From the NCBI RefSeq assembly GCF_013041805.1, contig NZ_JABDRI010000069.1:1-64000 (forward strand): a DNA stretch of 64,000 nt, given 5' to 3'. This DNA comes from Lutibacter sp. (GTDB lineage Bacteria > Bacteroidota > Bacteroidia > Flavobacteriales > Flavobacteriaceae). A program made the translations under genes and the position numbers. The notes beneath the pieces were generated by a model, which searched no databases, was not told the origin of the DNA, and worked only from the letters and a program-made list of their open reading frames with translations. This document shows positions 1 to 64,000 of the stretch, piece after piece; position 1 is the stretch's first letter; every line of letters begins with the position of its first letter.

Positions 1-1357
1 GTTCTGACTTTTCATTTAAGTTAAACTTCACTTCTACCCTATCAAAAGTAATAGCACCTTGTTGTAAACGCTTTTTTCGAAGTTTTTTAGCAAGTACATC
101 CATTTTTAAAATAGCTGAAACTATTTCAGGCTCAACTGTGTAAGCTTCACCAGTAATTGATATTTCAGAAGAAACAGTATTTTCTTTTGTTTCAATAATT
201 TCTTGAGCTTCTTCATATGCAAATCGTTTATCAGAATACGTAATTGTTCTACCAAACCATTCCTTCGTAATTTGCGCTTTATCATTCATTTCAAAAACAG
301 CTGAAAAAGTTAATTTTTCTTCATTTGGACGCAAAGAACACACTCCATTTGATAAAACTTCAGGAAGCATAGGTACAACTCTATCTACTAAATAAACCGA
401 TGTTGCTCTATTATAAGCTTCATCTTCTAAAATAGTATTTTCTTGTACATAATGCGATACATCTGCAATATGAATACCTATTTCATAATTTCCATTTTCT
501 AAAACTTTAAATGACAATGCATCATCAAAATCCTTCGCATCTTTTGGATCAATAGTAAAAGTTAAATCTTTACGCATATCGCGTCTTTTAGCAATTTCGT
601 TTGCTGTAATTTCTAATGGAATTTTACTAGCTTCAGCTTCTACATTTTCTGGAAATTTATAAGGTAAACCATATTCTAAAAGTATGGAATGGATTTCAGT
701 ATCGTGATCACCTGGCATTCCTAATACTTCTTTTATTTTTCCAAATGGATTTTTAGAATTAGCTGGCCAATCGGTAATTTCAACTAACACTTTTACACCA
801 TCTTCAGCACCTTGTAATTTTTTTTGTGGAATAAAAATATCAGCATACATTTTAGCATCATCTGGTACCACAAAACCAAAATTTCTATTTAATTGTAAAA
901 CCCCAACAAATTCAGTTTTAAAACGTTTAATCACTTCAACAACATCACCTTCTTGTTTTTTACTATTTCTACGATTGTATAAATAAATTTTAACCGTATC
1001 CTTATCAAGTGCTTTATTTAAATTCCGAGCAGGAATATAAATATCATGTTCTAAATCATCACAAATAAAATAACCATTACCATTTGTGGTTGCATCAATA
1101 GTTCCTATGTAATATTTATCCATTGGAAGAATTTTAAATTTTCCACGTTCTACTTCTTCAACTTTTTGTTGTGATTTTAAAGCTTCTAATTTTTGGATAA
1201 TTTGATTTCGTGCGTTAGCATCTGTTAAATCTAATTTTGCAGCAATTTGTTTATAATTGAAATTTTGTGTGGGAGATTGATTTAATAGTTGTAAAATTTT
1301 TCTAGTTAAATCTTTAATAATATTTCCTTTTTTTTTATATATTTTTTTCTTTGACAT
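1..1357 (-). CDS. rnr: Ribonuclease R, 3' end cut by window edge
   Basis: Hydrolytic 3'-to-5' exoribonuclease of the RNase II/R family that degrades structured RNA in the cytoplasm. The first 452 codons are present, reading leftward from the ATG at 1357; the stop lies outside the window. The N-terminus is lysine-rich (MSKKKIYKKKGN) and followed by a winged-helix-like segment (about residues 15-70), cold-shock-type OB folds (about 75-230) and the start of the RNB catalytic domain. The RNB signature DPKDAKDFDDA, whose aspartates bind the catalytic magnesium, lies near residue 268. This length before the RNB domain fits RNase R rather than the shorter RNase II. The gene faces away from the rest of the left arm. 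Confidence 0.95.
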   Translation of the reverse strand, partial: MSKKKIYKKKGNIIKDLTRKILQLLNQSPTQNFNYKQIAAKLDLTDANARNQIIQKLEALKSQQKVEEVERGKFKILPMDKYYIGTIDATTNGNGYFICDDLEHDIYIPARNLNKALDKDTVKIYLYNRRNSKKQEGDVVEVIKRFKTEFVGVLQLNRNFGFVVPDDAKMYADIFIPQKKLQGAEDGVKVLVEITDWPANSKNPFGKIKEVLGMPGDHDTEIHSILLEYGLPYKFPENVEAEASKIPLEITANEIAKRRDMRKDLTFTIDPKDAKDFDDALSFKVLENGNYEIGIHIADVSHYVQENTILEDEAYNRATSVYLVDRVVPMLPEVLSNGVCSLRPNEEKLTFSAVFEMNDKAQITKEWFGRTITYSDKRFAYEEAQEIIETKENTVSSEISITGEAYTVEPEIVSAILKMDVLAKKLRKKRLQQGAITFDRVEVKFNLNEKSE

Positions 1358-1468
1358 TTAATTTTATTTAATTCTCGGCAAAATTACAAATAATTACACT
1401 TGTTCTTAGTTAAGGATACGTTATATAAATTACTATTTGTACTTTGTAGTTCTTTAAAATATTAATTT

Positions 1469-2383
1469 ATGCATAAAAATTGGTTTGTGATTGTGAATCC
1501 AGCTTCTGGAAATGGTGCAGCTAAAAAAAAGTGGCCAAAAATTTATAATGAATTAATTCTGCAGAAATTTCAATTTGATTTTCAATTTACTAAATACGAA
1601 AAACATTCAATTCCAATCATTCAAAATGCTATAAAAGAAGGTTTTACAAAATTTATTTGTATTGGTGGAGATGGCACCTTACATAATATTGTGAATGGGA
1701 TCTTAACTTCTAATTCTACAAATACCTCTAAAATAAAACTAGGTATCATTCCTATTGGAACCGGAAATGATTGGGTGAAAACATATAGTATTCCTAAAAA
1801 TTATAAAAAAGCTATTGAAGTATTAAAAAATGAACATACCGTTCAACAAGATATTGGTAAACTAACCATTTTATCAACTCAAAAAATAATTTACTTTAAT
1901 AATTTAGCAGGAATTGGATTTGATGGATATGTAGTTAATAACGTACATAAATATAAAAAATTAGGTGCGTTATCTTATTTAATTGGCGCATTAGTGAGTT
2001 TAATAAGTTTTAAAAAACCTGAATTAGAAATTATATTTAATCAGCAAAAAATAAAAGGAAAATTTTTAATGTTACTTATTGGTGTATGTAAATTTTCTGG
2101 TGGTGGAATGCAATTAACAGCAAACGTAAATACTACAGATGGACTTTTTGATATTTCATACATTCAAAAAATAAATGTATTTACTATTTTAATTAACGTA
2201 TTTAGATTGTTTAATGGTAAGATAACCAATCATAAATTAGTTCACACAGAAAAAACTAATAGTTTAGAAATTAACGATTTAAGTAAAAATAAAAGCTATA
2301 TTCAAGCTGATGGAGAACTAATTGGTACTGGTAGTTTTAGTGTTTCTTTAATACCAAAATCATTAAACTTTATAGTTGTATAA
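1469..2383 (+). CDS. Diacylglycerol/lipid kinase family protein (DagK/YegS type)
   Basis: Predicted ATP-dependent lipid kinase of the DAGK catalytic family, 304 aa, the normal size for YegS/DgkB-like enzymes. The N-terminal nucleotide-binding half holds VNPASGNG (residues 9-16) and the diagnostic IGGDGTLHNIVNG (about 64-76), followed by GIIPIGTGNDW (about 95-105), which is the conserved phosphate/lipid-site loop. A C-terminal beta-sandwich region contains the conserved ADGE (about 281). The substrate (diacylglycerol, phosphatidylglycerol or another lipid) cannot be told from sequence. It diverges from rnr across a 111-bp gap. The gene directly downstream on the same strand is the first of two small membrane-protein genes, which has its own promoter-like sequence. 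Confidence 0.9.
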   Translation: MHKNWFVIVNPASGNGAAKKKWPKIYNELILQKFQFDFQFTKYEKHSIPIIQNAIKEGFTKFICIGGDGTLHNIVNGILTSNSTNTSKIKLGIIPIGTGNDWVKTYSIPKNYKKAIEVLKNEHTVQQDIGKLTILSTQKIIYFNNLAGIGFDGYVVNNVHKYKKLGALSYLIGALVSLISFKKPELEIIFNQQKIKGKFLMLLIGVCKFSGGGMQLTANVNTTDGLFDISYIQKINVFTILINVFRLFNGKITNHKLVHTEKTNSLEINDLSKNKSYIQADGELIGTGSFSVSLIPKSLNFIVV

Positions 2384-2426
2384 AAAATAAAAGTTAAAAT
2401 TTTCTTAAAAAAATTGTAACAAATGT

Positions 2427-2434
2427 TAATATTG
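2427..2434 (+). promoter_or_regulatory. Promoter-like -7 element (TAATATTG), microprotein copy 1
   Basis: TAATATTG matches the Bacteroidota -7 consensus TAnnTTTG at all but one fixed position. The flanking sequence (AAGTTAAAATTTTCTTAA followed by AATGTTAAT) recurs upstream of the second microprotein gene with the same layout, so the regulatory segment seems to have been duplicated together with the coding sequence. No strong -33 TTG is visible; both copies carry TTCTTAA in that area. Confidence 0.5.
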
Positions 2435-2463
2435 TTCGTCTTTAATAAAAGAACAACTTAACA

Positions 2464-2622
2464 ATGAAACGGTTATATAAAATTATCTTCTTATTCTTTG
2501 TTATATTTTTTATAGGAATTTACTTCACTGTAAAAAGTATTAACAATTCATTTTCTTCAGAAGAAAGTATAGAAACTGTTACTGCTACTCCACCTTTATT
2601 AAAACTTTCAATTAAAATATAA
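2464..2622 (+). CDS. 52-residue single-pass membrane microprotein, copy 1
   Basis: Unrecognised small protein. It begins MKRLYKIIFLFFVIFF: a short positively charged N-terminus, one hydrophobic helix (about residues 7-22) and a polar, acidic C-terminal tail of about 28 residues ending in PPLLKLSIKI. By the positive-inside rule the tail should lie in the periplasm. It is 42/52 identical (81%) to the protein encoded at 2785-2943, with residues 21-39 fully identical. Preservation of frame, length, start context (ACAATGAAACG versus ACAAATGAAACG) and stop in both copies argues for a real gene rather than a chance ORF. There is no typical signal-peptidase site or lipobox. Function unknown. Confidence 0.75.
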   Translation: MKRLYKIIFLFFVIFFIGIYFTVKSINNSFSSEESIETVTATPPLLKLSIKI

Positions 2623-2747
2623 TAAGGTTATCATGACTTATATTTTAATATTAATTGAATACAGTTAGAATAAAATTAACATCAATAAAATTTATAGTGT
2701 TATAAGTTATATAAGTTAAAATTTTCTTAATGAAGTCTTATAAATGT

Positions 2748-2755
2748 TAATTTTG
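2748..2755 (+). promoter_or_regulatory. Promoter-like -7 element (TAATTTTG), microprotein copy 2
   Basis: TAATTTTG is an exact match to TAnnTTTG, 29 bp before the ATG of the second microprotein gene. The upstream block GTTAAAATTTTCTTAA (about 2715-2730) repeats the one before copy 1 (about 2393-2407), showing that the promoter region is part of the tandem duplication. Confidence 0.6.
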
Positions 2756-2784
2756 TATAATATTAATAAGAAAAAGTTGTACAA

Positions 2785-2943
2785 ATGAAACGTTTATTTA
2801 AAATTACTTTTTTATTCTTAGGAATTTTTTTTATGGGAATTTATTTCACTGTAAAAAGTATTAATAATTCATTTTCTTCAGAAGAAAGTATAGAAACTGT
2901 TAGTATAAATCCCCCTCTTTTAGCTCTTTCTATCCAAATATAA
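2785..2943 (+). CDS. 52-residue single-pass membrane microprotein, copy 2
   Basis: Paralogue of the protein at 2464-2622, also exactly 52 residues: MKRLFKITFLFLGIFFMGIY, one membrane helix (about residues 7-23), the shared block FTVKSINNSFSSEESIETV (21-39) and the tail PPLLALSIQI. The DNA for the shared block (2836-2902 versus 2515-2581) differs at only 2 of 67 positions, both silent, while flanking codons have diverged. This suggests recent duplication with either gene conversion or constraint on the centre. It carries its own promoter-like sequence and sits 162 bp after the first copy, so the two may be expressed separately. No function can be assigned; a small regulator or toxin-like peptide is possible but unsupported. 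Confidence 0.75.
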   Translation: MKRLFKITFLFLGIFFMGIYFTVKSINNSFSSEESIETVSINPPLLALSIQI

Positions 2944-3496
2944 CTTAAATTTTATGTTTAGAATAAATTTTAAAGTTTATCAACAACTATATATATTATA
3001 AAAAGTTTTATTTAAAAATTAAAAAAAAAATGGTTGTTATGATAGTGTGTTCATATGTACAATAAATAACTACATATTAATTTTGATATATCACTTATGA
3101 ATAGATATAAACAACTTGTTATTTTTTAACAGCTTAAAAATCAATAATAATGTAAAGGTTATAAACAATCTATTAAAGTTGTTAATGAACAGCTTTTTTG
3201 AATAAGTTTATTTTTTATAAATGTTTATAAACTATATAAAACTAGTTAACAACTTCTTTTAAAAAATCAATAAATAAATTTGGTGATTACATAGTGATTC
3301 TTGTATTAGGAAATATAGTTTACACTACAAAAATTAGTTTTCTTTTTTAAGTCTTTTTTTATTCACAATACTTAATTAAGTTAAACTTATTGTAAATCAA
3401 CTTTTTAAAAATTACTATTAACAATTAGATTTTTTACTGTTAATAACTGTGAATTTGTACTTTTGTACTATTATATAATTAATTAAACTTCTATTT
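2944..3496. other. Gene-free, very AT-rich intergenic stretch
   Basis: About 550 bp with no ORF worth calling in any frame. It is rich in A/T runs and holds several degenerate DnaA-box-like 9-mers: TTATCAACA (2977-2985), TTATAAACA (3159-3167), its reverse complement (3222-3230) and TGTTAATAA (3438-3446). A perfect TAnnTTTG (TAATTTTG, 3078-3085) precedes only a 10-codon ORF. In DNA this AT-rich such 9-mers also arise by chance, so a role as replication origin is only a possibility. The right end should hold the rpiB promoter. Confidence 0.4.
3458..3465 (+). promoter_or_regulatory. Promoter -7 element of the rpiB operon (TACTTTTG)
   Basis: TACTTTTG fits TAnnTTTG exactly and lies 31 bp before the rpiB ATG, a normal distance for a Bacteroidota promoter. 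No clear -33 TTG at the standard 19-bp spacing was found. Confidence 0.5.
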
Positions 3497-3934
3497 ATGA
3501 CAATTGCAATTGGTAACGATCATGCTGGAACAGCATATAAATTCGAGATCTGTAAATTATTAGAAAACAAAGGTATTAAAATTTTAAATTTTGGAACTGA
3601 TACAAATGATAGTATGGATTATCCAGATGCTATTCATCCAGTTGCAAATGCTGTTGAAAATAAAGAAGCTAATTTCGGAATTATTATTTGTGGAAGTGGA
3701 AATGGCGCGCAAATAACAGCTAATAAACATCAAGGTATTAGAGCTGCATTATGTTGGAATAATGAATTAGTTGAACTAGCACGTTTACATAATAATGCAA
3801 ATATTTTAAGTATTCCTGCTCGATTTGTTTCACTTCAGCAAGCCTTAGGTTTTGTAGAAATTTTCTTAAATACCGATTTTGAAGGTGGTCGACATCAAAC
3901 TAGAGTCGAAAAAATACCAACTAACTGCTGTTAA
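3497..3934 (+). CDS. rpiB: Ribose-5-phosphate isomerase B
   Basis: Interconverts ribose 5-phosphate and ribulose 5-phosphate in the non-oxidative pentose phosphate pathway. The protein has 145 aa, the standard size of the RpiB/LacAB family. Visible family features are the N-terminal IGNDHAG (residues 5-11), the catalytic-loop segment IIICGSGNG (about 61-69) with the active-site cysteine, and ANILSIPAR (about 100-108); the C-terminal GGRHQTRVEKI (about 129-139) matches the phosphate-binding end. It is the first gene of an apparent four-gene operon with the CDF transporter (23-bp gap), a GNAT protein and a Nudix hydrolase. Confidence 0.95.
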   Translation: MTIAIGNDHAGTAYKFEICKLLENKGIKILNFGTDTNDSMDYPDAIHPVANAVENKEANFGIIICGSGNGAQITANKHQGIRAALCWNNELVELARLHNNANILSIPARFVSLQQALGFVEIFLNTDFEGGRHQTRVEKIPTNCC

Positions 3935-3957
3935 AATACTAACTACCAATTTTAACT

Positions 3958-4866
3958 ATGGGACATCATCATGGTCACGACCATCCAACATTATCAGGTA
4001 AAAATTTATTAATTTCAATAATTCTAAATTCTGTTATTACTTTAGCACAACTTATTGGTGGTTTAATTTCAGGAAGTTTAGCATTGATATCTGATGCTGT
4101 ACATAATTTTTCAGATGTAGTTTCTTTAATTATAAGTTATTTAGCGAATCTTTTAGTACGAAAAAAGAAACAAACACCTCAACATACATTCGGCTATAAA
4201 AGAGCTGAAATTATAGCAGCGTTTATCAATGCATCTACTTTAGTTATTATAGCAATTGTTTTAGGTTACGAAGCAGTAAAACGTTTTACCAATCCACAAA
4301 CTATTAATAGCGATTTGGTTATTTGGTTAGCAATTTTAGGTATAGCTGTAAATGGTTTTAGTGTTTTATTATTAAAAAAAGACGCTAAAAGTAATCTTAA
4401 TATGAAAACAGCGTATTTACATTTATTAACTGATATGTTAACATCTGTAGCTGTTTTAGTTGGAGGATTATTAATGAAATATTATCAGATTTATTGGATT
4501 GATGCCTTGTTAACTTTACTAATTTCTTTTTATTTAATTTATATAAGTTGGAATATTTTAATTACTTCATTAAAAATTTTAATGCTATTTGCTCCTGAAG
4601 ATATTAAAATAAACGATGTTGAAAATGAAATATTAAAAATTGAAGAAGTAAAAAATATCCATCACGTACATATTTGGCAATTAAATGATCACGATTCTCA
4701 TTTTGAGGCACATATAGAATTTAAAAAAGATGTAAAATTATCTAGTTTTGACGTTGTATGTGAAAAAGTTGAAGAAATATTGGCTGAAAAATTTCATATT
4801 TTTCATTCTACCCTCCAACCAGAATATAAAAGAGACGACAGTAAAGAAATTATTAAACAAGATTAA
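3958..4866 (+). CDS. Cation diffusion facilitator family transporter
   Basis: Inner-membrane proton-coupled exporter of divalent cations, most likely zinc, of the CDF/ZitB-CzcD family (302 aa). The N-terminus is a histidine-rich metal-binding stretch (MGHHHGHDHP). Six hydrophobic segments follow between about residues 15 and 205. Helix 2 has SDAVHNFSD (about 45-53) and helix 5 has HLLTD (about 154-158), together forming the usual transport-site HxxxD pairs. The cytoplasmic C-terminal domain (about 210-295) has the metal-binding HHVHIWQLND motif. It is co-oriented with rpiB and the following GNAT gene (2-bp gap). Substrate assignment to zinc is family-based inference. Confidence 0.93.
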   Translation: MGHHHGHDHPTLSGKNLLISIILNSVITLAQLIGGLISGSLALISDAVHNFSDVVSLIISYLANLLVRKKKQTPQHTFGYKRAEIIAAFINASTLVIIAIVLGYEAVKRFTNPQTINSDLVIWLAILGIAVNGFSVLLLKKDAKSNLNMKTAYLHLLTDMLTSVAVLVGGLLMKYYQIYWIDALLTLLISFYLIYISWNILITSLKILMLFAPEDIKINDVENEILKIEEVKNIHHVHIWQLNDHDSHFEAHIEFKKDVKLSSFDVVCEKVEEILAEKFHIFHSTLQPEYKRDDSKEIIKQD

Positions 4867-4868
4867 AA

Positions 4869-5312
4869 ATGTTAGAAGTTTTTACAAAATCATTTTCTGA
4901 ATTAACAATTACAGAACTATATGAAATATTAAGACTTAGATCAGAAGTTTTTGTGGTAGAACAAGATTGTGTATATCAAGATATTGATATGAAAGATCAA
5001 AAAGCATTGCATGTAATTGGTTTTAAAAATAATAAAGTAGTTGCCTATACACGCATTTTTAAACCAGGCGATTATTTTAAGTATGCAAGTATTGGACGAG
5101 TGGTAGTTGATATAAATGAGCGTAAATTTGGTTATGGACATGTTATAATGAACCATTCAATAATTGCTATTGAAAAAATCTTTAATGAATCTATTATAAA
5201 AATATCTGCTCAAACATATTTAAAAAAGTTTTATGAATCTCATGGATTTAGTAAAGTAGGAGAGGAGTATTTAGAAGATGGAATTCCACATATAGGAATG
5301 ATAAAAAAATAA
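4869..5312 (+). CDS. GNAT family N-acetyltransferase (ElaA-like)
   Basis: Predicted acetyl-CoA-dependent N-acetyltransferase, 147 aa. The opening (about residues 14-45) RLRSEVFVVEQDCVYQDID is the characteristic ElaA signature, and SIGRVVVDINERKFGYGHVIM (about 75-95) covers the acetyl-CoA-binding motif A, with the pyrophosphate loop in degenerate form (RKFGYG). The C-terminal YLKKFYESHGFSKVGEEYLEDGIPHIGM matches the ElaA end. The acceptor substrate of this family is not established. The start is 2 bp after the CDF stop and the stop is 3 bp before the nudK start, which indicates one transcript. Confidence 0.88.
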   Translation: MLEVFTKSFSELTITELYEILRLRSEVFVVEQDCVYQDIDMKDQKALHVIGFKNNKVVAYTRIFKPGDYFKYASIGRVVVDINERKFGYGHVIMNHSIIAIEKIFNESIIKISAQTYLKKFYESHGFSKVGEEYLEDGIPHIGMIKK

Positions 5313-5315
5313 TAG

Positions 5316-5897
5316 ATGTCGAACCCAAAAGTTAATATAAAGAGTATTGTAAATTTATCTAATAACCATTATATATTAGATAAAATAAATTTTGACTATC
5401 AAACAAAAAACGGAGAATGGCAAAATCAAAATAGAGAAAGCTACAATAGAGGAGATGGAGCAGCTATTTTATTATATAATTCAGTTAAAAAAACAGTCAT
5501 TCTTACCAAGCAATTTAGAATGCCAAGTTACTTAAATGGAAATACAAATGGTATGATGATAGAGGTTTGTGCAGGTTTATTAGATGCTGATGATCCTTTA
5601 ACTTGTATTAAAAAAGAAGCTGAAGAAGAAACAGGATACAAAATAAATAAACCAGTTAAATTATTCGAAATTTATTCAACTCCCGGTGCAGTTACTGAAA
5701 AAATACATTATTTTATTGCTGAAGTTGATCATAATATGAAGGTTAGTGATGGTGGTGGTTTAGAAGATGAAACCGAAGAAATAGAAGTTTTAGAAATTCC
5801 TTTTGAAAAAACATTAAAAATGATTTCAACAGGTGAAATTTGTGATGCAAAAACCATTATTTTACTGCAATATGCTCAAATTCATAAATTAGTTTAA
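5316..5897 (+). CDS. nudK: Nudix hydrolase, GDP-mannose pyrophosphatase type (NudK)
   Basis: Predicted metal-dependent pyrophosphatase acting on nucleotide sugars such as GDP-mannose or ADP-ribose (193 aa, the usual NudK length). The Nudix box is visible at about residues 91-112 as AGLLDADDP followed by KKEAEEETGY, with the metal-binding glutamates intact (EAEEETG); a lysine sits where the consensus has arginine. The N-terminal GDGAAILLYN and VILTKQFRMPSY segments and the later FEIYSTPGAVTEKIHYF match the ADP-ribose/GDP-mannose pyrophosphatase subfamily. It is the last gene of the rpiB operon. Substrate choice between GDP-mannose and ADP-ribose is not decided by sequence alone. Confidence 0.87.
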   Translation: MSNPKVNIKSIVNLSNNHYILDKINFDYQTKNGEWQNQNRESYNRGDGAAILLYNSVKKTVILTKQFRMPSYLNGNTNGMMIEVCAGLLDADDPLTCIKKEAEEETGYKINKPVKLFEIYSTPGAVTEKIHYFIAEVDHNMKVSDGGGLEDETEEIEVLEIPFEKTLKMISTGEICDAKTIILLQYAQIHKLV

Positions 5898-5991
5898 ATA
5901 ATTAGTATAAGCTACAACTCCTAATTTTAAAGGGAATTCAATAATTTATATTACTGCTACATCTAAAAATAGTAGAAATATTTTTTTATTT

Positions 5992-6007
5992 CTAAACGAT
6001 TGCTTAG
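5992..6007. promoter_or_regulatory. 16-bp palindrome, candidate TetR operator O1
   Basis: CTAAACGATTGCTTAG is an imperfect palindrome located immediately before the TetR-family gene. It overlaps the -7 element TAGTTTTG at 6005-6012. A near-identical palindrome (CTAAGCGATAGCTTAG) lies just after the gene and before the DoxX gene. Both fit CTAArCGATwGCTTAG. The overlap with the promoter suggests autorepression. Confidence 0.7.
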
Positions 6008-6012
6008 TTTTG
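6005..6012 (+). promoter_or_regulatory. Promoter -7 element of the TetR gene (TAGTTTTG)
   Basis: Exact TAnnTTTG match, overlapping the right end of the 16-bp palindrome and ending 18 bp before the ATG at 6031. It also argues against the upstream in-frame TTG at 6010 as start, because that codon lies inside the promoter. Confidence 0.6.
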
Positions 6013-6030
6013 CGTTGTATTACAGAAATA

Positions 6031-6591
6031 ATGGCACGTAAAAAGCAATATAACGAAGAAGACGTAATTGAAAAAGCAATGTATTTGTTTTGGAGAAATG
6101 GTTATGAAAATACTTCTGTTAGAATGTTGGAGAAAGAAATGGGTATCAACCAATTTTCTATTTATGCTAGTTTTGGAAGTAAACACGGTGTTTTTGTTGA
6201 AAGCCTGAAAGAATATAGAAAAAGAAATGCATCAATTTTCAATAAATTAAGAGCATCTAAAAATGGCTTAGCTGATATCAAACAGTTTTTTTATGATTCT
6301 ATACAGAAAACCAATGATTTAGATTACAAAGGTTGTTTAGTAACAAATACGTACAATGAATTTGTAGATAGTGAAGATGAAGAAATTAAAAATCAAATGA
6401 TTGATTTTATGGTGGCTTTGAAGCAAATTTTTATCGAAAAGTTAAAAATGGATACAACCAAAGATGAAGAAACAGTTTTAAAGCAAGCAAACTATTTGTT
6501 ATTAGCAAAACACGGATTAGCGGCAGCAGCAAGAGTAAATAATGAACAAGAGATGAATGATTATATTGAAATGACATTTAATAATATATAG
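6031..6591 (+). CDS. TetR/AcrR family transcriptional regulator
   Basis: Predicted dimeric DNA-binding repressor, 186 aa from the ATG at 6031 (MARKKQYNEEDVIEKAMYLF). The N-terminal helix-turn-helix (about residues 8-52) shows the TetR pattern: AMYLFWRNGYENTSVRMLEKEMG, then FSIYASFGSKHGVF. The C-terminal ligand-binding and dimerisation domain is alpha-helical and variable. An in-frame TTG seven codons upstream is rejected because it overlaps a TAnnTTTG promoter element. Two nearly identical 16-bp palindromes flank the gene, so it probably represses itself and the oxidoreductase cluster that follows. The ligand is unknown; the YezE/NemR-like pattern and redox neighbours hint at an electrophile or quinone, which is inference. 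Confidence 0.9.
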   Translation: MARKKQYNEEDVIEKAMYLFWRNGYENTSVRMLEKEMGINQFSIYASFGSKHGVFVESLKEYRKRNASIFNKLRASKNGLADIKQFFYDSIQKTNDLDYKGCLVTNTYNEFVDSEDEEIKNQMIDFMVALKQIFIEKLKMDTTKDEETVLKQANYLLLAKHGLAAAARVNNEQEMNDYIEMTFNNI

Positions 6592-6610
6592 CATTTTTTT
6601 TGAATTAAAA

Positions 6611-6626
6611 CTAAGCGATAGCTTAG
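6611..6626. promoter_or_regulatory. 16-bp palindrome, candidate TetR operator O2
   Basis: CTAAGCGATAGCTTAG lies in the 67-bp gap between the TetR gene and the DoxX gene. It differs from the palindrome at 5992-6007 at only two of 16 positions and is more symmetric. Its position just before the downstream cluster makes it a likely second operator for the same regulator. Confidence 0.7.
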
Positions 6627-6658
6627 AAATAATTATACAAACAACAAGAATTTAAATT

Positions 6659-7093
6659 ATGAAAAAATTAGTATTTATTACAAACTTATTAATGGGAATT
6701 GTGTTATCACGATTTGCTATTTCAAAATTAGCAGGATGGGAAATATCAGTAAATGCTTTTATAGAAATGGCTAAACCTATAGGTATTGATCCTACCTTTT
6801 TTAGAGTGTTCACTGGAATAATTATTTCAGCAGTAGTTATAGGTTATTTATCAACGGCTATTTTTAGTTTATTCAGTAATAAAGAGAGCTTTAATGCTAA
6901 AATATCGTATAAAAATTGGGCTACTTTTAGTAATCTATTTGGTTTACTAACTATGATAGGTGCGCTTATAGCTGAGTTTTCACTTAGAGTACAACCAAAA
7001 TGGTTATTGGTTTATATAGCTTTAGGAGTGATACTATTTTCGGTAATAAACATCTTTATTTTAAACATACAAAAACAAATATTAAATAATTAA
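6659..7093 (+). CDS. DoxX-like four-helix membrane protein
   Basis: Small integral membrane protein of 144 aa with four hydrophobic segments (about residues 4-22, 47-72, 86-107 and 114-138). The pattern resembles DoxX/DoxD-like proteins: RFAISKLAGWE near the first helix, then an amphipathic loop and FFRVFTGIIISAVVIGY. Such proteins often sit beside redox genes and are thought to take part in thiol or quinone-linked redox balance; their chemistry is not settled. It is the first gene downstream of the second TetR palindrome and lies 11 bp before the AhpD-like gene, so it probably heads the regulated operon. Confidence 0.72.
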   Translation: MKKLVFITNLLMGIVLSRFAISKLAGWEISVNAFIEMAKPIGIDPTFFRVFTGIIISAVVIGYLSTAIFSLFSNKESFNAKISYKNWATFSNLFGLLTMIGALIAEFSLRVQPKWLLVYIALGVILFSVINIFILNIQKQILNN

Positions 7094-7104
7094 AAATAAA
7101 AATT

Positions 7105-7668
7105 ATGTCAAAATTTAAAATACACAATTTAGAAACAGCACCAGAAACAAGTAAAGCATTATTAGAACAATCTTTGAAATCTAACGGAATGATACCTGGA
7201 CTACATGGTGTTTTAGCTGAATCTCCAGAGTTATTTGAAGCATACCAAATACTTCATAAATTATTCGCACAATCGTCATTTAATGCTGAGGAGTTAACAG
7301 TAGTTTGGCAATCTATTAATGTAGAGCACGAGTGCCATTATTGTGTACCTGCACATACAGGAATCGCGCATATGATGAAAGTTGATGCAGCCTTAACGGA
7401 AGCATTGAGAAACGGTCAGACATTGACAACTGGAAAATTACAGGTTTTACAAGACACTACGTTGGAAATTGTAAGAGAACGCGGTCATCTTTCAGAGGCG
7501 CAAAAAGAAAAATTCTTTGCAGTTGGTTATGGAAACCGTCAGTTATTAGAAATTATTCTAGGTCTATCTCAAAAAGTAATTAGTAATTATACAAATCATT
7601 TGGCAGAAACTCCTGTAGATAAAGCTTTTGAAAAGTTTTATTGGGAAAAAAACGCAATAAAAGCTTAA
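7105..7668 (+). CDS. Carboxymuconolactone decarboxylase/AhpD-family protein
   Basis: Predicted alkylhydroperoxidase-like protein, 187 aa. The core motif EHECHYCVPAHTG (about residues 74-86) gives the E-x-x-C-x-x-C-x-x-x-H arrangement of AhpD, where the two cysteines and the histidine form the peroxidatic/proton-relay centre. The rest is all-alpha, as expected for the family. It could reduce peroxides or act on small electrophilic substrates. It lies between the DoxX-like gene and an exported HAD protein in the TetR-adjacent cluster, and the context with a peroxiredoxin and a FrnE-like protein supports a thiol-redox role. Confidence 0.85.
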   Translation: MSKFKIHNLETAPETSKALLEQSLKSNGMIPGLHGVLAESPELFEAYQILHKLFAQSSFNAEELTVVWQSINVEHECHYCVPAHTGIAHMMKVDAALTEALRNGQTLTTGKLQVLQDTTLEIVRERGHLSEAQKEKFFAVGYGNRQLLEIILGLSQKVISNYTNHLAETPVDKAFEKFYWEKNAIKA

Positions 7669-7676
7669 ATATATTT

Positions 7677-8531
7677 ATGAGGATTTCAACAAAAAATATG
7701 AGCGCTGGGGATAAAGTAATTATCAATAGAAAAGAACTAATTATAAGTATGTTTTTTACTTTTTTAACCACCATTTCATCTGGTTTAAATGCTCAGGAAA
7801 TTATTCATGATACTGATAAAATGCAGTTGTTACCAAAACCAAAAGTTATTATTTTTGATATAAATGAAACATTGTTAGATATGATTCCTTTAAAAACATC
7901 AGTTGGTAAAGCGCTGAATGGAAGAGAAGATTTATTGCCTTTGTGGTTTTCAACAATGTTACATTATTCATTGGTTGAAACTTTAACAGAAAACTATCAT
8001 AGTTTTGCGGAAATAGGAACTGCAGCTTTAATGATGGTTGCCGAAACACAAGGCATTGAAATTAGCTATGATGATGCAAAGGCATCTATTGTAACTCCTT
8101 TAAGATCACTTCCTACGCATGGCGATGTAGTAGGAAGTTTAAAAAAGCTAAGTAAAGGAGGTTTTGGAATTGTAAGTCTAACTAATTCTTCTCCAATAGG
8201 AGTTGCAACTCAGTTTAAAAATGCAGATTTAACTGAATATTTTGACAATAGTTATACGGTGGAAGCAATTCAAAAATATAAACCACATTTAGATACTTAC
8301 AAAATGGTTTTAAAAGATTTAGGTTTCAAGTCAGATGAAGTTTTAATGGTAGCCGCACACGCTTGGGATTTGGCTGGAGCTCAAAAAGCAGGATTACAAA
8401 CTGCATTTATTAAACGTCCAGGCAAAGTACTGTATCCAAATGTTGAAAAACCAGATTATATAGTAAAAAATTTGAATGAATTGGTAAAGTTATTTGAGCA
8501 GAATGGTTATTTTAATACGTATATTAAATGA
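7677..8531 (+). CDS. Exported HAD-superfamily hydrolase (haloacid dehalogenase type II-like)
   Basis: HAD hydrolase of 284 aa from the ATG at 7677; an in-frame upstream TTG at 7641 would overlap the preceding gene and is not favoured. The N-terminal stretch INRKELIISMFFTFLTTISS ending in GLNAQ looks like a Sec signal peptide with the NAQ end typical of flavobacteria, so the enzyme should be periplasmic. The catalytic domain starts with FDINETLLDM, giving the nucleophile aspartate in a haloacid dehalogenase type II-like context; SLTNSSP is motif II, KPH motif III and VAAHAWDLAGAQKAG motif IV. A cytoplasmic HAD of the same class is encoded at 9261-9929. The substrate is unknown. Confidence 0.83.
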   Translation: MRISTKNMSAGDKVIINRKELIISMFFTFLTTISSGLNAQEIIHDTDKMQLLPKPKVIIFDINETLLDMIPLKTSVGKALNGREDLLPLWFSTMLHYSLVETLTENYHSFAEIGTAALMMVAETQGIEISYDDAKASIVTPLRSLPTHGDVVGSLKKLSKGGFGIVSLTNSSPIGVATQFKNADLTEYFDNSYTVEAIQKYKPHLDTYKMVLKDLGFKSDEVLMVAAHAWDLAGAQKAGLQTAFIKRPGKVLYPNVEKPDYIVKNLNELVKLFEQNGYFNTYIK

Positions 8532-8592
8532 TTAAAAAATAGTAATTATTGGTTAACAAAAATCGCTTTAAATTCTTATATATTGTATTCAA

Positions 8593-9261
8593 ATGAAAGA
8601 AAAAATTAAAATTGATATAGTTTCAGATGTTGTTTGTCCGTGGTGTATTATTGGGTACAAACGATTGGAAAAAGCGATTGCTGAAATGGGAATTCAAGAT
8701 AACATTGAACTGGATTGGCAACCGTTTGAATTGAATCCAGCAATGCCTAAAGAAGGTCAAAATGTGATAGAACATATTACTGAAAAGTATGGTTCTAGCC
8801 TTGAAGACCAAAAAATTTCTAAACAACAAATGATAGAAAATGGAGCCGAACTTGGATTTACTTTTGACTATTTTGATGCTATGAGAATGGTTAATACAAG
8901 AGATGCGCACATATTATTAGATTTTGCAAAAGAACAAAGGAAACAAACCGAGTTGAATTTGAAATATGTAGCTGCTTTTTTTAGTAATCGAAAAGATATT
9001 TCAGATAGAACTATTTTATTGGAAGAACTTGAAAAAATTGGTTTAGATAAAAATGAAGCAATTCTAAGGTTAGAAAGTGAGAATGTTCGTAATAAAGTTA
9101 TTGAAGAAGAAAATACTTGGAAAAATATAGGTGTTAATTCTGTTCCAACATTTCTTTTTAATAGAAAAAGTGCACTTTCAGGAGCGCAACCAGTGAACGT
9201 TTTTAAACAAGTATTAACGCAGGTATTAAACGAACAACAACAACAGCAACAACAACAATAA
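8593..9261 (+). CDS. DsbA-family oxidoreductase (FrnE-like) with polyglutamine tail
   Basis: Predicted cytoplasmic thiol-disulfide oxidoreductase of the DsbA/FrnE group, 222 aa. DVVCPWCIIGYKRLEKAI (about residues 11-28) holds the CPWC active site at the N-terminus of the thioredoxin fold; the helical insertion follows, and VNSVPTFLFNRKSALSGAQP (about 179-198) includes the cis-proline loop. There is no signal peptide, in line with FrnE. The last residues are a run of glutamines encoded by a CAA/CAG repeat (about 9235-9258) that is not part of the family and may vary by slippage. The stop codon overlaps the ATG of the next HAD gene (TAATG), which suggests translational coupling. Confidence 0.9.
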   Translation: MKEKIKIDIVSDVVCPWCIIGYKRLEKAIAEMGIQDNIELDWQPFELNPAMPKEGQNVIEHITEKYGSSLEDQKISKQQMIENGAELGFTFDYFDAMRMVNTRDAHILLDFAKEQRKQTELNLKYVAAFFSNRKDISDRTILLEELEKIGLDKNEAILRLESENVRNKVIEEENTWKNIGVNSVPTFLFNRKSALSGAQPVNVFKQVLTQVLNEQQQQQQQQ

Positions 9262-9929
9262 TGAAATACACCTTAGCTTTTGACGTTTACGGAACATTAA
9301 TCAATACTTCAGGAGTCTTCAATTCATTAGAAAAAATGATTGGAAAGCAGGCTAAACCTTTTATGGATACTTGGCGTAACAAACAATTAGAATATTCCTT
9401 TAGAAGAGGTTTAATGAATAAGTTTGTTGATTTTTCAGTGTGTACAAAAGATGCGTTAAAGTTTAGTTGTAAATTATTTAAAGTGAATTTATCTAATGCT
9501 CAAAAAGAAGCATTGATGGACGAATACAAAGTGTTGCCTGCTTTTGCTGATGTAAAAAAAGGACTTCAAACGTTGAAAAATGAAGGTCATAATATTTATG
9601 CATTTTCAAACGGAAGTGTAAATGCGGTTTCTAACTTGTTAGTAAATGCTGAACTTATGCATTTGTTTGATGGTGTTGTATGTGTTGAAGATGTTCAGGT
9701 TTTTAAACCAAGTCCGTTAGTGTATGAACATTTCAATAAAAAAACAGCCTCTCTAAAAGAAACTTCTTGGTTAATTTCAAGCAATTCTTTTGATGTTATT
9801 GGAGCTGCTTCTTACGGTATGAAAACAGCTTGGCTTCAACGTTCTTCAGAAGCAATTTTTGATCCTTGGGATATTGAACCAACAACTATTATAAATGCAA
9901 TTAATGAACTATCTATTAAACTAAAATAA
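9261..9929 (+). CDS. Haloacid dehalogenase type II family hydrolase
   Basis: Cytoplasmic HAD hydrolase, 222 aa, the usual length for L-2-haloacid dehalogenase-type enzymes. FDVYGTLINT (residues 8-17) is motif I with the nucleophilic aspartate and the tyrosine typical of this class; FSNGS (about 115-119) is motif II, KPSP (about 150) motif III and SSNSFDVIGAASYGMKTAWLQR (about 170-191) motif IV. Whether it removes halogen or acts on a phosphate ester cannot be decided. It overlaps the stop of the FrnE-like gene by one base and lies 6 bp before the peroxiredoxin-like lipoprotein, so all three are likely co-transcribed. Confidence 0.87.
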   Translation: MKYTLAFDVYGTLINTSGVFNSLEKMIGKQAKPFMDTWRNKQLEYSFRRGLMNKFVDFSVCTKDALKFSCKLFKVNLSNAQKEALMDEYKVLPAFADVKKGLQTLKNEGHNIYAFSNGSVNAVSNLLVNAELMHLFDGVVCVEDVQVFKPSPLVYEHFNKKTASLKETSWLISSNSFDVIGAASYGMKTAWLQRSSEAIFDPWDIEPTTIINAINELSIKLK

Positions 9930-9935
9930 TTTAAA

Positions 9936-10703
9936 ATGTTAAAAAAAAATTTATCAATCCTAATTATGGTTGCAACAATTGCAATTAGCTGTGAAACTAA
10001 AGAAAAGAAACAAAAAAGTTCAACAAAAGAAACTGAAATGGAAACAACTAAAGAATTAGGTGAATTAGATGCTTTGTTAGAAGTAAGAAGAAAAGCATCT
10101 GATGCAAAATCGAGCGATGAAAAAAAGAAAATTTATGCTGAGGGAATTGAAGATGTAAAAAACTCAGGAATTTTAGATAAAGCATTAAATGTAGGAGATA
10201 AAGCCCCAAATTTTACGCTTAATAATGCTTTAAACAAACCTGTTTCATTGTATGATGAATTAAAAAATGGTCCAGTTGTTCTTACTTGGTACAGAGGTGG
10301 ATGGTGCCCATATTGCAATATTACGTTACATAATTTACAAGATAGGCTTCCAGATTTTCAAAAAGAAGGAGCTACTTTAATGGCGTTAACTCCTGAAGTA
10401 CCAGATAAATCTTTAAGCACTTCTGAAAAACACGAATTAGAATTTACAGTATTAAGCGATGTAAATAATGTTGTTGGAAAAGAGTACGGAGTTGTTTTTG
10501 AACTTTTATCAGGTGTGGCTACTATCTATGAAAAAGGTTTCGGATTATCAGAATTTAATGGAAATAGCGATAATGAATTACCGCTAGCTGCAACCTATAT
10601 TATTGATAAAAGCGGAATAATTAAATATGCATTTTTAGATGCTGATTATAGAAAAAGAGCTGAACCAGATGAACTGCTCAAAGTTTTAAAAAATTTAAAA
10701 TAA
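9936..10703 (+). CDS. Peroxiredoxin-like (AhpC/TSA) lipoprotein
   Basis: Predicted membrane-anchored thiol peroxidase of 255 aa. The N-terminus MLKKNLSILIMVATIAISCE is a lipoprotein signal with the lipid-modified cysteine near residue 19, followed by a charged linker (about 20-75). The redoxin domain starts near VGDKAPNFTL (about 86-95). RGGWCPYCNITL (about 114-125) carries a CPYC motif where classical peroxiredoxins have PxxxTxxC, which places it in the PRX-like2 group with a resolving cysteine nearby. AATYIIDKSGIIKYAF is the conserved late strand. It ends the block that follows the TetR gene; the next gene has its own promoter. Confidence 0.88.
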   Translation: MLKKNLSILIMVATIAISCETKEKKQKSSTKETEMETTKELGELDALLEVRRKASDAKSSDEKKKIYAEGIEDVKNSGILDKALNVGDKAPNFTLNNALNKPVSLYDELKNGPVVLTWYRGGWCPYCNITLHNLQDRLPDFQKEGATLMALTPEVPDKSLSTSEKHELEFTVLSDVNNVVGKEYGVVFELLSGVATIYEKGFGLSEFNGNSDNELPLAATYIIDKSGIIKYAFLDADYRKRAEPDELLKVLKNLK

Positions 10704-10813
10704 ATATCTTTAGGTTGTTAAAATGAGAAACTACATTGTTCAACTTAAAATTAAGCTAACAAATACAACTATCATTTTACAGAAGAATTTGCAACTATTT
10801 TCATCAATAATGC

Positions 10814-10821
10814 TAACTTTG
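10814..10821 (+). promoter_or_regulatory. Promoter -7 element (TAACTTTG) upstream of the NAD-binding dehydrogenase
   Basis: Exact TAnnTTTG match, 41 bp before the ATG at 10862. A TTTG lies 22 bp further upstream, slightly longer than the usual 19-bp spacing. It suggests that the dehydrogenase gene is transcribed separately from the preceding cluster. Confidence 0.5.
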
Positions 10822-10861
10822 AAATAAGAAATAAGTAAAAAAAAGAGATTCAAAAAAATAC

Positions 10862-11728
10862 ATGAAAGTAGCATTTATAGGATTAGGAATTATGGGCGGT
10901 AATATGGCAGCTCATTTAGCAAAAAACAATGTAGATTTAACAGTTTATAATAGAACACCAAAGCATTTTGAAACTTTTGGCAACTCAAATGTTACCATTG
11001 CAAATTCAGTTAAAAATGCGGTAAAAGATGCTGATGTAGTCTTCAGTATGTTGTCTACTCCTCAGGTTGTTGAAGCTGTTTTTTTTGGATCAAATGGAGC
11101 CTTAAGTTTTATGAAAGAAAACGCTATTTGGGCTGATTGTACTACTGTAAATCCGTCATTTAGTTCGCAAGCTTTTGAAGAGGCTAAAAAACATGATGTT
11201 AAATTTTTAGATGCACCTGTTTCGGGTTCAAAAATACCTGCTGAAAATGGGGAATTGATTTTTTTAATAGGCGGTGAAGCGGAAACACTAAATGAAATTC
11301 AACCATATTTAAATTTCATGGGAAGCAAAGTGCTGCACATTGGTGAGATTGGCAAAGGAGCTTCATTTAAAATGTTGGTGAATATGATGTTGGCGCAATC
11401 TATGGTTGTTTTTTCTGAAGCAATTTTATTTGGTGAAAAAATGGGGATTTCAAAGGATTTTCTATTGAATACCGTTCCTAATTTAATTGTTTCACCACCT
11501 TTTACAAAAGCGAAAGCTGAAGCAGTTAGAAATGACAATTATGAGGTACAATTTCCTTTAGAATGGATGCATAAAGATTTACATTTAGCAGCTTTAACTG
11601 CTTTTGAAATGAATCAACCATTATATATGGCAAATCTTGCTAAAGAATTGTATGCAGGTGCCAATAAAAATGGAATGGGAAGAGCAGATATGTCTGCTAT
11701 ATATAAGTATTTAGAAGCGAAAAAATAA
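10862..11728 (+). CDS. NAD(P)-dependent beta-hydroxyacid dehydrogenase (3-hydroxyisobutyrate/glyoxylate reductase family)
   Basis: Cytoplasmic oxidoreductase of 288 aa, the usual family size. The Rossmann nucleotide-binding motif is GLGIMGGNMA (residues 7-16), with NRTP (about 31-34) at the end of the second strand suggesting NADPH preference. DAPVSGSKIPAENGELIFLIGG (about 117-138) is the substrate-binding segment, and KMLVNMMLA (about 170-178) carries the catalytic lysine followed by the conserved asparagine. It most resembles GLYR1/succinic or glyoxylate semialdehyde reductase types, so it may detoxify small aldehydes, which would fit the neighbouring redox genes. The exact substrate is inferred only. 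Confidence 0.88.
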   Translation: MKVAFIGLGIMGGNMAAHLAKNNVDLTVYNRTPKHFETFGNSNVTIANSVKNAVKDADVVFSMLSTPQVVEAVFFGSNGALSFMKENAIWADCTTVNPSFSSQAFEEAKKHDVKFLDAPVSGSKIPAENGELIFLIGGEAETLNEIQPYLNFMGSKVLHIGEIGKGASFKMLVNMMLAQSMVVFSEAILFGEKMGISKDFLLNTVPNLIVSPPFTKAKAEAVRNDNYEVQFPLEWMHKDLHLAALTAFEMNQPLYMANLAKELYAGANKNGMGRADMSAIYKYLEAKK

Positions 11729-11889
11729 AATGCTTATAGCTGTAATTTAACAAGTATTTGATCAATAATAGTTTTAAAAAGGGCATTCAAAATTAAATAA
11801 TTTGTATCATTTGAACTTGTTCAACTTTTTTGTCATTTTCATTCAATTAATTTACGTTGTTTAAAATAAAAAATAAAAAAATCAGTATT

Positions 11890-12603
11890 ATGGAATTAAA
11901 AAATAAAAAAGCCATCATTACAGGTGGAAGTCGAGGACTTGGAAAAGCTACGGCAATTGCATTTGCTAAACTTGGAATTGATGTTGCGATTACAGGAAGA
12001 AATGAAGAAAAATTACAAGAAACAGTTTCAGAACTAAAAACTTTTGGTGTACATGCTTTTTATGAAATATTTGATGTTGGTAATTATGCTGAAGTACAGG
12101 TTGGAATTAAAAATATAATTTCAAATTTAGGAACTGTAGATATATTAGTAAATAATGCAGGTATTGCAGCCTTCGGTCCATTTAATGAAATGGAAGTAAG
12201 CGTTTGGGAAAAAATTATTCAAACCAATGTTATGGGAATGTATTACGTAACTAAAGAAGTATTGCCTTATTTAATTGATAAAAATGAAGGAGACATTATT
12301 AATGTAGCTTCAACAGCAGGTTTAAATGGGAACGCAAATATTTCAGCATATTCAGCATCAAAGTTTGCGGTTATTGGTTTGTCTGAATCATTAATGAAAG
12401 AAGTACGTAAAAATAATATTAGAATAAACACATTAACACCTAGTACTATAGCATCTGATATGACGTTGGAATTAGGAATTACTGATGGAAATCCTGAAAA
12501 AGTGCTACAACCTGAAGATTTTGCACAATTAATTGTTGCTGGTTTACAACTACCAAGACGTGCAATGATGGCAAATGCTTCGTTGTGGTCTACAAATCCA
12601 TAG
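11890..12603 (+). CDS. Short-chain dehydrogenase/reductase (FabG-like)
   Basis: Classical SDR of 237 aa from the ATG at 11890 (MELKNKKAIITGGSRGLGKA). An in-frame TTG eleven codons upstream would only add a lysine-rich extension and is rejected. Visible motifs are the cofactor loop TGGSRGLG (about residues 11-18), NNAG (about 89-92), the catalytic serine region NVASTAG (about 139-145) and YSASK (about 155-159) with the catalytic tyrosine and lysine. TGRN after the second strand suggests NADPH. The closest families are 3-oxoacyl-ACP reductase and 3-ketoacyl reductases; the substrate is not known. It ends at a strong bidirectional terminator. Confidence 0.88.
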   Translation: MELKNKKAIITGGSRGLGKATAIAFAKLGIDVAITGRNEEKLQETVSELKTFGVHAFYEIFDVGNYAEVQVGIKNIISNLGTVDILVNNAGIAAFGPFNEMEVSVWEKIIQTNVMGMYYVTKEVLPYLIDKNEGDIINVASTAGLNGNANISAYSASKFAVIGLSESLMKEVRKNNIRINTLTPSTIASDMTLELGITDGNPEKVLQPEDFAQLIVAGLQLPRRAMMANASLWSTNP

Positions 12604-12640
12604 TATTTTTAAAAGAGTAAGTTTAGTCGTACTTTTTGTT

Positions 12641-12689
12641 AACCTTAACCTTTATTTATTTTGAATAAAAGTTAAGGTTGACTTTTTTT
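12641..12689. terminator. Intrinsic terminator between the convergent SDR and ACT genes
   Basis: AACCTTAACCTTTAT (12641-12655) pairs with ATAAAAGTTAAGGTT (12665-12679), giving a 15-bp stem with one mismatch and a 9-nt loop, followed by GACTTTTTTT. It lies between two convergent genes and should terminate at least the plus-strand transcript. Confidence 0.85.
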
Positions 12690-12694
12690 AGAAG

Positions 12695-13090
12695 TTATAC
12701 ATTAGAAAGATTTTTCAATAGGTTTATTGCCTTGTTGGCATCATTTTTATTTACAAAAATATGATCGTGATAATAACCAGCAATTACATTACAACTAATA
12801 GTATGTTTTGCTAATTCATTAGAAAATAAAGCGGTTAAACCAATAGCATCTAATGATGAGTGAATGGTTAACGTTATCCAAGATGCAATATATTCATAGT
12901 TTAATTTTAAAATATCAGCTTTGGTACGTTCAATAATAATAGTTGTACCTTCCGCTTCTTTAAATTCGCAAATAGTGTCATTTCGATCTATTTTGTTTAA
13001 GTCTTTTACTGTACAAAAAACATAATCTCCTGAATTTAATTTAGGAGTCATATTTTTTATTAATTCATTAAGATTTGTTTCTCCTGCCAT
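12695..13090 (-). CDS. ACT-domain protein (DUF2241-type)
   Basis: Small cytoplasmic protein of 131 aa made of two ACT-like halves. The N-terminal half (about residues 5-60) carries [22 protein letters not shown] and the C-terminal half (about 68-128) [43 protein letters not shown], which matches the ACT_3/DUF2241 arrangement. ACT domains usually bind small ligands such as amino acids, but the ligand of this family is unknown. It is the last gene of a three-gene minus-strand operon (exported DinB protein, cupin, ACT protein) and begins 2 bp after the cupin stop. Confidence 0.82.
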
Positions 13091-13092
13091 AA

Positions 13093-13434
13093 TTAACTTT
13101 CTGAAACTTTTACAACACGATCAACAGTATCTAATTTCGATAAAGTTAAACGTACAATACTATTTTCTGTGGCAGCTAAATCGTGTGGTATGCTTGCTTC
13201 TAAAGAAACTAAATCTCCTTTAACTATTTTGTGAACTGTACCTTCAACACCAAAATCTATAGCACCTTCAAAAATTTCAACAGTTATTGGAAAAGAAGTT
13301 TTATGCTCTTTCATAACCTGATTTTTTTTCATTGCTATTCTAATTTCTTTGGTAGTTTCTGTTTCAAATAATACGGTAATTAAAGGCTTAGAATCGTTGT
13401 AAACTATATTTTCTGTAAGTGATGATTTTTTCAT
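13093..13434 (-). CDS. Cupin-domain protein
   Basis: Small single-domain cupin-like protein, 113 aa from the ATG at 13434 ([20 protein letters not shown]). A longer in-frame start at 13476 would overlap the preceding DinB gene and adds a non-conserved extension, so it is not favoured. The beta-rich pattern with [22 protein letters not shown] (about residues 42-63) and [24 protein letters not shown] (about 74-97) matches cupin motifs 1 and 2, with histidines in EHKTSF and PHDL as possible metal ligands; the site looks reduced compared with catalytic cupins. It is flanked by DinB-like and ACT genes with 10-bp and 2-bp gaps. Function unknown. Confidence 0.8.
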
Positions 13435-13444
13435 ATTAGGAGGT

Positions 13445-13960
13445 TTACCAACCAGTGTATTTAGGAGGTTTAACATTAACTAGGTTTAAATATACAATTA
13501 ATTGCCCTCTATGATGTGAAACATGGTCTTGTAATAAGTTTAAAATTTGTAATTTACTTTTTGGACCTGCAAAAAAATCAACCTCAGTAGATAAATCTTC
13601 CATTTGTACATTTTTAATTATTTCGTACACATTATTAAAGGCAATTTCTAATTCTTTAATTAAAGCTTCTTTAGTTGTTGGATTTACTTTTTTAGATTTT
13701 AAAAAATCACCACTCGTAAAGTAAGTTTCACTTAACCAAACCATATTTTCTCTTATATGAAGTAGCTGTTCTTGAAAATTCATTTGTTGTTCAGTAGGTT
13801 TATAGTTGTAAGTATCTTCAGGCATTTTAGACGCTATTTCAAGTAAATAATTTTTTGAATTCTCCCATTTCAATAAAAAAGAAGATTTTACGTCATTTTG
13901 GGCATTTAAATTATTTAAAATCAACATACTAATTAAAATTAATTTTACATTTTTTTTCAT
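13445..13960 (-). CDS. Exported DinB-family protein
   Basis: Putative metal-dependent four-helix-bundle protein of the DinB/YfiT group, 171 aa. MKKNVKLILISMLILNNLNAQ is a Sec signal peptide ending in the usual NAQ, which is notable because most DinB-like proteins are cytoplasmic. The mature part has HIRENMVWLSETYF (about residues 68-81) and the C-terminal DHVSHHRGQLIVYL (about 142-155), whose histidines are the expected metal triad. The family includes thiol transferases and stress-induced proteins, but the function of exported members is not known. It heads the minus-strand operon with the cupin and ACT genes and diverges from recA. Confidence 0.85.
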   Translation of the reverse strand: MKKNVKLILISMLILNNLNAQNDVKSSFLLKWENSKNYLLEIASKMPEDTYNYKPTEQQMNFQEQLLHIRENMVWLSETYFTSGDFLKSKKVNPTTKEALIKELEIAFNNVYEIIKNVQMEDLSTEVDFFAGPKSKLQILNLLQDHVSHHRGQLIVYLNLVNVKPPKYTGW

Positions 13961-14057
13961 TGTAAAAACTGTTAATATTATTTATAAAGAGTCTAAATAT
14001 ACTCAATACTTTTTTATATTTTAGCAATAAACTATTTTAACTCATTTAATAAAAATT

Positions 14058-15065
14058 ATGGCAGACGATAAAGAAAAAGTAGCAAAATTAAAAGCTTTAC
14101 AACTTACGTTAGATAAGTTAGATAAAGCCTACGGAAAAGGAACAGTTATGAAAATGGGTGATGTTGCTATTGATGATATTGATGCAATTTCAACAGGATC
14201 ATTAGGATTAGATTTAGCATTAGGTGTTGGAGGTTATCCACGCGGTAGAGTTATTGAAATATATGGACCAGAGTCATCTGGTAAAACAACCTTAACTTTA
14301 CACGCAATTGCTGAAGCTCAAAAAGCAGGTGGTATTGCAGCATTTATTGATGCAGAACATGCATTTGATCGTTTTTATGCTCAAAATTTAGGAATTGATA
14401 TTGATAATTTAATAATTTCTCAACCAGATCACGGAGAGCAAGCTTTAGAAATAGCTGATAATTTAATTAGTTCAGGAGCTATTGATATTGTAGTAATTGA
14501 TTCAGTTGCTGCACTTACTCCAAAAAGTGAAATTGAAGGCGAAATGGGTGACTCTAAAATGGGATTACACGCACGTTTAATGTCTCAAGCACTTCGTAAA
14601 TTAACAGGTACTATTCACAAAACAAATTGTACAGTAATATTTATCAATCAATTACGTGAAAAAATAGGCGTAATGTTTGGAAATCCCGAAACTACAACAG
14701 GTGGAAATGCTCTTAAATTTTACGCATCAGTTCGTTTAGATATTAGAAGAAGAACACAATTAAAAGATGGTGATAAAGTTATTGGAAACAGTACAAAAGT
14801 TAAAGTTGTAAAAAATAAAGTTGCACCGCCTTTTACAATTGCTGAATTTGATATAATGTATGGTCAAGGAATTTCTAAAACAGGTGAAATTTTAGATTTA
14901 GGAGTAGAATTTGGAATCGTAAAGAAAAGTGGTTCATGGTTTAGTTATGGAGAAACAAAACTAGGTCAAGGTCGTGATGCAGTAAAAGCATTAATTAAAG
15001 ACAACCCTGAATTAGCTGATGAATTAGAAACTAAAATTAAAGAAGTTATTAATTCGGAAGAATAA
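14058..15065 (+). CDS. recA: Recombinase RecA
   Basis: ATP-dependent DNA strand-exchange protein central to homologous recombination and SOS signalling, 335 aa (normal length). The Walker A motif GPESSGKTT lies at about residues 71-79, the Walker B strand VVIDSVAAL at about 145-153, the MAW-like region [21 protein letters not shown] at about 165-185 (split here by family convention), and [19 protein letters not shown] at about 200-218 covers DNA-binding loop L2. The C-terminal tail is acidic, as usual. No obvious LexA-type palindrome is seen in the 97-bp gap before it; TATATTTT at about 14015-14022 is a one-off match to the -7 consensus. A weak hairpin follows at 15200-15222. Confidence 0.98.
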
Positions 15066-15199
15066 AATAATACACATATTGCGGTACATTAAGCAAAGCA
15101 ACTGAATTATTAAAATTAAATACAAAAGCAAATGAAATGGAGGATATTATCAATAATTTAAAGCGTATATTTTAATAATATTTTACAATTATCACACAA

Positions 15200-15222
15200 A
15201 GCCTTCATTACTAATGGAGGCT
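15200..15222 (+). terminator. Hairpin downstream of recA
   Basis: AGCCTTCATT pairs with AATGGAGGCT (one mismatch, 3-nt loop). The following CTGTTAGTTTAT is only moderately T-rich, so it is a weak intrinsic terminator candidate for recA. Confidence 0.5.
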
Positions 15223-15345
15223 CTGTTAGTTTATAGATAAATAGCTATTTTATGACCAAATAGTAAAAATCAAAAACGAACTTAAAGCATTTTAAATTCA
15301 AAGTGAAACCATAATATTAAAATTTAATATTAATTAAGAATAGTG

Positions 15346-15353
15346 TATCTTTG
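15346..15353 (+). promoter_or_regulatory. Promoter -7 element (TATCTTTG) for the retropepsin-RimK operon
   Basis: Exact TAnnTTTG match about 64 bp before the first codons of the retropepsin-like gene. It supports that gene being transcribed even though it lacks a canonical start codon. Confidence 0.6.
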
Positions 15354-15416
15354 CAAAAAAAGTAAATTAGTTTCATCTAAATTTAATTTTTACTTCTTCA
15401 TTTAAAATAGCACATT

Positions 15417-15845
15417 ATAAAAACGCTAATTGGCAGAACAGATATTGTTGATTTCCCGAATTTAGATTTACTAGGGATTCATATTAAGGTAGATACTGGC
15501 GCTTTTACTTCGAGTATCCATTGCCATAATATTGAAATAGAAGATAATAACTTAAAATGTCAATTTTTAGATCCGGATCACGATAAATATCATGAAAAGT
15601 ATTTTACTTTTACCGATTTTGTTCAAAAAAAAGTAAAAAGTTCGAATGGTATCGTTGAAAATAGATTTTTGATTAAAACTGAAATTTTAATTTTTGATCA
15701 AATTTATGATATTGAATTAACCCTTACAGAACGTGGTTCTATGAAATTTCCTGTTTTATTAGGTAGAAAGTTTCTCTCAAAAAAATTTATAGTAGATACT
15801 TCTAGAAAAGATTTATCATTTAAAAATAAAATTATTAAAATATAA
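15417..15845 (+). CDS. Retropepsin-like protease (annotated family: ATP-dependent zinc protease, PF05618) without a canonical start
   Basis: An open frame of about 142 codons ends at TAA 15843-15845, 3 bp before rimK. The protein begins IKTLIGRTDIVDFPNLDLLG, contains KVDTGAFTSSIHCH (a DTGA aspartyl-protease active-site motif, about residues 23-36) and ends with KFPVLLGRKFLSKKFIVDTS, matching the PF05618 family usually named zinc protease although its motif is that of retropepsins. The in-frame stop TAG at 15408-15410 leaves no ATG, GTG or TTG upstream of the conserved domain; where homologues start with ATG the sequence reads ATA (15417), preceded by ATT (15414). It may use a rare AUA/AUU start or have lost its start recently. 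The rest of the frame is intact. Confidence 0.75.
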   Translation: MKTLIGRTDIVDFPNLDLLGIHIKVDTGAFTSSIHCHNIEIEDNNLKCQFLDPDHDKYHEKYFTFTDFVQKKVKSSNGIVENRFLIKTEILIFDQIYDIELTLTERGSMKFPVLLGRKFLSKKFIVDTSRKDLSFKNKIIKI

Positions 15846-15848
15846 CAT

Positions 15849-16724
15849 ATGAAAATTGTCGTTTTATCAAGAAATCCCAATTTATACTCTACAAAAAGAC
15901 TTGTGGAAGCTGGAAAAAAAAGAAATCATGAAATTCTTGTTGTAGATCATACAAAATGCGATATAATTATTGAAAGAAAAAAACCCGCCATTAGATACAA
16001 ACATGAATTATTGTTGGATGTAGACGCGGTAATACCAAGAATAGGTGCTTCTGTTACCTTTTTTGGAACAGCAGTGGTTCGTCAGTTTGAAATGATGAAA
16101 GTTTTTACAGCAGTCGAATCTCAATCTTTAATGCGATCAAGAGATAAATTAAGAAGTTTACAAGTACTATCAAGAGCCGGTTTAGGATTACCAAAAACGG
16201 TATTTACCAATTATTCTAAAAATGTTGAGGATGTAATTAGTAGTGTTGGTGGAGCTCCTTTAGTTATAAAATTGCTTGAGGGTACTCAAGGTTTAGGAGT
16301 AGTTTTAGCCGAAACTCATACGGCAGCAACATCTGTTTTGGAAGCATTTAACGGATTGCAAGCCAGAGTAATTGCACAAGAATATATAAAAGAAGCTAAA
16401 GGTGCTGATATTAGAGTATTTATAGTTGATGGGGAAGTAGTTGGTGCAATGAAAAGACAAGGTAAAGAAGGTGAATTTAGATCAAACTTGCATCGTGGAG
16501 GTTCTGCTGAAATAGTTGAATTATCTATTGACGAGAAAAATGCAGCATTAAAAGCAGCACGTGTTATGGGATTAGGAGTTGCAGGTGTAGATTTATTACA
16601 ATCTGCTCGAGGGCCATTAATTTTAGAAGTAAATTCTTCTCCGGGATTAGAAGGTATTGAAGCTGCTACTGGAGTTGATGTAGCTAGTAAAATAATTCAT
16701 TATATTGAAAGAGAAGTAGATTAA
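15849..16724 (+). CDS. rimK: RimK-family ATP-grasp ligase (ribosomal protein S6 glutamate ligase type)
   Basis: ATP-dependent amino-acid ligase that, in E. coli, adds glutamates to the C-terminus of ribosomal protein S6. The 291-aa length and full domain order fit RimK: an N-terminal pre-ATP-grasp domain (about residues 1-95, [22 protein letters not shown]), then the ATP-grasp with [21 protein letters not shown] (about 96-116), [13 protein letters not shown] (about 137-149), and the metal-binding [12 protein letters not shown] near 255-266. It is the only gene in this operon with an ATG start. The neighbours (a retropepsin-like protease and an AstE/AspA-type zinc hydrolase) resemble known RimK neighbourhoods that make or trim peptide tags, so S6 need not be the target. 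Confidence 0.92.
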
Positions 16725-16741
16725 TATAATAATTTTTAGAA

Positions 16742-17683
16742 TTGAAAATTTTAAATCACACAATTGGACTTGGAGAATCTATTCAAGTTAAAATGAATTT
16801 TGCGAGATTAAACACTCGTGATACTATTGAAGTACCAATTATTGTTCAGCGTGGCAAAAAAGAAGGACCTTGTTTATTGTTAATTGGAGGTGTGCATGGA
16901 GATGAAACCAATGGTGTTGAAATTGTTCGACAAATTGTAGCTAAAGGCCTAAATAAACCAGACGTTGGAACAATTATTTGTATTCCTTTATTAAATGTTT
17001 TCGGATTTATAAATCAAACTAGAGAATTTCCCGATGGTAGAGATTTAAATAGGGTTTTCCCAGGATCAGATAAAGGGTCATTAGCCAGTAGATTTGCATT
17101 TCATATTATGAAAGAAGTTATTCCTCATGTAGATTATTGTATTGATTATCATACAGGTGGGGCTCAACGTTTTAACTATTCTCAAATTAGAATTGATGAA
17201 GGTGATGAGGAGACATTTAAGCTCGCTGAAATTTTTAACGCTCCATATATTGTTTATAGTAAAAGTGCAGAAAGAACTTTTAGAAAATCAATGGTTAAAT
17301 TAGGAGTTAAAGTTTTATTATTTGAAGGTGGGAAATCACTGAATTTAGATAAAACAGTCACAAAAGTAGGAATACAAGGCGCTATAAATGTGATTCATGA
17401 ATTAGGACTTAGAGATTTATCTTCAAAAATCTTGAAAGAAGATCAAAAACCAGTACTAATTAAAAGCTCAAAATGGATTAGAGCAAGGCATTCGGGAATG
17501 TATCGATCTGATGTAAGGGTTGGTCAAAAAGTTTTAAAAGGAGTAAAATTAGGAAGTATTTCAGATCCTTTTGGAAATTTCGAAAAAGGGTTCAAAAATA
17601 ATCAAGAAGGATATATATTAAATTCTAACCATGCTCCAGTTGTAAATCAAGGAGACGCCCTTTTTCATATTGGTTTTGAATAA
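16742..17683 (+). CDS. Succinylglutamate desuccinylase/aspartoacylase-family zinc hydrolase (TTG start)
   Basis: Zinc-dependent deacylase/carboxypeptidase-like enzyme of the AstE/AspA (M14-related) family, 313 aa. LLLIGGVHGDETNGVEIVRQ (about residues 47-66) provides the H-x-x-E zinc ligands, DGRDLNRVFPG (about 98-108) the substrate-binding arginine and asparagine, and YCIDYHTGG (about 132-140) the third ligand histidine. FEGGKS (about 194-199) may carry the catalytic glutamate. The C-terminal beta domain (about 230-313) is present. The start must be TTG at 16742, since the next methionine (residue 18) lies inside conserved sequence. It sits 17 bp after rimK and 5 bp before the ABC ATPase. Confidence 0.88.
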   Translation: MKILNHTIGLGESIQVKMNFARLNTRDTIEVPIIVQRGKKEGPCLLLIGGVHGDETNGVEIVRQIVAKGLNKPDVGTIICIPLLNVFGFINQTREFPDGRDLNRVFPGSDKGSLASRFAFHIMKEVIPHVDYCIDYHTGGAQRFNYSQIRIDEGDEETFKLAEIFNAPYIVYSKSAERTFRKSMVKLGVKVLLFEGGKSLNLDKTVTKVGIQGAINVIHELGLRDLSSKILKEDQKPVLIKSSKWIRARHSGMYRSDVRVGQKVLKGVKLGSISDPFGNFEKGFKNNQEGYILNSNHAPVVNQGDALFHIGFE

Positions 17684-17688
17684 TAGCT

Positions 17689-18648
17689 GTGCTAAAAGTC
17701 GAAAAAATATCATTTGGTTATACTTCGAAAGAAGTTCTTAAAAACATTAGTTTTACTATTGAAAAAGGCTCTTATATTGCTATTGTAGGTGAAAGTGGGT
17801 GTGGAAAAAGTACCTTATTAGAAATAATTTACGGCTTACTCCATATTGATCAAGGAGCGGTATTTTGGAACAAACAAAAGTTATTAGGACCCAAATTTCA
17901 TCTAATTCCTGGTGAGGATTTTATGAAATACCTTCCGCAAGACTTCGATTTAATGCCTTATATATCTGTTGAAGAAAATATAGGAAAACATATTTCAAGT
18001 TTAGATCCAAAAAAACTACAACGTATTAAACAATTATTAAAAGTTGTTGATATGTCTTCATTTTTAAAAACAAAAGTAAAAAACTTAAGTGGTGGTCAAA
18101 AGCAACGAGTAGCTATTGCAAAGGTATTAGCAAAAGAACCAGAAGTGTTACTATTGGACGAACCTTTTAGTCATATTGATAATTTTAGAAAAAATAAATT
18201 AAGAAGGAGCCTTTTTAAGCATTTAAGATCTAAAAATATTACCTGTATAGTTGCAACTCATGATACTACTGATGCACTTTCTTTTGCGGACGAAATTATA
18301 GTATTGAAAAACGGTAGAATTAAAGCAAAGGGAACTCCAGAAGCAATTTACAACAATCCGAAATCGGATTATGTAGGTTCATTTTTTAATGAAATTAATA
18401 AAATTCCTGTACACGAAATTGTTTTAAATAGTACTTCAAAAAAAACTATTTTATGCTATCCTAATGAATTAAAATTTTCACAAAAATCAGCGATTCAAGC
18501 CACTGTTATTTCATCTTATTATAAAGGAAACCACTACTTGATTGAAGCTAAATTAATAAACACAATTGTATTTTTTGAACATACAACCTCAATAAAAGAG
18601 GACTCAAAAATATGCTTAGAATTAAGCAAAAATATTACACTCCCGTAG
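17689..18648 (+). CDS. ABC transporter ATP-binding protein (GTG start)
   Basis: Nucleotide-binding subunit of an ABC transporter, 319 aa: a canonical ATPase domain (about residues 1-225) plus a C-terminal extension of about 90 residues that resembles the TOBE-type domain of PotA/FbpC-like ATPases. Walker A is GESGCGKST (about 34-42), the signature LSGGQKQR (about 135-142), Walker [13 protein letters not shown] (about 155-166) and the switch histidine ATHDTTD (about 190). No permease gene is present in the operon, so its membrane partner is encoded elsewhere or it has another role. The start is GTG. The 3' end overlaps the convergent dut gene by 14 bp. Confidence 0.9.
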
Positions 18649-19066
18649 AACCAAATCCACCAGCACCTCGCTCAGTTTTACTTAACGTTTCAACACTATC
18701 CCATTCAGCACGTTCATGTTTAGCAATTACCAATTGAGCGATGCGCTCACCATCATTTATTACAAAATCATCGTTAGATAAATTGACTAAAATAACGCCA
18801 ATTTCACCTCTATAATCAGCATCAATAGTTCCAGGAGAATTGAGTACGGTAATTCCTTTTTTCGCTGCGAGCCCGCTACGCGGACGTACTTGTGCTTCTG
18901 CGCCTACCGGCAATGCAATAAATAAACCAGTTTTAACAATGGCACGGTCCAAAGGTTTTAAGGTAATTGGTTCTGATATATTTGCACGTAAATCCATTCC
19001 AGCAGATGCAATAGTTTCGTAATTAGGCAATTCGTGTTTTGATTTGTTGATAATTTGAACTTTCAT
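18635..19066 (-). CDS. dut: Deoxyuridine 5'-triphosphate nucleotidohydrolase (dUTPase)
   Basis: Hydrolyses dUTP to dUMP and pyrophosphate, which keeps uracil out of DNA and supplies dTMP synthesis. The protein has 143 aa, standard for the trimeric family. All five motifs are visible: ASAGMDLRA (motif I, about residues 20-28), [11 protein letters not shown] (II, about 62-72), [15 protein letters not shown] (III, about 79-93), ERIAQLV (IV, about 107-113) and [10 protein letters not shown] (V, about 133-142), the arginine-rich C-terminal motif that closes over the active site. It is the last gene of a minus-strand group with an esterase and a flippase (7-bp gap). Confidence 0.97.
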
Positions 19067-19073
19067 TTTAAAT

Positions 19074-19919
19074 TTATTTTATGTTGTATAACCACGTTAC
19101 AATTTCCAAAAATTCACTCTTCCAAAATGCTTCATTATGATTTCCATTCGGGTTGATTTTAGTTTTCAAATACTTCTGTTTAAAACCAGTTTCAAGCAAT
19201 AATTTTTCTGTTTTCTGAGTGTCTAACACCATATTTTCCCCTTCTTTTCCACCTACTAACAAAAATAACTTTACTTGTTTTGTTTGTGCGTTTTGTTTGG
19301 TAAAATTTTCTACTTCAGATGAAAACCAAAACGAAGTAGATAACGCTCCAATCTTTCCAAAAACAGTTGGGTATTTAAGTCCGCCGTAATAAGAAATTAA
19401 ACCACCTAAAGAACTTCCAATTAAACCCGTATATTTTGCTTGTTTTTTCGTTCTATAAGTAGCGTCAATGTATGGTTTTAAAGTTTGAACTATAAAATCA
19501 ATATAAATGGCTCCTTTTCCACCTCCATATTTTTCATGTTTCCAAGGTGTATATTCATTAATTCTTTCTTCTCCACCATTTTCAATACCTACAACAATAA
19601 AACCTTTTCCGGTTGTTTTATATAAATTATTTAGAGTTTCATCAACTTCCCATTCCCCTATATAAGAAGTAGCATTGTCAAATAAATTTTGACCATCATG
19701 CATATATATTACTGAATATTTTTTAGAATTATTATCGTAATTTGGAGGTAGATACACCCAAATTTTATGGCTAATTGAATTCAAAGCTGGAATTATAAAT
19801 TCCTTTTTTAAAATAGAAACATTTTTTGCTGAGGTTGAAATTTTTTCAGTAGTATTTTGACCGTAATTAAAATAAGTGGCTAACCAACAAACCGTAAAAA
19901 AAAGTATAATTTTTCTCAT
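19074..19919 (-). CDS. Exported esterase-family alpha/beta hydrolase (enterochelin esterase/feruloyl esterase-like)
   Basis: Secreted serine esterase of the PF00756 family, 281 aa. The N-terminal [20 protein letters not shown] is a Sec signal peptide. [20 protein letters not shown] followed by [12 protein letters not shown] (about residues 66-77) is a strong family signature. The nucleophile elbow GSSLGG lies near 166-171; the late histidine in NGNHNEAFW (about 258-266) completes the triad. The natural substrate could be a siderophore ester, acyl-glycan or other ester; sequence does not decide. It lies 4 bp after the flippase gene and 7 bp before dut. Confidence 0.88.
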
Positions 19920-19923
19920 ATAA

Positions 19924-21378
19924 TTATCGTTTAATCAAGATTAGTAATTCCTTTTTTTCATTCCAAAAAATTAATATTCCAAAGGTTAAAACCAATCCAA
20001 TAGAGATTAAATAATTCTCTCTAAAATAGGTAAATGAAATAAATGAAATTACAATTGAAGCTACTAAATAACTTCCAGATTTTTTTAAATTATATGGAAC
20101 CGGATAGTATTTTTTACCAATAAAATAAGAAAGCACCATCATACTCCCATACGCTAATAAAGTTGCCCAAGCTGATGCTATAAATCCAATTTCAGGAATT
20201 AAGAGAACATTCATTAAAATAGTAATTACAGCACCAATAATTGAAAATAACATAGCATACCGTGTCTTATCTGTTAATTTATACCAAATAGCTAAGTTGT
20301 GATAAATCCCTAAAAATAAGTTTGCCAACAGTACAATCGGCACAATAATAATAGCTTCCCAATATTGCTGGTTGATAAAAAGTTGTTTTAAAACATCAAT
20401 AAAAACAACAATTCCAACAAAAACTAAAGAGCCAATGATAATGAAATAATTCAAAATTTTAGCATACGTTTCTTTCGCATTTTTTTTATTAGCATGATTA
20501 AAAAAGAATGGTTCAGCACCTAAACGAAACGCCATAATGTATAAATTCATAAAAATCGCCAACTTATAACAAGCAGCATAAATTCCCATCGCATTTTTAT
20601 CGATCAATTTCCCAATTAGTATTTTGTCTAAATTTTCATTAATTACGTATGCAATTCCAGCCACGGCGATAGGCCAGGAATAAGTAAGCATTTTTTTGAA
20701 TAAGGCAGTATTAAAACTCCACTTAAACTTCAACAAATAGGGCAGAAGTAAAATAAGCGAAATGGCGCTTCCAACAATATTTGCAATAAATATAAAGTTA
20801 ACTATTGCGGTGCGATTAAACATAGTATCTAAAAAAACTGGAATCTCTTTTCCACTGGTTTTAAATTCAGGTATAAACTTTAAGAATAGCAAGTTAATAC
20901 TTACTATAATTGCAACATTTATTAATTTAATGGAAGCATACTTTATTGGTCGATTTGAAGCACGTAAATAAGCAAACGGTATAACGGCCAATGTATCAAG
21001 TGCCAAAATACCAATCAATAATTTAAGTTGAAGAGGATTTCCTCCAAAGTCAAAAATTCGAGTAAAAAAATCGGAAAAAGTAAATGCGATAATCACAAAA
21101 ACTATTGCTGAGGCAAATACACTTATAAAAGACGTTGAAACCAGTGCATCCTTTTTTTCTTCAGTTTTATAAAATCTAAAAAAAGCAGTTTCAAAACCGA
21201 AAGTTAGTAATACAGAAAAAAGTGCTGCCCAAATATAAAAATTGGTATTTTCAGCATAATTATTAGTGGGTAAAGCATCGGTATGCACTTTAACGAGCAA
21301 AAAATTAATAACACGGGGTAACACGGCGGCAATTCCGTAAATTATGGTATCTTTAAAAAAACGTTTAAGTGGGTTCAA
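19924..21378 (-). CDS. Polysaccharide biosynthesis flippase (Wzx/MOP superfamily)
   Basis: Inner-membrane translocator of lipid-linked oligosaccharides, 484 aa, with about 12-14 hydrophobic segments throughout (for example around residues 10-28, 45-65, 85-110, 150-170, 195-215 and onward to about 470). The N-terminal FFKDTIIYGIAAVLPRVINF, with a positively charged start and the GIAAVLPR segment, is typical of the MOP/PST-type family found in flavobacterial core genomes next to dut. No other glycan-biosynthesis gene is nearby, so its substrate is unclear. It is the first gene of a minus-strand operon with the esterase and dut and diverges from the kinase gene at 21477. Confidence 0.88.
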   Translation of the reverse strand: MNPLKRFFKDTIIYGIAAVLPRVINFLLVKVHTDALPTNNYAENTNFYIWAALFSVLLTFGFETAFFRFYKTEEKKDALVSTSFISVFASAIVFVIIAFTFSDFFTRIFDFGGNPLQLKLLIGILALDTLAVIPFAYLRASNRPIKYASIKLINVAIIVSINLLFLKFIPEFKTSGKEIPVFLDTMFNRTAIVNFIFIANIVGSAISLILLLPYLLKFKWSFNTALFKKMLTYSWPIAVAGIAYVINENLDKILIGKLIDKNAMGIYAACYKLAIFMNLYIMAFRLGAEPFFFNHANKKNAKETYAKILNYFIIIGSLVFVGIVVFIDVLKQLFINQQYWEAIIIVPIVLLANLFLGIYHNLAIWYKLTDKTRYAMLFSIIGAVITILMNVLLIPEIGFIASAWATLLAYGSMMVLSYFIGKKYYPVPYNLKKSGSYLVASIVISFISFTYFRENYLISIGLVLTFGILIFWNEKKELLILIKR

Positions 21379-21476
21379 ATTAGGTTTTTAATGTAAAAAT
21401 ATAAAAGTACAAAAGTATCACTTCATTTCAATAAAATAATTTTTAAGTTTCAAGCAGATAGTATATTTTTAATAAA

Positions 21477-22346
21477 ATGAATTTTCTATTTCAACAACAC
21501 ATACAAAATGAACTTAATGCTAAGTTATCAAAAAGTTTAACTTTTGATTGGTATCCGATTAACGGAGGTTCTATAAATACAACGTATAAAATTACTTCTG
21601 AAAATTATTGCTATTTTATAAAAGTAAATACCATTACTGTATTTAAAAATGGTTTTGATGAAGAGGTTTTAGGCTTACAATTTTTAAAAGCAAACGGTGC
21701 AATAACCCCAAAAGTAATTTTACAAGGAAAGTTTGATTCACATATCTATTTAATACTGAGCTATATTGATTCAGCTGTTCATAAACCTCAATTTTGGGAA
21801 AGTTTTGCGTTACAGTTAGCTAATTTACATCAGCATAAAGGAACTCAATTTGGATTAGAGTATGATAATTTTATGGGGCAATTAGCTCAAAAAAACACCT
21901 ATTGCACTAATTTTAGTACATTTTTTACTGAAAATAGGTTGCAACCTCAAGTTCAATTAGCTTTTGAAAAAGGATTACTTCAACCAAAAGATTTACAATC
22001 ATTTGAACGTTTATACAAGCAATTACCAAACATTTTTCCAGTTGAAGAACCAAGCGCAATTCATGGAGATTTGTGGAGTGGAAATTTTATTGCTACGGTA
22101 AACAACAAAGCAGTGTTTATAGATCCAGCAGTGTATTATGGGCATAGAGAAGTTGATGTATCTATGAGCTTATTATTTGGAGGTTTTTCAGAGTTGTTTT
22201 ATCAAATCTATCAACAGGTGTATCCTTTAGAAAAAGGGTTTTCTAAACGAAAAGATATATACAATTTATATCCACTACTTATTCATTTAAATTTATTTGG
22301 AAAATCTTATTTAAAAAGTATTCAAACGATAGTTTCTCAGTTTTAA
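21477..22346 (+). CDS. Fructosamine kinase family protein
   Basis: Predicted small-molecule kinase of the fructosamine/ketosamine kinase group (APH-like fold), 289 aa. The N-terminal lobe shows PINGGSINTTYKIT (about residues 22-35) and FIKVN (about 44-48), where the lysine should contact ATP; the catalytic loop is HGDLWSGNF (about 197-205), the family hallmark, and FIDPAVYYGHREVDVSMSLLFGGF (about 216-239) carries the metal-binding aspartate and the downstream motif. Such enzymes phosphorylate glycated amines for repair of protein glycation. It lies 49 bp before gpsA on the same strand and may be co-transcribed. Confidence 0.92.
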   Translation: MNFLFQQHIQNELNAKLSKSLTFDWYPINGGSINTTYKITSENYCYFIKVNTITVFKNGFDEEVLGLQFLKANGAITPKVILQGKFDSHIYLILSYIDSAVHKPQFWESFALQLANLHQHKGTQFGLEYDNFMGQLAQKNTYCTNFSTFFTENRLQPQVQLAFEKGLLQPKDLQSFERLYKQLPNIFPVEEPSAIHGDLWSGNFIATVNNKAVFIDPAVYYGHREVDVSMSLLFGGFSELFYQIYQQVYPLEKGFSKRKDIYNLYPLLIHLNLFGKSYLKSIQTIVSQF

Positions 22347-22395
22347 GTCTGCAATTCATTTAGTTTCTTTATTTTTGAAATACTAAAACTAGTGT

Positions 22396-23391
22396 ATGAA
22401 TAAAAAACCTAAAATTGCCGTTTTTGGTGGTGGAAGTTGGGCAACAGCCATTGTAAAAATGTTGTGTGAAAATTTGGAACAAGTTGGTTGGTATATGCGA
22501 AATCAAAGTTCTATAGACTATATTAAAGAAAACGAACATAATCCAAATTATTTAAGTTCAGCAGAATTTGATGTGAATCAATTGTATTTATCTAGTGATA
22601 TTAATGAAATGGTTACATATGCAGATATTTTAATCTTTGCAATTCCTTCTGCATTTCTAAAATCAGAATTGGATAAAATTACAGAAGATTATTCTTCAAA
22701 ATTAATTTTTTCTGCTATTAAAGGAATTGTTCCTGAATCAGGATTAATTGTGGGGGAACATTTTCATAAAAATTACAATATTCCTTTCCAAAATATTGGT
22801 GTAATTACGGGTCCCTGTCACGCCGAAGAAGTTGCTATGGAACGATTATCTTATTTAACAATTGCTTGTCAAAATGCAGCAAACGCAAAACTAGTAGGGA
22901 AACAACTTTCAAGTAGTTATATAAAAACTAAAATTTCAGATGATATTATAGGCACAGAATACGCTGCCATGTTGAAAAATATTTATGCAATTGCCGCAGG
23001 AATAGCACACGGATTGGGGTACGGTGATAATTTCCAGTCAGTACTCATGTCTAATTCTATTCGTGAAATGAAACGCTTTATTAAAAAAGTGCATAAAATG
23101 AAACGCAACATCAACAATTCGGCCTACTTAGGAGATTTACTAGTTACGGGATATTCAGTATTTAGTAGAAACCGAATGTTTGGAAATATGATAGGTAAAG
23201 GATACACGGTAAAAAGTGCTATGATGGAAATGAGTATGATTGCAGAAGGGTATTACGCATCAAAAAGTGCTTATTTAATAAAGGAGAAAAACAACGCAAA
23301 AACACCAATAATTGACGCTGTGTATGCCATATTGTACGAGCAAAAAAATCCGAAGACTATTTTTAATAAATTGACAGAACTACTGGATTAA
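22396..23391 (+). CDS. gpsA: Glycerol-3-phosphate dehydrogenase [NAD(P)+]
   Basis: Reduces dihydroxyacetone phosphate to sn-glycerol 3-phosphate for phospholipid synthesis; 331 aa. The Rossmann motif appears as VFGGGSWATAI (about residues 9-19) in place of the usual GAGxxG, a variant seen in this family. Other conserved parts are IPSAFL (about 92-97), SAIKGIVPESG (about 111-121), ITGPCHAEEVA (about 139-149) and the catalytic lysine in AAMLKNIYAIAAGIAHGLGYGDN (about 195-217). GDLLVTGYSVFSRNR matches the substrate-binding end. It is followed by the cold-shock gene, which has its own promoter. Confidence 0.95.
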   Translation: MNKKPKIAVFGGGSWATAIVKMLCENLEQVGWYMRNQSSIDYIKENEHNPNYLSSAEFDVNQLYLSSDINEMVTYADILIFAIPSAFLKSELDKITEDYSSKLIFSAIKGIVPESGLIVGEHFHKNYNIPFQNIGVITGPCHAEEVAMERLSYLTIACQNAANAKLVGKQLSSSYIKTKISDDIIGTEYAAMLKNIYAIAAGIAHGLGYGDNFQSVLMSNSIREMKRFIKKVHKMKRNINNSAYLGDLLVTGYSVFSRNRMFGNMIGKGYTVKSAMMEMSMIAEGYYASKSAYLIKEKNNAKTPIIDAVYAILYEQKNPKTIFNKLTELLD

Positions 23392-23459
23392 CAATTGTTT
23401 ACGTTCATTAATCTGAAAATATTTTTTTTAAGTTTTAAATTTTTAAATTGAAATAAACT

Positions 23460-23467
23460 TATATTTG
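23460..23467 (+). promoter_or_regulatory. Promoter -7 element of the cold-shock gene (TATATTTG)
   Basis: Exact TAnnTTTG match 25 bp before the ATG at 23493. The leader is short, so the long 5' UTR thermosensor of E. coli cspA is not present here. Confidence 0.55.
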
Positions 23468-23492
23468 TACTTTAATATATTAATAAACACTA

Positions 23493-23684
23493 ATGAAAAA
23501 AGGTACAGTAAAATTTTTTAACGAATCAAAAGGATTCGGATTTATTACAGAAGAAGGTTCAAACACAGACTATTTTGTGCACATTTCAGGCTTAATTGAC
23601 GAAGTAAGAGAAGGTGACGTAGTTGAATTTGAATTAAAAGAAGGTAAAAAAGGAATGAACGCAGTAAATGTTAAGGTAATTTAA
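23493..23684 (+). CDS. Cold-shock domain protein
   Basis: Small single-stranded nucleic-acid-binding protein (63 aa) made of one cold-shock OB fold, probably acting as an RNA chaperone. KGTVKFFNESKGFGFITEEG (residues 3-22) contains RNP1 as KGFGFI, and DYFVHISGL contains RNP2 as FVHIS, with all the usual aromatic contacts. The end, GPNAVNV in E. coli CspA, appears as KGMNAVNVKVI. It is a monocistronic gene framed by a TATATTTG promoter and a good intrinsic terminator. Confidence 0.95.
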   Translation: MKKGTVKFFNESKGFGFITEEGSNTDYFVHISGLIDEVREGDVVEFELKEGKKGMNAVNVKVI

Positions 23685-23715
23685 TAATACGCCATTTTTT
23701 TTAAAAAAAAAACAG

Positions 23716-23744
23716 AAACCAGTCTAATTTTGACTGGTTTTTTT
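23716..23744 (+). terminator. Intrinsic terminator after the cold-shock gene
   Basis: AAACCAGTC (23716-23724) pairs with GACTGGTTT (23732-23740) in a perfect 9-bp stem with a 7-nt loop, running directly into a run of seven Ts. Confidence 0.92.
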
Positions 23745-23879
23745 GTGCGTAAAAAATTAGAATGTTAAGCTTGTTTTAGTTGATAAATATCATAAAACCG
23801 AGCCCACTACTTTTGTAACTTTGATAGCATAAACAGCGCAGTTGTTGTTTAATTAAAAAGGTAATTATAAACTACCATT

Positions 23880-24407
23880 ATGAAAGATAGAATTGCATTA
23901 ATCTACTCAACAGTTGACGGACAAACTTTAAAAATTAGTACATTACTTCAAAAGGAATTACTCAATTATGGACATTATGTTGAACTATCTTCAATTGAAG
24001 AATTTAATACCGAATTAACTAATTTTGATAAAATAATTATTGGTTCAAGTATTAGATATGGCGTTCATCACAAAAAAATAATTGAGTTTATCAACGCCAA
24101 TAAAACAACACTAGATACCCTAAAAACTGCTTTTTTTTCTGTAAATCTTGTAGCTCGTAAGCCAGAAAAACAAACCGCAACAACAAATCCTTATGTGGTT
24201 AAATTTTTTAAAAGTATAACCTGGAGACCTACCATTGTTGAAGTATTTGCAGGTAAGTTAGACTATAAAAAATATCCTTTCTTTGATCGAATTATGATTC
24301 AATTTATTATGTGGATGACTAAAGGACCAACCAATAAAAATGTTGAAATTGAATATACAAACTGGGACAAAGTAAAAGAATTTGGTAAAACACTTCACAA
24401 ATTGTAG
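23880..24407 (+). CDS. hemG: Menaquinone-dependent protoporphyrinogen IX dehydrogenase (HemG)
   Basis: FMN-containing flavodoxin-fold enzyme that oxidises protoporphyrinogen IX to protoporphyrin IX in haem synthesis, passing electrons to quinone; 175 aa. LIYSTVDGQTLKIS (about residues 7-20) is the FMN phosphate loop. IIGSSIRYGVHH (about 55-66) and FFSVNLVARKPEKQTATTNP (about 93-112) are close matches to E. coli HemG, including the long insertion that separates HemG from plain flavodoxins, and MIQFIMWMTKGPT follows. It stands alone between the cold-shock gene and the histidine kinases. The usual oxidase in many Bacteroidota is HemY or HemJ, so its presence is worth noting. Confidence 0.93.
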   Translation: MKDRIALIYSTVDGQTLKISTLLQKELLNYGHYVELSSIEEFNTELTNFDKIIIGSSIRYGVHHKKIIEFINANKTTLDTLKTAFFSVNLVARKPEKQTATTNPYVVKFFKSITWRPTIVEVFAGKLDYKKYPFFDRIMIQFIMWMTKGPTNKNVEIEYTNWDKVKEFGKTLHKL

Positions 24408-24591
24408 ATTTAATACTTGATAATTATCAGCATTCTAATCAATTAAAATTTTTAACTTTATAGATTACACAAAAACAATTGCTTTATTTTAGGCTTTTAA
24501 GAGGTGTAGTTTTTGTATTCATATTTTATATGAAATTTTAAAGACAATCTTTTGTAACTAAAAAAAGTACAAAGTTTTAATATTAGATGCT

Positions 24592-27500
24592 ATGACTACT
24601 ATGAAACCAACGTATCAAGAATTAGAAAAAGAATTAAAAACATTAAAGAGACATAAGGAATCTCATTCCTTTGAAGAACTTGTCCTCTTATATGAAAATA
24701 TAAAAGATGGATTTGTTATTTTAAATAAAAATTGGGAGTATACTTTTTTAAATAAAAGCGCCGAAGAAATGTTTGGTGTTCAACAAAAAGATGTTTTAGG
24801 AAAAAAAATGGAGTCTGTATTTCCTGATGTTATTGATAAACCGTTTTATAAATATTTCAGTAAAGTTTTTGAAACAAAAACACCAATTACATTTGAAGAT
24901 TATTTTGAACCTTTAAATAAATGGTTTGAAAACAAAACAATACCGTTTAAAGAAGGTTTGGCAATTTTTTTTCATGACATTACAGCTCAAAAAATTTCAG
25001 AAGCAAATTTAATTACAACCGTTAATATTTTAGAAAGAAGTTCCTCGGTTGCTTTTCTGTGGAAAGCTGAAGAATATTGGCCCGTGGATTATGTATCAAA
25101 AAATGTAGAACTACTTTTTGAGTATACTGCTGAAGACTTTTTATCCAATAAAATTACTTATAAAGAATTAATTCATCCAGATCATATAAATGAAGTAACA
25201 CAAGAGCTTGAGAAATATAGTTTAAATAAAGCAACTTCATTTATTCATAAACCCTACAAAATTATAACTAAATCGGGAAAAATAAAGTGGGTTAAAGATG
25301 AAACCCGAATTGTAAGAAATAAGAGTGGAGATATAACACACTACGAAGGTATTTTGGTTGATATTTCGAAAAACGTTCATATAGAACAAGAGTTGTTGAA
25401 ATTAGATGTAGCCATACAAAACAGCTTACATGAAGTGTATATTTTTGATGCTCAAAATTTACAATATACATACGCAAATAGCGCCGCTCTAAAAAGTTTA
25501 GGATATACTTTAAATGAGTTATTAAAAATGTCACCTGTAGATGTTGCTCCAGATTTCACCAAAGAAAAGGCCCGTGCAAAGTTAGCTCCATTAAAAAATG
25601 GAAAAGTTGAAAGTATACATTTTGAAACACATAGAGAACGTAAAAACAAAACTATCTATCCTGTTGAAGTTCATCTTAGTAAATTTGTTTTAAATGGTAA
25701 AGAACAATTTTTAGCAATTATTAATGATATTACGGAGCGAAAACAAATTGAAAATAGCTTAATTGAAAGCGAAAATAAATTTAAGGCATACACCAACCAG
25801 TCCACTGAAGGTTTAAGCGTAGCAGATTTGAAAGGAAATTACACCTTTGTAAATCCAGCATTTTGTAAATTAGTTGGATATTCTGAGAAAGAATTGCTTC
25901 AAATGACTGTTTTTGATGTAACTGCTGATAAAAAGGATACTAATACCTTTAAGAGATCCATTTCAACAAATGAAGAAGAGTCTGTAATTGTTGAACTCAT
26001 TCATAAAAATGGAACTACATTTATAGCTGAGATTATTGGCAAAAATATAATTATTAATGGTAAAAAAAGAGTTCTTGGAATTGTTAGAGATATTACAAAA
26101 CGAATCGCCCAAGAACAACAATTAGTAGAGAGTAAATTTTTATTAAGTGAGGCACAAAAAATAGCAAAAATAGGTTCATACGCGTTAGATATTGAAACAG
26201 GTTTTTGGACTAGTTCATCAGTGTTAAATGCACTTTTTGGTATTGATAAAGAGTATAAAAAAGATATTGGAGGTTGGTTGGCAATTGTTCATCCTAAAGA
26301 TCGATTACAATTACAAGAGTATTTATTTAAAAATATTGTTGAAGATCATCAGTTTTTTGATAGAGAATATAGAATTAAACGATTAAACGATGGCGAAGAA
26401 CGTTACGTTCATGGACTAGGAAAATTAGAATTTAGGAATGGAAAACTAATTAGAATGATTGGTACGATTCAAGACATTACCGATCAGAAAAAATCAGCAC
26501 TAGCGTTGGCTAGAATTAGAAACGAAGTTAAAGCGAGTGAAAAGAAATTTAGACAACTTTATGAGAAATCTGGAGATGCCATTATGATTGGAAAAAATGG
26601 TAAATTTATTGATGTGAATGATGCTGCAGTTAACATGTTTGGATACAAATCTAAAAAACAATTTTTAGCAGTACACCCTAAAAAATTATCACCAAAATTT
26701 CAACCAAATGGTCTTCTCTCTTATGAAAATTCTAAAGAGTTAATAACTATTGCACAAGAAAAAGGTACACATAGATTTGAGTGGACTTTTCTTAGAAAAA
26801 ATGGAAAAAAATTCCCTGCTGAAATTTTACTAACTTCAATTTCAAATAAACCAAATAATAAAGTTGTTCACGGTGTTTTAAGAGACATTACAGAACGTAA
26901 AATAATAGAAACTCAATTAATAGAATCTAAAAAGAAAGCAGAAGAAAGCAATAGACTAAAAACGGAGTTTATTAATAATATGTCTCATGAAATTAGAACA
27001 CCAATGAATGGTATATTAGGTTTTTCAGAGTTTTTAGCCGATTCAAATATATCAGACGAAAAAAGATTAAATTTTGTAAAAATTATTCAAAATAGTGGGC
27101 ATCAATTGTTAAAAATTATTGATGATATTTTAGAAATTTCAAAACTAGAGACCAAACAAATAAAGATTTTTGAAGAACCATTTAATTTAAATGATTTACT
27201 GTTTGAATTATTTTCAATTTTTGACGGTAAAGCTAAAGAAAATAATACACCGTTATATCTTGAAAAAGGCTTGTCAAATAATAAAAGCATTATAAAATCA
27301 GATAAATCTAAATTGTATAAAATTGTAAGTAATTTATTAGAAAATGCATTAAAATTTACAAATGTTGGGCATATTGAATTTGGCTATAAATTAAGACAAG
27401 AAAATAAACAAGATCTACTTGAAATATATGTAAAAGATACAGGAAGAGGAATAAAAAAAGAAGATCAACAAGTAATTTTTGAACGTTTTGTTCAATCTGA

Positions 27501-28059
27501 AAAAGACTCTGCTAATAAAATAGAAGGATTAGGACTTGGTTTATCTATTGCAAAGGAAAATACCGAGTTATTAGGTGGAACTATTACCTTAGAGTCTGCG
27601 AAAGGAAAAGGCACCACATTTTTTGTAAGGATACCGTATAACCCGGTAGTTGATATTGAGGATACTGTGGAGCAGTTAGCAGACAAATTAAACATTTTAA
27701 TTGTTGAAGATGAAGAGGTAAATTATTTATACTTGACTACTTTAATTGAAGTTGTTTTAAAAATAAATTGCACAATTTCACATGCGAAGAATGGTGTAGA
27801 GGCGATACATTTTTGTGAAAACAATCCAAAAATTGATTTAATTTTAATGGATTTAAAAATGCCCGTAATGGATGGTTTTATTGCTACTAAGAAAATAAAA
27901 GAGGTTAATTCAACAATTCCAATTTTAGCACAAACAGCTTATTCAACTAAAATAGAAAAAGAAAAAGCAATGCAAGCCGGATGTGATGATTTTATATCAA
28001 AACCAATTACCAAAGAAGTGCTTTTGGACAAATTAAAAACCTTGATACCAAATTTATGA
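24592..28059 (+). CDS. Hybrid histidine kinase with six PAS domains (kinase 1 of a tandem pair)
   Basis: Soluble-looking sensor kinase of 1155 aa with no membrane segment, so it probably senses a cytoplasmic signal. After a short coiled coil (about residues 5-25) come about six PAS/PAC units (roughly 35-135, 150-270, 275-390, 395-510, 515-635, 650-775), each ending in an xDITxxK-type linker. HisKA has NNMSHEIRTPMNGILGF with the phospho-accepting His799. The HATPase has NLLENALKFTN (N box), DTGRGIKKED (G1) and GLGLGLSIAKENTELLGG (G2). A C-terminal receiver (about 1035-1155) has VEDEE, Asp1087 in LMDLKMP and lysine in SKPI. Its TGA stop overlaps the ATG of kinase 2 (ATGA). No output response regulator or DNA-binding partner is adjacent. 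Confidence 0.93.
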   Translation: MTTMKPTYQELEKELKTLKRHKESHSFEELVLLYENIKDGFVILNKNWEYTFLNKSAEEMFGVQQKDVLGKKMESVFPDVIDKPFYKYFSKVFETKTPITFEDYFEPLNKWFENKTIPFKEGLAIFFHDITAQKISEANLITTVNILERSSSVAFLWKAEEYWPVDYVSKNVELLFEYTAEDFLSNKITYKELIHPDHINEVTQELEKYSLNKATSFIHKPYKIITKSGKIKWVKDETRIVRNKSGDITHYEGILVDISKNVHIEQELLKLDVAIQNSLHEVYIFDAQNLQYTYANSAALKSLGYTLNELLKMSPVDVAPDFTKEKARAKLAPLKNGKVESIHFETHRERKNKTIYPVEVHLSKFVLNGKEQFLAIINDITERKQIENSLIESENKFKAYTNQSTEGLSVADLKGNYTFVNPAFCKLVGYSEKELLQMTVFDVTADKKDTNTFKRSISTNEEESVIVELIHKNGTTFIAEIIGKNIIINGKKRVLGIVRDITKRIAQEQQLVESKFLLSEAQKIAKIGSYALDIETGFWTSSSVLNALFGIDKEYKKDIGGWLAIVHPKDRLQLQEYLFKNIVEDHQFFDREYRIKRLNDGEERYVHGLGKLEFRNGKLIRMIGTIQDITDQKKSALALARIRNEVKASEKKFRQLYEKSGDAIMIGKNGKFIDVNDAAVNMFGYKSKKQFLAVHPKKLSPKFQPNGLLSYENSKELITIAQEKGTHRFEWTFLRKNGKKFPAEILLTSISNKPNNKVVHGVLRDITERKIIETQLIESKKKAEESNRLKTEFINNMSHEIRTPMNGILGFSEFLADSNISDEKRLNFVKIIQNSGHQLLKIIDDILEISKLETKQIKIFEEPFNLNDLLFELFSIFDGKAKENNTPLYLEKGLSNNKSIIKSDKSKLYKIVSNLLENALKFTNVGHIEFGYKLRQENKQDLLEIYVKDTGRGIKKEDQQVIFERFVQSEKDSANKIEGLGLGLSIAKENTELLGGTITLESAKGKGTTFFVRIPYNPVVDIEDTVEQLADKLNILIVEDEEVNYLYLTTLIEVVLKINCTISHAKNGVEAIHFCENNPKIDLILMDLKMPVMDGFIATKKIKEVNSTIPILAQTAYSTKIEKEKAMQAGCDDFISKPITKEVLLDKLKTLIPNL

Positions 28060-31000
28060 AAAATACTGAACTATTAATCAAAGAAACCTTAGCCTTTATT
28101 GAAAAAAATAGCAAGAAAGATAATAGTGGTAAATTTCTTAAAAAAACAGCCTCCTATATAGCTGAATTATTTGATATCAGTCATGTATTAATTAATAAAT
28201 ACTCACAAAAAAAACCTACAATAATAGAATCAGTTGTTTTTCATGGAAAAGACGGCTTTTTACCTAATATATCCTACAAAATAAAAAATACACCTTGTGA
28301 ACACGTGGTAAATAACAAAATAGCTGTATTTCCAAATAATTTACAAATAGTATTTCCTAAAGACAAGAGCCTAAAAAAAATGAATGCTCAAAGTTATATT
28401 GGTGTTCCTTTATGGAGCTCTTCTGGTACACCAATAGGCTTAATTTCTATAATAGATGATAAACCAATTATTAATACAACACCTATTGAAATTATACTTC
28501 AAATTATTGCAATTAAAATAGCTCAAGAACTTGAAAAAGAGATTTCAAAAAATAAGATTGAACGTAAAAGTAAGGAATTGAAGCGCATTGAAGCTTTAAA
28601 CAAAGTAAACGAAGAAAAATTTTCTAAAGCCTTTTACAATCATACAGTAGCAATGGAAATTGCAGATGTTGAAACAGGAAAACGAATTGATGCAAATGAA
28701 AGTTATCTTCAACTTTTTGAAGTTTCAAAAGAAGAATTTTTAAAAGGAACAATTTATAATAATGCTCAAATTTTAAATAAAGAAAATATAGAGCCAAATA
28801 ACATAAAGTTAATAAAAGAAGGTTATTTTAAAAATGCACTATTTAATATACTCTCAAAAAATGGAACAATTAAAAACTTATTGGTAAGTGGAACAAAATT
28901 AAATATTAAGCCTCATAATTTAGCTATTTTATCATTTTTAGATATAACCCAACAAAAAAAATCTGAAGAAAATTTAGAAAACTTGGCTAATTTAACTTTT
29001 GAAGGAATTTTAATATATAAAAAAGGAATTGTAATTGAAACCAACCATTCATTTTTAAAAATGTTTGGTTACAAAAAGGAAGAATTACTAGAAAAAAATA
29101 TACTTGAGCTAATTTTTGACAAAAAATACCATGAGATTATTCGCAAGAAAATTATTGACAAACATGTTCAACCTTATGAATTAGAAGGGATTAAAAAAGA
29201 TGGAACCGTATTTCCAATAGAAATTGAAGCTAGAAATATTGAGTCTGAAAATAATAAAGTTAGAGTAGTAGCTTTTAGAGATTTAACAGAACGAAATAAA
29301 TATATTGAGGATGCAAAAAAATTAACAACAGCTATAGAGCAAAGTTCAAATACCATTGTAATTACAGATATTCATGGAACTATTGAATATGTAAATCCTA
29401 AATTTACAGACCTTACAGGATATAGCTATGAAGAAGCAATAGGTAAAAATCCTAGCGTTTTAAAATCAGACTATCATACGAAAGAATTTTACTCAGAAAT
29501 TTGGGAAACTATTTCTAGTGGAGAAAGTTGGAGTGGTGAATTTCAAAATAAAACAAAAAATGGAACAATCTTTTGGGAACAATCTACAATTACCCCTATA
29601 AAAAATAATGCAGGAAAAATTACTAACTATCTTGCAGTTAAGGAAGATATCACAGCAAAAAAAAATTCACAACAAAATTTAGATGTAGCATTTAATTTTT
29701 TAAAAGAAAATGAAGATTATTTATCAACAATTTTAAAATCAATGAATGAAGGTTTTTGGGCTGTAGATGAAAATAATATTACTACAGAAGTTAACCCAGA
29801 AATGTGTAAAATATTAGGGTGTAAGGAAGATGATATTGTTGGGGTTTCAGTGTATAATTTTTTAGATGTTGAAAACACGAAAATTCTGAAAGAGCAGGAT
29901 GCAAAAAAAGATAAGAATTTAACATCACAATACGAGATTGCATTTAAGAATAGTGAAGGTATAAACATACCTTGTTTGTTAAATACAACACCAATTTTTA
30001 ACAGTAAGGGTGAAATCAAAGGTTCTTTCGCAATGATTTCAGATATATCCTCTCTAAAACATGCATATGAAGTTACCGAAAATCAAAACCAAGAATTACT
30101 AAAGTTAAGTAAAGAACTAGCTGATAATAATAATCTACTTCTACATAGTAACAAACGTTTTAAAAATTTATTTGAACATAGTCCAGCTTCAATTTGGGAG
30201 CAAGATTACTCTGAAGTTATAAAATTGTTGAATCAAAAGAAAACACAAGTAGCAGATATAGAATTATATATTAATAAAAATCCAAGTTTCTTAAAAGAGT
30301 GTATTTCTAAAATTAATATTTTGAGCGTAAATCAAGTAACCAAAGAATTATTTGGTGTAAAAAGTGTACAAGAACTTAAAAAACACTTATTAAATAATAA
30401 TTCAAAAATAGCTTTAAAGGGGCTTGAATACGAAATAGTTTCCATAGCTAAAGGTGAAAAAGAATTTGAATATATTACTGAATTAAATAAAAAAAATGGA
30501 GAAGTTATTAATGCAATTGTAAATTCAGCCATAATTGATGAAGAAGGAAAAGCTATTGCTTCTGTAGTAGATATTAGTGCATTAAAAAAAGCCGAAATAG
30601 AATTAAAAGCCAGCGAACAAAAGTTTAGAGAATTATTTGAAAAATCGGGAGATGCAATTTTAATAATTAATAATGACATTTTTGTTGATTGTAATAGTGC
30701 AGCTGTTTCATTATTAGATTATCAGTCTAAAGAAGATTTTTTACATCAACATCCTGCGACATTATCACCAAAACTTCAACCAGACGGGGAAGAGTCATTC
30801 CAAAAAGCAGAAAAAATGATTTCTCTTGCTTTAAAAAATGGGACACACCGTTTTGAATGGGTACATTTAAAAAATAATGGAGATGAAATACCTGTTGAAG
30901 TGCTATTAACTGCCGTTTCAAATACTAACAATAATAAAGTAATTCACAGTGTTTGGAGAGATATTACAAAAAGAAAAAAAGTATTAAAAGATCTTACTGT

Positions 31001-32126
31001 TGCAAAAGAACAAGCTGAAGAAAGTGATCGCTTAAAAACAGAGTTTTTGAATAATATGTCTCATGAAATTAGAACACCTATGAATGGTATTTTAGGGTTT
31101 TCACAAATGCTAGATAATCCAGAATTAGATACGCAGAAAAGATCTAATTTTGTAAATATTATTCAAAACAGTGGAAAACAATTACTTCATGTAATTGATG
31201 ATATTTTAGAGATTTCAAGTTTAGGAACGAACCAAGTAAAAGTGATAGAAGAAGAAGTTTGTTTGAATGATTTACTATTAGATTTGTTTTCAATTTTTGA
31301 TATAAAAGCGAAAGAAAATAAAACACCACTATACCTTAAAAAAGAACTTTCAGATGATGATAGTATTATTTTAACTGATAATACTAAACTCAACAAAATA
31401 ATTAGTAATCTACTAGAAAATGCTTTAAAATTTACTAATAACGGGTATATTGAATTTGGATATTCCATACTAAATACTACAAAAACACCTCAATTAGAAC
31501 TCTATGTAAAAGACACTGGAATTGGAATAAAACCCGAAAAACAACAATTAATTTTTGAACGTTTTCAACAAGCCGAAAAAGATTTGATTCATAATGTAGG
31601 TGGTTTAGGCTTAGGGTTATCAATTGCAAAAGAAAATACAGAGTTGTTGGGTGGAAAAATTTCTGTACAATCAGATATTATGAAAGGTGCAACGTTCTTT
31701 ATTACCATTCCTTTTAAACCTCTACATAAAATAAGTAATACCCAAACTAAAAGTTACAAATACACTATTTTAATTGCAGAAGATGAAGAGATAAATTATA
31801 TGTTTATTGAAACAATTTTAAGGGATACAATGAAATTAAATTGTGATATTATACACGCAAAGAATGGACAAGAAGCAATTGATATTTGTAAAAATAATAC
31901 AGCTATTGATATGGTTTTGATGGACTTAAAAATGCCTAAATTAAATGGATTTATAGCGACTAAGCAAATTCGAAAATTTAATACGAATGTACCAATAATT
32001 GCTCAAACGGCTTATTCATCTGAGAGTGATAGAGAAGAAGCACTTGAAATGGGTTGCAACGATTTTATTTCAAAACCAATTAAAAAAGACGAGTTCGTAA
32101 GCATGATTGATGATTTTTTAAAATAA
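28056..32126 (+). CDS. Hybrid histidine kinase with GAF and multiple PAS domains (kinase 2 of a tandem pair)
   Basis: Soluble hybrid sensor kinase of 1356 aa, translated from an ATG that overlaps the stop of kinase 1 by 4 bp. An N-terminal GAF domain (about residues 15-170; CEHVVNNK and SYIGVPLWSSSGTPIGLISI are typical) is followed by PAS/PAC units at about 195-310, 310-425, 425-545, 555-675, 690-850 (diverged) and 855-985. HisKA contains MSHEIRTPMNG with His1003, the HATPase domain spans about 1075-1225, and the receiver has AEDEE, Asp1290 and SKPI. From the last PAS onward it is clearly homologous to kinase 1, which indicates tandem duplication with swapping of the sensory part. The signal and targets are unknown. 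Confidence 0.93.
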   Translation: MKNTELLIKETLAFIEKNSKKDNSGKFLKKTASYIAELFDISHVLINKYSQKKPTIIESVVFHGKDGFLPNISYKIKNTPCEHVVNNKIAVFPNNLQIVFPKDKSLKKMNAQSYIGVPLWSSSGTPIGLISIIDDKPIINTTPIEIILQIIAIKIAQELEKEISKNKIERKSKELKRIEALNKVNEEKFSKAFYNHTVAMEIADVETGKRIDANESYLQLFEVSKEEFLKGTIYNNAQILNKENIEPNNIKLIKEGYFKNALFNILSKNGTIKNLLVSGTKLNIKPHNLAILSFLDITQQKKSEENLENLANLTFEGILIYKKGIVIETNHSFLKMFGYKKEELLEKNILELIFDKKYHEIIRKKIIDKHVQPYELEGIKKDGTVFPIEIEARNIESENNKVRVVAFRDLTERNKYIEDAKKLTTAIEQSSNTIVITDIHGTIEYVNPKFTDLTGYSYEEAIGKNPSVLKSDYHTKEFYSEIWETISSGESWSGEFQNKTKNGTIFWEQSTITPIKNNAGKITNYLAVKEDITAKKNSQQNLDVAFNFLKENEDYLSTILKSMNEGFWAVDENNITTEVNPEMCKILGCKEDDIVGVSVYNFLDVENTKILKEQDAKKDKNLTSQYEIAFKNSEGINIPCLLNTTPIFNSKGEIKGSFAMISDISSLKHAYEVTENQNQELLKLSKELADNNNLLLHSNKRFKNLFEHSPASIWEQDYSEVIKLLNQKKTQVADIELYINKNPSFLKECISKINILSVNQVTKELFGVKSVQELKKHLLNNNSKIALKGLEYEIVSIAKGEKEFEYITELNKKNGEVINAIVNSAIIDEEGKAIASVVDISALKKAEIELKASEQKFRELFEKSGDAILIINNDIFVDCNSAAVSLLDYQSKEDFLHQHPATLSPKLQPDGEESFQKAEKMISLALKNGTHRFEWVHLKNNGDEIPVEVLLTAVSNTNNNKVIHSVWRDITKRKKVLKDLTVAKEQAEESDRLKTEFLNNMSHEIRTPMNGILGFSQMLDNPELDTQKRSNFVNIIQNSGKQLLHVIDDILEISSLGTNQVKVIEEEVCLNDLLLDLFSIFDIKAKENKTPLYLKKELSDDDSIILTDNTKLNKIISNLLENALKFTNNGYIEFGYSILNTTKTPQLELYVKDTGIGIKPEKQQLIFERFQQAEKDLIHNVGGLGLGLSIAKENTELLGGKISVQSDIMKGATFFITIPFKPLHKISNTQTKSYKYTILIAEDEEINYMFIETILRDTMKLNCDIIHAKNGQEAIDICKNNTAIDMVLMDLKMPKLNGFIATKQIRKFNTNVPIIAQTAYSSESDREEALEMGCNDFISKPIKKDEFVSMIDDFLK

Positions 32127-32205
32127 AAATGTATATTTATTGAAGCCTCTAATAAATATCAGGCATAATTTTTGATGTTATTGACAAAAAATTTGAACTT
32201 ATTTT

Positions 32206-33111
32206 ATGCCAAAATTCCATTCAAAACAATTAGTTACTGTAATTGTTATTATAGTTTTATTTATAATTAATACTCAAGCTCAAGAAAAGTTTTCTATTAG
32301 CAAAAATGATAGTTTATCATTATACGAAACATATATTTCAATAAATTCTAAGGATAATATTTTTCCAAGTAGCTACAAGAATGGCTTGTTATATTCGTCG
32401 GCTAATGAATCAAATTTTTATCGTCTTTTGTATTCAGATTTAAAGTCTAAGCCTATAAAAATAAAACTACCTAGGAAATATCAATCGGGAGCAGTAGCAA
32501 CCTTTCAAGATGAAATATATGTGACTGCAACTACTAAATATGTTGATTCTTTTGGCGTCTTTAATTTAGCTATTTATAAAGGAGTAATTGAGGATTTTAA
32601 GGTTAAAAATTTGAAGGTAGTACCAATTTGCAGTACTGATTACTCATATGAAGATCCTGCTATTTCAAAAGATGGGAACACAATGGTAGTTGTAACAAAT
32701 GAAAATGGACAATACCACCTATTAGAACTGAAACGAAATGATAATAATGAGTGGGAAAAAGGCGATATTATTTACATTACGCATCCTATTTTTAAAATTA
32801 TTAACCCAACAATGTATAATGAAAATACTATTTATTTTTCATCAAATATGCATATGGGAGAACTTAAAAGCTTAACCTATAAAAAAGTTGATGGAGAGAT
32901 TAAGGTGGTTAAAAAAGATTATAAAAGTGGACCTTTTAATATTTATAAAACAGTAAGAAAAAATGGTATGTGGCAATTACCCATAAAAGTAAATGAATTA
33001 AATTCAGAATTTGATGAGCTAGGCGTTATTTTTGAAACTGAAAAAACAGGTTTTCTTACCACTTATAGATTTAGTAATACAGATAATATTTACTATTTTG
33101 AATTAAAATAA
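32206..33111 (+). CDS. Exported beta-propeller-like protein (PD40-like), function unknown
   Basis: Secreted or periplasmic protein of 301 aa. The N-terminus MPKFHSKQLVTVIVIIVLFI ends near NTQAQ, a Sec signal peptide with a short charged start. The mature part is beta-rich with repeated blades: EDPAISKDGNTMVVVTNENG (about residues 158-177) and NPTMYNENTIYFSSNMHMG are PD40/WD40-like, as in proteins with the pattern found in peptidoglycan-associated propeller lipoproteins. No OmpA-like C-terminal domain is present. It lies 79 bp after the kinase pair on the same strand and could be a regulated or sensed partner, which is inference. Its end overlaps the convergent lactonase gene by 9 bp. Confidence 0.7.
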   Translation: MPKFHSKQLVTVIVIIVLFIINTQAQEKFSISKNDSLSLYETYISINSKDNIFPSSYKNGLLYSSANESNFYRLLYSDLKSKPIKIKLPRKYQSGAVATFQDEIYVTATTKYVDSFGVFNLAIYKGVIEDFKVKNLKVVPICSTDYSYEDPAISKDGNTMVVVTNENGQYHLLELKRNDNNEWEKGDIIYITHPIFKIINPTMYNENTIYFSSNMHMGELKSLTYKKVDGEIKVVKKDYKSGPFNIYKTVRKNGMWQLPIKVNELNSEFDELGVIFETEKTGFLTTYRFSNTDNIYYFELK

Positions 33112-34167
33112 TAAACAAACGGGTGTTGGAGTTTGTAAACTGTATTCATAGATTAACTTACCAGAATCACTAGCTATTTTAAAAACACTAATATTTTTAC
33201 TGTATTGATTGGCAACTAATAAAAATTGTCCGTTTGGAGATATTGTAAAATTACGCGGCCAATTACCCATTACAGGGCTATTTTGAATTTTTTCGAGTGT
33301 TCCATTTGTAGCATCTCTTTTAAAAACTACAATACTATTTTCACCTCTATTTGAACCATATAAATAGGTTTCATTTTCAGATAAATGAATATCAGCACCA
33401 GAACTTGACCCTATAAAATCATCAGCTAAAGTACTCGCATTTTGAATTTCGGTATAGTTTTTACCTGCACGTTTTAAAACAGTTACAGTTGAAGAATATT
33501 CATTAATGATATAAATAAATTTTTTGTTTCTAGAAATTTCAAAATGACGAGGGCCCGATGTTGGTTTCATAGAATAATTTTCTTTTAAGAAGTAGGAATC
33601 ATTCTTTTTAACATATTCTGATAAAAAATCTCTACCCAAATCGGCAACAAATAATTCATTATCTATAAATTGTGTTGAATGTGCGTGTGATTTTTGATTT
33701 GGTGTATTGTGATCTATAATTTGAAATGCAGGTTTTATGATGCCATTTTTTTCAATTTTGTGGATGGAAATAGTGCCACCTGTGTAGTTTGAAATTGCAA
33801 CATTTTCACCATTTAATTCAATATGGCAAGGATGAGCACCATTGGAGCTTACCGTATTTATAAACTGTAAGTTACCGTTTTCAGCCACTGAAAAAGCACT
33901 TACAAAACCACTATTTGTGTTATTGAAATTAGCAACTTCACCAACAGCATATATAAACTTTCTATTTTTAGAATAAGCTATATATGATGGGTTTTCAGTT
34001 TTTATAGCAAGTGTTTTGTGTGATAATTTACCAGTTTCTTGGTTAAAATTATAAAAATAAATTCCTTCACTATCTTCACCGGTATAGGTACCAACATAAA
34101 GTGGAATATTTTGAGCATTTAGCATTACACCGCAGAATATAAAAGTAAAAGCAAAGAGAAATTTCAT
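33103..34167 (-). CDS. Exported lactonase-family (6-phosphogluconolactonase-like) beta-propeller
   Basis: Seven-bladed propeller of the YbhE/PF10282 family, 354 aa. MKFLFAFTFIFCGVMLNAQ is a Sec signal peptide, so the protein is probably periplasmic, unlike cytoplasmic 6-phosphogluconolactonase. PLYVGTYTGEDSEGIYFYNF (about residues 22-41) is the typical start; NGAHPCHIELNGENVAISNYTGGTISIH (about 109-136) and SGPRHFEISRNKKFIYIINE (about 203-222) are conserved blade sequences, with histidines and arginine in the putative active cleft. The physiological lactone is unknown in exported members. It precedes a small conserved gene on the minus strand. Confidence 0.88.
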   Translation of the reverse strand: MKFLFAFTFIFCGVMLNAQNIPLYVGTYTGEDSEGIYFYNFNQETGKLSHKTLAIKTENPSYIAYSKNRKFIYAVGEVANFNNTNSGFVSAFSVAENGNLQFINTVSSNGAHPCHIELNGENVAISNYTGGTISIHKIEKNGIIKPAFQIIDHNTPNQKSHAHSTQFIDNELFVADLGRDFLSEYVKKNDSYFLKENYSMKPTSGPRHFEISRNKKFIYIINEYSSTVTVLKRAGKNYTEIQNASTLADDFIGSSSGADIHLSENETYLYGSNRGENSIVVFKRDATNGTLEKIQNSPVMGNWPRNFTISPNGQFLLVANQYSKNISVFKIASDSGKLIYEYSLQTPTPVCLLF

Positions 34168-34184
34168 AAAAAATTAAGGAATGT

Positions 34185-34586
34185 TTATTTTACTAAGATA
34201 CCGCGTTTATTTAATAAAGGAATGGTTCGCAAAGCACTTTCTTTTATACTTCCTTTTTCAAATAAGTATTTTTTATCGTATAGTTGGTTTCCTTCAAAAA
34301 AAGTAACATTAAAAAAGTTCGAAATATGAATAACTTCACCTTGTAACAATTCAATTTTAGCATAAGATTTCGCCGGAAGTTTATCAATTTTTTTACGCAT
34401 TAATGAAGTTTCAGCCATGGTGTCTTCGTCATAACCTTTAGAAACAATTAATACCATTTCTATAGCAACTTCTTTATTATTAATAATGTAAGCGTTCCAA
34501 TCGTCACATTGAAATTCTTTATTAAATTCTTTTACAACAGCAACAAAAACGTTTGTAACTTCAGGAATTAAGAGGTCTTTTTTCAT
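34185..34586 (-). CDS. Conserved small protein next to pheS, function unknown
   Basis: Cytoplasmic protein of 133 aa with no signal peptide or membrane helix, opening MKKDLLIPEVTNVFVAVVKE. It contains a central segment LIVSKGYDEDTMAETSLMRKKIDKLPAKSY (about residues 47-76, acidic then basic) and a beta-rich C-terminal half ending RTIPLLNKRGILVK. Proteins of this kind lie beside pheS in many flavobacteria and are sometimes mislabelled as a phenylalanyl-tRNA synthetase subunit from their location; that is recollection of the neighbourhood, not a domain match. It starts 67 bp after the pheS stop on the same strand and ends 17 bp before the lactonase gene. No known domain is visible. Confidence 0.75.
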   Translation of the reverse strand: MKKDLLIPEVTNVFVAVVKEFNKEFQCDDWNAYIINNKEVAIEMVLIVSKGYDEDTMAETSLMRKKIDKLPAKSYAKIELLQGEVIHISNFFNVTFFEGNQLYDKKYLFEKGSIKESALRTIPLLNKRGILVK

Positions 34587-34653
34587 TTAAAATTGAATAG
34601 AAAAAGGTATGCTAAATTTTCTTAAGTATTTTTTTAAAATAAGTTTACTAAAA

Positions 34654-35673
34654 TTATAAAACTGATTTAAACTGTTCTAAAAATCGAACGTCGTTTTCAT
34701 AAAACATTCGTATATCTGGTATTTGATATAATAACATTGCAATACGTTCTATACCCATTCCAAATGCATAGCCAGAATAAACTTCAGGATCTATGTTAGC
34801 GTTTTTAAGTACATTAGGATCTACCATTCCACAACCCATAATTTCTAACCATCCAGTTCCTTTGGTTATCTTATAATCTGTTTCAGTTTCTAATCCCCAA
34901 TAAATATCTACTTCTGCGCTTGGTTCTGTAAATGGAAAATAAGATGGACGTAAACGGATTTTAGATTTCCCAAACATTTCTTTTGTAAAATAAAGTAAGG
35001 TTTGTTTTAAATCGGCGAAGGAAACATCTGTATCAATATACAATCCTTCAACTTGATGGAAAATACAATGTGCACGGGCGGAAATATCTTCGTTTCTAAA
35101 CACGCGTCCAGGTGATATAGTTCTAATTGGCGGTTTGTGACTTTCCATATAGCGTACTTGAACTGATGAGGTATGTGTACGCAATAATAAATCAGGATTT
35201 TTTTCGATAAAAAAAGTATCTTGCATATCACGTGCTGGGTGATATTCAGGCAAGTTTAATGCGGTAAAGTTATGCCAATCATCTTCAATTTCAGGACCCT
35301 CTGAAACGGTAAAGCCAATACGTGAAAACACATCAATAATTTGATTTCTAACCAAAGATATTGGATGACGCGAACCTAATTCAATAGGCTCAGAAGGACG
35401 CGTTAAATCACCATAAAAACCTTTTTGCTCCATTGAATTTTCAAGAGTATCTTTTAATAAGGTAACTTTATCTTGCGCTGCATTTTTCAAGGTATTTAAT
35501 GCTTGTCCAAATTCCTTTCTTTCTGCAGGAGCTACATTTTTAAATTCATTAAATAAATCGGTTAATAATCCTTTTTTACCCAAGAATTTAATTCTAAAAG
35601 TTTCAATTTCATCTTTAGTAGTAGCGTTAAAAGCTTGTACTTCACCAATCAGTTCTTTTACTTTATGTAACAT
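34654..35673 (-). CDS. pheS: Phenylalanine-tRNA ligase alpha subunit
   Basis: Catalytic subunit of the (alpha-beta)2 phenylalanyl-tRNA synthetase, 339 aa from the ATG at 35673 ([17 protein letters not shown]). A longer in-frame TTG start at 35697 adds only a short extension and is not favoured. The N-terminal coiled coil (about residues 1-85) binds tRNA. The class II core shows [49 protein letters not shown] (motif 1 area, about 117-145), [27 protein letters not shown] (motif 2, about 185-211) and the C-terminal [14 protein letters not shown] (motif 3, about 307-320). The beta-subunit gene is not in the window. Confidence 0.97.
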
Positions 35674-35924
35674 TTTATGTATCAAATTAAGCCGCAAATT
35701 TAAACAAATTTATTTTGAAACAAAGATTGTAAAACCGATAGATTATTTTTTTGGTTTTTAAACCATATAAACTAAGTATAACTAGAATACAGGAAAAAGT
35801 TAAGCGAAAACGTTGTAAACAAGGAAAGTATGTAAATAATAAATTAAAATTTTATGATTTTTTAAAGAATAAAATTATAATTTTAATCTAAATTCATTAT
35901 TTACAAGTAATTTATATAAAATTT

Positions 35925-37298
35925 ATGGAATTAGAAGCTAAGGAATCTGAGATTACAAAATCAGAATTCGTAAAGTTTATGGATCTAGTTAAAAATAGAA
36001 ATCCACATGAGCCTGAGTTTATTCAAGCTGTAGAAGAGGTAGCTGAAACGGTTATTCCTTTTATTCTTAAAAACAAAATTTACAACGGTAAGCAAATTTT
36101 AACTAGAATGGTAGAGCCTGAAAGAATACTAATGTTCAGAGTTCCTTGGATAAATGATGCAGGAAAAATAATAGTTAATAGAGGGTATAGAATTGAGATG
36201 AGTTCAGCAATTGGGCCATATAAAGGAGGTTTACGTTTTCATCCAACGGTTAATTTAAGTATTCTTAAGTTTTTAGCTTTTGAACAAGTATTTAAAAATG
36301 CACTAACTACCTTACCTATGGGTGGAGGTAAAGGAGGTTCAGATTTTAACCCAAAAGGCAAATCTGATGTAGAAATTATGCGTTTTTGTCAAAGTTTTAT
36401 GGGAGAATTGTTTCGCCATATAGGGCATAATACGGATGTGCCTGCGGGAGATATTGGAGTTGGAGGTAGAGAAATTGGTTACTTATTTGGAATGTATAAA
36501 AAATTAAGAAATGAGTTTACAGGAGTTTTAACTGGTAAAGGACTGTCATGGGGTGGTTCTTTAATTCGCCCTGAAGCTACAGGTTATGGCACAGTATACT
36601 TTGCACAAGGCATGCTAGAAACTAAAGGAGATACTATTAAAGGAAAAACAGTTTTAATTTCTGGCTCAGGTAATGTAGCTCAATATGCTTGTGAAAAAGC
36701 AACTCAACTAGGAGCTAAAGTTGTTACTTTGTCAGATTCATCTGGATACATATATGATGAAGAAGGCATAGATGCTGATAAATTAGCATTTGTAATGGAT
36801 CTTAAAAATAACAAACGGGATAGAATAAAAGAATATATTCATAAATATCCGAAGGCTAAGTATTTCGAAGGAGAACGACCTTGGGGAGTTGTGTGTGATA
36901 TAGCAATGCCCTGCGCAACACAAAATGAAATAGATCAAGAAGAAGCTAGTTTATTATTGAGTAATGGATGTTTTGTAATAAGTGAAGGAGCCAATATGCC
37001 TTCTACACCTGAAGCAGTTCATGCATTTCAAGCGGCTAAAATTTTATATGCACCGGGAAAAGCATCAAATGCAGGTGGAGTAGCAACTTCAGGTTTAGAA
37101 ATGTCCCAAAATTCTTTACGAATTAATTGGGCTCGTGAAGAAGTTGATCAAAGACTTAAAAAAATTATGTCAGATATTCATGATTCGTGTATTAAATATG
37201 GAAAAAGAGATGATGGATATATTGATTATGTACGAGGTGCAAATATTGCAGGGTTTGTAAAAGTAGCTGATGCTATGTTAGCTCAAGGTGTTGTTTAG
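35925..37298 (+). CDS. gdhA: Glutamate dehydrogenase, paralogue 1
   Basis: Hexameric oxidoreductase interconverting glutamate and 2-oxoglutarate plus ammonia; 457 aa, of the long NADP-type family. GPYKGGLRFHPTVN (about residues 94-107) and LPMGGGKGGSDFNPKGKSD (about 125-143, with the catalytic lysine) form the substrate site, and VPAGDIGVGGREIGYLFG the catalytic aspartate region. The cofactor loop is ISGSGNVAQYA (about 240-250). It differs from the second paralogue (40658-41995) in having SEGANMPSTPEA where the latter has VEVSNMGCTPEA, and its N-terminus is about 12 residues longer. It is followed by a weak terminator and then by the PEP/pyruvate-binding protein gene on the same strand. Confidence 0.94.
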   Translation: MELEAKESEITKSEFVKFMDLVKNRNPHEPEFIQAVEEVAETVIPFILKNKIYNGKQILTRMVEPERILMFRVPWINDAGKIIVNRGYRIEMSSAIGPYKGGLRFHPTVNLSILKFLAFEQVFKNALTTLPMGGGKGGSDFNPKGKSDVEIMRFCQSFMGELFRHIGHNTDVPAGDIGVGGREIGYLFGMYKKLRNEFTGVLTGKGLSWGGSLIRPEATGYGTVYFAQGMLETKGDTIKGKTVLISGSGNVAQYACEKATQLGAKVVTLSDSSGYIYDEEGIDADKLAFVMDLKNNKRDRIKEYIHKYPKAKYFEGERPWGVVCDIAMPCATQNEIDQEEASLLLSNGCFVISEGANMPSTPEAVHAFQAAKILYAPGKASNAGGVATSGLEMSQNSLRINWAREEVDQRLKKIMSDIHDSCIKYGKRDDGYIDYVRGANIAGFVKVADAMLAQGVV

Positions 37299-37318
37299 AA
37301 TTTTAAGTTATTTTTTTT

Positions 37319-37347
37319 AAAAAGGGATGCCATATGGTACCCCTTTT
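37319..37347 (+). terminator. Hairpin after the first gdhA
   Basis: AAAAAGGG (37319-37326) pairs with CCCCTTTT (37340-37347), with additional imperfect pairing inside (TGCCA/TGGTA). Only a short T-run follows, so termination may be partial, allowing some read-through into the next gene. Confidence 0.6.
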
Positions 37348-37419
37348 AAATTTAAGAATTAATCTTTCTAAAATTATAGTTAAAATTCTATCTTGCATAT
37401 ATAAATAAAACTATTTTTA

Positions 37420-40400
37420 ATGATAAAAAATCCCTTACCTGATTTAAAAGCATACGAGTTTGAAGATGTTGCATTTAATAAGTTAATGCAAAATAGAGTT
37501 AATAAAATTTTAATAGTCTGTTCTAACTATGATTTTTATATGTTAGAAGAAGATGGTAGAATTGATGAACGAATTTTTAATGAATATACCGCTTTAAATT
37601 TAAGATACCCACCTAATTTTGTACATGCTAATTCAGCACGCAGAGCTATAAAAGTTTTAACGCTAGATAAAATTGATTTAGTAATTACTTGGCTTGATAT
37701 TGGAAATTATAAAGCATTTGAAGCATCTAAATTAATTAAAGAAGCTTTTCCTAATGTTCCAATTGCTGCATTAAGTCATTATTCTTCAGAATTAAGAAAA
37801 AAAATAACAAGATCTAATACAGGGGTTATAGATTTTGTATTTCACTGGAATGGCAATGTTGATATTTTTTTAGCAATTATCAAACTAACCGAAGACAGAA
37901 TGAATGCGGAAAACGACATTAATAAAATTGGTGTGAAAGCCATTTTATTAGTGGAGGATTCACTACGGTTTTATTCAAGATATTTACCAATAATTTATAA
38001 AATTATTGTGAAACAAGCACACTCATTTATGTCTGAAGGATTAAATGAACACCGTGGAATGATGTTAATGAGGGGTCGTCCAAAAATTCTGTTAGCCACA
38101 AATTATGAAGAGGGAATGTTACTTTTTGAAAAATACCAGCACAACCTTTTAGGGGTTATTTCAGATGTTAGTTACTATAAAGGAGGTCAAAGAGATAAAA
38201 ATGCAGGGTTTGAATTTTTGAAATATGTACGAAGTTTAGAGCGGTATTTTCCATTTTTAATTCAATCATCAGATCAAATTAATGAAAAAAAGGCCATTGA
38301 GTTAAAAGGAAAATTTCTATACAAACATTCTGAAACTTTGGGTCAAGAACTTAAAAGGTATATTACAAAATATTTTTCCTTTGGCACTTTTGAATTTTGG
38401 GATCCAGTTCAAATGAAGGTCTTGGCTAAAGTTAAAGATTTAAATAATTTTCAAAAAGCCCTAACTTTTGTAACACCAGAATCTATTACATATCATGCAA
38501 AAAGAAGCGAATACTCAAAATGGTTAAAATCTAGAGCTTTATTTCCTTTGGCTAATCTATTTAGTAAAGTAGAGTATGAAGACTTTGATGACGCTGAGCA
38601 TATTAGAGAATTTCTATTAAAAGCCATAAAAGCATATCGGGTTTTTAGATCGAGAGGTGTTATTGCAAAGTTTGATAAAAATAAATACGATGAGTATTTA
38701 GGTTTTTCAAGAATTGGAGAAGGAGCTTTAGGTGGCAAAGGTCGCGGTTTAGCATTTATAGATTCATTTTTAAAACGGCATAAATTATTTCATAAATATA
38801 AAGATGTAAATATATCAATACCTAGAACGGTTGTTATTAGCACTGAAGTATTTGATGAATTTATGGAAAATCATAATTTAATTGAATTTGTAGCTAATTG
38901 TAATAACGATCAAGATATATTAAATAAATTTATTTCAAATTCATTGCCTCAATGGGTTTTAGATGATATACAAGCATTTTTAGATATTACTCCTTCACCA
39001 ATTGCCGTAAGATCTTCAAGCGTTTTAGAAGATAGTCATTATCAACCCTTTGCAGGAGTTTTCTCTACATATATGATACCTAATACTAATAAAAGTGAAA
39101 TGTTAGTTATGGCATCAAACGCCATTAAATCGGTTATGGCATCGGCATTTTTTCAAGGTAGTAAAGCTTATTTAAAAGCAACTTCTCATTCTATAGAAGA
39201 AGATAAAATGGCAGTTATTTTACAAGAAGTCACAGGCAAGCAATATAATGATGTTTATTACCCAAATATATCAGGAGTTGCCCGCTCCATAAACTTTTAT
39301 CCAATAGGGAATGAATTACCTCATGAAGGAATAGCAAATATAGCTATTGGTTTAGGTGAAATTATTGTTGGCGGTGGTCGTACGTTGCGTTTTTCACCTT
39401 CTCACCCTAAAAAAGTGCTTCAACTGTCATCTCCAGATTCTACTCAAAGAGAAACTCAACAATATTTGTTTGGTTTAGACATGGACCCAGAAAGTTATAA
39501 AGTTTCTACCAACGAGTCTGTTAACAAGAAGAAAATTAGCATTAGGCGTGCCGAAAAACATGGTTCGTTAAAGTTTGTGGCTTCAACGTATGATTTACAG
39601 AATAACATTATTAAACCTGGAACTTTGCACGATGGAATTCGCTTAATTACTTTTGATAATATTTTAAAATACAACACATTTCCACTTCCTGAAATTTTAA
39701 AGGACTTATTACGAATTGGACAGCGTGAAATGAGGAATCCAATAGAAATTGAATTTGCGGTTAAATTAGACGTTCCACCTGGACAACCGAAAGAGTTTAG
39801 TTTTTTACAAATCAGACCAATTGTAGAAAGTTTTGAAGCTACTAGTGAATTACCTAAAGAAATAGATAATAAAGACGCTATTATATACTCTGAATCGGCT
39901 TTAGGAAATGGAATGTATGAGAACATTTACGATTTTGTATATGTAAAACCAGAAACTTTTAATAGTGCAAATACTAGAGAAATTGCAGCAGCAGTTCAGG
40001 AAATAAATAAAAAATTTATTGAACAAGATAAGCAATATGTTTTAGTAGGTCCAGGAAGATGGGGTTCAAGTGATCCGTGGTTAGGAATACCAGTAATATG
40101 GCCGCAAATATCTGCTGCAAAAATAATTGTTGAATCTGGGTTAAATGATTATAGAATAGATCCAAGTCAAGGAACGCATTTTTTTCAGAATTTAACTTCA
40201 TTTAAAGTGGGTTATTTAACAATTAATCCCTTTATAGATGATGGTTTTTTTGACATTGATTATTTAAACAAACAAAAGACTCACTGTGAAAGTAAATATA
40301 TTAGACACGTTAGTTTTAAAGAGCCCCTAACAATAATAATTGAAGGAAAAACGAATAAAGCAGCAATTTTTAAAGAAGGCTACAAATTAAAGACACCTGT

Positions 40401-40452
40401 AGAATTATTAGAAGATTCTATGGAAGATTTGCCTCCACAAGGTTTCATGTAA
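37420..40452 (+). CDS. PEP/pyruvate-binding (PPDK N-terminal) protein with receiver-like domains
   Basis: Large cytoplasmic protein of 1010 aa. Residues about 25-160 look like a degenerate receiver; about 170-305 form a second receiver with LLVEDSLRFYSRYL and ISDVSYYKG carrying a possible phospho-accepting aspartate. From about 435 it has the ATP-grasp/PEP-synthase N-terminal domain: RIGEGALGGKGRGLAFI (about 430-447), IAVRSSSVLEDSHYQPFAG (about 528-546), and FLQIRPIVES (about 790-799). The phosphohistidine swivel domain and the PEP/pyruvate TIM barrel of true PEP synthase are absent, so it is unlikely to complete the PEP synthase reaction and may be a regulated phosphotransferase or sensor. 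It lies between two gdhA paralogues. Confidence 0.85.
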   Translation: MIKNPLPDLKAYEFEDVAFNKLMQNRVNKILIVCSNYDFYMLEEDGRIDERIFNEYTALNLRYPPNFVHANSARRAIKVLTLDKIDLVITWLDIGNYKAFEASKLIKEAFPNVPIAALSHYSSELRKKITRSNTGVIDFVFHWNGNVDIFLAIIKLTEDRMNAENDINKIGVKAILLVEDSLRFYSRYLPIIYKIIVKQAHSFMSEGLNEHRGMMLMRGRPKILLATNYEEGMLLFEKYQHNLLGVISDVSYYKGGQRDKNAGFEFLKYVRSLERYFPFLIQSSDQINEKKAIELKGKFLYKHSETLGQELKRYITKYFSFGTFEFWDPVQMKVLAKVKDLNNFQKALTFVTPESITYHAKRSEYSKWLKSRALFPLANLFSKVEYEDFDDAEHIREFLLKAIKAYRVFRSRGVIAKFDKNKYDEYLGFSRIGEGALGGKGRGLAFIDSFLKRHKLFHKYKDVNISIPRTVVISTEVFDEFMENHNLIEFVANCNNDQDILNKFISNSLPQWVLDDIQAFLDITPSPIAVRSSSVLEDSHYQPFAGVFSTYMIPNTNKSEMLVMASNAIKSVMASAFFQGSKAYLKATSHSIEEDKMAVILQEVTGKQYNDVYYPNISGVARSINFYPIGNELPHEGIANIAIGLGEIIVGGGRTLRFSPSHPKKVLQLSSPDSTQRETQQYLFGLDMDPESYKVSTNESVNKKKISIRRAEKHGSLKFVASTYDLQNNIIKPGTLHDGIRLITFDNILKYNTFPLPEILKDLLRIGQREMRNPIEIEFAVKLDVPPGQPKEFSFLQIRPIVESFEATSELPKEIDNKDAIIYSESALGNGMYENIYDFVYVKPETFNSANTREIAAAVQEINKKFIEQDKQYVLVGPGRWGSSDPWLGIPVIWPQISAAKIIVESGLNDYRIDPSQGTHFFQNLTSFKVGYLTINPFIDDGFFDIDYLNKQKTHCESKYIRHVSFKEPLTIIIEGKTNKAAIFKEGYKLKTPVELLEDSMEDLPPQGFM

Positions 40453-40604
40453 AACAGTTCAACATCAAGTTATTAGTTATTGATTTAATAATTTATGAAT
40501 TAATTTTCACCTGTTTAATTCAGTTTTAACAATTTATAAGGAATATTAGTAATAATAAGTGAAAATATTACATTTATTTTAATTAAAAATGAATTTAATA
40601 TCAG

Positions 40605-40612
40605 TATTTTTG
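40605..40612 (+). promoter_or_regulatory. Promoter -7 element of the second gdhA (TATTTTTG)
   Basis: Exact TAnnTTTG match 45 bp before the ATG at 40658, in a 205-bp gap with no ORF. It indicates that gdhA paralogue 2 is transcribed on its own. Confidence 0.55.
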
Positions 40613-40657
40613 TAGTAGATTTTAACACGTTTTAAAACACGAATAAATTATAGTATT

Positions 40658-41995
40658 ATGAATGTAAAAGATATATTAAATAATCTTGAAGCCAAACATC
40701 CAGGTGAACAAGAATATTTGCAAGCAGTGCATGAAGTGCTTGAGTCTATTGAAGGTATTTATAATGAAAACCCACAATATGAATCAGCAAAAATAATTGA
40801 GAGGTTAGTTGAGCCTGATCGAATTTTAACCTTTAGAGTTTCATGGGTAGATGATGCTGGAGATGTCCATGTGAATTTAGGGTATAGAGTGCAATTTAAC
40901 AATGCAATTGGCCCTTATAAAGGAGGTCTGCGTTTTCACCCAAGTGTAAATTTAAGTATTCTTAAATTTTTAGGTTTTGAACAAACATTTAAAAATGCAC
41001 TTACTACCTTACCAATGGGAGGTGGAAAAGGAGGATCAGATTTTAACCCAAAAGGAAAATCAGATGCTGAAATTATGCGTTTTTGTCAGGCATTTATGTT
41101 AGAATTATGGCGTGTTATCGGTCCAAGTACCGATGTACCTGCTGGAGATATAGGAACTGGTGGTAGAGAAATAGGATTTTTATACGGTATGTATAAAAAA
41201 CTGCAGTTTGAAAACACAGGTGTTTTAACTGGAAAAGGATTAAATTGGGGAGGAAGCTTAATTAGACCTGAAGCTACTGGTTTTGGAGCAACATATTTTG
41301 CGAAAGAGATGTTAGACACTAAGAACGATACTTTTAAAGGAAAAACCGTTTCCGTTTCTGGCTTTGGTAATGTTGCTTGGGGTGTTGCTTTAAAAGTTAC
41401 AGAACTTGGAGGAAAAGTAATTACAATTTCCGGTCCTGATGGTTATATTTTAGACGAAAAAGGATTAGATGAAGAAAAAATTGATTATTTATTAGCTCTT
41501 AGAGCTTCTAATAATGATATTGTTTCGCCATACATTGAAGAATTTCCAGAAGCTAAATTTATTCCAGGAAAAAAACCTTGGGAAGTTCCATGTGATATAG
41601 CAATGCCTAGTGCTATTCAAAATGAATTAAATGGTGATGATGCTGCCACATTAATTTCGAATGGTGTAAAATATGTTGTTGAAGTTTCTAATATGGGATG
41701 CACTCCTGAAGCTATTGAAGCATTTCACGAGAAACAAATACCTTTTGCACCAGGAAAAGCGGCTAATGCGGGTGGTGTTGGAGTTTCTGGATTAGAAATG
41801 TCTCAAAATGCAATGAAATTAAACTGGACACAAGATGAAGTCGATGCTAAATTACATCAAATAATGTCATCAATTCATGTTGCTTGTATGAAATACGGAA
41901 CACAAGAAGATGGATTTATAGATTATGTAAAAGGAGCAAACATTGCCGGATTTATTAAAGTAGCTGATGCTATGTTAGATCAAGGTATTGTTTAA
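40658..41995 (+). CDS. gdhA: Glutamate dehydrogenase, paralogue 2 (Bacteroidota-type, NADP)
   Basis: Assimilatory-type glutamate dehydrogenase, 445 aa. The start MNVKDILNNLEAKHPGEQEY matches the common Bacteroidota GdhA. Key parts are GPYKGGLRFHPSVN (about residues 82-95), LPMGGGKGGSDFNPKGKSDAE (about 113-133; catalytic lysine), VPAGDIGTGGREIGFLYG (about 154-171), the cofactor motif VSGFGNVAWG (about 228-237) and SNMGCTPEAIEAF (about 334-346). By eye it is well over half identical to paralogue 1, but it differs in the cofactor domain, so the two may have different cofactor or direction preferences. It has its own promoter and a strong terminator. Confidence 0.95.
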   Translation: MNVKDILNNLEAKHPGEQEYLQAVHEVLESIEGIYNENPQYESAKIIERLVEPDRILTFRVSWVDDAGDVHVNLGYRVQFNNAIGPYKGGLRFHPSVNLSILKFLGFEQTFKNALTTLPMGGGKGGSDFNPKGKSDAEIMRFCQAFMLELWRVIGPSTDVPAGDIGTGGREIGFLYGMYKKLQFENTGVLTGKGLNWGGSLIRPEATGFGATYFAKEMLDTKNDTFKGKTVSVSGFGNVAWGVALKVTELGGKVITISGPDGYILDEKGLDEEKIDYLLALRASNNDIVSPYIEEFPEAKFIPGKKPWEVPCDIAMPSAIQNELNGDDAATLISNGVKYVVEVSNMGCTPEAIEAFHEKQIPFAPGKAANAGGVGVSGLEMSQNAMKLNWTQDEVDAKLHQIMSSIHVACMKYGTQEDGFIDYVKGANIAGFIKVADAMLDQGIV

Positions 41996-42016
41996 GTTAC
42001 AAAACTTAATATTTTT

Positions 42017-42046
42017 AAAAGGGTTGCTAATTTAGCAACCCTTTTT
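42017..42046 (+). terminator. Intrinsic terminator after the second gdhA
   Basis: AAAAGGGTTGCT pairs perfectly with AGCAACCCTTTT around a short AATTT loop, followed by a T-run (TTTTTATTT). The symmetric A/T ends mean it may also serve the convergent aminopeptidase gene. Confidence 0.93.
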
Positions 42047-42104
42047 ATTTCTATATATGCAGTGATTTATCTTACACTAATTTGAATTGTAGTGTAATTA
42101 TCGA

Positions 42105-43409
42105 TTAGTTTATTCTATAAAAACTACTTAAAGCATTTGTTATATAAGTATGGTCATCAACTCCACTAGTTTCTCTAATGGAATGCATGGCCCACATTGG
42201 ACTACCAATATCAACCGAACGAATTTCTAATTGCCCTGCAGAAACATTTCCCAAAGTACCACCACCTAACATATCAGATCGATTTACAAACTTTTGATAA
42301 GGTATTGTTGCTTCCTTGCAAATCATTTCAAAAACAGCACTTGAATCACTATCAGTTGTATACTTTTGGTTTCCTTCAATTTTAATTACGGGACCATTAT
42401 TAATTATAGGTCTATTAATAGGGTCATGTTTATCTGGATGGTTTGGATGTAATGCATGGGCCATATCTGCACTTATCATAAAAGAATTATAAATTGATCG
42501 TTGAAAATCTTCTTCATTTTTATCTAGAACTATCGCAATACGTTTTAAAATATTTTTTAGAATTGGAGAACCGGCACCTTGTTTCGATCGGCTTCCAACT
42601 TCTTCATTATCAAATATGGCTAATACATTGGTTGATTTACAAACAGGAGCATCTACTATTGCAGTTAGTCCTGCGTGTACCATAGCTAAGTCATCTAATT
42701 TCCCTGATGAAATAAACTCTTTATTCAATCCTATAATACTACCTTTTGTAAAATCATATAAATTTAAATCTACCTCTAAAATATCTTCTACCGGTACGTT
42801 TATTTCCTTAGAAATAGTGCGAGCTAATAATAAATTTGTATTCAATTCTTTATTTATTATCGATGTTACAGGCAACATATCTACTTGCTTATTAAGAAAA
42901 ACGCCTTCATTTACTGTACGGTTAAAATGAATAGGTAAATTAGGAATTACCAAGATAGGTTCTTTAATATTCACTAAATGCGTTAATGGATTTAGTAGAT
43001 TTTTTCCTCTTACACTTACTCTTCCAGCCAATGATAAAGGTCTATCTAACCAAGTACTTAAAATTGGACCGCCATAGGTTTCTGTATTAAATTTTAAATA
43101 GTTGTCAGCAACTGAAATTTCAGGAGAAGGTTTAATTTTAAATGAAGGAGAATCAGAGTGAGCAGCCACAATTTTATAGCCAGACTCTTCAATTTTACCA
43201 GTACCAATTATAAATGCAAAAAGTGATGTGTTGTTTTGACTAACAAAGTACTTTCCACCTTTTTTAATCGTCCATTTTTTAGTAAGTTCAAGCTCTAAAA
43301 AACCATTTTTTATTAGTTCTTTTTTTGAATTATCAATTACATGATATGGGCTTGGACTGTCATAAATAAAATCGATTAAATTTTGGGCGTGTTTCTGTAT
43401 TTTGTTCAT
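42105..43409 (-). CDS. apeB: M18 family aminopeptidase
   Basis: Cytoplasmic dizinc aminopeptidase of the aspartyl aminopeptidase family, 434 aa (normal length). DSPSPYHVIDNSK (about residues 17-29) is the family start; VAAHSDSPSFKIKPSP (about 80-95) supplies the first zinc histidine and the conserved aspartate; FDNEEVGSRSKQGA (about 262-275) has the catalytic glutamates; SADMAHALHPNHPDKH (about 306-321) follows, and RSDMLGGGTLGNV together with GSPMWAMHSIRET (about 395-407) contributes the last ligands. Its usual role is removal of N-terminal acidic or neutral residues. It is monocistronic and diverges from dinB. Confidence 0.95.
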   Translation of the reverse strand: MNKIQKHAQNLIDFIYDSPSPYHVIDNSKKELIKNGFLELELTKKWTIKKGGKYFVSQNNTSLFAFIIGTGKIEESGYKIVAAHSDSPSFKIKPSPEISVADNYLKFNTETYGGPILSTWLDRPLSLAGRVSVRGKNLLNPLTHLVNIKEPILVIPNLPIHFNRTVNEGVFLNKQVDMLPVTSIINKELNTNLLLARTISKEINVPVEDILEVDLNLYDFTKGSIIGLNKEFISSGKLDDLAMVHAGLTAIVDAPVCKSTNVLAIFDNEEVGSRSKQGAGSPILKNILKRIAIVLDKNEEDFQRSIYNSFMISADMAHALHPNHPDKHDPINRPIINNGPVIKIEGNQKYTTDSDSSAVFEMICKEATIPYQKFVNRSDMLGGGTLGNVSAGQLEIRSVDIGSPMWAMHSIRETSGVDDHTYITNALSSFYRIN

Positions 43410-43485
43410 TATATAAAATTCTAATTAATACACGAATATACTAAGAATTGGGATTAAAATAGAACGGAAAGTTTTGTAGTTTTAT

Positions 43486-44580
43486 ATGGTGGAAATAAAT
43501 ACACAACATCGCAAAATAATTCATATAGATATGGATGCATTTTATGCCTCTGTTGAGCAACTAGACAACCCTGATTTAAGAGGTAAGCCAGTAGCTGTTG
43601 GAGGAGGCGGAGAGCGAGGAGTTGTTTCAGCGGCTAGTTATGAAGCTCGTAAATTTAAGGTGCGTTCTGCAATGAGTGGTGTATTAGCAAAAAAAAATTG
43701 TCCTCACTTAGTATTTGTAAAACCAAGATTTGAGAGGTATAAGGAAATTTCTCAAAAAATTCGTGCTATTTTTTATGAATATACAGATTTGGTTGAACCG
43801 CTTTCACTTGATGAAGCCTATTTAGATGTTACTCAAAACAAAAAAGGAAATCCTTCAGCTAGTTTAATTGCTAAAGAGATAAGACAACGTATTTTTGATG
43901 AATTACACTTACGTGCTTCGGCAGGAATTTCTAACAGTAAATTTGTTGCTAAAATTGCCTCAGATATCAACAAACCAAATGGACAAAAAACAATTCCACC
44001 GGAAGAAGTTTTATCTTTTTTAGAAGAATTACCTATTGAGAAATTCTTTGGAATTGGGAAAGTAACCGCGGCAAAAATGTATAGTTTGGGGATTTTTAAA
44101 GGATTAGATTTAAAAGAAAAAACTGAAGAATTTTTAATACAACATTTCAAAAAATCAGGAAGTCATTATTACAAAATTGTTCGTGGAATTCAGCGGAATG
44201 AAGTGAAACCAAATCGTCTTAGAAAATCGGTTGCAGCAGAACATACATTTGCAAAAAACTTAACTTCCGAAATTTTTATGCTTGAAAAACTGAAGAAAAT
44301 TTCAGAAGAATTGGAACATCGCCTACACAAATCTAAAGTTTCAGGTAAAACCGTTACTTTAAAAATAAAATACAGCGATTTTAAAACACAAACTCGTAGT
44401 AAAACGTTGCCTTATTTTGTAAAAGACAAAACAATTTTATATGAAACTGTAAAAGAATTGCTTTTTCAAGAAAAAGTAATGAACTCTGTACGTTTGCTAG
44501 GAATAGCTGTTACAAACTTAAATATTCACTCCAAAGAAATTGAAAAAGCAATTGATATTCAACTAAAATTTGAGTTTTAA
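43486..44580 (+). CDS. dinB: DNA polymerase IV
   Basis: Error-prone Y-family translesion polymerase, 364 aa. IIHIDMDAFYASVEQLDNPD (about residues 11-30) has the first catalytic aspartate; PLSLDEAYLDVT (about 105-116) has the second carboxylate pair; the thumb and helix-hairpin-helix segment EELPIEKFFGIGKVTAAKMYSLGI (about 184-207) and the little-finger domain (about 245-350) are all present. The C-terminal clamp-binding motif is not obvious; the end DIQLKFEF may serve this purpose. It overlaps the convergent saccharopine dehydrogenase-like gene by 4 bp. No SOS-box palindrome is recognised upstream. Confidence 0.96.
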   Translation: MVEINTQHRKIIHIDMDAFYASVEQLDNPDLRGKPVAVGGGGERGVVSAASYEARKFKVRSAMSGVLAKKNCPHLVFVKPRFERYKEISQKIRAIFYEYTDLVEPLSLDEAYLDVTQNKKGNPSASLIAKEIRQRIFDELHLRASAGISNSKFVAKIASDINKPNGQKTIPPEEVLSFLEELPIEKFFGIGKVTAAKMYSLGIFKGLDLKEKTEEFLIQHFKKSGSHYYKIVRGIQRNEVKPNRLRKSVAAEHTFAKNLTSEIFMLEKLKKISEELEHRLHKSKVSGKTVTLKIKYSDFKTQTRSKTLPYFVKDKTILYETVKELLFQEKVMNSVRLLGIAVTNLNIHSKEIEKAIDIQLKFEF

Positions 44581-45710
44581 GATTCTTCCAATGTATAAAT
44601 CACATTTCGTTCTTTTAGATAATTTAGAATATAGTTAAAACAACGTTCGTGTTTTCCTACTAATTCTGGTGGGAAAACTCCCTTTTCACTAAACAAACCA
44701 TCTAAAAACATATTTGCAGCTGCAGTTGCTGTATAACCCGTTGTTCTTGCCATTGATGAGGTTTGAGTTTTAGGACAGTATTCATCATGTAAATTGTAAA
44801 CAATAGTTTTGTTTTCGCCTTTTTCGTTGGTTCCTTTTAAGGTAATTCGCATCACGGTAAGCTCTTCTTCCGTATCACCTAATTTCCATTCGTTAAATAA
44901 AACTTTCGAAGAAAACTCTAATGGCGAAATCTCAGTACCATTAATATTGATTTTTTCTTCATTAAAAAAACCACTTTCTTTCAACACTTTTATATATTCA
45001 ATATGATCTGGATAACGAAGTGTTTTTTCCTTCATATTTTTGATATGAGGCATAGTAAAAATGATAGAACGCAGCCCGTCAGAATTAAAAGACTCCAATG
45101 TTCCAACATTTTCAAACTCAACAAATTCACAATCTGATAGTGCTTCTTTAACAACAATGTGACCGTTTTCTACATAGCGAGCCGGACGCGTATATTCTTC
45201 AATAACATCAATAGGTGAAAAAGGTGCTTTATAACTAAAAGGCCATTTTTTTATTTTTGGTAAACCACCAACTAAGCATTCGAAGTCTGTTAATTTCAAT
45301 TTTTCATTATAGTACCCTAAAATAATATTTCCCATTCCAGGAGCAACACCACAATCTACAATGGCAGTTATATTTTTTTCTTTAGCAAGAGCATCTAATT
45401 CTAAAGAGTTTTCAGGAAAAAAAGAAATATCTACCACATTTTTTTCAGCTTCAATAATAGTTTTCATAGTTTCAAAACCTAAAAAACCAGGTACTGCACA
45501 TATTACTAAATCAAAAGGTTTAATAGTTTTTTGAAGTATTGTTTTATGGGTTACATCTAAAATTTCAGGAATTAGTTTATCACATTTTTTAACCGCTTTT
45601 TCTAAAGCTTTTTCACTAAAATCTGTGATGGTTACTTGATGTTTTTTTGCCATATCAATAGCCATTGTGCTACCAACCATACCGGCACCTAATACAATTA
45701 TATTGCTCAT
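44577..45710 (-). CDS. Saccharopine dehydrogenase-like oxidoreductase
   Basis: Predicted NAD(P)-dependent amino-acid dehydrogenase, 377 aa. The N-terminal Rossmann domain opens IIVLGAGMVGSTMAIDMAKK (residues 4-23) with GAGMVG and ends the second strand with TDFSEKAL. Conserved segments are DLVICAVPGFLG (about 67-78), AIVDCGVAPGMGNIILG (about 112-128) and FNSDGLRS (about 211-218). The family includes saccharopine reductase (lysine metabolism) and carboxynorspermidine synthase (polyamines); the sequence is closer to the Lys9-like group, but the substrate is not proved. It is flanked by convergent dinB and, further on, the cytochrome b561 gene on the same strand. Confidence 0.88.
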   Translation of the reverse strand: MSNIIVLGAGMVGSTMAIDMAKKHQVTITDFSEKALEKAVKKCDKLIPEILDVTHKTILQKTIKPFDLVICAVPGFLGFETMKTIIEAEKNVVDISFFPENSLELDALAKEKNITAIVDCGVAPGMGNIILGYYNEKLKLTDFECLVGGLPKIKKWPFSYKAPFSPIDVIEEYTRPARYVENGHIVVKEALSDCEFVEFENVGTLESFNSDGLRSIIFTMPHIKNMKEKTLRYPDHIEYIKVLKESGFFNEEKININGTEISPLEFSSKVLFNEWKLGDTEEELTVMRITLKGTNEKGENKTIVYNLHDEYCPKTQTSSMARTTGYTATAAANMFLDGLFSEKGVFPPELVGKHERCFNYILNYLKERNVIYTLEES

Positions 45711-45773
45711 ATTGTTTTTTGTAATTTAAAAATAAAAAAATGAAGTTTTTGAGGTACTGTGCTTACGAATATG

Positions 45774-46352
45774 TTAATCATTGTCCTTTGTACCATTTAT
45801 TATCCTTGAAATAATTCCTTTTTGATCTGTAAATTCTGCTATTAACACACCTGCCAAATGGATGGCTATAAACGCTATCAGATAATAAATACCAAGTACA
45901 TGGATTTCTTCCATGAGCTTTTTAAATTCTTTTGGTCCTAATTCTATAATAAGTCCAGTAGCAAGTGAAGTAATTACACAGAAATAAAAAATGATATATG
46001 CCCATTTCTGAAATTTCATTTTAGTTGATAGGTTTTTGTCAAAAGGATTTTGAATTTTCATATGTCCGAATGCAGGAAGTATAAAACGAATACTAAATAA
46101 TCCAACCAATACATAACCAATGTAAATATGCCAATTCCACATAGGTTGTCTTATTTTTTTTGCTAATGCAATGAGTTGTTCCTGTGATAAAACCTGATTA
46201 GAATCTTTTAGGTAATCCTGTATAATAGCTGCCACATTATACTTATTCATCCACGTTAATCGTAAAAAAATTGTAAGTAGTAGTATCAAAAATGAAACAG
46301 CTATTGTCCAATGAATTATTCGGAATACTTTAGAATACTTTGTTTTTTTCAT
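45774..46352 (-). CDS. Cytochrome b561-type di-haem membrane protein
   Basis: Membrane cytochrome b of the bacterial b561/Ni-Fe hydrogenase b-subunit family, 192 aa from the ATG at 46352 (MKKTKYSKVFRIIHWTIAVS). An in-frame ATG eight codons upstream (46376) is possible but adds a non-conserved segment. Four hydrophobic helices are seen (about residues 13-33, 76-98, 121-141 and 158-178). Haem-ligand histidines are in RIIHW (helix 1), NWHIYIGY (helix 2), and EEIHVLGIYYLIAFIAIHLAG (helix 4). It likely moves electrons between the quinone pool and a periplasmic partner. It stands alone; the saccharopine-like gene lies 63 bp downstream on the same strand. Confidence 0.86.
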   Translation of the reverse strand: MKKTKYSKVFRIIHWTIAVSFLILLLTIFLRLTWMNKYNVAAIIQDYLKDSNQVLSQEQLIALAKKIRQPMWNWHIYIGYVLVGLFSIRFILPAFGHMKIQNPFDKNLSTKMKFQKWAYIIFYFCVITSLATGLIIELGPKEFKKLMEEIHVLGIYYLIAFIAIHLAGVLIAEFTDQKGIISRIINGTKDND

Positions 46353-46478
46353 GATGTATATTTTAAGATGAAGCATAATGCTATATGTTAAAATTACAAT
46401 TTATTTTCAATAAAATATTTTTTTATTCATTGTTTACATATCAAATCCTTGATTAAGTTTTAGAATCTAAAACTCATT

Positions 46479-48995
46479 TTAAAACGCAAATCTTAAAGAA
46501 ATGTTTGGAGTAAATTCTAAAGATTTAATATTTATTTTTGTTGCTTTTGAATTATCGTTCTGATCCACAACATAATAAGAATCTAAAATTTGTTCTTTAT
46601 TAAACACATTTAGTATACCAAATTTTACAGTAGAATTAATGGTTTGTGTTTTTAAAAAGAGGTAATTTATGGAGAAATCAACTCTACTATATGCTTTTAA
46701 TCTTTCTTTATTTAAGGAAGCGTAATTAACGATGGTGAAATTTCCATCTTTTTTTGTTTCCTGCCCTGTATTTATGGTTGTAAAAGGTCTACCAGATTTT
46801 ATAATACCACTAATAGAAGTGTTTAAACGCTTGTTAAAATGAAAATTAAAACCAATGGTTGAAGAATGCCTGATATCGTTGTTGCTTGGAAAATAGTTTT
46901 CATTTATTTGTTTAAATAATAAATCACTGTTACTTAAAGTATAGGATAACCAAAAATCTGCTTTTTTACTTCTTTGGTTCAATAAAACCTCTATACCGGT
47001 AGATTTTTGTTCCCCGTCCAATCTTTTATTTTGAATTTGATTTTGAAAACCTTGCCCAGATATTAAAATTCCATTGATGTTTTTATAAAAGAAATTTAAA
47101 TCAATTAGCAATTTACTTTTTTTGAAAGTGCTTCCTAATGAAAATTGGGAGCTTTTAATTAAAGGTATATTTTCATCAGCCATAACCCATCTTCGGGTTT
47201 CAACACCTAAAAAATCATCCAAATAGTCAATTACTTGAGATGTATATTGCGATTTTGCTTCAAATTGAGTATTTATACTTAGGTTTTTATCAAAAGAATA
47301 GTTTACATTAATTCGTGGTTCAATAGTAGTTTGGTCAATTTTATCAAAATAATTAAACCGAACTCCGGTACGTACAAACCAACGATTATCTTTATAATTG
47401 GACTCTAAAAATGCTGAATGGTTTAGCATAACACTTCTTTGTATTCTGTTATACAATGGGTTATCTACATTAGTTCTACTTAAAACGCCTGTTTCATTTA
47501 ATTGATATCCACTTTCTAAACTAAAATAATTGTTAAAGGTGTAATTTAAAGTTGTTTTTATTGAATTTTCAAGCACTTCATTTTCTTGAATTACCAATTG
47601 TTGTTGGTTATTTTGATAGTTGTTGGAAAGCAATGAATATTTGGTATAATATCCAGAAATTTTAGCAATTAGTTTACTGTTAATTTTTGAATTATAAGTA
47701 AGTCCAATGGCGTCCGAATTTTGTTTTATTTTATCTGCCAGATTACTTCCATCAACTTCATAATAATTAAGATCATTATTAATTTTAATATAATTTACTT
47801 TAAGATTGTTGTTGCTATTTAGGTTGTATAATAAACTAACATTTACGTCATAAAAGCTGAAATCGGAATTTGAAGTACTTGTTCCAACAGCACTATTTTG
47901 AAATGTTTTGTTAAAGTAGGAGTCATAAGTTGGAGTATTAAACCAATTGTTATTGGAGTTCCTAAAAGAGGTTTTTAGATTTAGTTTATCATTTACAGGC
48001 ACTGTTATAAAACCATCATAAGATATAAAATTAGCACCAAACCCTCCTTTCAATATTTGAGTTAAAGCATTGTCTGTTTCTAACAACATGGTACTTGAAA
48101 CACCATCATTATATTTAGCACTAGTTCCGTTTTTTATAATTGAAATATTTTTTGTTAAGTAAGGATTTACAGCAGAAATAAGTCCAAAAAAATGTGTTGG
48201 GTTGTACATTTTTATATTATCCCAAAAAATAACATTTTGATCGCTTACACCATTTCTCACATTTATATTGGAAATTGATTCATTGGGGCTTTCAACACCT
48301 GGAAGTATTTGAGAAGTTTGAAGTAAATCAGGTTCAACTTGACCAGATAAAATGTCAAAATTTTTAGTATCTAATTGAACCGTTCCATCTTTTAGTTTAG
48401 ATAAACTGTTGGCTATATAGTTTTTAATAAAAACTTCGTTCAGTTCAATTTCTTCTTCAACCATAGTCAATTTTATACAGTCAGAGACTGGAGAAATTAA
48501 CTCATTTACATTTTTTAGGATTGATTTATTCCCTAAATATTGAAATTTAATATTGTCTGAAATTTTTAAATTTTTTAAATAAAATATACCATTTTCATCA
48601 GAAGTTGAACCATATAATTTACCTGAAACTATTATTGAAGCCTTATTTATTGGGATGTTATTTTTATCAACGATGGTTCCGCATATTTCTATATTCTCTT
48701 GTTTTGGGGCAATTGAAATAAATCGCCCATCAATTTTTGTAGCAATTAAAAATGTTTGGGAATTTATATACGTAATTATTTCATTTAATGTTGAAATGTC
48801 CGAAATTTTTTCCTGAAGTTGAATATTTTCAATGTTTGAAATTACATAAGAAAATTTAACATCAAACTTATTTTCAACCAAGTTTAATTCTTCTAGAAAA
48901 GAAAAACTATTTTGTGAGTTTACTTTTAAGGAAGAGAACAGAATAATAAAAAGCGGCAGCCAAAATTTATTTCGATAAAATAATTTCATTATCAT
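46479..48995 (-). CDS. TonB-dependent outer-membrane receptor with STN signalling domain
   Basis: Outer-membrane transducer of 838 aa. A Sec signal peptide (about residues 1-28, ending near KVNSQ) is followed by an STN-type secretin/TonB domain (about 30-95), a carboxypeptidase-regulatory-like beta sandwich (about 103-180, IEICGTIVDKNNIPINKASI), a plug (about 190-320, with NINVRNGVSDQNVIFWDNIKM) and a 22-strand barrel ending NISLRFAF. The STN domain is where FecA-like receptors contact FecR. It overlaps the fecR-like gene by 29 bp (23 bp if the second ATG at 48989 is used), so the two are translationally coupled. The ligand is unknown; no siderophore gene is nearby. Confidence 0.93.
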   Translation of the reverse strand: MIMKLFYRNKFWLPLFIILFSSLKVNSQNSFSFLEELNLVENKFDVKFSYVISNIENIQLQEKISDISTLNEIITYINSQTFLIATKIDGRFISIAPKQENIEICGTIVDKNNIPINKASIIVSGKLYGSTSDENGIFYLKNLKISDNIKFQYLGNKSILKNVNELISPVSDCIKLTMVEEEIELNEVFIKNYIANSLSKLKDGTVQLDTKNFDILSGQVEPDLLQTSQILPGVESPNESISNINVRNGVSDQNVIFWDNIKMYNPTHFFGLISAVNPYLTKNISIIKNGTSAKYNDGVSSTMLLETDNALTQILKGGFGANFISYDGFITVPVNDKLNLKTSFRNSNNNWFNTPTYDSYFNKTFQNSAVGTSTSNSDFSFYDVNVSLLYNLNSNNNLKVNYIKINNDLNYYEVDGSNLADKIKQNSDAIGLTYNSKINSKLIAKISGYYTKYSLLSNNYQNNQQQLVIQENEVLENSIKTTLNYTFNNYFSLESGYQLNETGVLSRTNVDNPLYNRIQRSVMLNHSAFLESNYKDNRWFVRTGVRFNYFDKIDQTTIEPRINVNYSFDKNLSINTQFEAKSQYTSQVIDYLDDFLGVETRRWVMADENIPLIKSSQFSLGSTFKKSKLLIDLNFFYKNINGILISGQGFQNQIQNKRLDGEQKSTGIEVLLNQRSKKADFWLSYTLSNSDLLFKQINENYFPSNNDIRHSSTIGFNFHFNKRLNTSISGIIKSGRPFTTINTGQETKKDGNFTIVNYASLNKERLKAYSRVDFSINYLFLKTQTINSTVKFGILNVFNKEQILDSYYVVDQNDNSKATKINIKSLEFTPNISLRFAF

Positions 48996-49878
48996 TTATT
49001 CGATAGTTAATATTCAAAGGTAATGTAATGGATTTAATTGCTGAATCTATATTGTTATTACTAAAGCCTCCGGTGAAAAGAACATTGGTATTTATTGCTT
49101 TTGAAATAATTTTCACTTTAAACTGCCTTTCAAATTCAGCCAAAACTTCGGTATATGACTCTTCTATAAAAGAGCTTTCATTATTTAACCATAAAGGCCC
49201 TGAACTTTCAGTTTTTTGTAGCTTTATTAAAGTGTTATTTGTTGTTAGTTGTGCGCTTTCTCCTTTTGCTAAAATAACTTTACTGTTGTTATGAGAAACG
49301 GCTACACTACCTTCATAGCAAAAAACTCTGAAAGAATTTTCCCTTGATTTCACATTAAATTTTGTACCTAAAACCTCTATAGTTCCTTGTTCAGTTTTAA
49401 CATTAAAAGTACTACCTTTTTTTACGCTAAAATAAGCTTCACCATTCAATTTTAGTTGTCTTTTTGTTTTGAAAGAAGTTTTGCTGTAGGTTATTTGAGA
49501 AACTGCATTTAAGGTAACCGTTGATTCATCGGGTAAAACAAAACTCTTGTTTTCAGCAAAACCGGCTTTAAGGGTTTCTTGGTTAAAGTTGAATAGAAAA
49601 TAAGTTATTCCAATCAATAGTGTAATTGATGCGGCAACTTTGAAAGCCAAGTTTCTGTTGAATGAAATTACTTTTGTTTTTTTCTTGGTGCGATTTGCAA
49701 TTCGAGCTTTAAAATCTTGTAGTGCCACCGTTTCGTTTACTGAAGTTAAATTAATATTTTCAGCTTCTTCAACAATATTTTTATATAATTGATAGTCATC
49801 AGTTTTGTGAAATGCAACCAATTCTTCATCGGTCATTTCATCATTTAACCATTTTGATATGTTTTTTAAGTTTTTCAT
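48967..49878 (-). CDS. FecR-family anti-sigma factor/signal transducer
   Basis: Single-pass inner-membrane regulator of 303 aa that links the TonB receptor to the ECF sigma factor. The N-terminal cytoplasmic part (about residues 1-82; ISKWLNDEMTDEELVAFHKT) binds the sigma factor. One membrane helix spans about 83-102 (VAASITLLIGITYFLF). The periplasmic FecR domain has FVLPDESTVTLNAVSQITYS (about 116-135), LNGEAYFSV (about 148-156), GTIEVLGTKFNVKS (about 167-180) and a C-terminal DUF4974-type STN-like end (about 235-303). A bipartite motif, AGGTAGGGT-N12-AGTTGTC, lies 12-39 bp before its start and is likely the promoter for fecR and the receptor. Confidence 0.94.
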   Translation of the reverse strand: MKNLKNISKWLNDEMTDEELVAFHKTDDYQLYKNIVEEAENINLTSVNETVALQDFKARIANRTKKKTKVISFNRNLAFKVAASITLLIGITYFLFNFNQETLKAGFAENKSFVLPDESTVTLNAVSQITYSKTSFKTKRQLKLNGEAYFSVKKGSTFNVKTEQGTIEVLGTKFNVKSRENSFRVFCYEGSVAVSHNNSKVILAKGESAQLTTNNTLIKLQKTESSGPLWLNNESSFIEESYTEVLAEFERQFKVKIISKAINTNVLFTGGFSNNNIDSAIKSITLPLNINYRINDNEIILSK

Positions 49879-49889
49879 TCTATGTATAT

Positions 49890-49917
49890 GACAACTAACT
49901 ATTAATTAACCCTACCT
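49890..49917 (-). promoter_or_regulatory. Candidate ECF sigma promoter before fecR
   Basis: On the minus strand AGGTAGGGT (49917-49909) is followed after exactly 12 bp by AGTTGTC (49896-49890), and the fecR ATG begins 12 bp further on. The same two blocks with the same 12-bp spacing occur on the plus strand at 50540-50567. It does not fit the housekeeping TAnnTTTG type. Confidence 0.75.
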
Positions 49918-50430
49918 TTAATTAAATTCTTCAATCTGTGATCTTAAAGCCAATAAGGCTTTACTCATTCTTTTTTCAACAGCTTTTACTGAGATCCCTA
50001 ATAATTCAGCGATTTCTTTATATTTTTTACCTTCAACTCTATTTAATAAAAATACTTCACGACTAGCATCGGTTAAGTTAGCAATGGCTTTTTCAAGCTT
50101 ATATTTAAACTCTTTTTGTCTTAAAGTGTCTTCAGGTGATTCTGTATCAATATATAAGTTTGTGGAATTATTTTCATAATTTTTAACCACCTTTTCATGC
50201 TTTTTAATGTTAAGAAATAAATTGCTGGCAATAGAAAATAAATAAGATTTTGCCTTGAGAAGGTCAAATTTATTGCAATTCTCCCATATTTTTATAAAGG
50301 CCTCTTGTACAATATCAAGCGCTTCATCTTTATTCTTGTTCTTTATAAGAATAAACCTAAAAACATGATTAACCTCTTGTTTATAAAACATGTCAAACTG
50401 TTTTTCATCACATAAATCGGTAAAATTCAT
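49918..50430 (-). CDS. ECF-type RNA polymerase sigma factor (FecI-like)
   Basis: Sigma-70 family sigma factor of 170 aa with regions 2 and 4 only. Region 2 (about residues 12-75) includes VFRFILIKNKNKDEALDIVQEAFIKIWENC, and region 4 (about 108-165) includes LTDASREVFLLNRVEGKKYK and EIAELLGISVKAVEKRMSKALLALR, the helix-turn-helix that reads the -35 element. It is followed by fecR and a TonB receptor, the classical cell-surface signalling order. On the minus strand TATTTTTG (50465-50458), an exact TAnnTTTG match, lies 27 bp before its ATG, so it is probably made from a housekeeping promoter while its targets use the AGGTAGGGT-N12-AGTTGTC motif. Confidence 0.95.
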   Translation of the reverse strand: MNFTDLCDEKQFDMFYKQEVNHVFRFILIKNKNKDEALDIVQEAFIKIWENCNKFDLLKAKSYLFSIASNLFLNIKKHEKVVKNYENNSTNLYIDTESPEDTLRQKEFKYKLEKAIANLTDASREVFLLNRVEGKKYKEIAELLGISVKAVEKRMSKALLALRSQIEEFN

Positions 50431-50457
50431 AGGTATTCTTTTCTTTTAAGGATGCTA

Positions 50458-50465
50458 CAAAAATA
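50458..50465 (-). promoter_or_regulatory. Housekeeping -7 element for the ECF sigma gene (TATTTTTG)
   Basis: Minus-strand TATTTTTG, an exact TAnnTTTG match, 27 bp upstream of the sigma gene ATG at 50430. It indicates constitutive or sigma-A-dependent expression of the ECF factor. Confidence 0.5.
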
Positions 50466-50539
50466 GAAATAAAATATGAATGAATAATTTTCATAAAAAT
50501 AGAAGGAATTTATGTTTTTGTAAAAAAAAGTAAAATTTT

Positions 50540-50567
50540 AGGTAGGGTACTTTAAAAGAGAGTTGTC
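50540..50567 (+). promoter_or_regulatory. Candidate ECF sigma promoter before the DUF4382 lipoprotein gene
   Basis: AGGTAGGGT (50540-50548), 12-bp spacer, AGTTGTC (50561-50567), with the gene ATG at 50630. Identical in both blocks and spacing to the motif before fecR on the other strand, while the spacers differ. This points to one regulon that includes the divergent secreted-protein gene. Confidence 0.75.
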
Positions 50568-50629
50568 TTAGTAGTGTAAATCGGAAATATTTCGAATAAA
50601 AAATAAATAATAATTTAAAACTTACAATT

Positions 50630-51571
50630 ATGAAAACAAGAAATTTATTTACAGCAACAATTTTAGTATTAGCAATCACCTTTTTAGCTTCTTGCTCTAA
50701 TGACGATGATGCAACGTATGGCGATGAAAAAAGCCAAACCAATTTTTATATGACAGATGCACCAACAGATAATTCAAATGTTAAAGGTGTAATAGTAACA
50801 GTAGCAGATATAAAAGTTAATGGTGTTTCTTTAGAAGGTTTTACAAAAACAACTATAGATTTAATGCAATATCAAAATGGCATGACTAAGTTGTTAGGAA
50901 ATTTAGAGTTAAATACGGGTACTTATTCAAACATTAGTATTTTATTAGATAATGAAACGGATGAGAGTGGTAATGCACCAGGTAGTTATGTTTTATTTAC
51001 TGACGGTAGCTCGCAAGCAGTTGCTACTACAACAAATCAAATTAATATTAATGATTCTTTTGAAATTTTAGCCTCAACTACAAATGATATCGTTTTTGAT
51101 TTTGATATTAGAAAATCTTTAGTTTTTGACACAAACGGAACTTTTAAATTTGTTTCAACCAGCGAACTTTCTAATAGTATAAGAGTTATAAACAAAGAAA
51201 AATCAAGTGATATTTCAGGAAATGCTAGTGATCCTGAAAATACTTCTGATAAAATTATAGTTTATGCTTATGAAAAAGGAAAGTATAATGCGAATACAGA
51301 AGAATCAGAACAAGGAAGTGGTGTTACATTTTCACACGCAGTAACGAGTTCTGTTGTTAGTAATATATCAGGAAGTTATGAATTAAATTTTTTAGAAGAA
51401 GGAGAATATGAATTACACTTTGTTTCATATACAGATAATGATAATAATGGAGAGTTTGAGTTTAATGGAGAGTTAATGGCTGAATCTATTACTGGTGCCG
51501 ATTTAAATAATATTTCAATTAATTCGTCATTAAATTTAAACATTGCAGTTACATTAAAAACAAAATCATAA
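50630..51571 (+). CDS. DUF4382-domain lipoprotein
   Basis: Surface or periplasmic lipoprotein of 313 aa. MKTRNLFTATILVLAITFLASCS carries the lipobox LASC, with the lipidated cysteine near residue 22 followed by SNDDD, an acidic stretch typical of flavobacterial lipoprotein export signals. The DUF4382 domain (about residues 36-185) shows FYMTDAPTDNSNVKGVIVTVADIKVNG, GMTKLLGNLELNTGTYSNISILLD and FVFDFDIRKSLVFD-like segments. The C-terminal part (about 190-313) is a beta-sandwich-like region with EEGEYELHFVSYTDNDNNGE, resembling carboxypeptidase-regulatory folds. It is transcribed divergently from the FecI-like gene and preceded by the candidate ECF promoter. Function of DUF4382 is unknown. Confidence 0.87.
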   Translation: MKTRNLFTATILVLAITFLASCSNDDDATYGDEKSQTNFYMTDAPTDNSNVKGVIVTVADIKVNGVSLEGFTKTTIDLMQYQNGMTKLLGNLELNTGTYSNISILLDNETDESGNAPGSYVLFTDGSSQAVATTTNQININDSFEILASTTNDIVFDFDIRKSLVFDTNGTFKFVSTSELSNSIRVINKEKSSDISGNASDPENTSDKIIVYAYEKGKYNANTEESEQGSGVTFSHAVTSSVVSNISGSYELNFLEEGEYELHFVSYTDNDNNGEFEFNGELMAESITGADLNNISINSSLNLNIAVTLKTKS

Positions 51572-51605
51572 TAAAAAAATTATAGAAATTAAATATCAAT
51601 AATAC

Positions 51606-51637
51606 ACTGGTTGCATTAAAATTCTGATGCAGCCAGT
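51606..51637 (+). terminator. Hairpin between the DUF4382 and beta-barrel genes
   Basis: ACTGGTTGCAT pairs with ATGCAGCCAGT (11-bp stem with one G-U pair, 10-nt loop). The trailing TTAAATAAAA is not a good U-tract, and the hairpin ends 18 bp before the next ATG, so it could be a partial terminator or an mRNA-stability element. Confidence 0.5.
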
Positions 51638-51655
51638 TAAATAAAACTTTAAAAA

Positions 51656-52240
51656 ATGAGAACATTAGTAATAATTTTAACCTTTGTAGTATCATTCAAT
51701 ATAAATGCACAAAGCACAAACAAAGTAGATAAAGATTCCTCATTTGGTATAAAAGGAGGCTATAATTTAGCTTCGGTTAGAAATGCTGATGGAGATGAAA
51801 CAGATCAAAGGCAAGGATTTCATGTTGGTTTTTTTGGAGAATCATACCTAACAAATTTTTTAGCTATCCAAACAGAATTAACATACTCACAACAGGGTTA
51901 TAAAATTGAAAACAGCAATTATAGGTTAGAGCAAAAAATTGATTATATTAACTTACCTTTAATGTTAAAACTATATCCTACGCAAGTCTTTTATTTGGAA
52001 GCCGGACCGCAAATTGGGTATGCAATTTCACATAAACAAGAAATTGAAACATTTGCGATAAACAACACAAATACCTACGAGCCTAATTCATTTGATTGGG
52101 GCGTAAATTTTGGAGTTGGTTTTAAATCAGAAACAGGCCTTATTTTAAGTGCAAGATATCACTATGGTTTGGGAAAAATCTATGAAGAAACTAGTGATTA
52201 TAACAACGTATTACAAGTATCATTAGGATTTGAATTTTAA
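51656..52240 (+). CDS. Outer-membrane beta-barrel (porin-like, PorT-type) protein
   Basis: Small eight-stranded outer-membrane barrel of 194 aa. MRTLVIILTFVVSFNINAQS is a Sec signal peptide ending in NAQ. The barrel domain has alternating strands beginning SSFGIKGGYNLASV (about residues 26-39), QGFHVGFFGESYLTNFLAIQTELTYSQQGY, YINLPLMLKLYP and ending LQVSLGFEF, with the terminal phenylalanine recognised by the BAM complex. This matches the PF13568-type family. It follows the DUF4382 gene by 84 bp with a hairpin in between, and may be partly co-transcribed with it. Confidence 0.88.
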   Translation: MRTLVIILTFVVSFNINAQSTNKVDKDSSFGIKGGYNLASVRNADGDETDQRQGFHVGFFGESYLTNFLAIQTELTYSQQGYKIENSNYRLEQKIDYINLPLMLKLYPTQVFYLEAGPQIGYAISHKQEIETFAINNTNTYEPNSFDWGVNFGVGFKSETGLILSARYHYGLGKIYEETSDYNNVLQVSLGFEF

Positions 52241-52274
52241 TAATTGCATTTTAATGGCCATAAATTTATGAATT

Positions 52275-52330
52275 TTCCCTTCAATGTTATGATTCGAAAA
52301 AATCACATTTTCAAATTTATTTGAAGGGAA
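52275..52330 (+). terminator. Long hairpin after the beta-barrel gene
   Basis: TTCCCTTCAA (52275-52284) pairs perfectly with TTGAAGGGAA (52321-52330), followed by TTTTAAT; the 36-nt loop can form a smaller inner hairpin. A plausible but untypical terminator. Confidence 0.45.
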
Positions 52331-52390
52331 TTTTAATAAATGAATCAATTAATAATTAAATTTGTTTTTTTACAACTCAATACATAACCA

Positions 52391-53071
52391 ATGAAATTTT
52401 TTGTTAAAAAAATAGTTGCCATAGTTTTTTTATTATTCCTAACAATAGGTTGTTTAGAAGAAATAGATATTGATGAAGGTGAAAATCCGAATACAAACAA
52501 CAGTAATTCGGAAACAACAAATCACTATAAAAGAATTGGAATGCATGATGGCTCTTTTGATGATATTATAGATAACAACTCTTGTAATTCGGTAGTATTA
52601 CCAGTTTCTTTATTGGCCAATAATACACCTTTGACCCTTTCAAGCTCCTCAGATTATCAGTTGGTTATTGATATTTTTAATTTAACACCAATAAATACAG
52701 ATACAATTGTTTTTAATTTTCCTATAACAATTATGAATCAAGATTATAGTCAAATTTCCATTACGAATGCATCTCAACTCGATGATTTATCTACGATATG
52801 TGATGTGGCAATTAATACTAATTTAAGCGCAATAAATTGTGTAGACATAATATACCCAATTAACATATCGTTATTTAATACTAATACAAATCAAACAACT
52901 ATTATTTCAATTGATAAAGATCAAGATTTGTTCAACTTTATGGCTAATTTGTCGATAAATGAAGCTTATAGCGTTCAGTACCCTATAAAGACAACAATAA
53001 CTGGCAATGTTAATTTAACAGTTAGCAGTGACAGTGAATTGAAATCAATAATAAATGATTGCATAAATTAA
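52391..53071 (+). CDS. Lipoprotein of unknown function
   Basis: Unrecognised lipoprotein, 226 aa. MKFFVKKIVAIVFLLFLTIG precedes the lipobox TIGC with the lipidated cysteine near residue 21, then an acidic LEEIDIDEGE stretch, which in flavobacteria often marks surface exposure. The mature part is a low-complexity Asn/Thr-rich linker (about 30-48) followed by a domain (about 50-226) with four cysteines (near residues 63, 137, 150 and 224) and many beta-like segments such as YPINISLFNTNTNQTTIISID. Similar Asn/Thr-rich domains occur in secreted flavobacterial proteins, but no family is recognised. It is co-oriented with the metalloprotease gene 80 bp downstream. Confidence 0.75.
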   Translation: MKFFVKKIVAIVFLLFLTIGCLEEIDIDEGENPNTNNSNSETTNHYKRIGMHDGSFDDIIDNNSCNSVVLPVSLLANNTPLTLSSSSDYQLVIDIFNLTPINTDTIVFNFPITIMNQDYSQISITNASQLDDLSTICDVAINTNLSAINCVDIIYPINISLFNTNTNQTTIISIDKDQDLFNFMANLSINEAYSVQYPIKTTITGNVNLTVSSDSELKSIINDCIN

Positions 53072-53151
53072 TTCATTATTATATGTAGGGTTATAAAGCC
53101 TTTCTATTAAAAAATAAATTATTTTATAACTATAAAAATAACATACAGTAA

Positions 53152-53919
53152 ATGAAAAATATTTTAAAAAGTATTGTTTTAATTGCATTCTTATTTTTGA
53201 GCTGCAGTAAAAATGATAATGTAGAGAATGTTTTAATTAATGACAATTATCCATATATAAAGCAAGTTGGTTATTCAGCAAACGATATTTTATCTGATAA
53301 AATATTTAAGAATATTTACTTTGAAGTGATGTATGTTGATGGTTTTAAACCAACGGACAATACGTTGAATAATCTTAAAAGTTTTATTGAATCTAGAACC
53401 TATAAAACAGCTATTGTAGTTGAAACAAGATTGATTGACATTTCCTTAAAGTCAATCTATTCAATGGATGATGTAAGAAATATAGAAGACGCTAATAAAA
53501 CAATGTTTACCGATGAAAATCTATTGGTAATTTCTGCCCTTTTTTTAAATGGAAATTCATCGAGTAATACAGATACTGGAGTAGTGTTAGGAACGGCCTA
53601 CAGAAACACCTCGTTTGTTATGTTTGAAGAAACCATACATTCTTTTTCTGACAGTCCTTTTGAGCCAAGTCGTGAAGTTTTGGAATCTACAGTAATGCTC
53701 CATGAATTTTGTCACTTATTAGGGTTGGTAAATATAGGCACTAATATGGTTGAAGATCATCAGGATACCGAACACGGAGCACATTGTACTGACCAAAACT
53801 GCTTAATGTATTATCAAGTTGAAAACGGAAAAAGTATTAAAGACATGATTGTTGGTGGTGCAATGCCACAATTAGATTTATTTTGTTTAGAAGATTTAAA
53901 AGCCAATGGAGGAAGATAA
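53152..53919 (+). CDS. Lipoprotein metalloprotease of the metzincin type
   Basis: Putative surface or periplasmic zinc protease of 255 aa. MKNILKSIVLIAFLFLSCSK has the lipobox FLSC (cysteine near residue 18). The zinc site is HEFCHLLGL (about residues 183-191), giving HExxHxxG. The third ligand expected at the next position is replaced by asparagine (LVN), but about 18 residues later comes HCTDQNCLMYY (about 210-220), which fits the archaemetzincin pattern HCx4CxM including the Met-turn. The loop between them (NIGTNMVEDHQDTEHGA) looks like an insertion. Substrate unknown. It is the last gene of the plus-strand block that starts at the DUF4382 gene. Confidence 0.85.
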   Translation: MKNILKSIVLIAFLFLSCSKNDNVENVLINDNYPYIKQVGYSANDILSDKIFKNIYFEVMYVDGFKPTDNTLNNLKSFIESRTYKTAIVVETRLIDISLKSIYSMDDVRNIEDANKTMFTDENLLVISALFLNGNSSSNTDTGVVLGTAYRNTSFVMFEETIHSFSDSPFEPSREVLESTVMLHEFCHLLGLVNIGTNMVEDHQDTEHGAHCTDQNCLMYYQVENGKSIKDMIVGGAMPQLDLFCLEDLKANGGR

Positions 53920-54002
53920 ACAGGCTTAAATCTTAATAAAATAGATATTCTGTAGTTAAAATTTTTAATATAAATACAGTTAGCTTGTTTTTTAGGAAAT
54001 AA

Positions 54003-54050
54003 TTATAAAATTTGACTTGCCAAGAGTTTTTATCAGTAAGTTTTTGTGTA
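54003..54050 (-). pseudogene. Remnant of the 3' end of a yhcC-like gene
   Basis: Read on the minus strand this segment gives KLTDKNSWQVKFYNYF, closely matching the C-terminus of the YhcC protein encoded at 54880-55821 (KLSDKNSWQGKYYKSS). About 34 of 48 nucleotides match between 54003-54050 and the corresponding end of yhcC. The rest of the gene is missing. It lies on the far side of the TSUP gene, so that gene is bracketed by the live yhcC 3' end and this degraded copy. Confidence 0.65.
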
Positions 54051-54089
54051 TAAAAATAACATGTCTTAAACTTACAAAACATTTATTAA

Positions 54090-54818
54090 CTAAAACAGTA
54101 TTATTTTAGAAAGTGTTATAATACCTGTTATAAAAATTAGCAAAAGCACTATTGATTTAAATTTTTCTTCAGAAATGGCATTTAGTATTTTCTTTCCTAA
54201 ATAAGTTCCAATAATACTTACTACGAATAAAATAGGAATTAAATATAAATCGTGTTTATGAACATAACCATTTGTAAAATAAACAATACTTCTGCTAAAA
54301 TCAATTCCTAAATCTATAATAGCTGAGGTAGCTATAAATGTTTCCATTTTTAAACTAAATGCAGCTAAAGTAATTCCTCTTATTGCTCCTCCTGTTCCTA
54401 TTATTCCTGCAATTAAACCAGAAAAAACACCTCCAAAAATAGAATTTTTCACAGTAGGTTTAATTACAATATTTTTAAATAAGAATAATGTTAAACTTGT
54501 TCCTATTAAAAATAAAGCTAGCAAAATTTCCAAAATATTAGATTTCATAAATTTACTATAATAAGCTCCAATGATTACAAAAATAATTGCCGGAATACCA
54601 ATTGAAATAATTAGTTTTTTGTCAAATCCTTTTCTGAAAAAGGCAATTTTAGTAATATTACTTGACACATGAAAAATGGCTGTAATTCCTAAAACTGAAT
54701 GAAAATCTAAAAAGAAACTTGCAATAGGAATAAAAAATAATGAAGAGCCAAACCCTCCAACAGTACCAAGAATTTCAGCAAGGAGTGCTAGAAAGATAAA
54801 TAATAATAAATAATCCAA
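54090..54818 (-). CDS. TSUP family membrane transporter (TauE/SafE type)
   Basis: Inner-membrane anion exporter or permease of the TSUP family, 242 aa, with about eight hydrophobic segments (from residue 4 to 240). The first half opens LLAEILGTVGGFGSSLFFIP (about residues 8-27), and the second half repeats the signature as GLIAGIIGTGGAIRGITLAAF (about 134-154), the usual inverted-repeat layout. Family members move sulfite, sulfoacetate or other organosulfur anions; none can be chosen here. It is on the minus strand 61 bp after yhcC. A degraded copy of the yhcC 3' end lies on its other side, which may reflect how the gene came to this spot. Confidence 0.9.
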   Translation of the reverse strand: MDYLLLFIFLALLAEILGTVGGFGSSLFFIPIASFFLDFHSVLGITAIFHVSSNITKIAFFRKGFDKKLIISIGIPAIIFVIIGAYYSKFMKSNILEILLALFLIGTSLTLFLFKNIVIKPTVKNSIFGGVFSGLIAGIIGTGGAIRGITLAAFSLKMETFIATSAIIDLGIDFSRSIVYFTNGYVHKHDLYLIPILFVVSIIGTYLGKKILNAISEEKFKSIVLLLIFITGIITLSKIILF

Positions 54819-54879
54819 AATATTTTTTTAAAATTATTTTAATGGGATTATTAAAAAGCTGATTAAAGTTACAACTTTT

Positions 54880-55821
54880 TTAGTTATTTGAAGACTTATA
54901 ATATTTCCCTTGCCAGCTATTTTTATCACTTAGTTTTTTATCTATTTTAGCAACAACTTCAAAGTTTTTCAAATGATTCCATTTTGGAGCTATAAGTAAA
55001 TTTTGCGGTGTTTCACTTATAAAACGTTCAATAATAATATCGGGTCTTAAAAATCCAATAAAATCAGTTATAAAATCAATATATTTTTCGGAAGTAAATA
55101 GGTTAAAATTCTCAGGGTTTCTTTTGTATTGAACTTCCATTACCGAGTTTTTTACAATTTGCAAATGGTGTAGTTTTAAGGTGTTTATGGGCAATTTTGA
55201 AATTTTAGAAGCGTGATGCAACAATTCGCTTTTTGATTCACCAGGCAGTCCAATTATTAAATGTGCTCCTAAATGAAATCCTTTGTTTGTACAATTTTCA
55301 AAAGCCATTGCTGTTTCTTCAAAAGTATGACAACGGTTTACATTTTCTAAAGTTCTATTTAAAGTGCTTTCAACACCAAATTCTAATGAAATGAAGTATT
55401 TTTTAGATAAAAAAGATAAATAATCAATAATTTCTTGTGAAATACAATCAGGTCTGGTGCCAATTACTAAGCCAATCACTCCTTCAACATTTAAGGCCTC
55501 TTCATATAGTTGTTTGAGCGATTCCAAATTAGTGTAGGTATTTGTATACGCTTGAAAATAAGCTAGGTATTGTTGTGTTTTATATTTTTTACCAAAAAAG
55601 GAAATGCCTTGTTCTAATTGCTCTTTAATGCTTTTTGTAGGTTCGCAATAATCTGGATTAAACGTATTGTTATTGCAATAAGTACAACCTCCATATCCTT
55701 TTGAACCATCTCTGTTAGGACATGAAAAACCAATATCTAAAGATATTTTTTGAACTCTTTCACCAAAAGTGGATTTGATGAATGAAGAATAATCTAAGTA
55801 ACGTTTTCCTACAAATTGCAT
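54880..55821 (-). CDS. yhcC: TIGR01212-family radical SAM protein (YhcC)
   Basis: Radical S-adenosylmethionine enzyme of unknown reaction, 313 aa. FGERVQKISLDIGFSCPNRD leads into GSKGYGGCTYCNNNTF, so the 4Fe-4S cluster cysteines are in C-PNRDGSKGYGG-C-TY-C (about residues 32, 44 and 47), the long spacing typical of this family. GLVIGTRPDCI (about 136-146), FISLEFGVES (about 162-171) and LGAHLIIGLPGES (about 205-217) are conserved barrel strands. Recognition of the family is firm, its substrate is not known. It is transcribed divergently from the GreA/B-like gene and precedes the TSUP gene. Confidence 0.93.
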   Translation of the reverse strand: MQFVGKRYLDYSSFIKSTFGERVQKISLDIGFSCPNRDGSKGYGGCTYCNNNTFNPDYCEPTKSIKEQLEQGISFFGKKYKTQQYLAYFQAYTNTYTNLESLKQLYEEALNVEGVIGLVIGTRPDCISQEIIDYLSFLSKKYFISLEFGVESTLNRTLENVNRCHTFEETAMAFENCTNKGFHLGAHLIIGLPGESKSELLHHASKISKLPINTLKLHHLQIVKNSVMEVQYKRNPENFNLFTSEKYIDFITDFIGFLRPDIIIERFISETPQNLLIAPKWNHLKNFEVVAKIDKKLSDKNSWQGKYYKSSNN

Positions 55822-55884
55822 CTAAAAAATTGTTTTACAAAATTATCAAAAGAAGTTGAATTGCGTTACATTTACTTAGTAATT

Positions 55885-56340
55885 ATGAAGAATATCTTGG
55901 AAATTAAAAAGAAATTATACGAAGCCTGTTTGTTGTTTGTTGAAGAAAAAAGCCACACAGTTGTATCAATTATTGAATCTAATAAAAAAGCATTGTTTTC
56001 TGAAACAAAAAGTTCGGCAGGAGATAAACATGAAACTGGCAGAGCTATGTTGCAATTAGAAATGGAAAAAGCAAGTCAGCAATTAGCGTCTATTGTTGAA
56101 ATGAAAGAAACTCTAGCGAAAATTCCAACTAAAAAAACTTCAGAGATTATATGTTTAGGAAGCTTAATTCAAACAACAAAAGCGAATTACTATTTAACTA
56201 TAAGTGTAGGTAAAATTACTATTGAAAATAAAGATTATTTTGCTGTTTCAATTGATTCACCAATAGGGAAACAATTGTTGGGTAAAAAAAATGGGGATTT
56301 CATTGCTTTTAACGAAGCAGAGATTTTGAGCGTGTTTTAA
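55885..56340 (+). CDS. GreA/GreB-like small protein
   Basis: Cytoplasmic protein of 151 aa from the ATG at 55885 (MKNILEIKKKLYEACLLFVE). An in-frame ATG at 55816 would add 23 residues reaching into the start of yhcC and is not favoured. The N-terminal half is a likely coiled coil (about residues 1-85; SSAGDKHETGRAMLQLEMEK, then ASQQLASIVEMKETLAKIP), and the C-terminal half (about 95-150) has the GreA/B-type FKBP-like pattern CLGSLIQTTKANYYLTISVG and SPIGKQLLGKKNGD. The SPIGKxLLGKKxGD motif is the best evidence. It may act on RNA polymerase, but some database entries call such proteins 3-oxoacyl-ACP synthase, which this sequence does not support. Confidence 0.8.
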   Translation: MKNILEIKKKLYEACLLFVEEKSHTVVSIIESNKKALFSETKSSAGDKHETGRAMLQLEMEKASQQLASIVEMKETLAKIPTKKTSEIICLGSLIQTTKANYYLTISVGKITIENKDYFAVSIDSPIGKQLLGKKNGDFIAFNEAEILSVF

Positions 56341-56350
56341 TATATATGGT

Positions 56351-57130
56351 TTAAGAACACAGTTGCATAATTAGTAAATTGGCATATTTGAATTTGTAGT
56401 TGAGTAGATTTTTTAATTTTTGATTACTTACAATTTTAATGGTTCTATTTTCATTTTCTTTAAAAACAGGAAGTTCTAAATTACAATCCGAAAAAGCTTT
56501 GGTATAAAAATCTCTCCTTGTTGGATGGCTATCTGCACAGGCATTGAATACTTCATTCCAAATATTTTGTAATAGAATTTGTTCAATGATGTTAATACAA
56601 TCATCTCGATGAATCATATTCACATATCCCTCGGGATTGGGTATGGGCCTTCCGTTTTTAAAAAAGAAGGCTGGCTTTCTTTGGTATCCAAACAAACCAG
56701 CAAATCGTATTATGGTAGTTTCAGAATTTGGATTCTTATGAAACAACTGTTCAATATTTGCTAAATCGCATTCCTTTAAAGGATTGTTTTCTGTAATGAT
56801 GTCTTCTGAATTATGATATACAGAAGTTGAGCTAATAAAAATGATTTTTTTAATAGTAGATTTTTCTATAAATGAAATTAATTGTTTAAAACCTTCAATG
56901 TTTTTTGAAGGAATTGCAACAATTAATATTTCAGCACTTAAAAAAGATGAAATTTGATCACTAAGATTTTCTAATGATAAAATAAAAGCATTTATACCAC
57001 CTGAAACAAAGGTAGAAATTTTTGATTCGGAAGTAGTAGAACCATTAACTGAATATCCTTTTTTGATTAAAGAATAAGCTAATGGCTCTCCTAGCCAACC
57101 ACATCCAAAAAGACTAATTTTCTTATTCAT
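56351..57130 (-). CDS. NAD(P)-binding epimerase-like protein (extended SDR, YeeZ-like)
   Basis: Rossmann-fold protein of 259 aa. ISLFGCGWLGEPLAYSLIKKG (residues 5-25) has the GCGWLG dinucleotide-binding motif of the YeeZ group in place of the usual GxxGxxG. LIVAIPSK (about 69-76) and FISSTSVYHNSEDIITENNP (about 97-116) are epimerase-like, with a serine and tyrosine in the SSTSVY position, but the YxxxK of true SDRs is not apparent. RFAGLFGYQR (about 142-151) and NMIHRDDCINII (about 171-182) complete the family pattern. The substrate is unknown. It precedes the prolyl oligopeptidase gene (21 bp away, same strand upstream). Confidence 0.85.
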   Translation of the reverse strand: MNKKISLFGCGWLGEPLAYSLIKKGYSVNGSTTSESKISTFVSGGINAFILSLENLSDQISSFLSAEILIVAIPSKNIEGFKQLISFIEKSTIKKIIFISSTSVYHNSEDIITENNPLKECDLANIEQLFHKNPNSETTIIRFAGLFGYQRKPAFFFKNGRPIPNPEGYVNMIHRDDCINIIEQILLQNIWNEVFNACADSHPTRRDFYTKAFSDCNLELPVFKENENRTIKIVSNQKLKNLLNYKFKYANLLIMQLCS

Positions 57131-57151
57131 TCTTGGACTGTTTAATCTATA

Positions 57152-59296
57152 TTAACCTTTAATTTTTGTTTTACTTGGCAATTCTTTATACCCCATATTA
57201 TAGAAAGTAAAACCAAAAATATCAGCATATTGTTCTATTGTTTTTGAAACAGGTGTTCCAGCTCCGTGACCAGCATTTGTTTCAATTCTAATTACGGTTG
57301 GATTATTTCCTTGCTGTTTAGATTGTAATTCTGCAGCAAACTTAAATGAATGTGCAGGTACAACTCTATCATCATGGTCACCAGTAGTTACTAAAGTTGC
57401 AGGATATTCAACACCTTCTTTAATGGTATGAACAGGTGAATACCCTTTCAAATATTCAAACATTTCTTTTGAATCTTCGGCAGTTCCATAATCATAAGCC
57501 CAACCAGCTCCAGCGGTAAATGTGTGATATCTAAGCATATCCATAACGCCAACGGCAGGTAAGGCAACTTTCATTAATTCTGGTCGCTGAGTCATAGTTG
57601 CTCCAACTAATAAGCCGCCATTAGAACCACCTCTAATTGCTAAATAGTCTGAAGAAGTATAATTATTTTCAATTAAATATTCTGCAGCGGCAATAAAGTC
57701 ATCAAAAACATTTTGTTTTTGCATTTTAGTTCCTGCTTTATGCCAAGATTTACCATATTCACCACCACCACGTAAATTAGGAACAGCGTAAATACCACCT
57801 TGCTCCATCCAAACTGCATTAGTAATACTAAAAGAAGGAGTTAAACTAATATTAAACCCTCCATAACCATACAAAATAGTTGGATTTTTTCCATTTAACT
57901 CTGTTCCTTTTTTGTATGAAATAAGCATAGGAATTTTAGTTCCGTCTTTAGAAGTGTAAAATATTTGTTTAGATTCATAGCCGTCAGAATCAAAATCAAT
58001 AGCAGGTTTTTTATACAATTCTGAAACTCCATTAGTAGGTTTAAATGAATAAATTGAACCAGGAGTTATATAATTTGAAAACGAGTAATAAATGGTTTCT
58101 GCATTAAATTTACCGCCAAAACCACCAGCAGTTCCAATGCCAGGAAGTTCAATATCTCTAATTAATTTTCCATTAAAATCATATTGTTTTATTTGAGAAA
58201 CAGCATCAACCATGTAATTTGTAAAAATAAATCCACTTGCAGTAGAAGGTGATAATACATTTTTAGTTTCAGGAATTACATCAACCCAGTTTTCTGAACT
58301 TGGCTTGTTACTGTTCACCTTTACAATGCGTTTATTTGGAGCATTTAAATTAGTCACTAATAACAATGTTTCACCCCTATTATCTAGCACATATGTATCA
58401 TATTCAAATCCTTTAATTACAGGAATTATTTTACCATTTGGTTTTGATAAATCTCGAAGATATAATTCGTTTCCTGAGGTAGATTTAGAGGCCCTTATAG
58501 ATAAAAATCGACCGTCTTCAGTAACGGAACCATTTACATATCTAAACTTCTCAGTATTACCAAAAATAATAGCATCATCAAATTGTTTGGTCCCTATTTT
58601 GTGATAAAATAATCTATGTTGATCAGTTTTTGCTGAAAGTTCACTTCCTTTTGGTTTTTCGTAGCTTGAATAATAGAAACCTTCGTTTCCTTTCCATGAC
58701 ATTCCACTAAATTTAACATCAATAATAGTATCTTCTTTTATTTCTTTCGTAATAGCATCCATTATAATTATTTTACGCCAATCTGAGCCACCTTCAGAAA
58801 TTGCATAAGCAAGCGTATTTCCATCTTTTGAAAAGGATAAACCACCTAATGAAGTTGTTCCATCTTCAGAAAAAGTATTGGGATCTAAAAAAACTTCAGG
58901 ATCTTCATTTTCTTTATGTCTATAAATAACATATTGATTTTGTAAACCGTTATTTTTGTAGAAATACGTGTATTCACCTTCTTTAAAGGGAGCTCCAATT
59001 TTTTCATAATTCCATAATTTTTCTAACCTATTTTTTAATTCTTCACGATATGGAATATTGGCTAAATAATCAAATGTAACTTGATTTTGAGCAGTAACCC
59101 ATTCAGCAGTTTCTTCAGACATATCATCTTCTAGCCATCGATAAGGGTCTTTAACTTGTGTTCCAAAATAGTTTGTAACAGTATCAACTTGTTTTGTAAT
59201 AGGGTAGTTCAATTTCACTTCATTTTTTGCAGAGTCAGAATTTTTACAAGAAAGTATAAAAACACTAATCATTGTTAATAAAAGAATTTTTTTCAT
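57152..59296 (-). CDS. Prolyl oligopeptidase (S9A) lipoprotein
   Basis: Serine peptidase cleaving short peptides after proline, 714 aa, the typical length. MKKILLLTMISVFILSCKNS is a lipoprotein signal (cysteine near residue 17), so it is anchored in the periplasm or outer membrane. The N-terminal part is a propeller (about residues 80-410, with DPYRWLEDD at 51-59) that restricts substrate size. The catalytic domain has GYGGFNISLTPSFS (about 467-480), RGGGEYGKSWHKAG (about 499-512), the nucleophile GGSNGGLLVGA (about 548-558), TTGDHDDRVVPAHSF (aspartate, about 634-648) and NAGHGAG (histidine, about 669-675). It follows the DoxX gene, separated by a strong terminator. Confidence 0.95.
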   Translation of the reverse strand: MKKILLLTMISVFILSCKNSDSAKNEVKLNYPITKQVDTVTNYFGTQVKDPYRWLEDDMSEETAEWVTAQNQVTFDYLANIPYREELKNRLEKLWNYEKIGAPFKEGEYTYFYKNNGLQNQYVIYRHKENEDPEVFLDPNTFSEDGTTSLGGLSFSKDGNTLAYAISEGGSDWRKIIIMDAITKEIKEDTIIDVKFSGMSWKGNEGFYYSSYEKPKGSELSAKTDQHRLFYHKIGTKQFDDAIIFGNTEKFRYVNGSVTEDGRFLSIRASKSTSGNELYLRDLSKPNGKIIPVIKGFEYDTYVLDNRGETLLLVTNLNAPNKRIVKVNSNKPSSENWVDVIPETKNVLSPSTASGFIFTNYMVDAVSQIKQYDFNGKLIRDIELPGIGTAGGFGGKFNAETIYYSFSNYITPGSIYSFKPTNGVSELYKKPAIDFDSDGYESKQIFYTSKDGTKIPMLISYKKGTELNGKNPTILYGYGGFNISLTPSFSITNAVWMEQGGIYAVPNLRGGGEYGKSWHKAGTKMQKQNVFDDFIAAAEYLIENNYTSSDYLAIRGGSNGGLLVGATMTQRPELMKVALPAVGVMDMLRYHTFTAGAGWAYDYGTAEDSKEMFEYLKGYSPVHTIKEGVEYPATLVTTGDHDDRVVPAHSFKFAAELQSKQQGNNPTVIRIETNAGHGAGTPVSKTIEQYADIFGFTFYNMGYKELPSKTKIKG

Positions 59297-59329
59297 TGTT
59301 CGTTTTTTTTGAATTTAACAAATTTAATT

Positions 59330-59358
59330 AAAAAAGGCGTACTCAATTGAGTATGCCT
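59330..59358 (-). terminator. Intrinsic terminator after the minus-strand DoxX gene
   Basis: A near-perfect palindrome of 24 bp (59335-59358; AGGCGTACTCAA joined to TTGAGTATGCCT) is followed on the minus strand by a T-run (59335-59330 and beyond). It separates the DoxX gene from the prolyl oligopeptidase gene. Confidence 0.9.
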
Positions 59359-59390
59359 ATTAATTTAAGTTTTATTTAAGAACAAAAAGA

Positions 59391-59762
59391 TTAAAATAAT
59401 GTTTTAAACTTTTTCCAATTTGCATACATTAAAATAATATTCAGAATTGCTACTACAGCAGCTAGAATAATTCCGGCTGGTGCTAATACCAAATGAAAAA
59501 GTATAATATTTGTTGAAATAATAGCAGTCAAAATCAAAGCAAGCCCTGTCCATTTATTAATTATTAAAAGTAGTCCAGCTACAACTTCTGTTACACCAAT
59601 CAAAGGAAACATGTAACCAGAATTTATGAGTGCCCCCATAAAATCTGCTGGAGGACCTTCCATAGTTGGCATTGGAAGAAAATGAAAAAATTTATTAGCT
59701 CCAAAAACTACTAAAATTAGTCCTAAAAGTAATCTAAACACCATGGTTAATTTCGAGTTCAT
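59391..59762 (-). CDS. DoxX-family membrane protein
   Basis: Inner-membrane protein of 123 aa with four hydrophobic helices (about residues 6-24, 45-66, 69-92 and 96-114). LLLGLILVVFGANKFFHFLP (about 11-30) is the DoxX start, including the GxNKF pattern, and GVTEVVAGLLLIINKWTGLALILTA covers the second and third helices. DoxX proteins are linked to thiosulfate:quinone oxidoreduction and, in other taxa, to thiol stress complexes; no partner is encoded here. It is monocistronic and diverges from the thioredoxin gene across a gap containing a good promoter for the latter. Confidence 0.87.
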   Translation of the reverse strand: MNSKLTMVFRLLLGLILVVFGANKFFHFLPMPTMEGPPADFMGALINSGYMFPLIGVTEVVAGLLLIINKWTGLALILTAIISTNIILFHLVLAPAGIILAAVVAILNIILMYANWKKFKTLF

Positions 59763-59868
59763 AATAATTAAAGTTTTAGTTTATAATTAGTTAATTAATT
59801 TGTTAAATTACAAAATTAATTACAGATGTAACTTAAGTTACTGTTGTATTGTAAGTTTTTATGTCACT

Positions 59869-59898
59869 TTGCCGTCAAATAGAGTGGCATTAATATTG
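59869..59898 (+). promoter_or_regulatory. Promoter of the thioredoxin gene (TTG-N19-TAATATTG)
   Basis: TTG (59869-59871) is followed at exactly 19 bp by TAATATTG (59891-59898), a one-mismatch version of TAnnTTTG. The same TAATATTG variant occurs before the first microprotein gene. The ATG follows at 59929. Confidence 0.7.
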
Positions 59899-59928
59899 CT
59901 ATATTATTAAAAAATAAATTTAAAAGTA

Positions 59929-60288
59929 ATGACTGAATTATTGACAAAACAAGCCTTTTTGGATAAGGTTTTTAATTTCGAAACAAATAAAGAGTGGAAG
60001 TTTGAAGGTGATTTACCTTGTATTATTGATTTTTATGCAGATTGGTGTGGACCGTGTAAAGCTGTAGCACCAGTTTTAGAAGAACTTAGTAATGAATATG
60101 AAGGTAAAATAAACATCTATAAAGTAGATACTGAAGCGGAACAAGAATTAGCAGCTGCATTTGGTATTAGAAGTATTCCTTCTATACTATTTGTTCCTAA
60201 AGATGCAGAACCTCAAATGGCACAAGGAGCACTTCCAAAACACCAATTAGAGCAAATTATTGGAGATGTTTTAAAAGCATCTAAATAA
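59929..60288 (+). CDS. trxA: Thioredoxin
   Basis: Cytoplasmic thiol-disulfide reductant, 119 aa. The thioredoxin fold is complete: CIIDFYADWCGPCKAVAPVL (about residues 31-50) holds the WCGPCK active site, YKVDTEAEQELAAAFGIRSIPS (about 67-88) the cis-proline loop IRSIPS, and the helical end HQLEQIIGD follows. The N-terminal extension of about 20 residues (MTELLTKQAFLDKVFNFETN) contains no signal peptide. It has its own promoter and a strong terminator, so it is monocistronic. Other redox genes lie at 6.6-10.7 kb, but there is no direct link. Confidence 0.95.
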   Translation: MTELLTKQAFLDKVFNFETNKEWKFEGDLPCIIDFYADWCGPCKAVAPVLEELSNEYEGKINIYKVDTEAEQELAAAFGIRSIPSILFVPKDAEPQMAQGALPKHQLEQIIGDVLKASK

Positions 60289-60311
60289 TCTTAATAAACC
60301 CAAAAAAATGA

Positions 60312-60336
60312 AGCCGCACATTGTGCGGTTTTTTTA
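60312..60336 (+). terminator. Intrinsic terminator after trxA
   Basis: CCGCAC (60314-60319) pairs with GTGCGG (60323-60328) around an ATT loop, with AA/TT flanks, and runs into seven to eight Ts. A compact GC stem in AT-rich surroundings. Confidence 0.93.
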
Positions 60337-60456
60337 TTAACAAAAATTGAAGTGCAAAGTAGCAATCTATTTTTTCAATACTCTTCATAATTATAGATTA
60401 CCTTTACTAAGAATTAGTTAACAAATTAAATTTCACCGAAAAAAATAGGAGTGAAC

Positions 60457-63066
60457 ATGAAAAAAGCATTTAAAATAATTGGAGTCATCATATTGATTTT
60501 TGCCATCGCACTTGTGGCCACTCCATATTTATTTAAAGGGAAAATCAAGCAATTGGTAATAAAATCAATCAATAAAAATGTCGATGCTGTTGTGGCTTTT
60601 AATGATGTTGATTTGAGTTTACTAAAAAACTTTCCGAAAACCACTGTTATTATTGATGATTTAAGTATTGTAAATAAGGCTCCTTTTGAAAATGACACCT
60701 TGTTTTATTCTGAAACTTTCACCCTTAAAATGAGTATTAAAGAGCTTTTTAAAGGAACAGGAGAACCAAAAAGTATAGATGCTTTTAGCAGTGAAAATGG
60801 AAAGGTGAATGTTATTTTTAATAATGATGGTCTAGCAAATTATGACATTGCCTTAAAAGATAAAAATGAAAGGGATAGTATTGAAAATAATGACTTTGCT
60901 CTAAATTTTCAGCATTATAATATTAAAAATCTTCGCTTCACCTATTTTGATGAAGCATCTAAAATGAGTGTTATTCTTGATAGCATTAACCATGAAGGAA
61001 GCGGTGATTTTAAAAATAAAATTTTAGAGTTAGACACTAAATCTACCGCAAAATTGGCTGTTTCTATAGATCAGAAAAACTATTTGAATAACATAGCCTT
61101 ATCACTTGATGCGTTACTGGGAATGGATTTAGAAAATTTTAAATATACATTTAAGGAAAATGAAGCTTTGGTTAATTTGCTTCCAATTGCGTTCGATGGG
61201 TTTATTCAGATAACAGACGTTGGACAATTGTATGACCTGAAATTTAAAACACCTACATCATCATTTATAAACTTTTTGGGGTTAATTCCTGAAATGTATT
61301 CAGGGAAGTTGGAAAATGTAAAAACATCAGGTGATTTTAAGGTTAACGGAATTATAAAAGGCAGCTATTCTGAAACAACAATTCCAGCATTTGATATTGA
61401 AATTGCTTCAAACAATGCATCATTTCAATATCCTAATTTACCAAAATCTGTAAAAAATATAGTGATAGATTCCCGTATTGTAAACAAAACGGGAATACTT
61501 AACGACACATATGTAAACCTTGATAAGTTATCGTATACCATTGATCAGGATATGTTTACTGCAAAATCAACCATTCAAAACATTATGGAAAATCCAATGA
61601 TTGATGCAGAACTTAAAGGAATTGTTAACTTGGAAAATGTTTCAAAAGCTTATCCTATAAAATTAGAAAAACCTTTAACCGGAATTTTAAAAGCAGATGT
61701 GGTAACACGTTTTGACATGAAATCGGTTGAAGCAGGCAAGTACCAAAACATTCAAAATTCGGGAACCATTACCGTAACTGACTTTAATTATGAAAGTAAG
61801 GAAATGGCAAAACCATTTAAAATTAAACAAGCTGCCATTGCTTTTAATCCAAAAGAAATTCGTTTAAATAAATTTGATGGGGAAACCGGAAATTCCGATT
61901 TTCATGTGACTGGAAGTTTGGATAATTTTTATGGGTTTCTTTTTAATAATCAGGTGCTGAAGGGAAATTTTGATATGACTTCCCATCAATTTGAAGTTGC
62001 TGATTTTATGGAAACTAAGAAAGACACTACTTCAACTAAAACAAGTAAAGAAGCACTTAAAATACCTGCATTTTTAGATGTTACAATGGTCGCCAAAGCA
62101 ACAACAGTAGTTTATGACAATTTAAATTTGAAAGAAGTTTCAGGAAATTTGGTAATTAAAGATCAAGCCGTTTCATTAAGTAATTTAAAAATGAATGCTT
62201 TTGGAGGGGAAATAGCGTTAAGCGGTATGGTTTCAACCAAAGAAGAAACACCTAAATTTGAAATGAATTTAGGCTTAAATTCCTTGAATATTTCAGAATC
62301 TTTTACGCAACTAGCGATGTTAAAAGCCATTGCGCCAATAGCCAATTCAGTTATAGGTAAGCTAAATTCCACTATAAAATTATCGGGAGATTTAACCAAT
62401 AATTTGACGCCTAATCTAAAAACAATTTCAGGGAATTTGATTGGTCAATTGTTGGAATCTAAATTAAAACCTTCCAATTCACAATTGCTTACCGCTTTAA
62501 GTTCAAATGTGAAATTTATTGATCTTGAAAAGTTGAATTTCGATGCTTTGAAAATGGTATTAAATTTTAAAGACGGAAAAGTAGAAATTAATCCTTTTAC
62601 GCTTAAATATCAAGATATTAATATTGAAGTTGCAGGTTCACACGGTTTTGATCAAAGTATGGCATATAACTTAAAATTTGATGTTCCAGCAAAATATTTA
62701 GGTTCGGAAGTCACTAATTTAATTTCAAAATTAAAGCCTGCAAATGTAGCAAAAATTGAAAATCTTCCAATTAACGCTCTTCTATCAGGAAGTTTTGCTA
62801 ATCCGAAAGTTTCAACAGACATGAAACAGGCTACAACCAATTTAGTAACGCAATTAGTAGAAATGCAAAAAGGAAAACTGATTAATCAGGCAACCGAGGC
62901 TTTAGGCAACTTAATTCCGGGTAAAACGAAAGTTGATACTACAATAACTAAGAGTGTAGATACTATAAAAAAGGAAACGCCGATTAAAGAGCCATTAAAT
63001 AAAGTAAAGGACAGTATTGTTAAAAACACTTTAAATAATTTGTTTAAAAAGAAAAGTAAAACCTAG
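60457..63066 (+). CDS. AsmA-like protein involved in outer-membrane biogenesis
   Basis: Large periplasmic protein anchored by one N-terminal inner-membrane helix, 869 aa from the ATG at 60457 (MKKAFKIIGVIILIFAIALV). An in-frame GTG two codons upstream is less likely because the ATGAAAAAA context is usual here. The first part (about residues 25-130, NKNVDAVVAFNDVDLSLLKN followed by PKTTVIIDDLSIVN) is the AsmA N-terminal domain, followed by long beta-rich repeats as in AsmA/YhdP bridge proteins thought to carry lipids between membranes. The C-terminal 80 residues are Lys/Thr-rich and less ordered. It is convergent with asd. Confidence 0.87.
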   Translation: MKKAFKIIGVIILIFAIALVATPYLFKGKIKQLVIKSINKNVDAVVAFNDVDLSLLKNFPKTTVIIDDLSIVNKAPFENDTLFYSETFTLKMSIKELFKGTGEPKSIDAFSSENGKVNVIFNNDGLANYDIALKDKNERDSIENNDFALNFQHYNIKNLRFTYFDEASKMSVILDSINHEGSGDFKNKILELDTKSTAKLAVSIDQKNYLNNIALSLDALLGMDLENFKYTFKENEALVNLLPIAFDGFIQITDVGQLYDLKFKTPTSSFINFLGLIPEMYSGKLENVKTSGDFKVNGIIKGSYSETTIPAFDIEIASNNASFQYPNLPKSVKNIVIDSRIVNKTGILNDTYVNLDKLSYTIDQDMFTAKSTIQNIMENPMIDAELKGIVNLENVSKAYPIKLEKPLTGILKADVVTRFDMKSVEAGKYQNIQNSGTITVTDFNYESKEMAKPFKIKQAAIAFNPKEIRLNKFDGETGNSDFHVTGSLDNFYGFLFNNQVLKGNFDMTSHQFEVADFMETKKDTTSTKTSKEALKIPAFLDVTMVAKATTVVYDNLNLKEVSGNLVIKDQAVSLSNLKMNAFGGEIALSGMVSTKEETPKFEMNLGLNSLNISESFTQLAMLKAIAPIANSVIGKLNSTIKLSGDLTNNLTPNLKTISGNLIGQLLESKLKPSNSQLLTALSSNVKFIDLEKLNFDALKMVLNFKDGKVEINPFTLKYQDINIEVAGSHGFDQSMAYNLKFDVPAKYLGSEVTNLISKLKPANVAKIENLPINALLSGSFANPKVSTDMKQATTNLVTQLVEMQKGKLINQATEALGNLIPGKTKVDTTITKSVDTIKKETPIKEPLNKVKDSIVKNTLNNLFKKKSKT

Positions 63067-63130
63067 TTTTTTTTGACTTTGTTCACAACGTTCTATTTTT
63101 TAATATCAATAAAAAGGCTAAAATTTTAGT

Positions 63131-64000
63131 TTAAACCAATCCGTTTTCAATTAAATATTCACCAATTTGAATGGTATTTGTTGCAGCTCCTTTTCGTAAA
63201 TTATCCGATACAATCCACATATTTAGAGTATTCGGTTGTGATTCATCTCTTCTAATTCTTCCAACAAATACTTCATCTTTATTGTGCGCATATATGGGCA
63301 TTGGATAGGTATTTGTATCTAAATTATCTTGTACAATTACCCCTGGAGTTTCGTGTAATAGTTTACGAACCTCATTTAAATCAAAATCATTTTCAAATTG
63401 AACATTTACTGCTTCTGAATGACCTCCAGCAGTTGGAATACGAACTGCAGTTGCCGTTACTGAAAAAGATTCGTCACCTAAAATTTTCTTAGGTTCTTTC
63501 ACTAATTTCATTTCTTCTTTGGTATATCCATTCTCTAAAAAAACATCGCATTGCGGAATGGCATTTCTATTAATTGGGTAATGATAGGCCATCTCACCTT
63601 TTATGCCTTTTGCTTCATTTTCAAGTTGTTGAACTGCTTTTACACCAGTTCCTGAAACCGATTGGTACGTAGAAATCACCACACGTTTCATAGTGTACTT
63701 TTTATGTAAAGGAGCTAATGCCATTACTAATTGAATGGTTGAACAATTTGGGTTTGCAATAATTTTATCTTCTTTAGTCAACAGATTTCCATTAATTTCG
63801 GGAACTACTAATTTTTTTGTAGGATCCATTCTCCAAGCTGAGGAGTTATCAATAACTGTAGTGCCAACTTCAGCAAATTTTGGCGCCCAAATTTCAGAAG
63901 TAGTTCCTCCGGCAGAAAATAAAGCGATATCAGGCTTGGTATCAACAGCATCTTGTAATCCAATAATTGTATAGTCAACTCCCTTGTAGGAAATTTTTTT
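63131..64000 (-). CDS. asd: Aspartate-semialdehyde dehydrogenase, 5' end cut by window edge
   Basis: Reduces aspartyl phosphate to aspartate semialdehyde in the lysine, threonine, methionine and diaminopimelate pathway. The frame stays open to position 64000, so the true start is outside the window; an ATG at 63829 is internal (in the WRMDP segment) and is not the start. Visible motifs: ALFSAGGTTSEIWAPKFAEVG (GG(x)S-type loop), VIDNSSAWRMDP, the catalytic cysteine in NPNCSTIQLVMAL, SVSGTGVKAVQQLENE, and the late RIPTAGGHSEAVNVQF. The conserved GGHSE histidine is present. About 290 codons are in the window, lacking roughly the first 40. Confidence 0.95.
   Translation of the reverse strand, partial: KKISYKGVDYTIIGLQDAVDTKPDIALFSAGGTTSEIWAPKFAEVGTTVIDNSSAWRMDPTKKLVVPEINGNLLTKEDKIIANPNCSTIQLVMALAPLHKKYTMKRVVISTYQSVSGTGVKAVQQLENEAKGIKGEMAYHYPINRNAIPQCDVFLENGYTKEEMKLVKEPKKILGDESFSVTATAVRIPTAGGHSEAVNVQFENDFDLNEVRKLLHETPGVIVQDNLDTNTYPMPIYAHNKDEVFVGRIRRDESQPNTLNMWIVSDNLRKGAATNTIQIGEYLIENGLV

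Follow-up and report, generated by a model that had tools for sequence, protein, structure and literature searches.

The closest regulatory precedent for the cassette studied here is HasI/HasS/HasR, the heme signalling system of Serratia marcescens. Its sigma factor is described as driving the anti-sigma and receptor genes and not its own gene, with the -35 block TTTACGGGTTT common to the anti-sigma and receptor genes (PMC9249621). The ferric citrate system FecI/FecR/FecA of E. coli consists of an ECF sigma factor, a FecR-type regulator and a TonB-dependent receptor; the sigma gene is driven by the primary sigma factor, and fecIR is described as not autoregulated (PMC9249621). In Bacteroides, ECF/anti-sigma pairs that adjoin a TonB-dependent receptor are described for polysaccharide loci (PMC11501099). 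According to a passage of 2020, no motif was known for any ECF sigma factor of Bacteroides thetaiotaomicron (PMC7366714), and a motif has since been proposed for two of them (PMC12596196). The non-canonical promoter PM2 of this species, proposed for SigW-1/SigH-1, is described with TGTT near -10 and an element near -30 (PMC7366714, PMC12596196). SM6 of Flavobacterium psychrophilum is described as a flavobacterial ECF-type promoter with CGT in the -10 region that serves several type IX secretion genes (PMC9723704).

We analyzed a stretch of 64,000 nucleotides from Lutibacter sp., referred to below as the window. It contains two copies of a bipartite motif on opposite strands, and we put the probability at roughly 0.9 that these serve as promoters for the ECF sigma factor next to them, within a surface-signalling cassette of the FecI/FecR/TonB-receptor type. 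The relevant features are as follows.

49918..50430, minus strand: ECF sigma factor, 170 aa (PF08281, E 1.3e-16; PF04542, E 3.5e-9)
48967..49878, minus strand: FecR-type anti-sigma factor, 303 aa, adjoining the sigma gene (PF04773, E 1.2e-19; PF16344 FecR_C, E 3.7e-8)
46479..48995, minus strand: TonB-dependent receptor and putative transducer, 838 aa (CarbopepD_reg_2, E 2e-9; Plug, E 4.2e-5)
50630..51571, plus strand: DUF4382 lipoprotein, 313 aa, gene 1 of the divergent operon (PF14321, E 6.5e-20; lipoprotein signal by eye)
51656..52240, plus strand: outer membrane beta-barrel protein, 194 aa (PF13568, E 3e-27)
52391..53071, plus strand: lipoprotein with the signature DGSxDDxxDxxSC, 226 aa, of the family found most commonly behind the promoter
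53152..53919, plus strand: metzincin-like lipoprotein, 255 aa (HExxHxxGLxNxG ... HC....CLM stretch)
49890..49917, minus strand: putative ECF-type promoter of fecR-receptor (-35 GTAGGGT, N13, -10 GTTGTC)
50540..50567, plus strand: putative ECF-type promoter of the divergent operon (GTAGGGT, N13, GTTGTC, TTA)
50458..50465, minus strand: TATTTTTG, upstream of the ECF sigma gene, a -7 box of the TAnnTTTG type used by the primary sigma factor, read from the sequence

The Pfam domains of the 170-aa sigma factor correspond to regions 2 and 4 only, and the protein scores 124 bits against TIGR02985 (Sig70_bacteroi1), slightly below the cut-off of 126.4. The Plug domain of the receptor scores 24.4 bits, slightly above its cut-off of 23.9. 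No Pfam match to an STN domain appeared up to E 5; about 75 residues, a suitable length, precede the carboxypeptidase-like domain. The DUF4382 protein reaches 72.2 bits against PF14321, for which the cut-off is 25. No Pfam match was obtained for the 52391-53071 lipoprotein, and no Pfam family above cut-off for the 53152-53919 lipoprotein, which gave a weak archaemetzincin match (E 0.077); its zinc-site columns (HExxHxxGLxNxG, then HC and CLM) are invariant in 19 homologues. The AlphaFold model of the 52391-53071 lipoprotein is of good confidence (pLDDT 87.6) and shows repeated strand-strand-strand-helix units. Searches with this model found no structure by Foldseek at E 0.001 (best 0.1) and none by VIA-align at Z>=5 (best 4.1), and such a missing match does not show a new fold. 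The model of the DUF4382 protein, built with 5 sequences, was too poor for a structure search (pLDDT 44.4). Profile searches against the PDB brought no convincing match: the best E was 0.1 for A2 and 0.032 for A3, and A4 had no match up to E 1.

Like HasI/HasS, the cassette has its anti-sigma gene under what appears to be a sigma-type promoter and its sigma gene outside such control. It differs from the Serratia system as described in having one site for fecR and the receptor and a second for a divergent lipoprotein operon, and in the promoter sequence itself. The set of an ECF sigma factor, a FecR-type regulator, a TonB-dependent receptor and a probably primary-sigma-driven sigma gene resembles FecI/FecR/FecA, whereas fecR here has its own putative sigma-type promoter, unlike E. 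coli fecIR. Scores against the NCBIfam FecI and FecR models are far under their cut-offs. Among the nine cassette and flanking genes scanned we found no heme or hemophore family, save a cytochrome b561 beyond the receptor, and neither a SusD nor a glycoside hydrolase family. Judged by gene families, nothing in these nine genes points to iron. The cytochrome b561-type protein (PF01292, E 2.8e-27) is encoded at 45774-46376, directly downstream of the receptor on the same strand. The sequence-only reading had the system control a lipoprotein outside the usual iron-uptake theme; control of this kind has precedents, as polysaccharide loci are described as controlled by ECF/anti-sigma pairs in Bacteroidota (PMC11501099). 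Of the known promoters, PM2 is similar in its TGTT near -10 and its element near -30; GTAGGGT is absent from its description in the passages cited above. SM6 shares with the sites here that it is a flavobacterial ECF-type promoter and differs in its CGT and in the genes that it serves. No description of the motif or the cassette was found among the open-licence literature matches listed, as far as titles and abstract starts go. An ECF reclassification study of 2021 reportedly contains predicted group motifs.

The sequence-only reading had described the motif as AGGTAGGGT-N12-AGTTGTC, and its coordinates, blocks and spacer length all hold. The pattern has 2 matches in the window, at 49890-49917 (minus strand) and 50540-50567 (plus strand); the 9-bp and 7-bp blocks are the same at both sites and the 12-bp spacers differ in sequence. 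It was absent from 100 dinucleotide shuffles of the window. A scan of the whole 2.81-Mb assembly of 107 contigs, with the spacer at N11-13, returned these 2 matches at the cassette and no third copy, and the reversed control gave 0. With a position matrix derived from homologous sites, including three near relatives of the window locus, the two sites score 42.2 and 37.5 bits and are the sole window matches above 3 bits; the maxima in 5 mononucleotide-shuffled windows were 1.0 to 5.7. The exact 9+7-bp identity of the two sites is partly accidental. The strongly conserved part over homologues is GTAGGGT-N15-TGT[C/T], usually followed by TTA, and the leading A and the bases directly before TGT are partly variable. 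In the own genome, GTAGGGT-N13-GTTGTC with up to 2 mismatches gave 19 matches against 43 for the reversed control; such loose matches are therefore meaningless and were dropped as evidence. A fourth own-genome match (C52:55318) was also set aside because it lies antisense inside a gene; the own-genome sites otherwise all belong to the two cassettes of this genome.

The minus-strand site is located after the sigma stop codon, in the gap that precedes the fecR ATG. From ECF geometry, transcription would start near 49880 and leave about 2 nt ahead of this ATG. The plus-strand site ends 62 nt before the DUF4382 ATG, with a predicted start near 50577 and a leader of about 53 nt. The sigma gene itself was said to have a housekeeping promoter instead, in agreement with TATTTTTG at 50458-50465 on the minus strand, 27 nt upstream of the sigma ATG. 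TAnnTTTG is given as the consensus of the Bacteroidota primary sigma factor (PMC7366714).

Orthologues of the sigma factor (at least 82% identity) are encoded by 8 of 39 relatives, 40 genomes with the own one. An alignment of these loci showed both blocks kept throughout, with the core TAGGGT-N13-GTTGTC at both sites in 9/9 Lutibacter loci (8 relatives and the own). All 6/6 columns of TAGGGT and of GTTGTC are invariant at both sites, compared with 43/168 flanking columns of the divergent region. The Lutibacter spacers are also rather conserved, with 9 and 7 of 13 columns invariant. A TAnnTTTG box before the sigma gene was seen by eye in 8/9 of the loci, L011 being without it. Because the predicted fecR leader is 1 or 2 nt in orthologues other than L004, fecR may be nearly leaderless when transcribed from this promoter in those strains. 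In L004 (G015) the distance from the fecR promoter to the start codon of fecR is about 90 bp longer than in the other orthologues, with the site intact. A search for the exact core in 25 genomes (own genome in, G022 and others out) yielded 19 matches, 16 of them these cassette sites, against 5 for the reversed control. Of the other three, one precedes fecR in a paralogous cassette; the remaining two, in G013 and G004, run antisense within TonB-receptor-like ORFs and were discarded as evidence.

The arrangement extends well beyond the genus. At least 454 sigma homologues were confirmed on contigs of one genome per species, and we examined the best 80 loci, in which sigma identity is at least 47% over the best segment; L122-L124 among them are Lutibacter-type orthologues that are also in the genus set. 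A receptor homologue is present in 79/80, the exception (L195) ending shortly after sigma. The word TAGGGT occurs in 73/80 within the 180-nt stretch starting 20 nt before the end of the sigma stop codon, where 0.024 per locus is expected, and in 72/80 upstream on the divergent strand (460 nt). A family matrix built on 73 fecR sites finds the fecR site in 75/80 loci, the divergent-operon site in 72/80 and both in 71. As the matrix was built on fecR sites, the count of 75/80 is partly circular; the divergent count of 72/80 and the bare TAGGGT count of 73/80 are not. Elsewhere in the 797 kb of these loci the matrix has 23 matches, of which 20 are on the divergent strand, farther out on the divergent side, and may represent extra promoters.

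Spacing is rigid. TAGGGT and TGT[C/T] are 15 nt apart in 140 intergenic pairs, and no other spacing from 5 to 25 has more than 9; the spacer sequence is mostly variable over the best 80 loci. Stringency towards sequence as well as spacer length is described for ECF sigma factors (PMC6411747). The sigma gene again stands apart from its presumed targets. A TAnnTTTG box lies within 90 nt upstream of it in 37/80 loci (reversed word, 4/80). A matrix match above 12 on the sigma strand, up to 350 nt upstream, occurs in 1/80 (L166), and bare TAGGGT within 300 nt upstream in 9/80. Over 74 loci the median length of the predicted fecR leader is 12 nt, and 64 of these leaders measure 5 to 18 nt.

Nine of the 80 loci are without one or both normal sites (L125, L152, L155, L161, L166, L178, L196, L199 and L201), L125 being interrupted by a contig end. 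L155, L161 and L201 form a clade of related cassettes without the motif, and in L155 and L161 the divergent gene is SusD-like by eye. This suggests that the promoter switched together with the target in that clade. The lack of the motif in L155 and L161 also sets the promoter type apart from the Bacteroides polysaccharide loci as described.

The strict form GTAGGGT-N15-TGTYTTA has 197 matches in 85/199 Flavobacteriaceae genomes, with 23 for the reversed pattern. Since 116 genomes of other families of the class gave 2 matches against 9 in the control, the promoter type in its strict form appears to be confined to Flavobacteriaceae. We inspected the flanks of 30 loci from the family-wide search, which hold 40 distinct sites. 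An ORF of at least 100 aa starts within 60 nt after the predicted +1 at 30/40 sites. Many matches inside coding regions would speak against promoters; 2/40 sites fall inside such an ORF, compared with 66/102 ordinary TAGGGT words (first 3.5 kb, best 80 loci). One genome, G224 (L236-L249), which has sites in common with the Spongiivirga locus L196, contains 14 strict matches. Eight of the 14 have no ORF of at least 60 aa within about 300 nt, and three of these eight have the common downstream sequence AAAATGCCCCTTT, which may mark a small RNA or a repeated element.

The last base of the -10 element is informative about the reader of the two sites. It is the same at both sites in 67/71 loci (C/C 43, T/T 23, A/A 1; kappa 0.88), and when partners were shuffled the mean was 36.9 agreements, with 67 reached in 0 of 20,000 shuffles. 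The column just before TAGGGT has a within-locus kappa of 0.70, and the one two bases before has 0.32. Five columns (the three that follow GGGT, a further spacer column and the base preceding TGT) lie between 0.29 and 0.55, and the rest of the spacer and the downstream columns do not exceed 0.16. Such agreement within a locus would be expected if a single factor read both sites. On the sigma tree the last base changes 5 times per site, with 2 independent pairs on supported branches, and the divergent base follows in 1.9 of 2 on average; the control columns listed (17, 28-31) do not. With so few independent changes no significance can be claimed for the C/T agreement after descent, and the phylogeny-corrected test was dropped for this reason.

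Sigma residue 56 has the highest mutual information with this base at both sites. In alignments with SigW and CnrH it stands directly after the F of the region 2 loop. In sigma-H of M. tuberculosis, the loop residues F72, R73, T76 and N77 are described as contacting the flipped -10 base (PMC6411747), and F55-D56 would correspond to F72-R73. Residue 56 has 3 changes on the tree, and D or N at this position also goes with T-type fecR sites (L169, L170, L181, L132, L182), so this residue can be no more than one part of the code. As the sole reader of the last base it was rejected, the association being confounded by descent.

The paralogous cassettes bear on whether another ECF sigma factor of the same genome might read the sites, and for such cross-talk there are some grounds. 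Ten matches to the sigma factor, itself included, occur in the own genome at E <=0.001, and one of the paralogues, C23, is 52% identical and has GTAGGGT sites of its own, so that the -35 block is common to both own-genome cassettes. Five paralogous cassettes with sigma factors about 50% identical (L012-L015 and C23) have GTAGGGT upstream of both fecR and a divergent lipoprotein gene. Save at the L014 fecR, the -10 block in these cassettes is not GTTGTC; C23 has AATGTT and ATTGTT, against GTTGTC in the window cassette. In addition, genome G192 has one C-type and one T-type cassette, and the site of its DUF4382 gene matches the adjacent C-type. We consider cross-talk improbable and the adjacent sigma factor the reader of the two sites. 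Neither site is present in L016 and L017, where the sigma factor is 44-46% identical.

The sequence-only reading had named fecR-receptor and the DUF4382 gene as targets. The first is supported by the fecR site across the family, and the second needs to be redrawn as a four-gene operon whose commonest member is the 52391-53071 lipoprotein. In the best 80 loci this lipoprotein is found on the divergent side in 71 by single-linkage clustering (58 by direct tblastn) and as the first divergent ORF in 63. The metzincin-like lipoprotein is found in 34/80, the barrel in 28/80 and DUF4382 in 4 or 5/80. From these counts a surface lipoprotein would be the core output, in many loci accompanied by a barrel and a putative protease, and DUF4382 was given up as the defining target. 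The divergent lipoproteins of L151 and L182 are 440-600 aa long and have cysteine-rich stretches with Kazal-type inhibitor repeats by eye.

DUF4382 nevertheless appears to recur as an additional target, including in genomes that encode the sigma factor at another place. PF14321 is found in 99/199 Flavobacteriaceae genomes, and the site is present at 0/30 of the best-scoring PF14321 loci. Among 20 chosen lower-scoring loci, 8 have a site above 12 bits and L109 one at 11.7. Twelve of these 20 align with the window DUF4382 protein at 43-69% identity, and 9/12 have the site, which is lacking in L102, L107 and L118. The complete window arrangement recurs in L103 and most of it in L112, L105 and L111; in the last two the site stands before a gene run that begins with the 52391-type lipoprotein and has DUF4382 in second place. 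Five sites (L104, L106, L108, L109, L110) have no sigma gene in the fetched stretch, and all five genomes encode the sigma factor elsewhere. The last -10 base of these unlinked sites is T, which is also that of the sigma factor's own two sites. They are weaker, at 11.7 to 22.9 bits, and in the -35 block three read TTAGGGT and one GAAGGGT. G067, whose DUF4382 gene is without a site, has no such sigma factor at E 1e-30; G063 has the sigma factor and a DUF4382 gene without a site, and in G192 the second DUF4382 gene (L118) is likewise without one. On balance the pattern supports action of the sigma factor in trans.

The unlinked sites could also be taken to mean that the motif is the operator of an unlinked activator or repressor common to fecR and the divergent operon, and from sequence data alone such a regulator could likewise bind at fixed places near starts. 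However, the motif is bipartite with one rigid spacing and without an inverted repeat, and it lies at promoter distance from the start codon. Its -10 base varies between cassettes and agrees within one, the own-genome sites belong to the two cassettes save for one antisense match, and the sigma factor is encoded in five out of five genomes where a DUF4382 gene has an unlinked site. An operator thus appears even less probable than cross-talk. Chance or plain common ancestry of the intergenic DNA is highly improbable: the 9 Lutibacter loci are close kin, with a mean column identity of 0.79 in the divergent region outside the motif, but the shuffles and the reversed control were empty and the arrangement recurs with sigma factors about 50% identical and a mostly variable spacer.

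The assignment of the two sites to the local ECF sigma factor, already made in the sequence-only reading, is strongly supported because of their position, rigid spacing, conservation, within-locus agreement and near absence inside genes. The sigma gene is probably transcribed from its housekeeping TAnnTTTG promoter. A signal from the receptor would pass through FecR and free the sigma factor, which would then read GTAGGGT (-35) with region 4 and TGTC (-10) with region 2 at their fixed spacing. At the first site the sigma factor would raise fecR and the receptor and thus feed back on itself. At the second site it would turn on DUF4382, the outer membrane barrel, the lipoprotein and the metzincin-like lipoprotein, presumably as a one-operon transcript. 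As a tentative guess, the cassette could be a cell-surface sensing and processing system for perhaps proteinaceous material. More doubtful is a broader picture in which the family holds many insulated ECF sigma-promoter pairs with a common -35 block, told apart by the last -10 base, with residue 56 and neighbouring residues of the sigma specificity loop as its readers. In that picture the divergent lipoprotein and the metzincin-like protein would be the working partner or ligand of the receptor, and the cassette its own surface-sensing system for neither iron nor glycan uptake.

The promoters of most Bacteroidota ECF sigma factors are unknown, and here a promoter class, together with its anti-sigma feedback and target operon, can be read from sequence across a family. 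The scope is wider than first claimed, that of a family-wide promoter class. Regulon prediction, C versus T specificity and the role of DUF4382 become directly testable from here, as does that of a lipoprotein family with no clear structural match, and the sites are candidate inducible promoters for flavobacteria. Across Flavobacteriaceae, the same promoter type very probably switches on the signalling genes and the neighbouring surface-lipoprotein genes.
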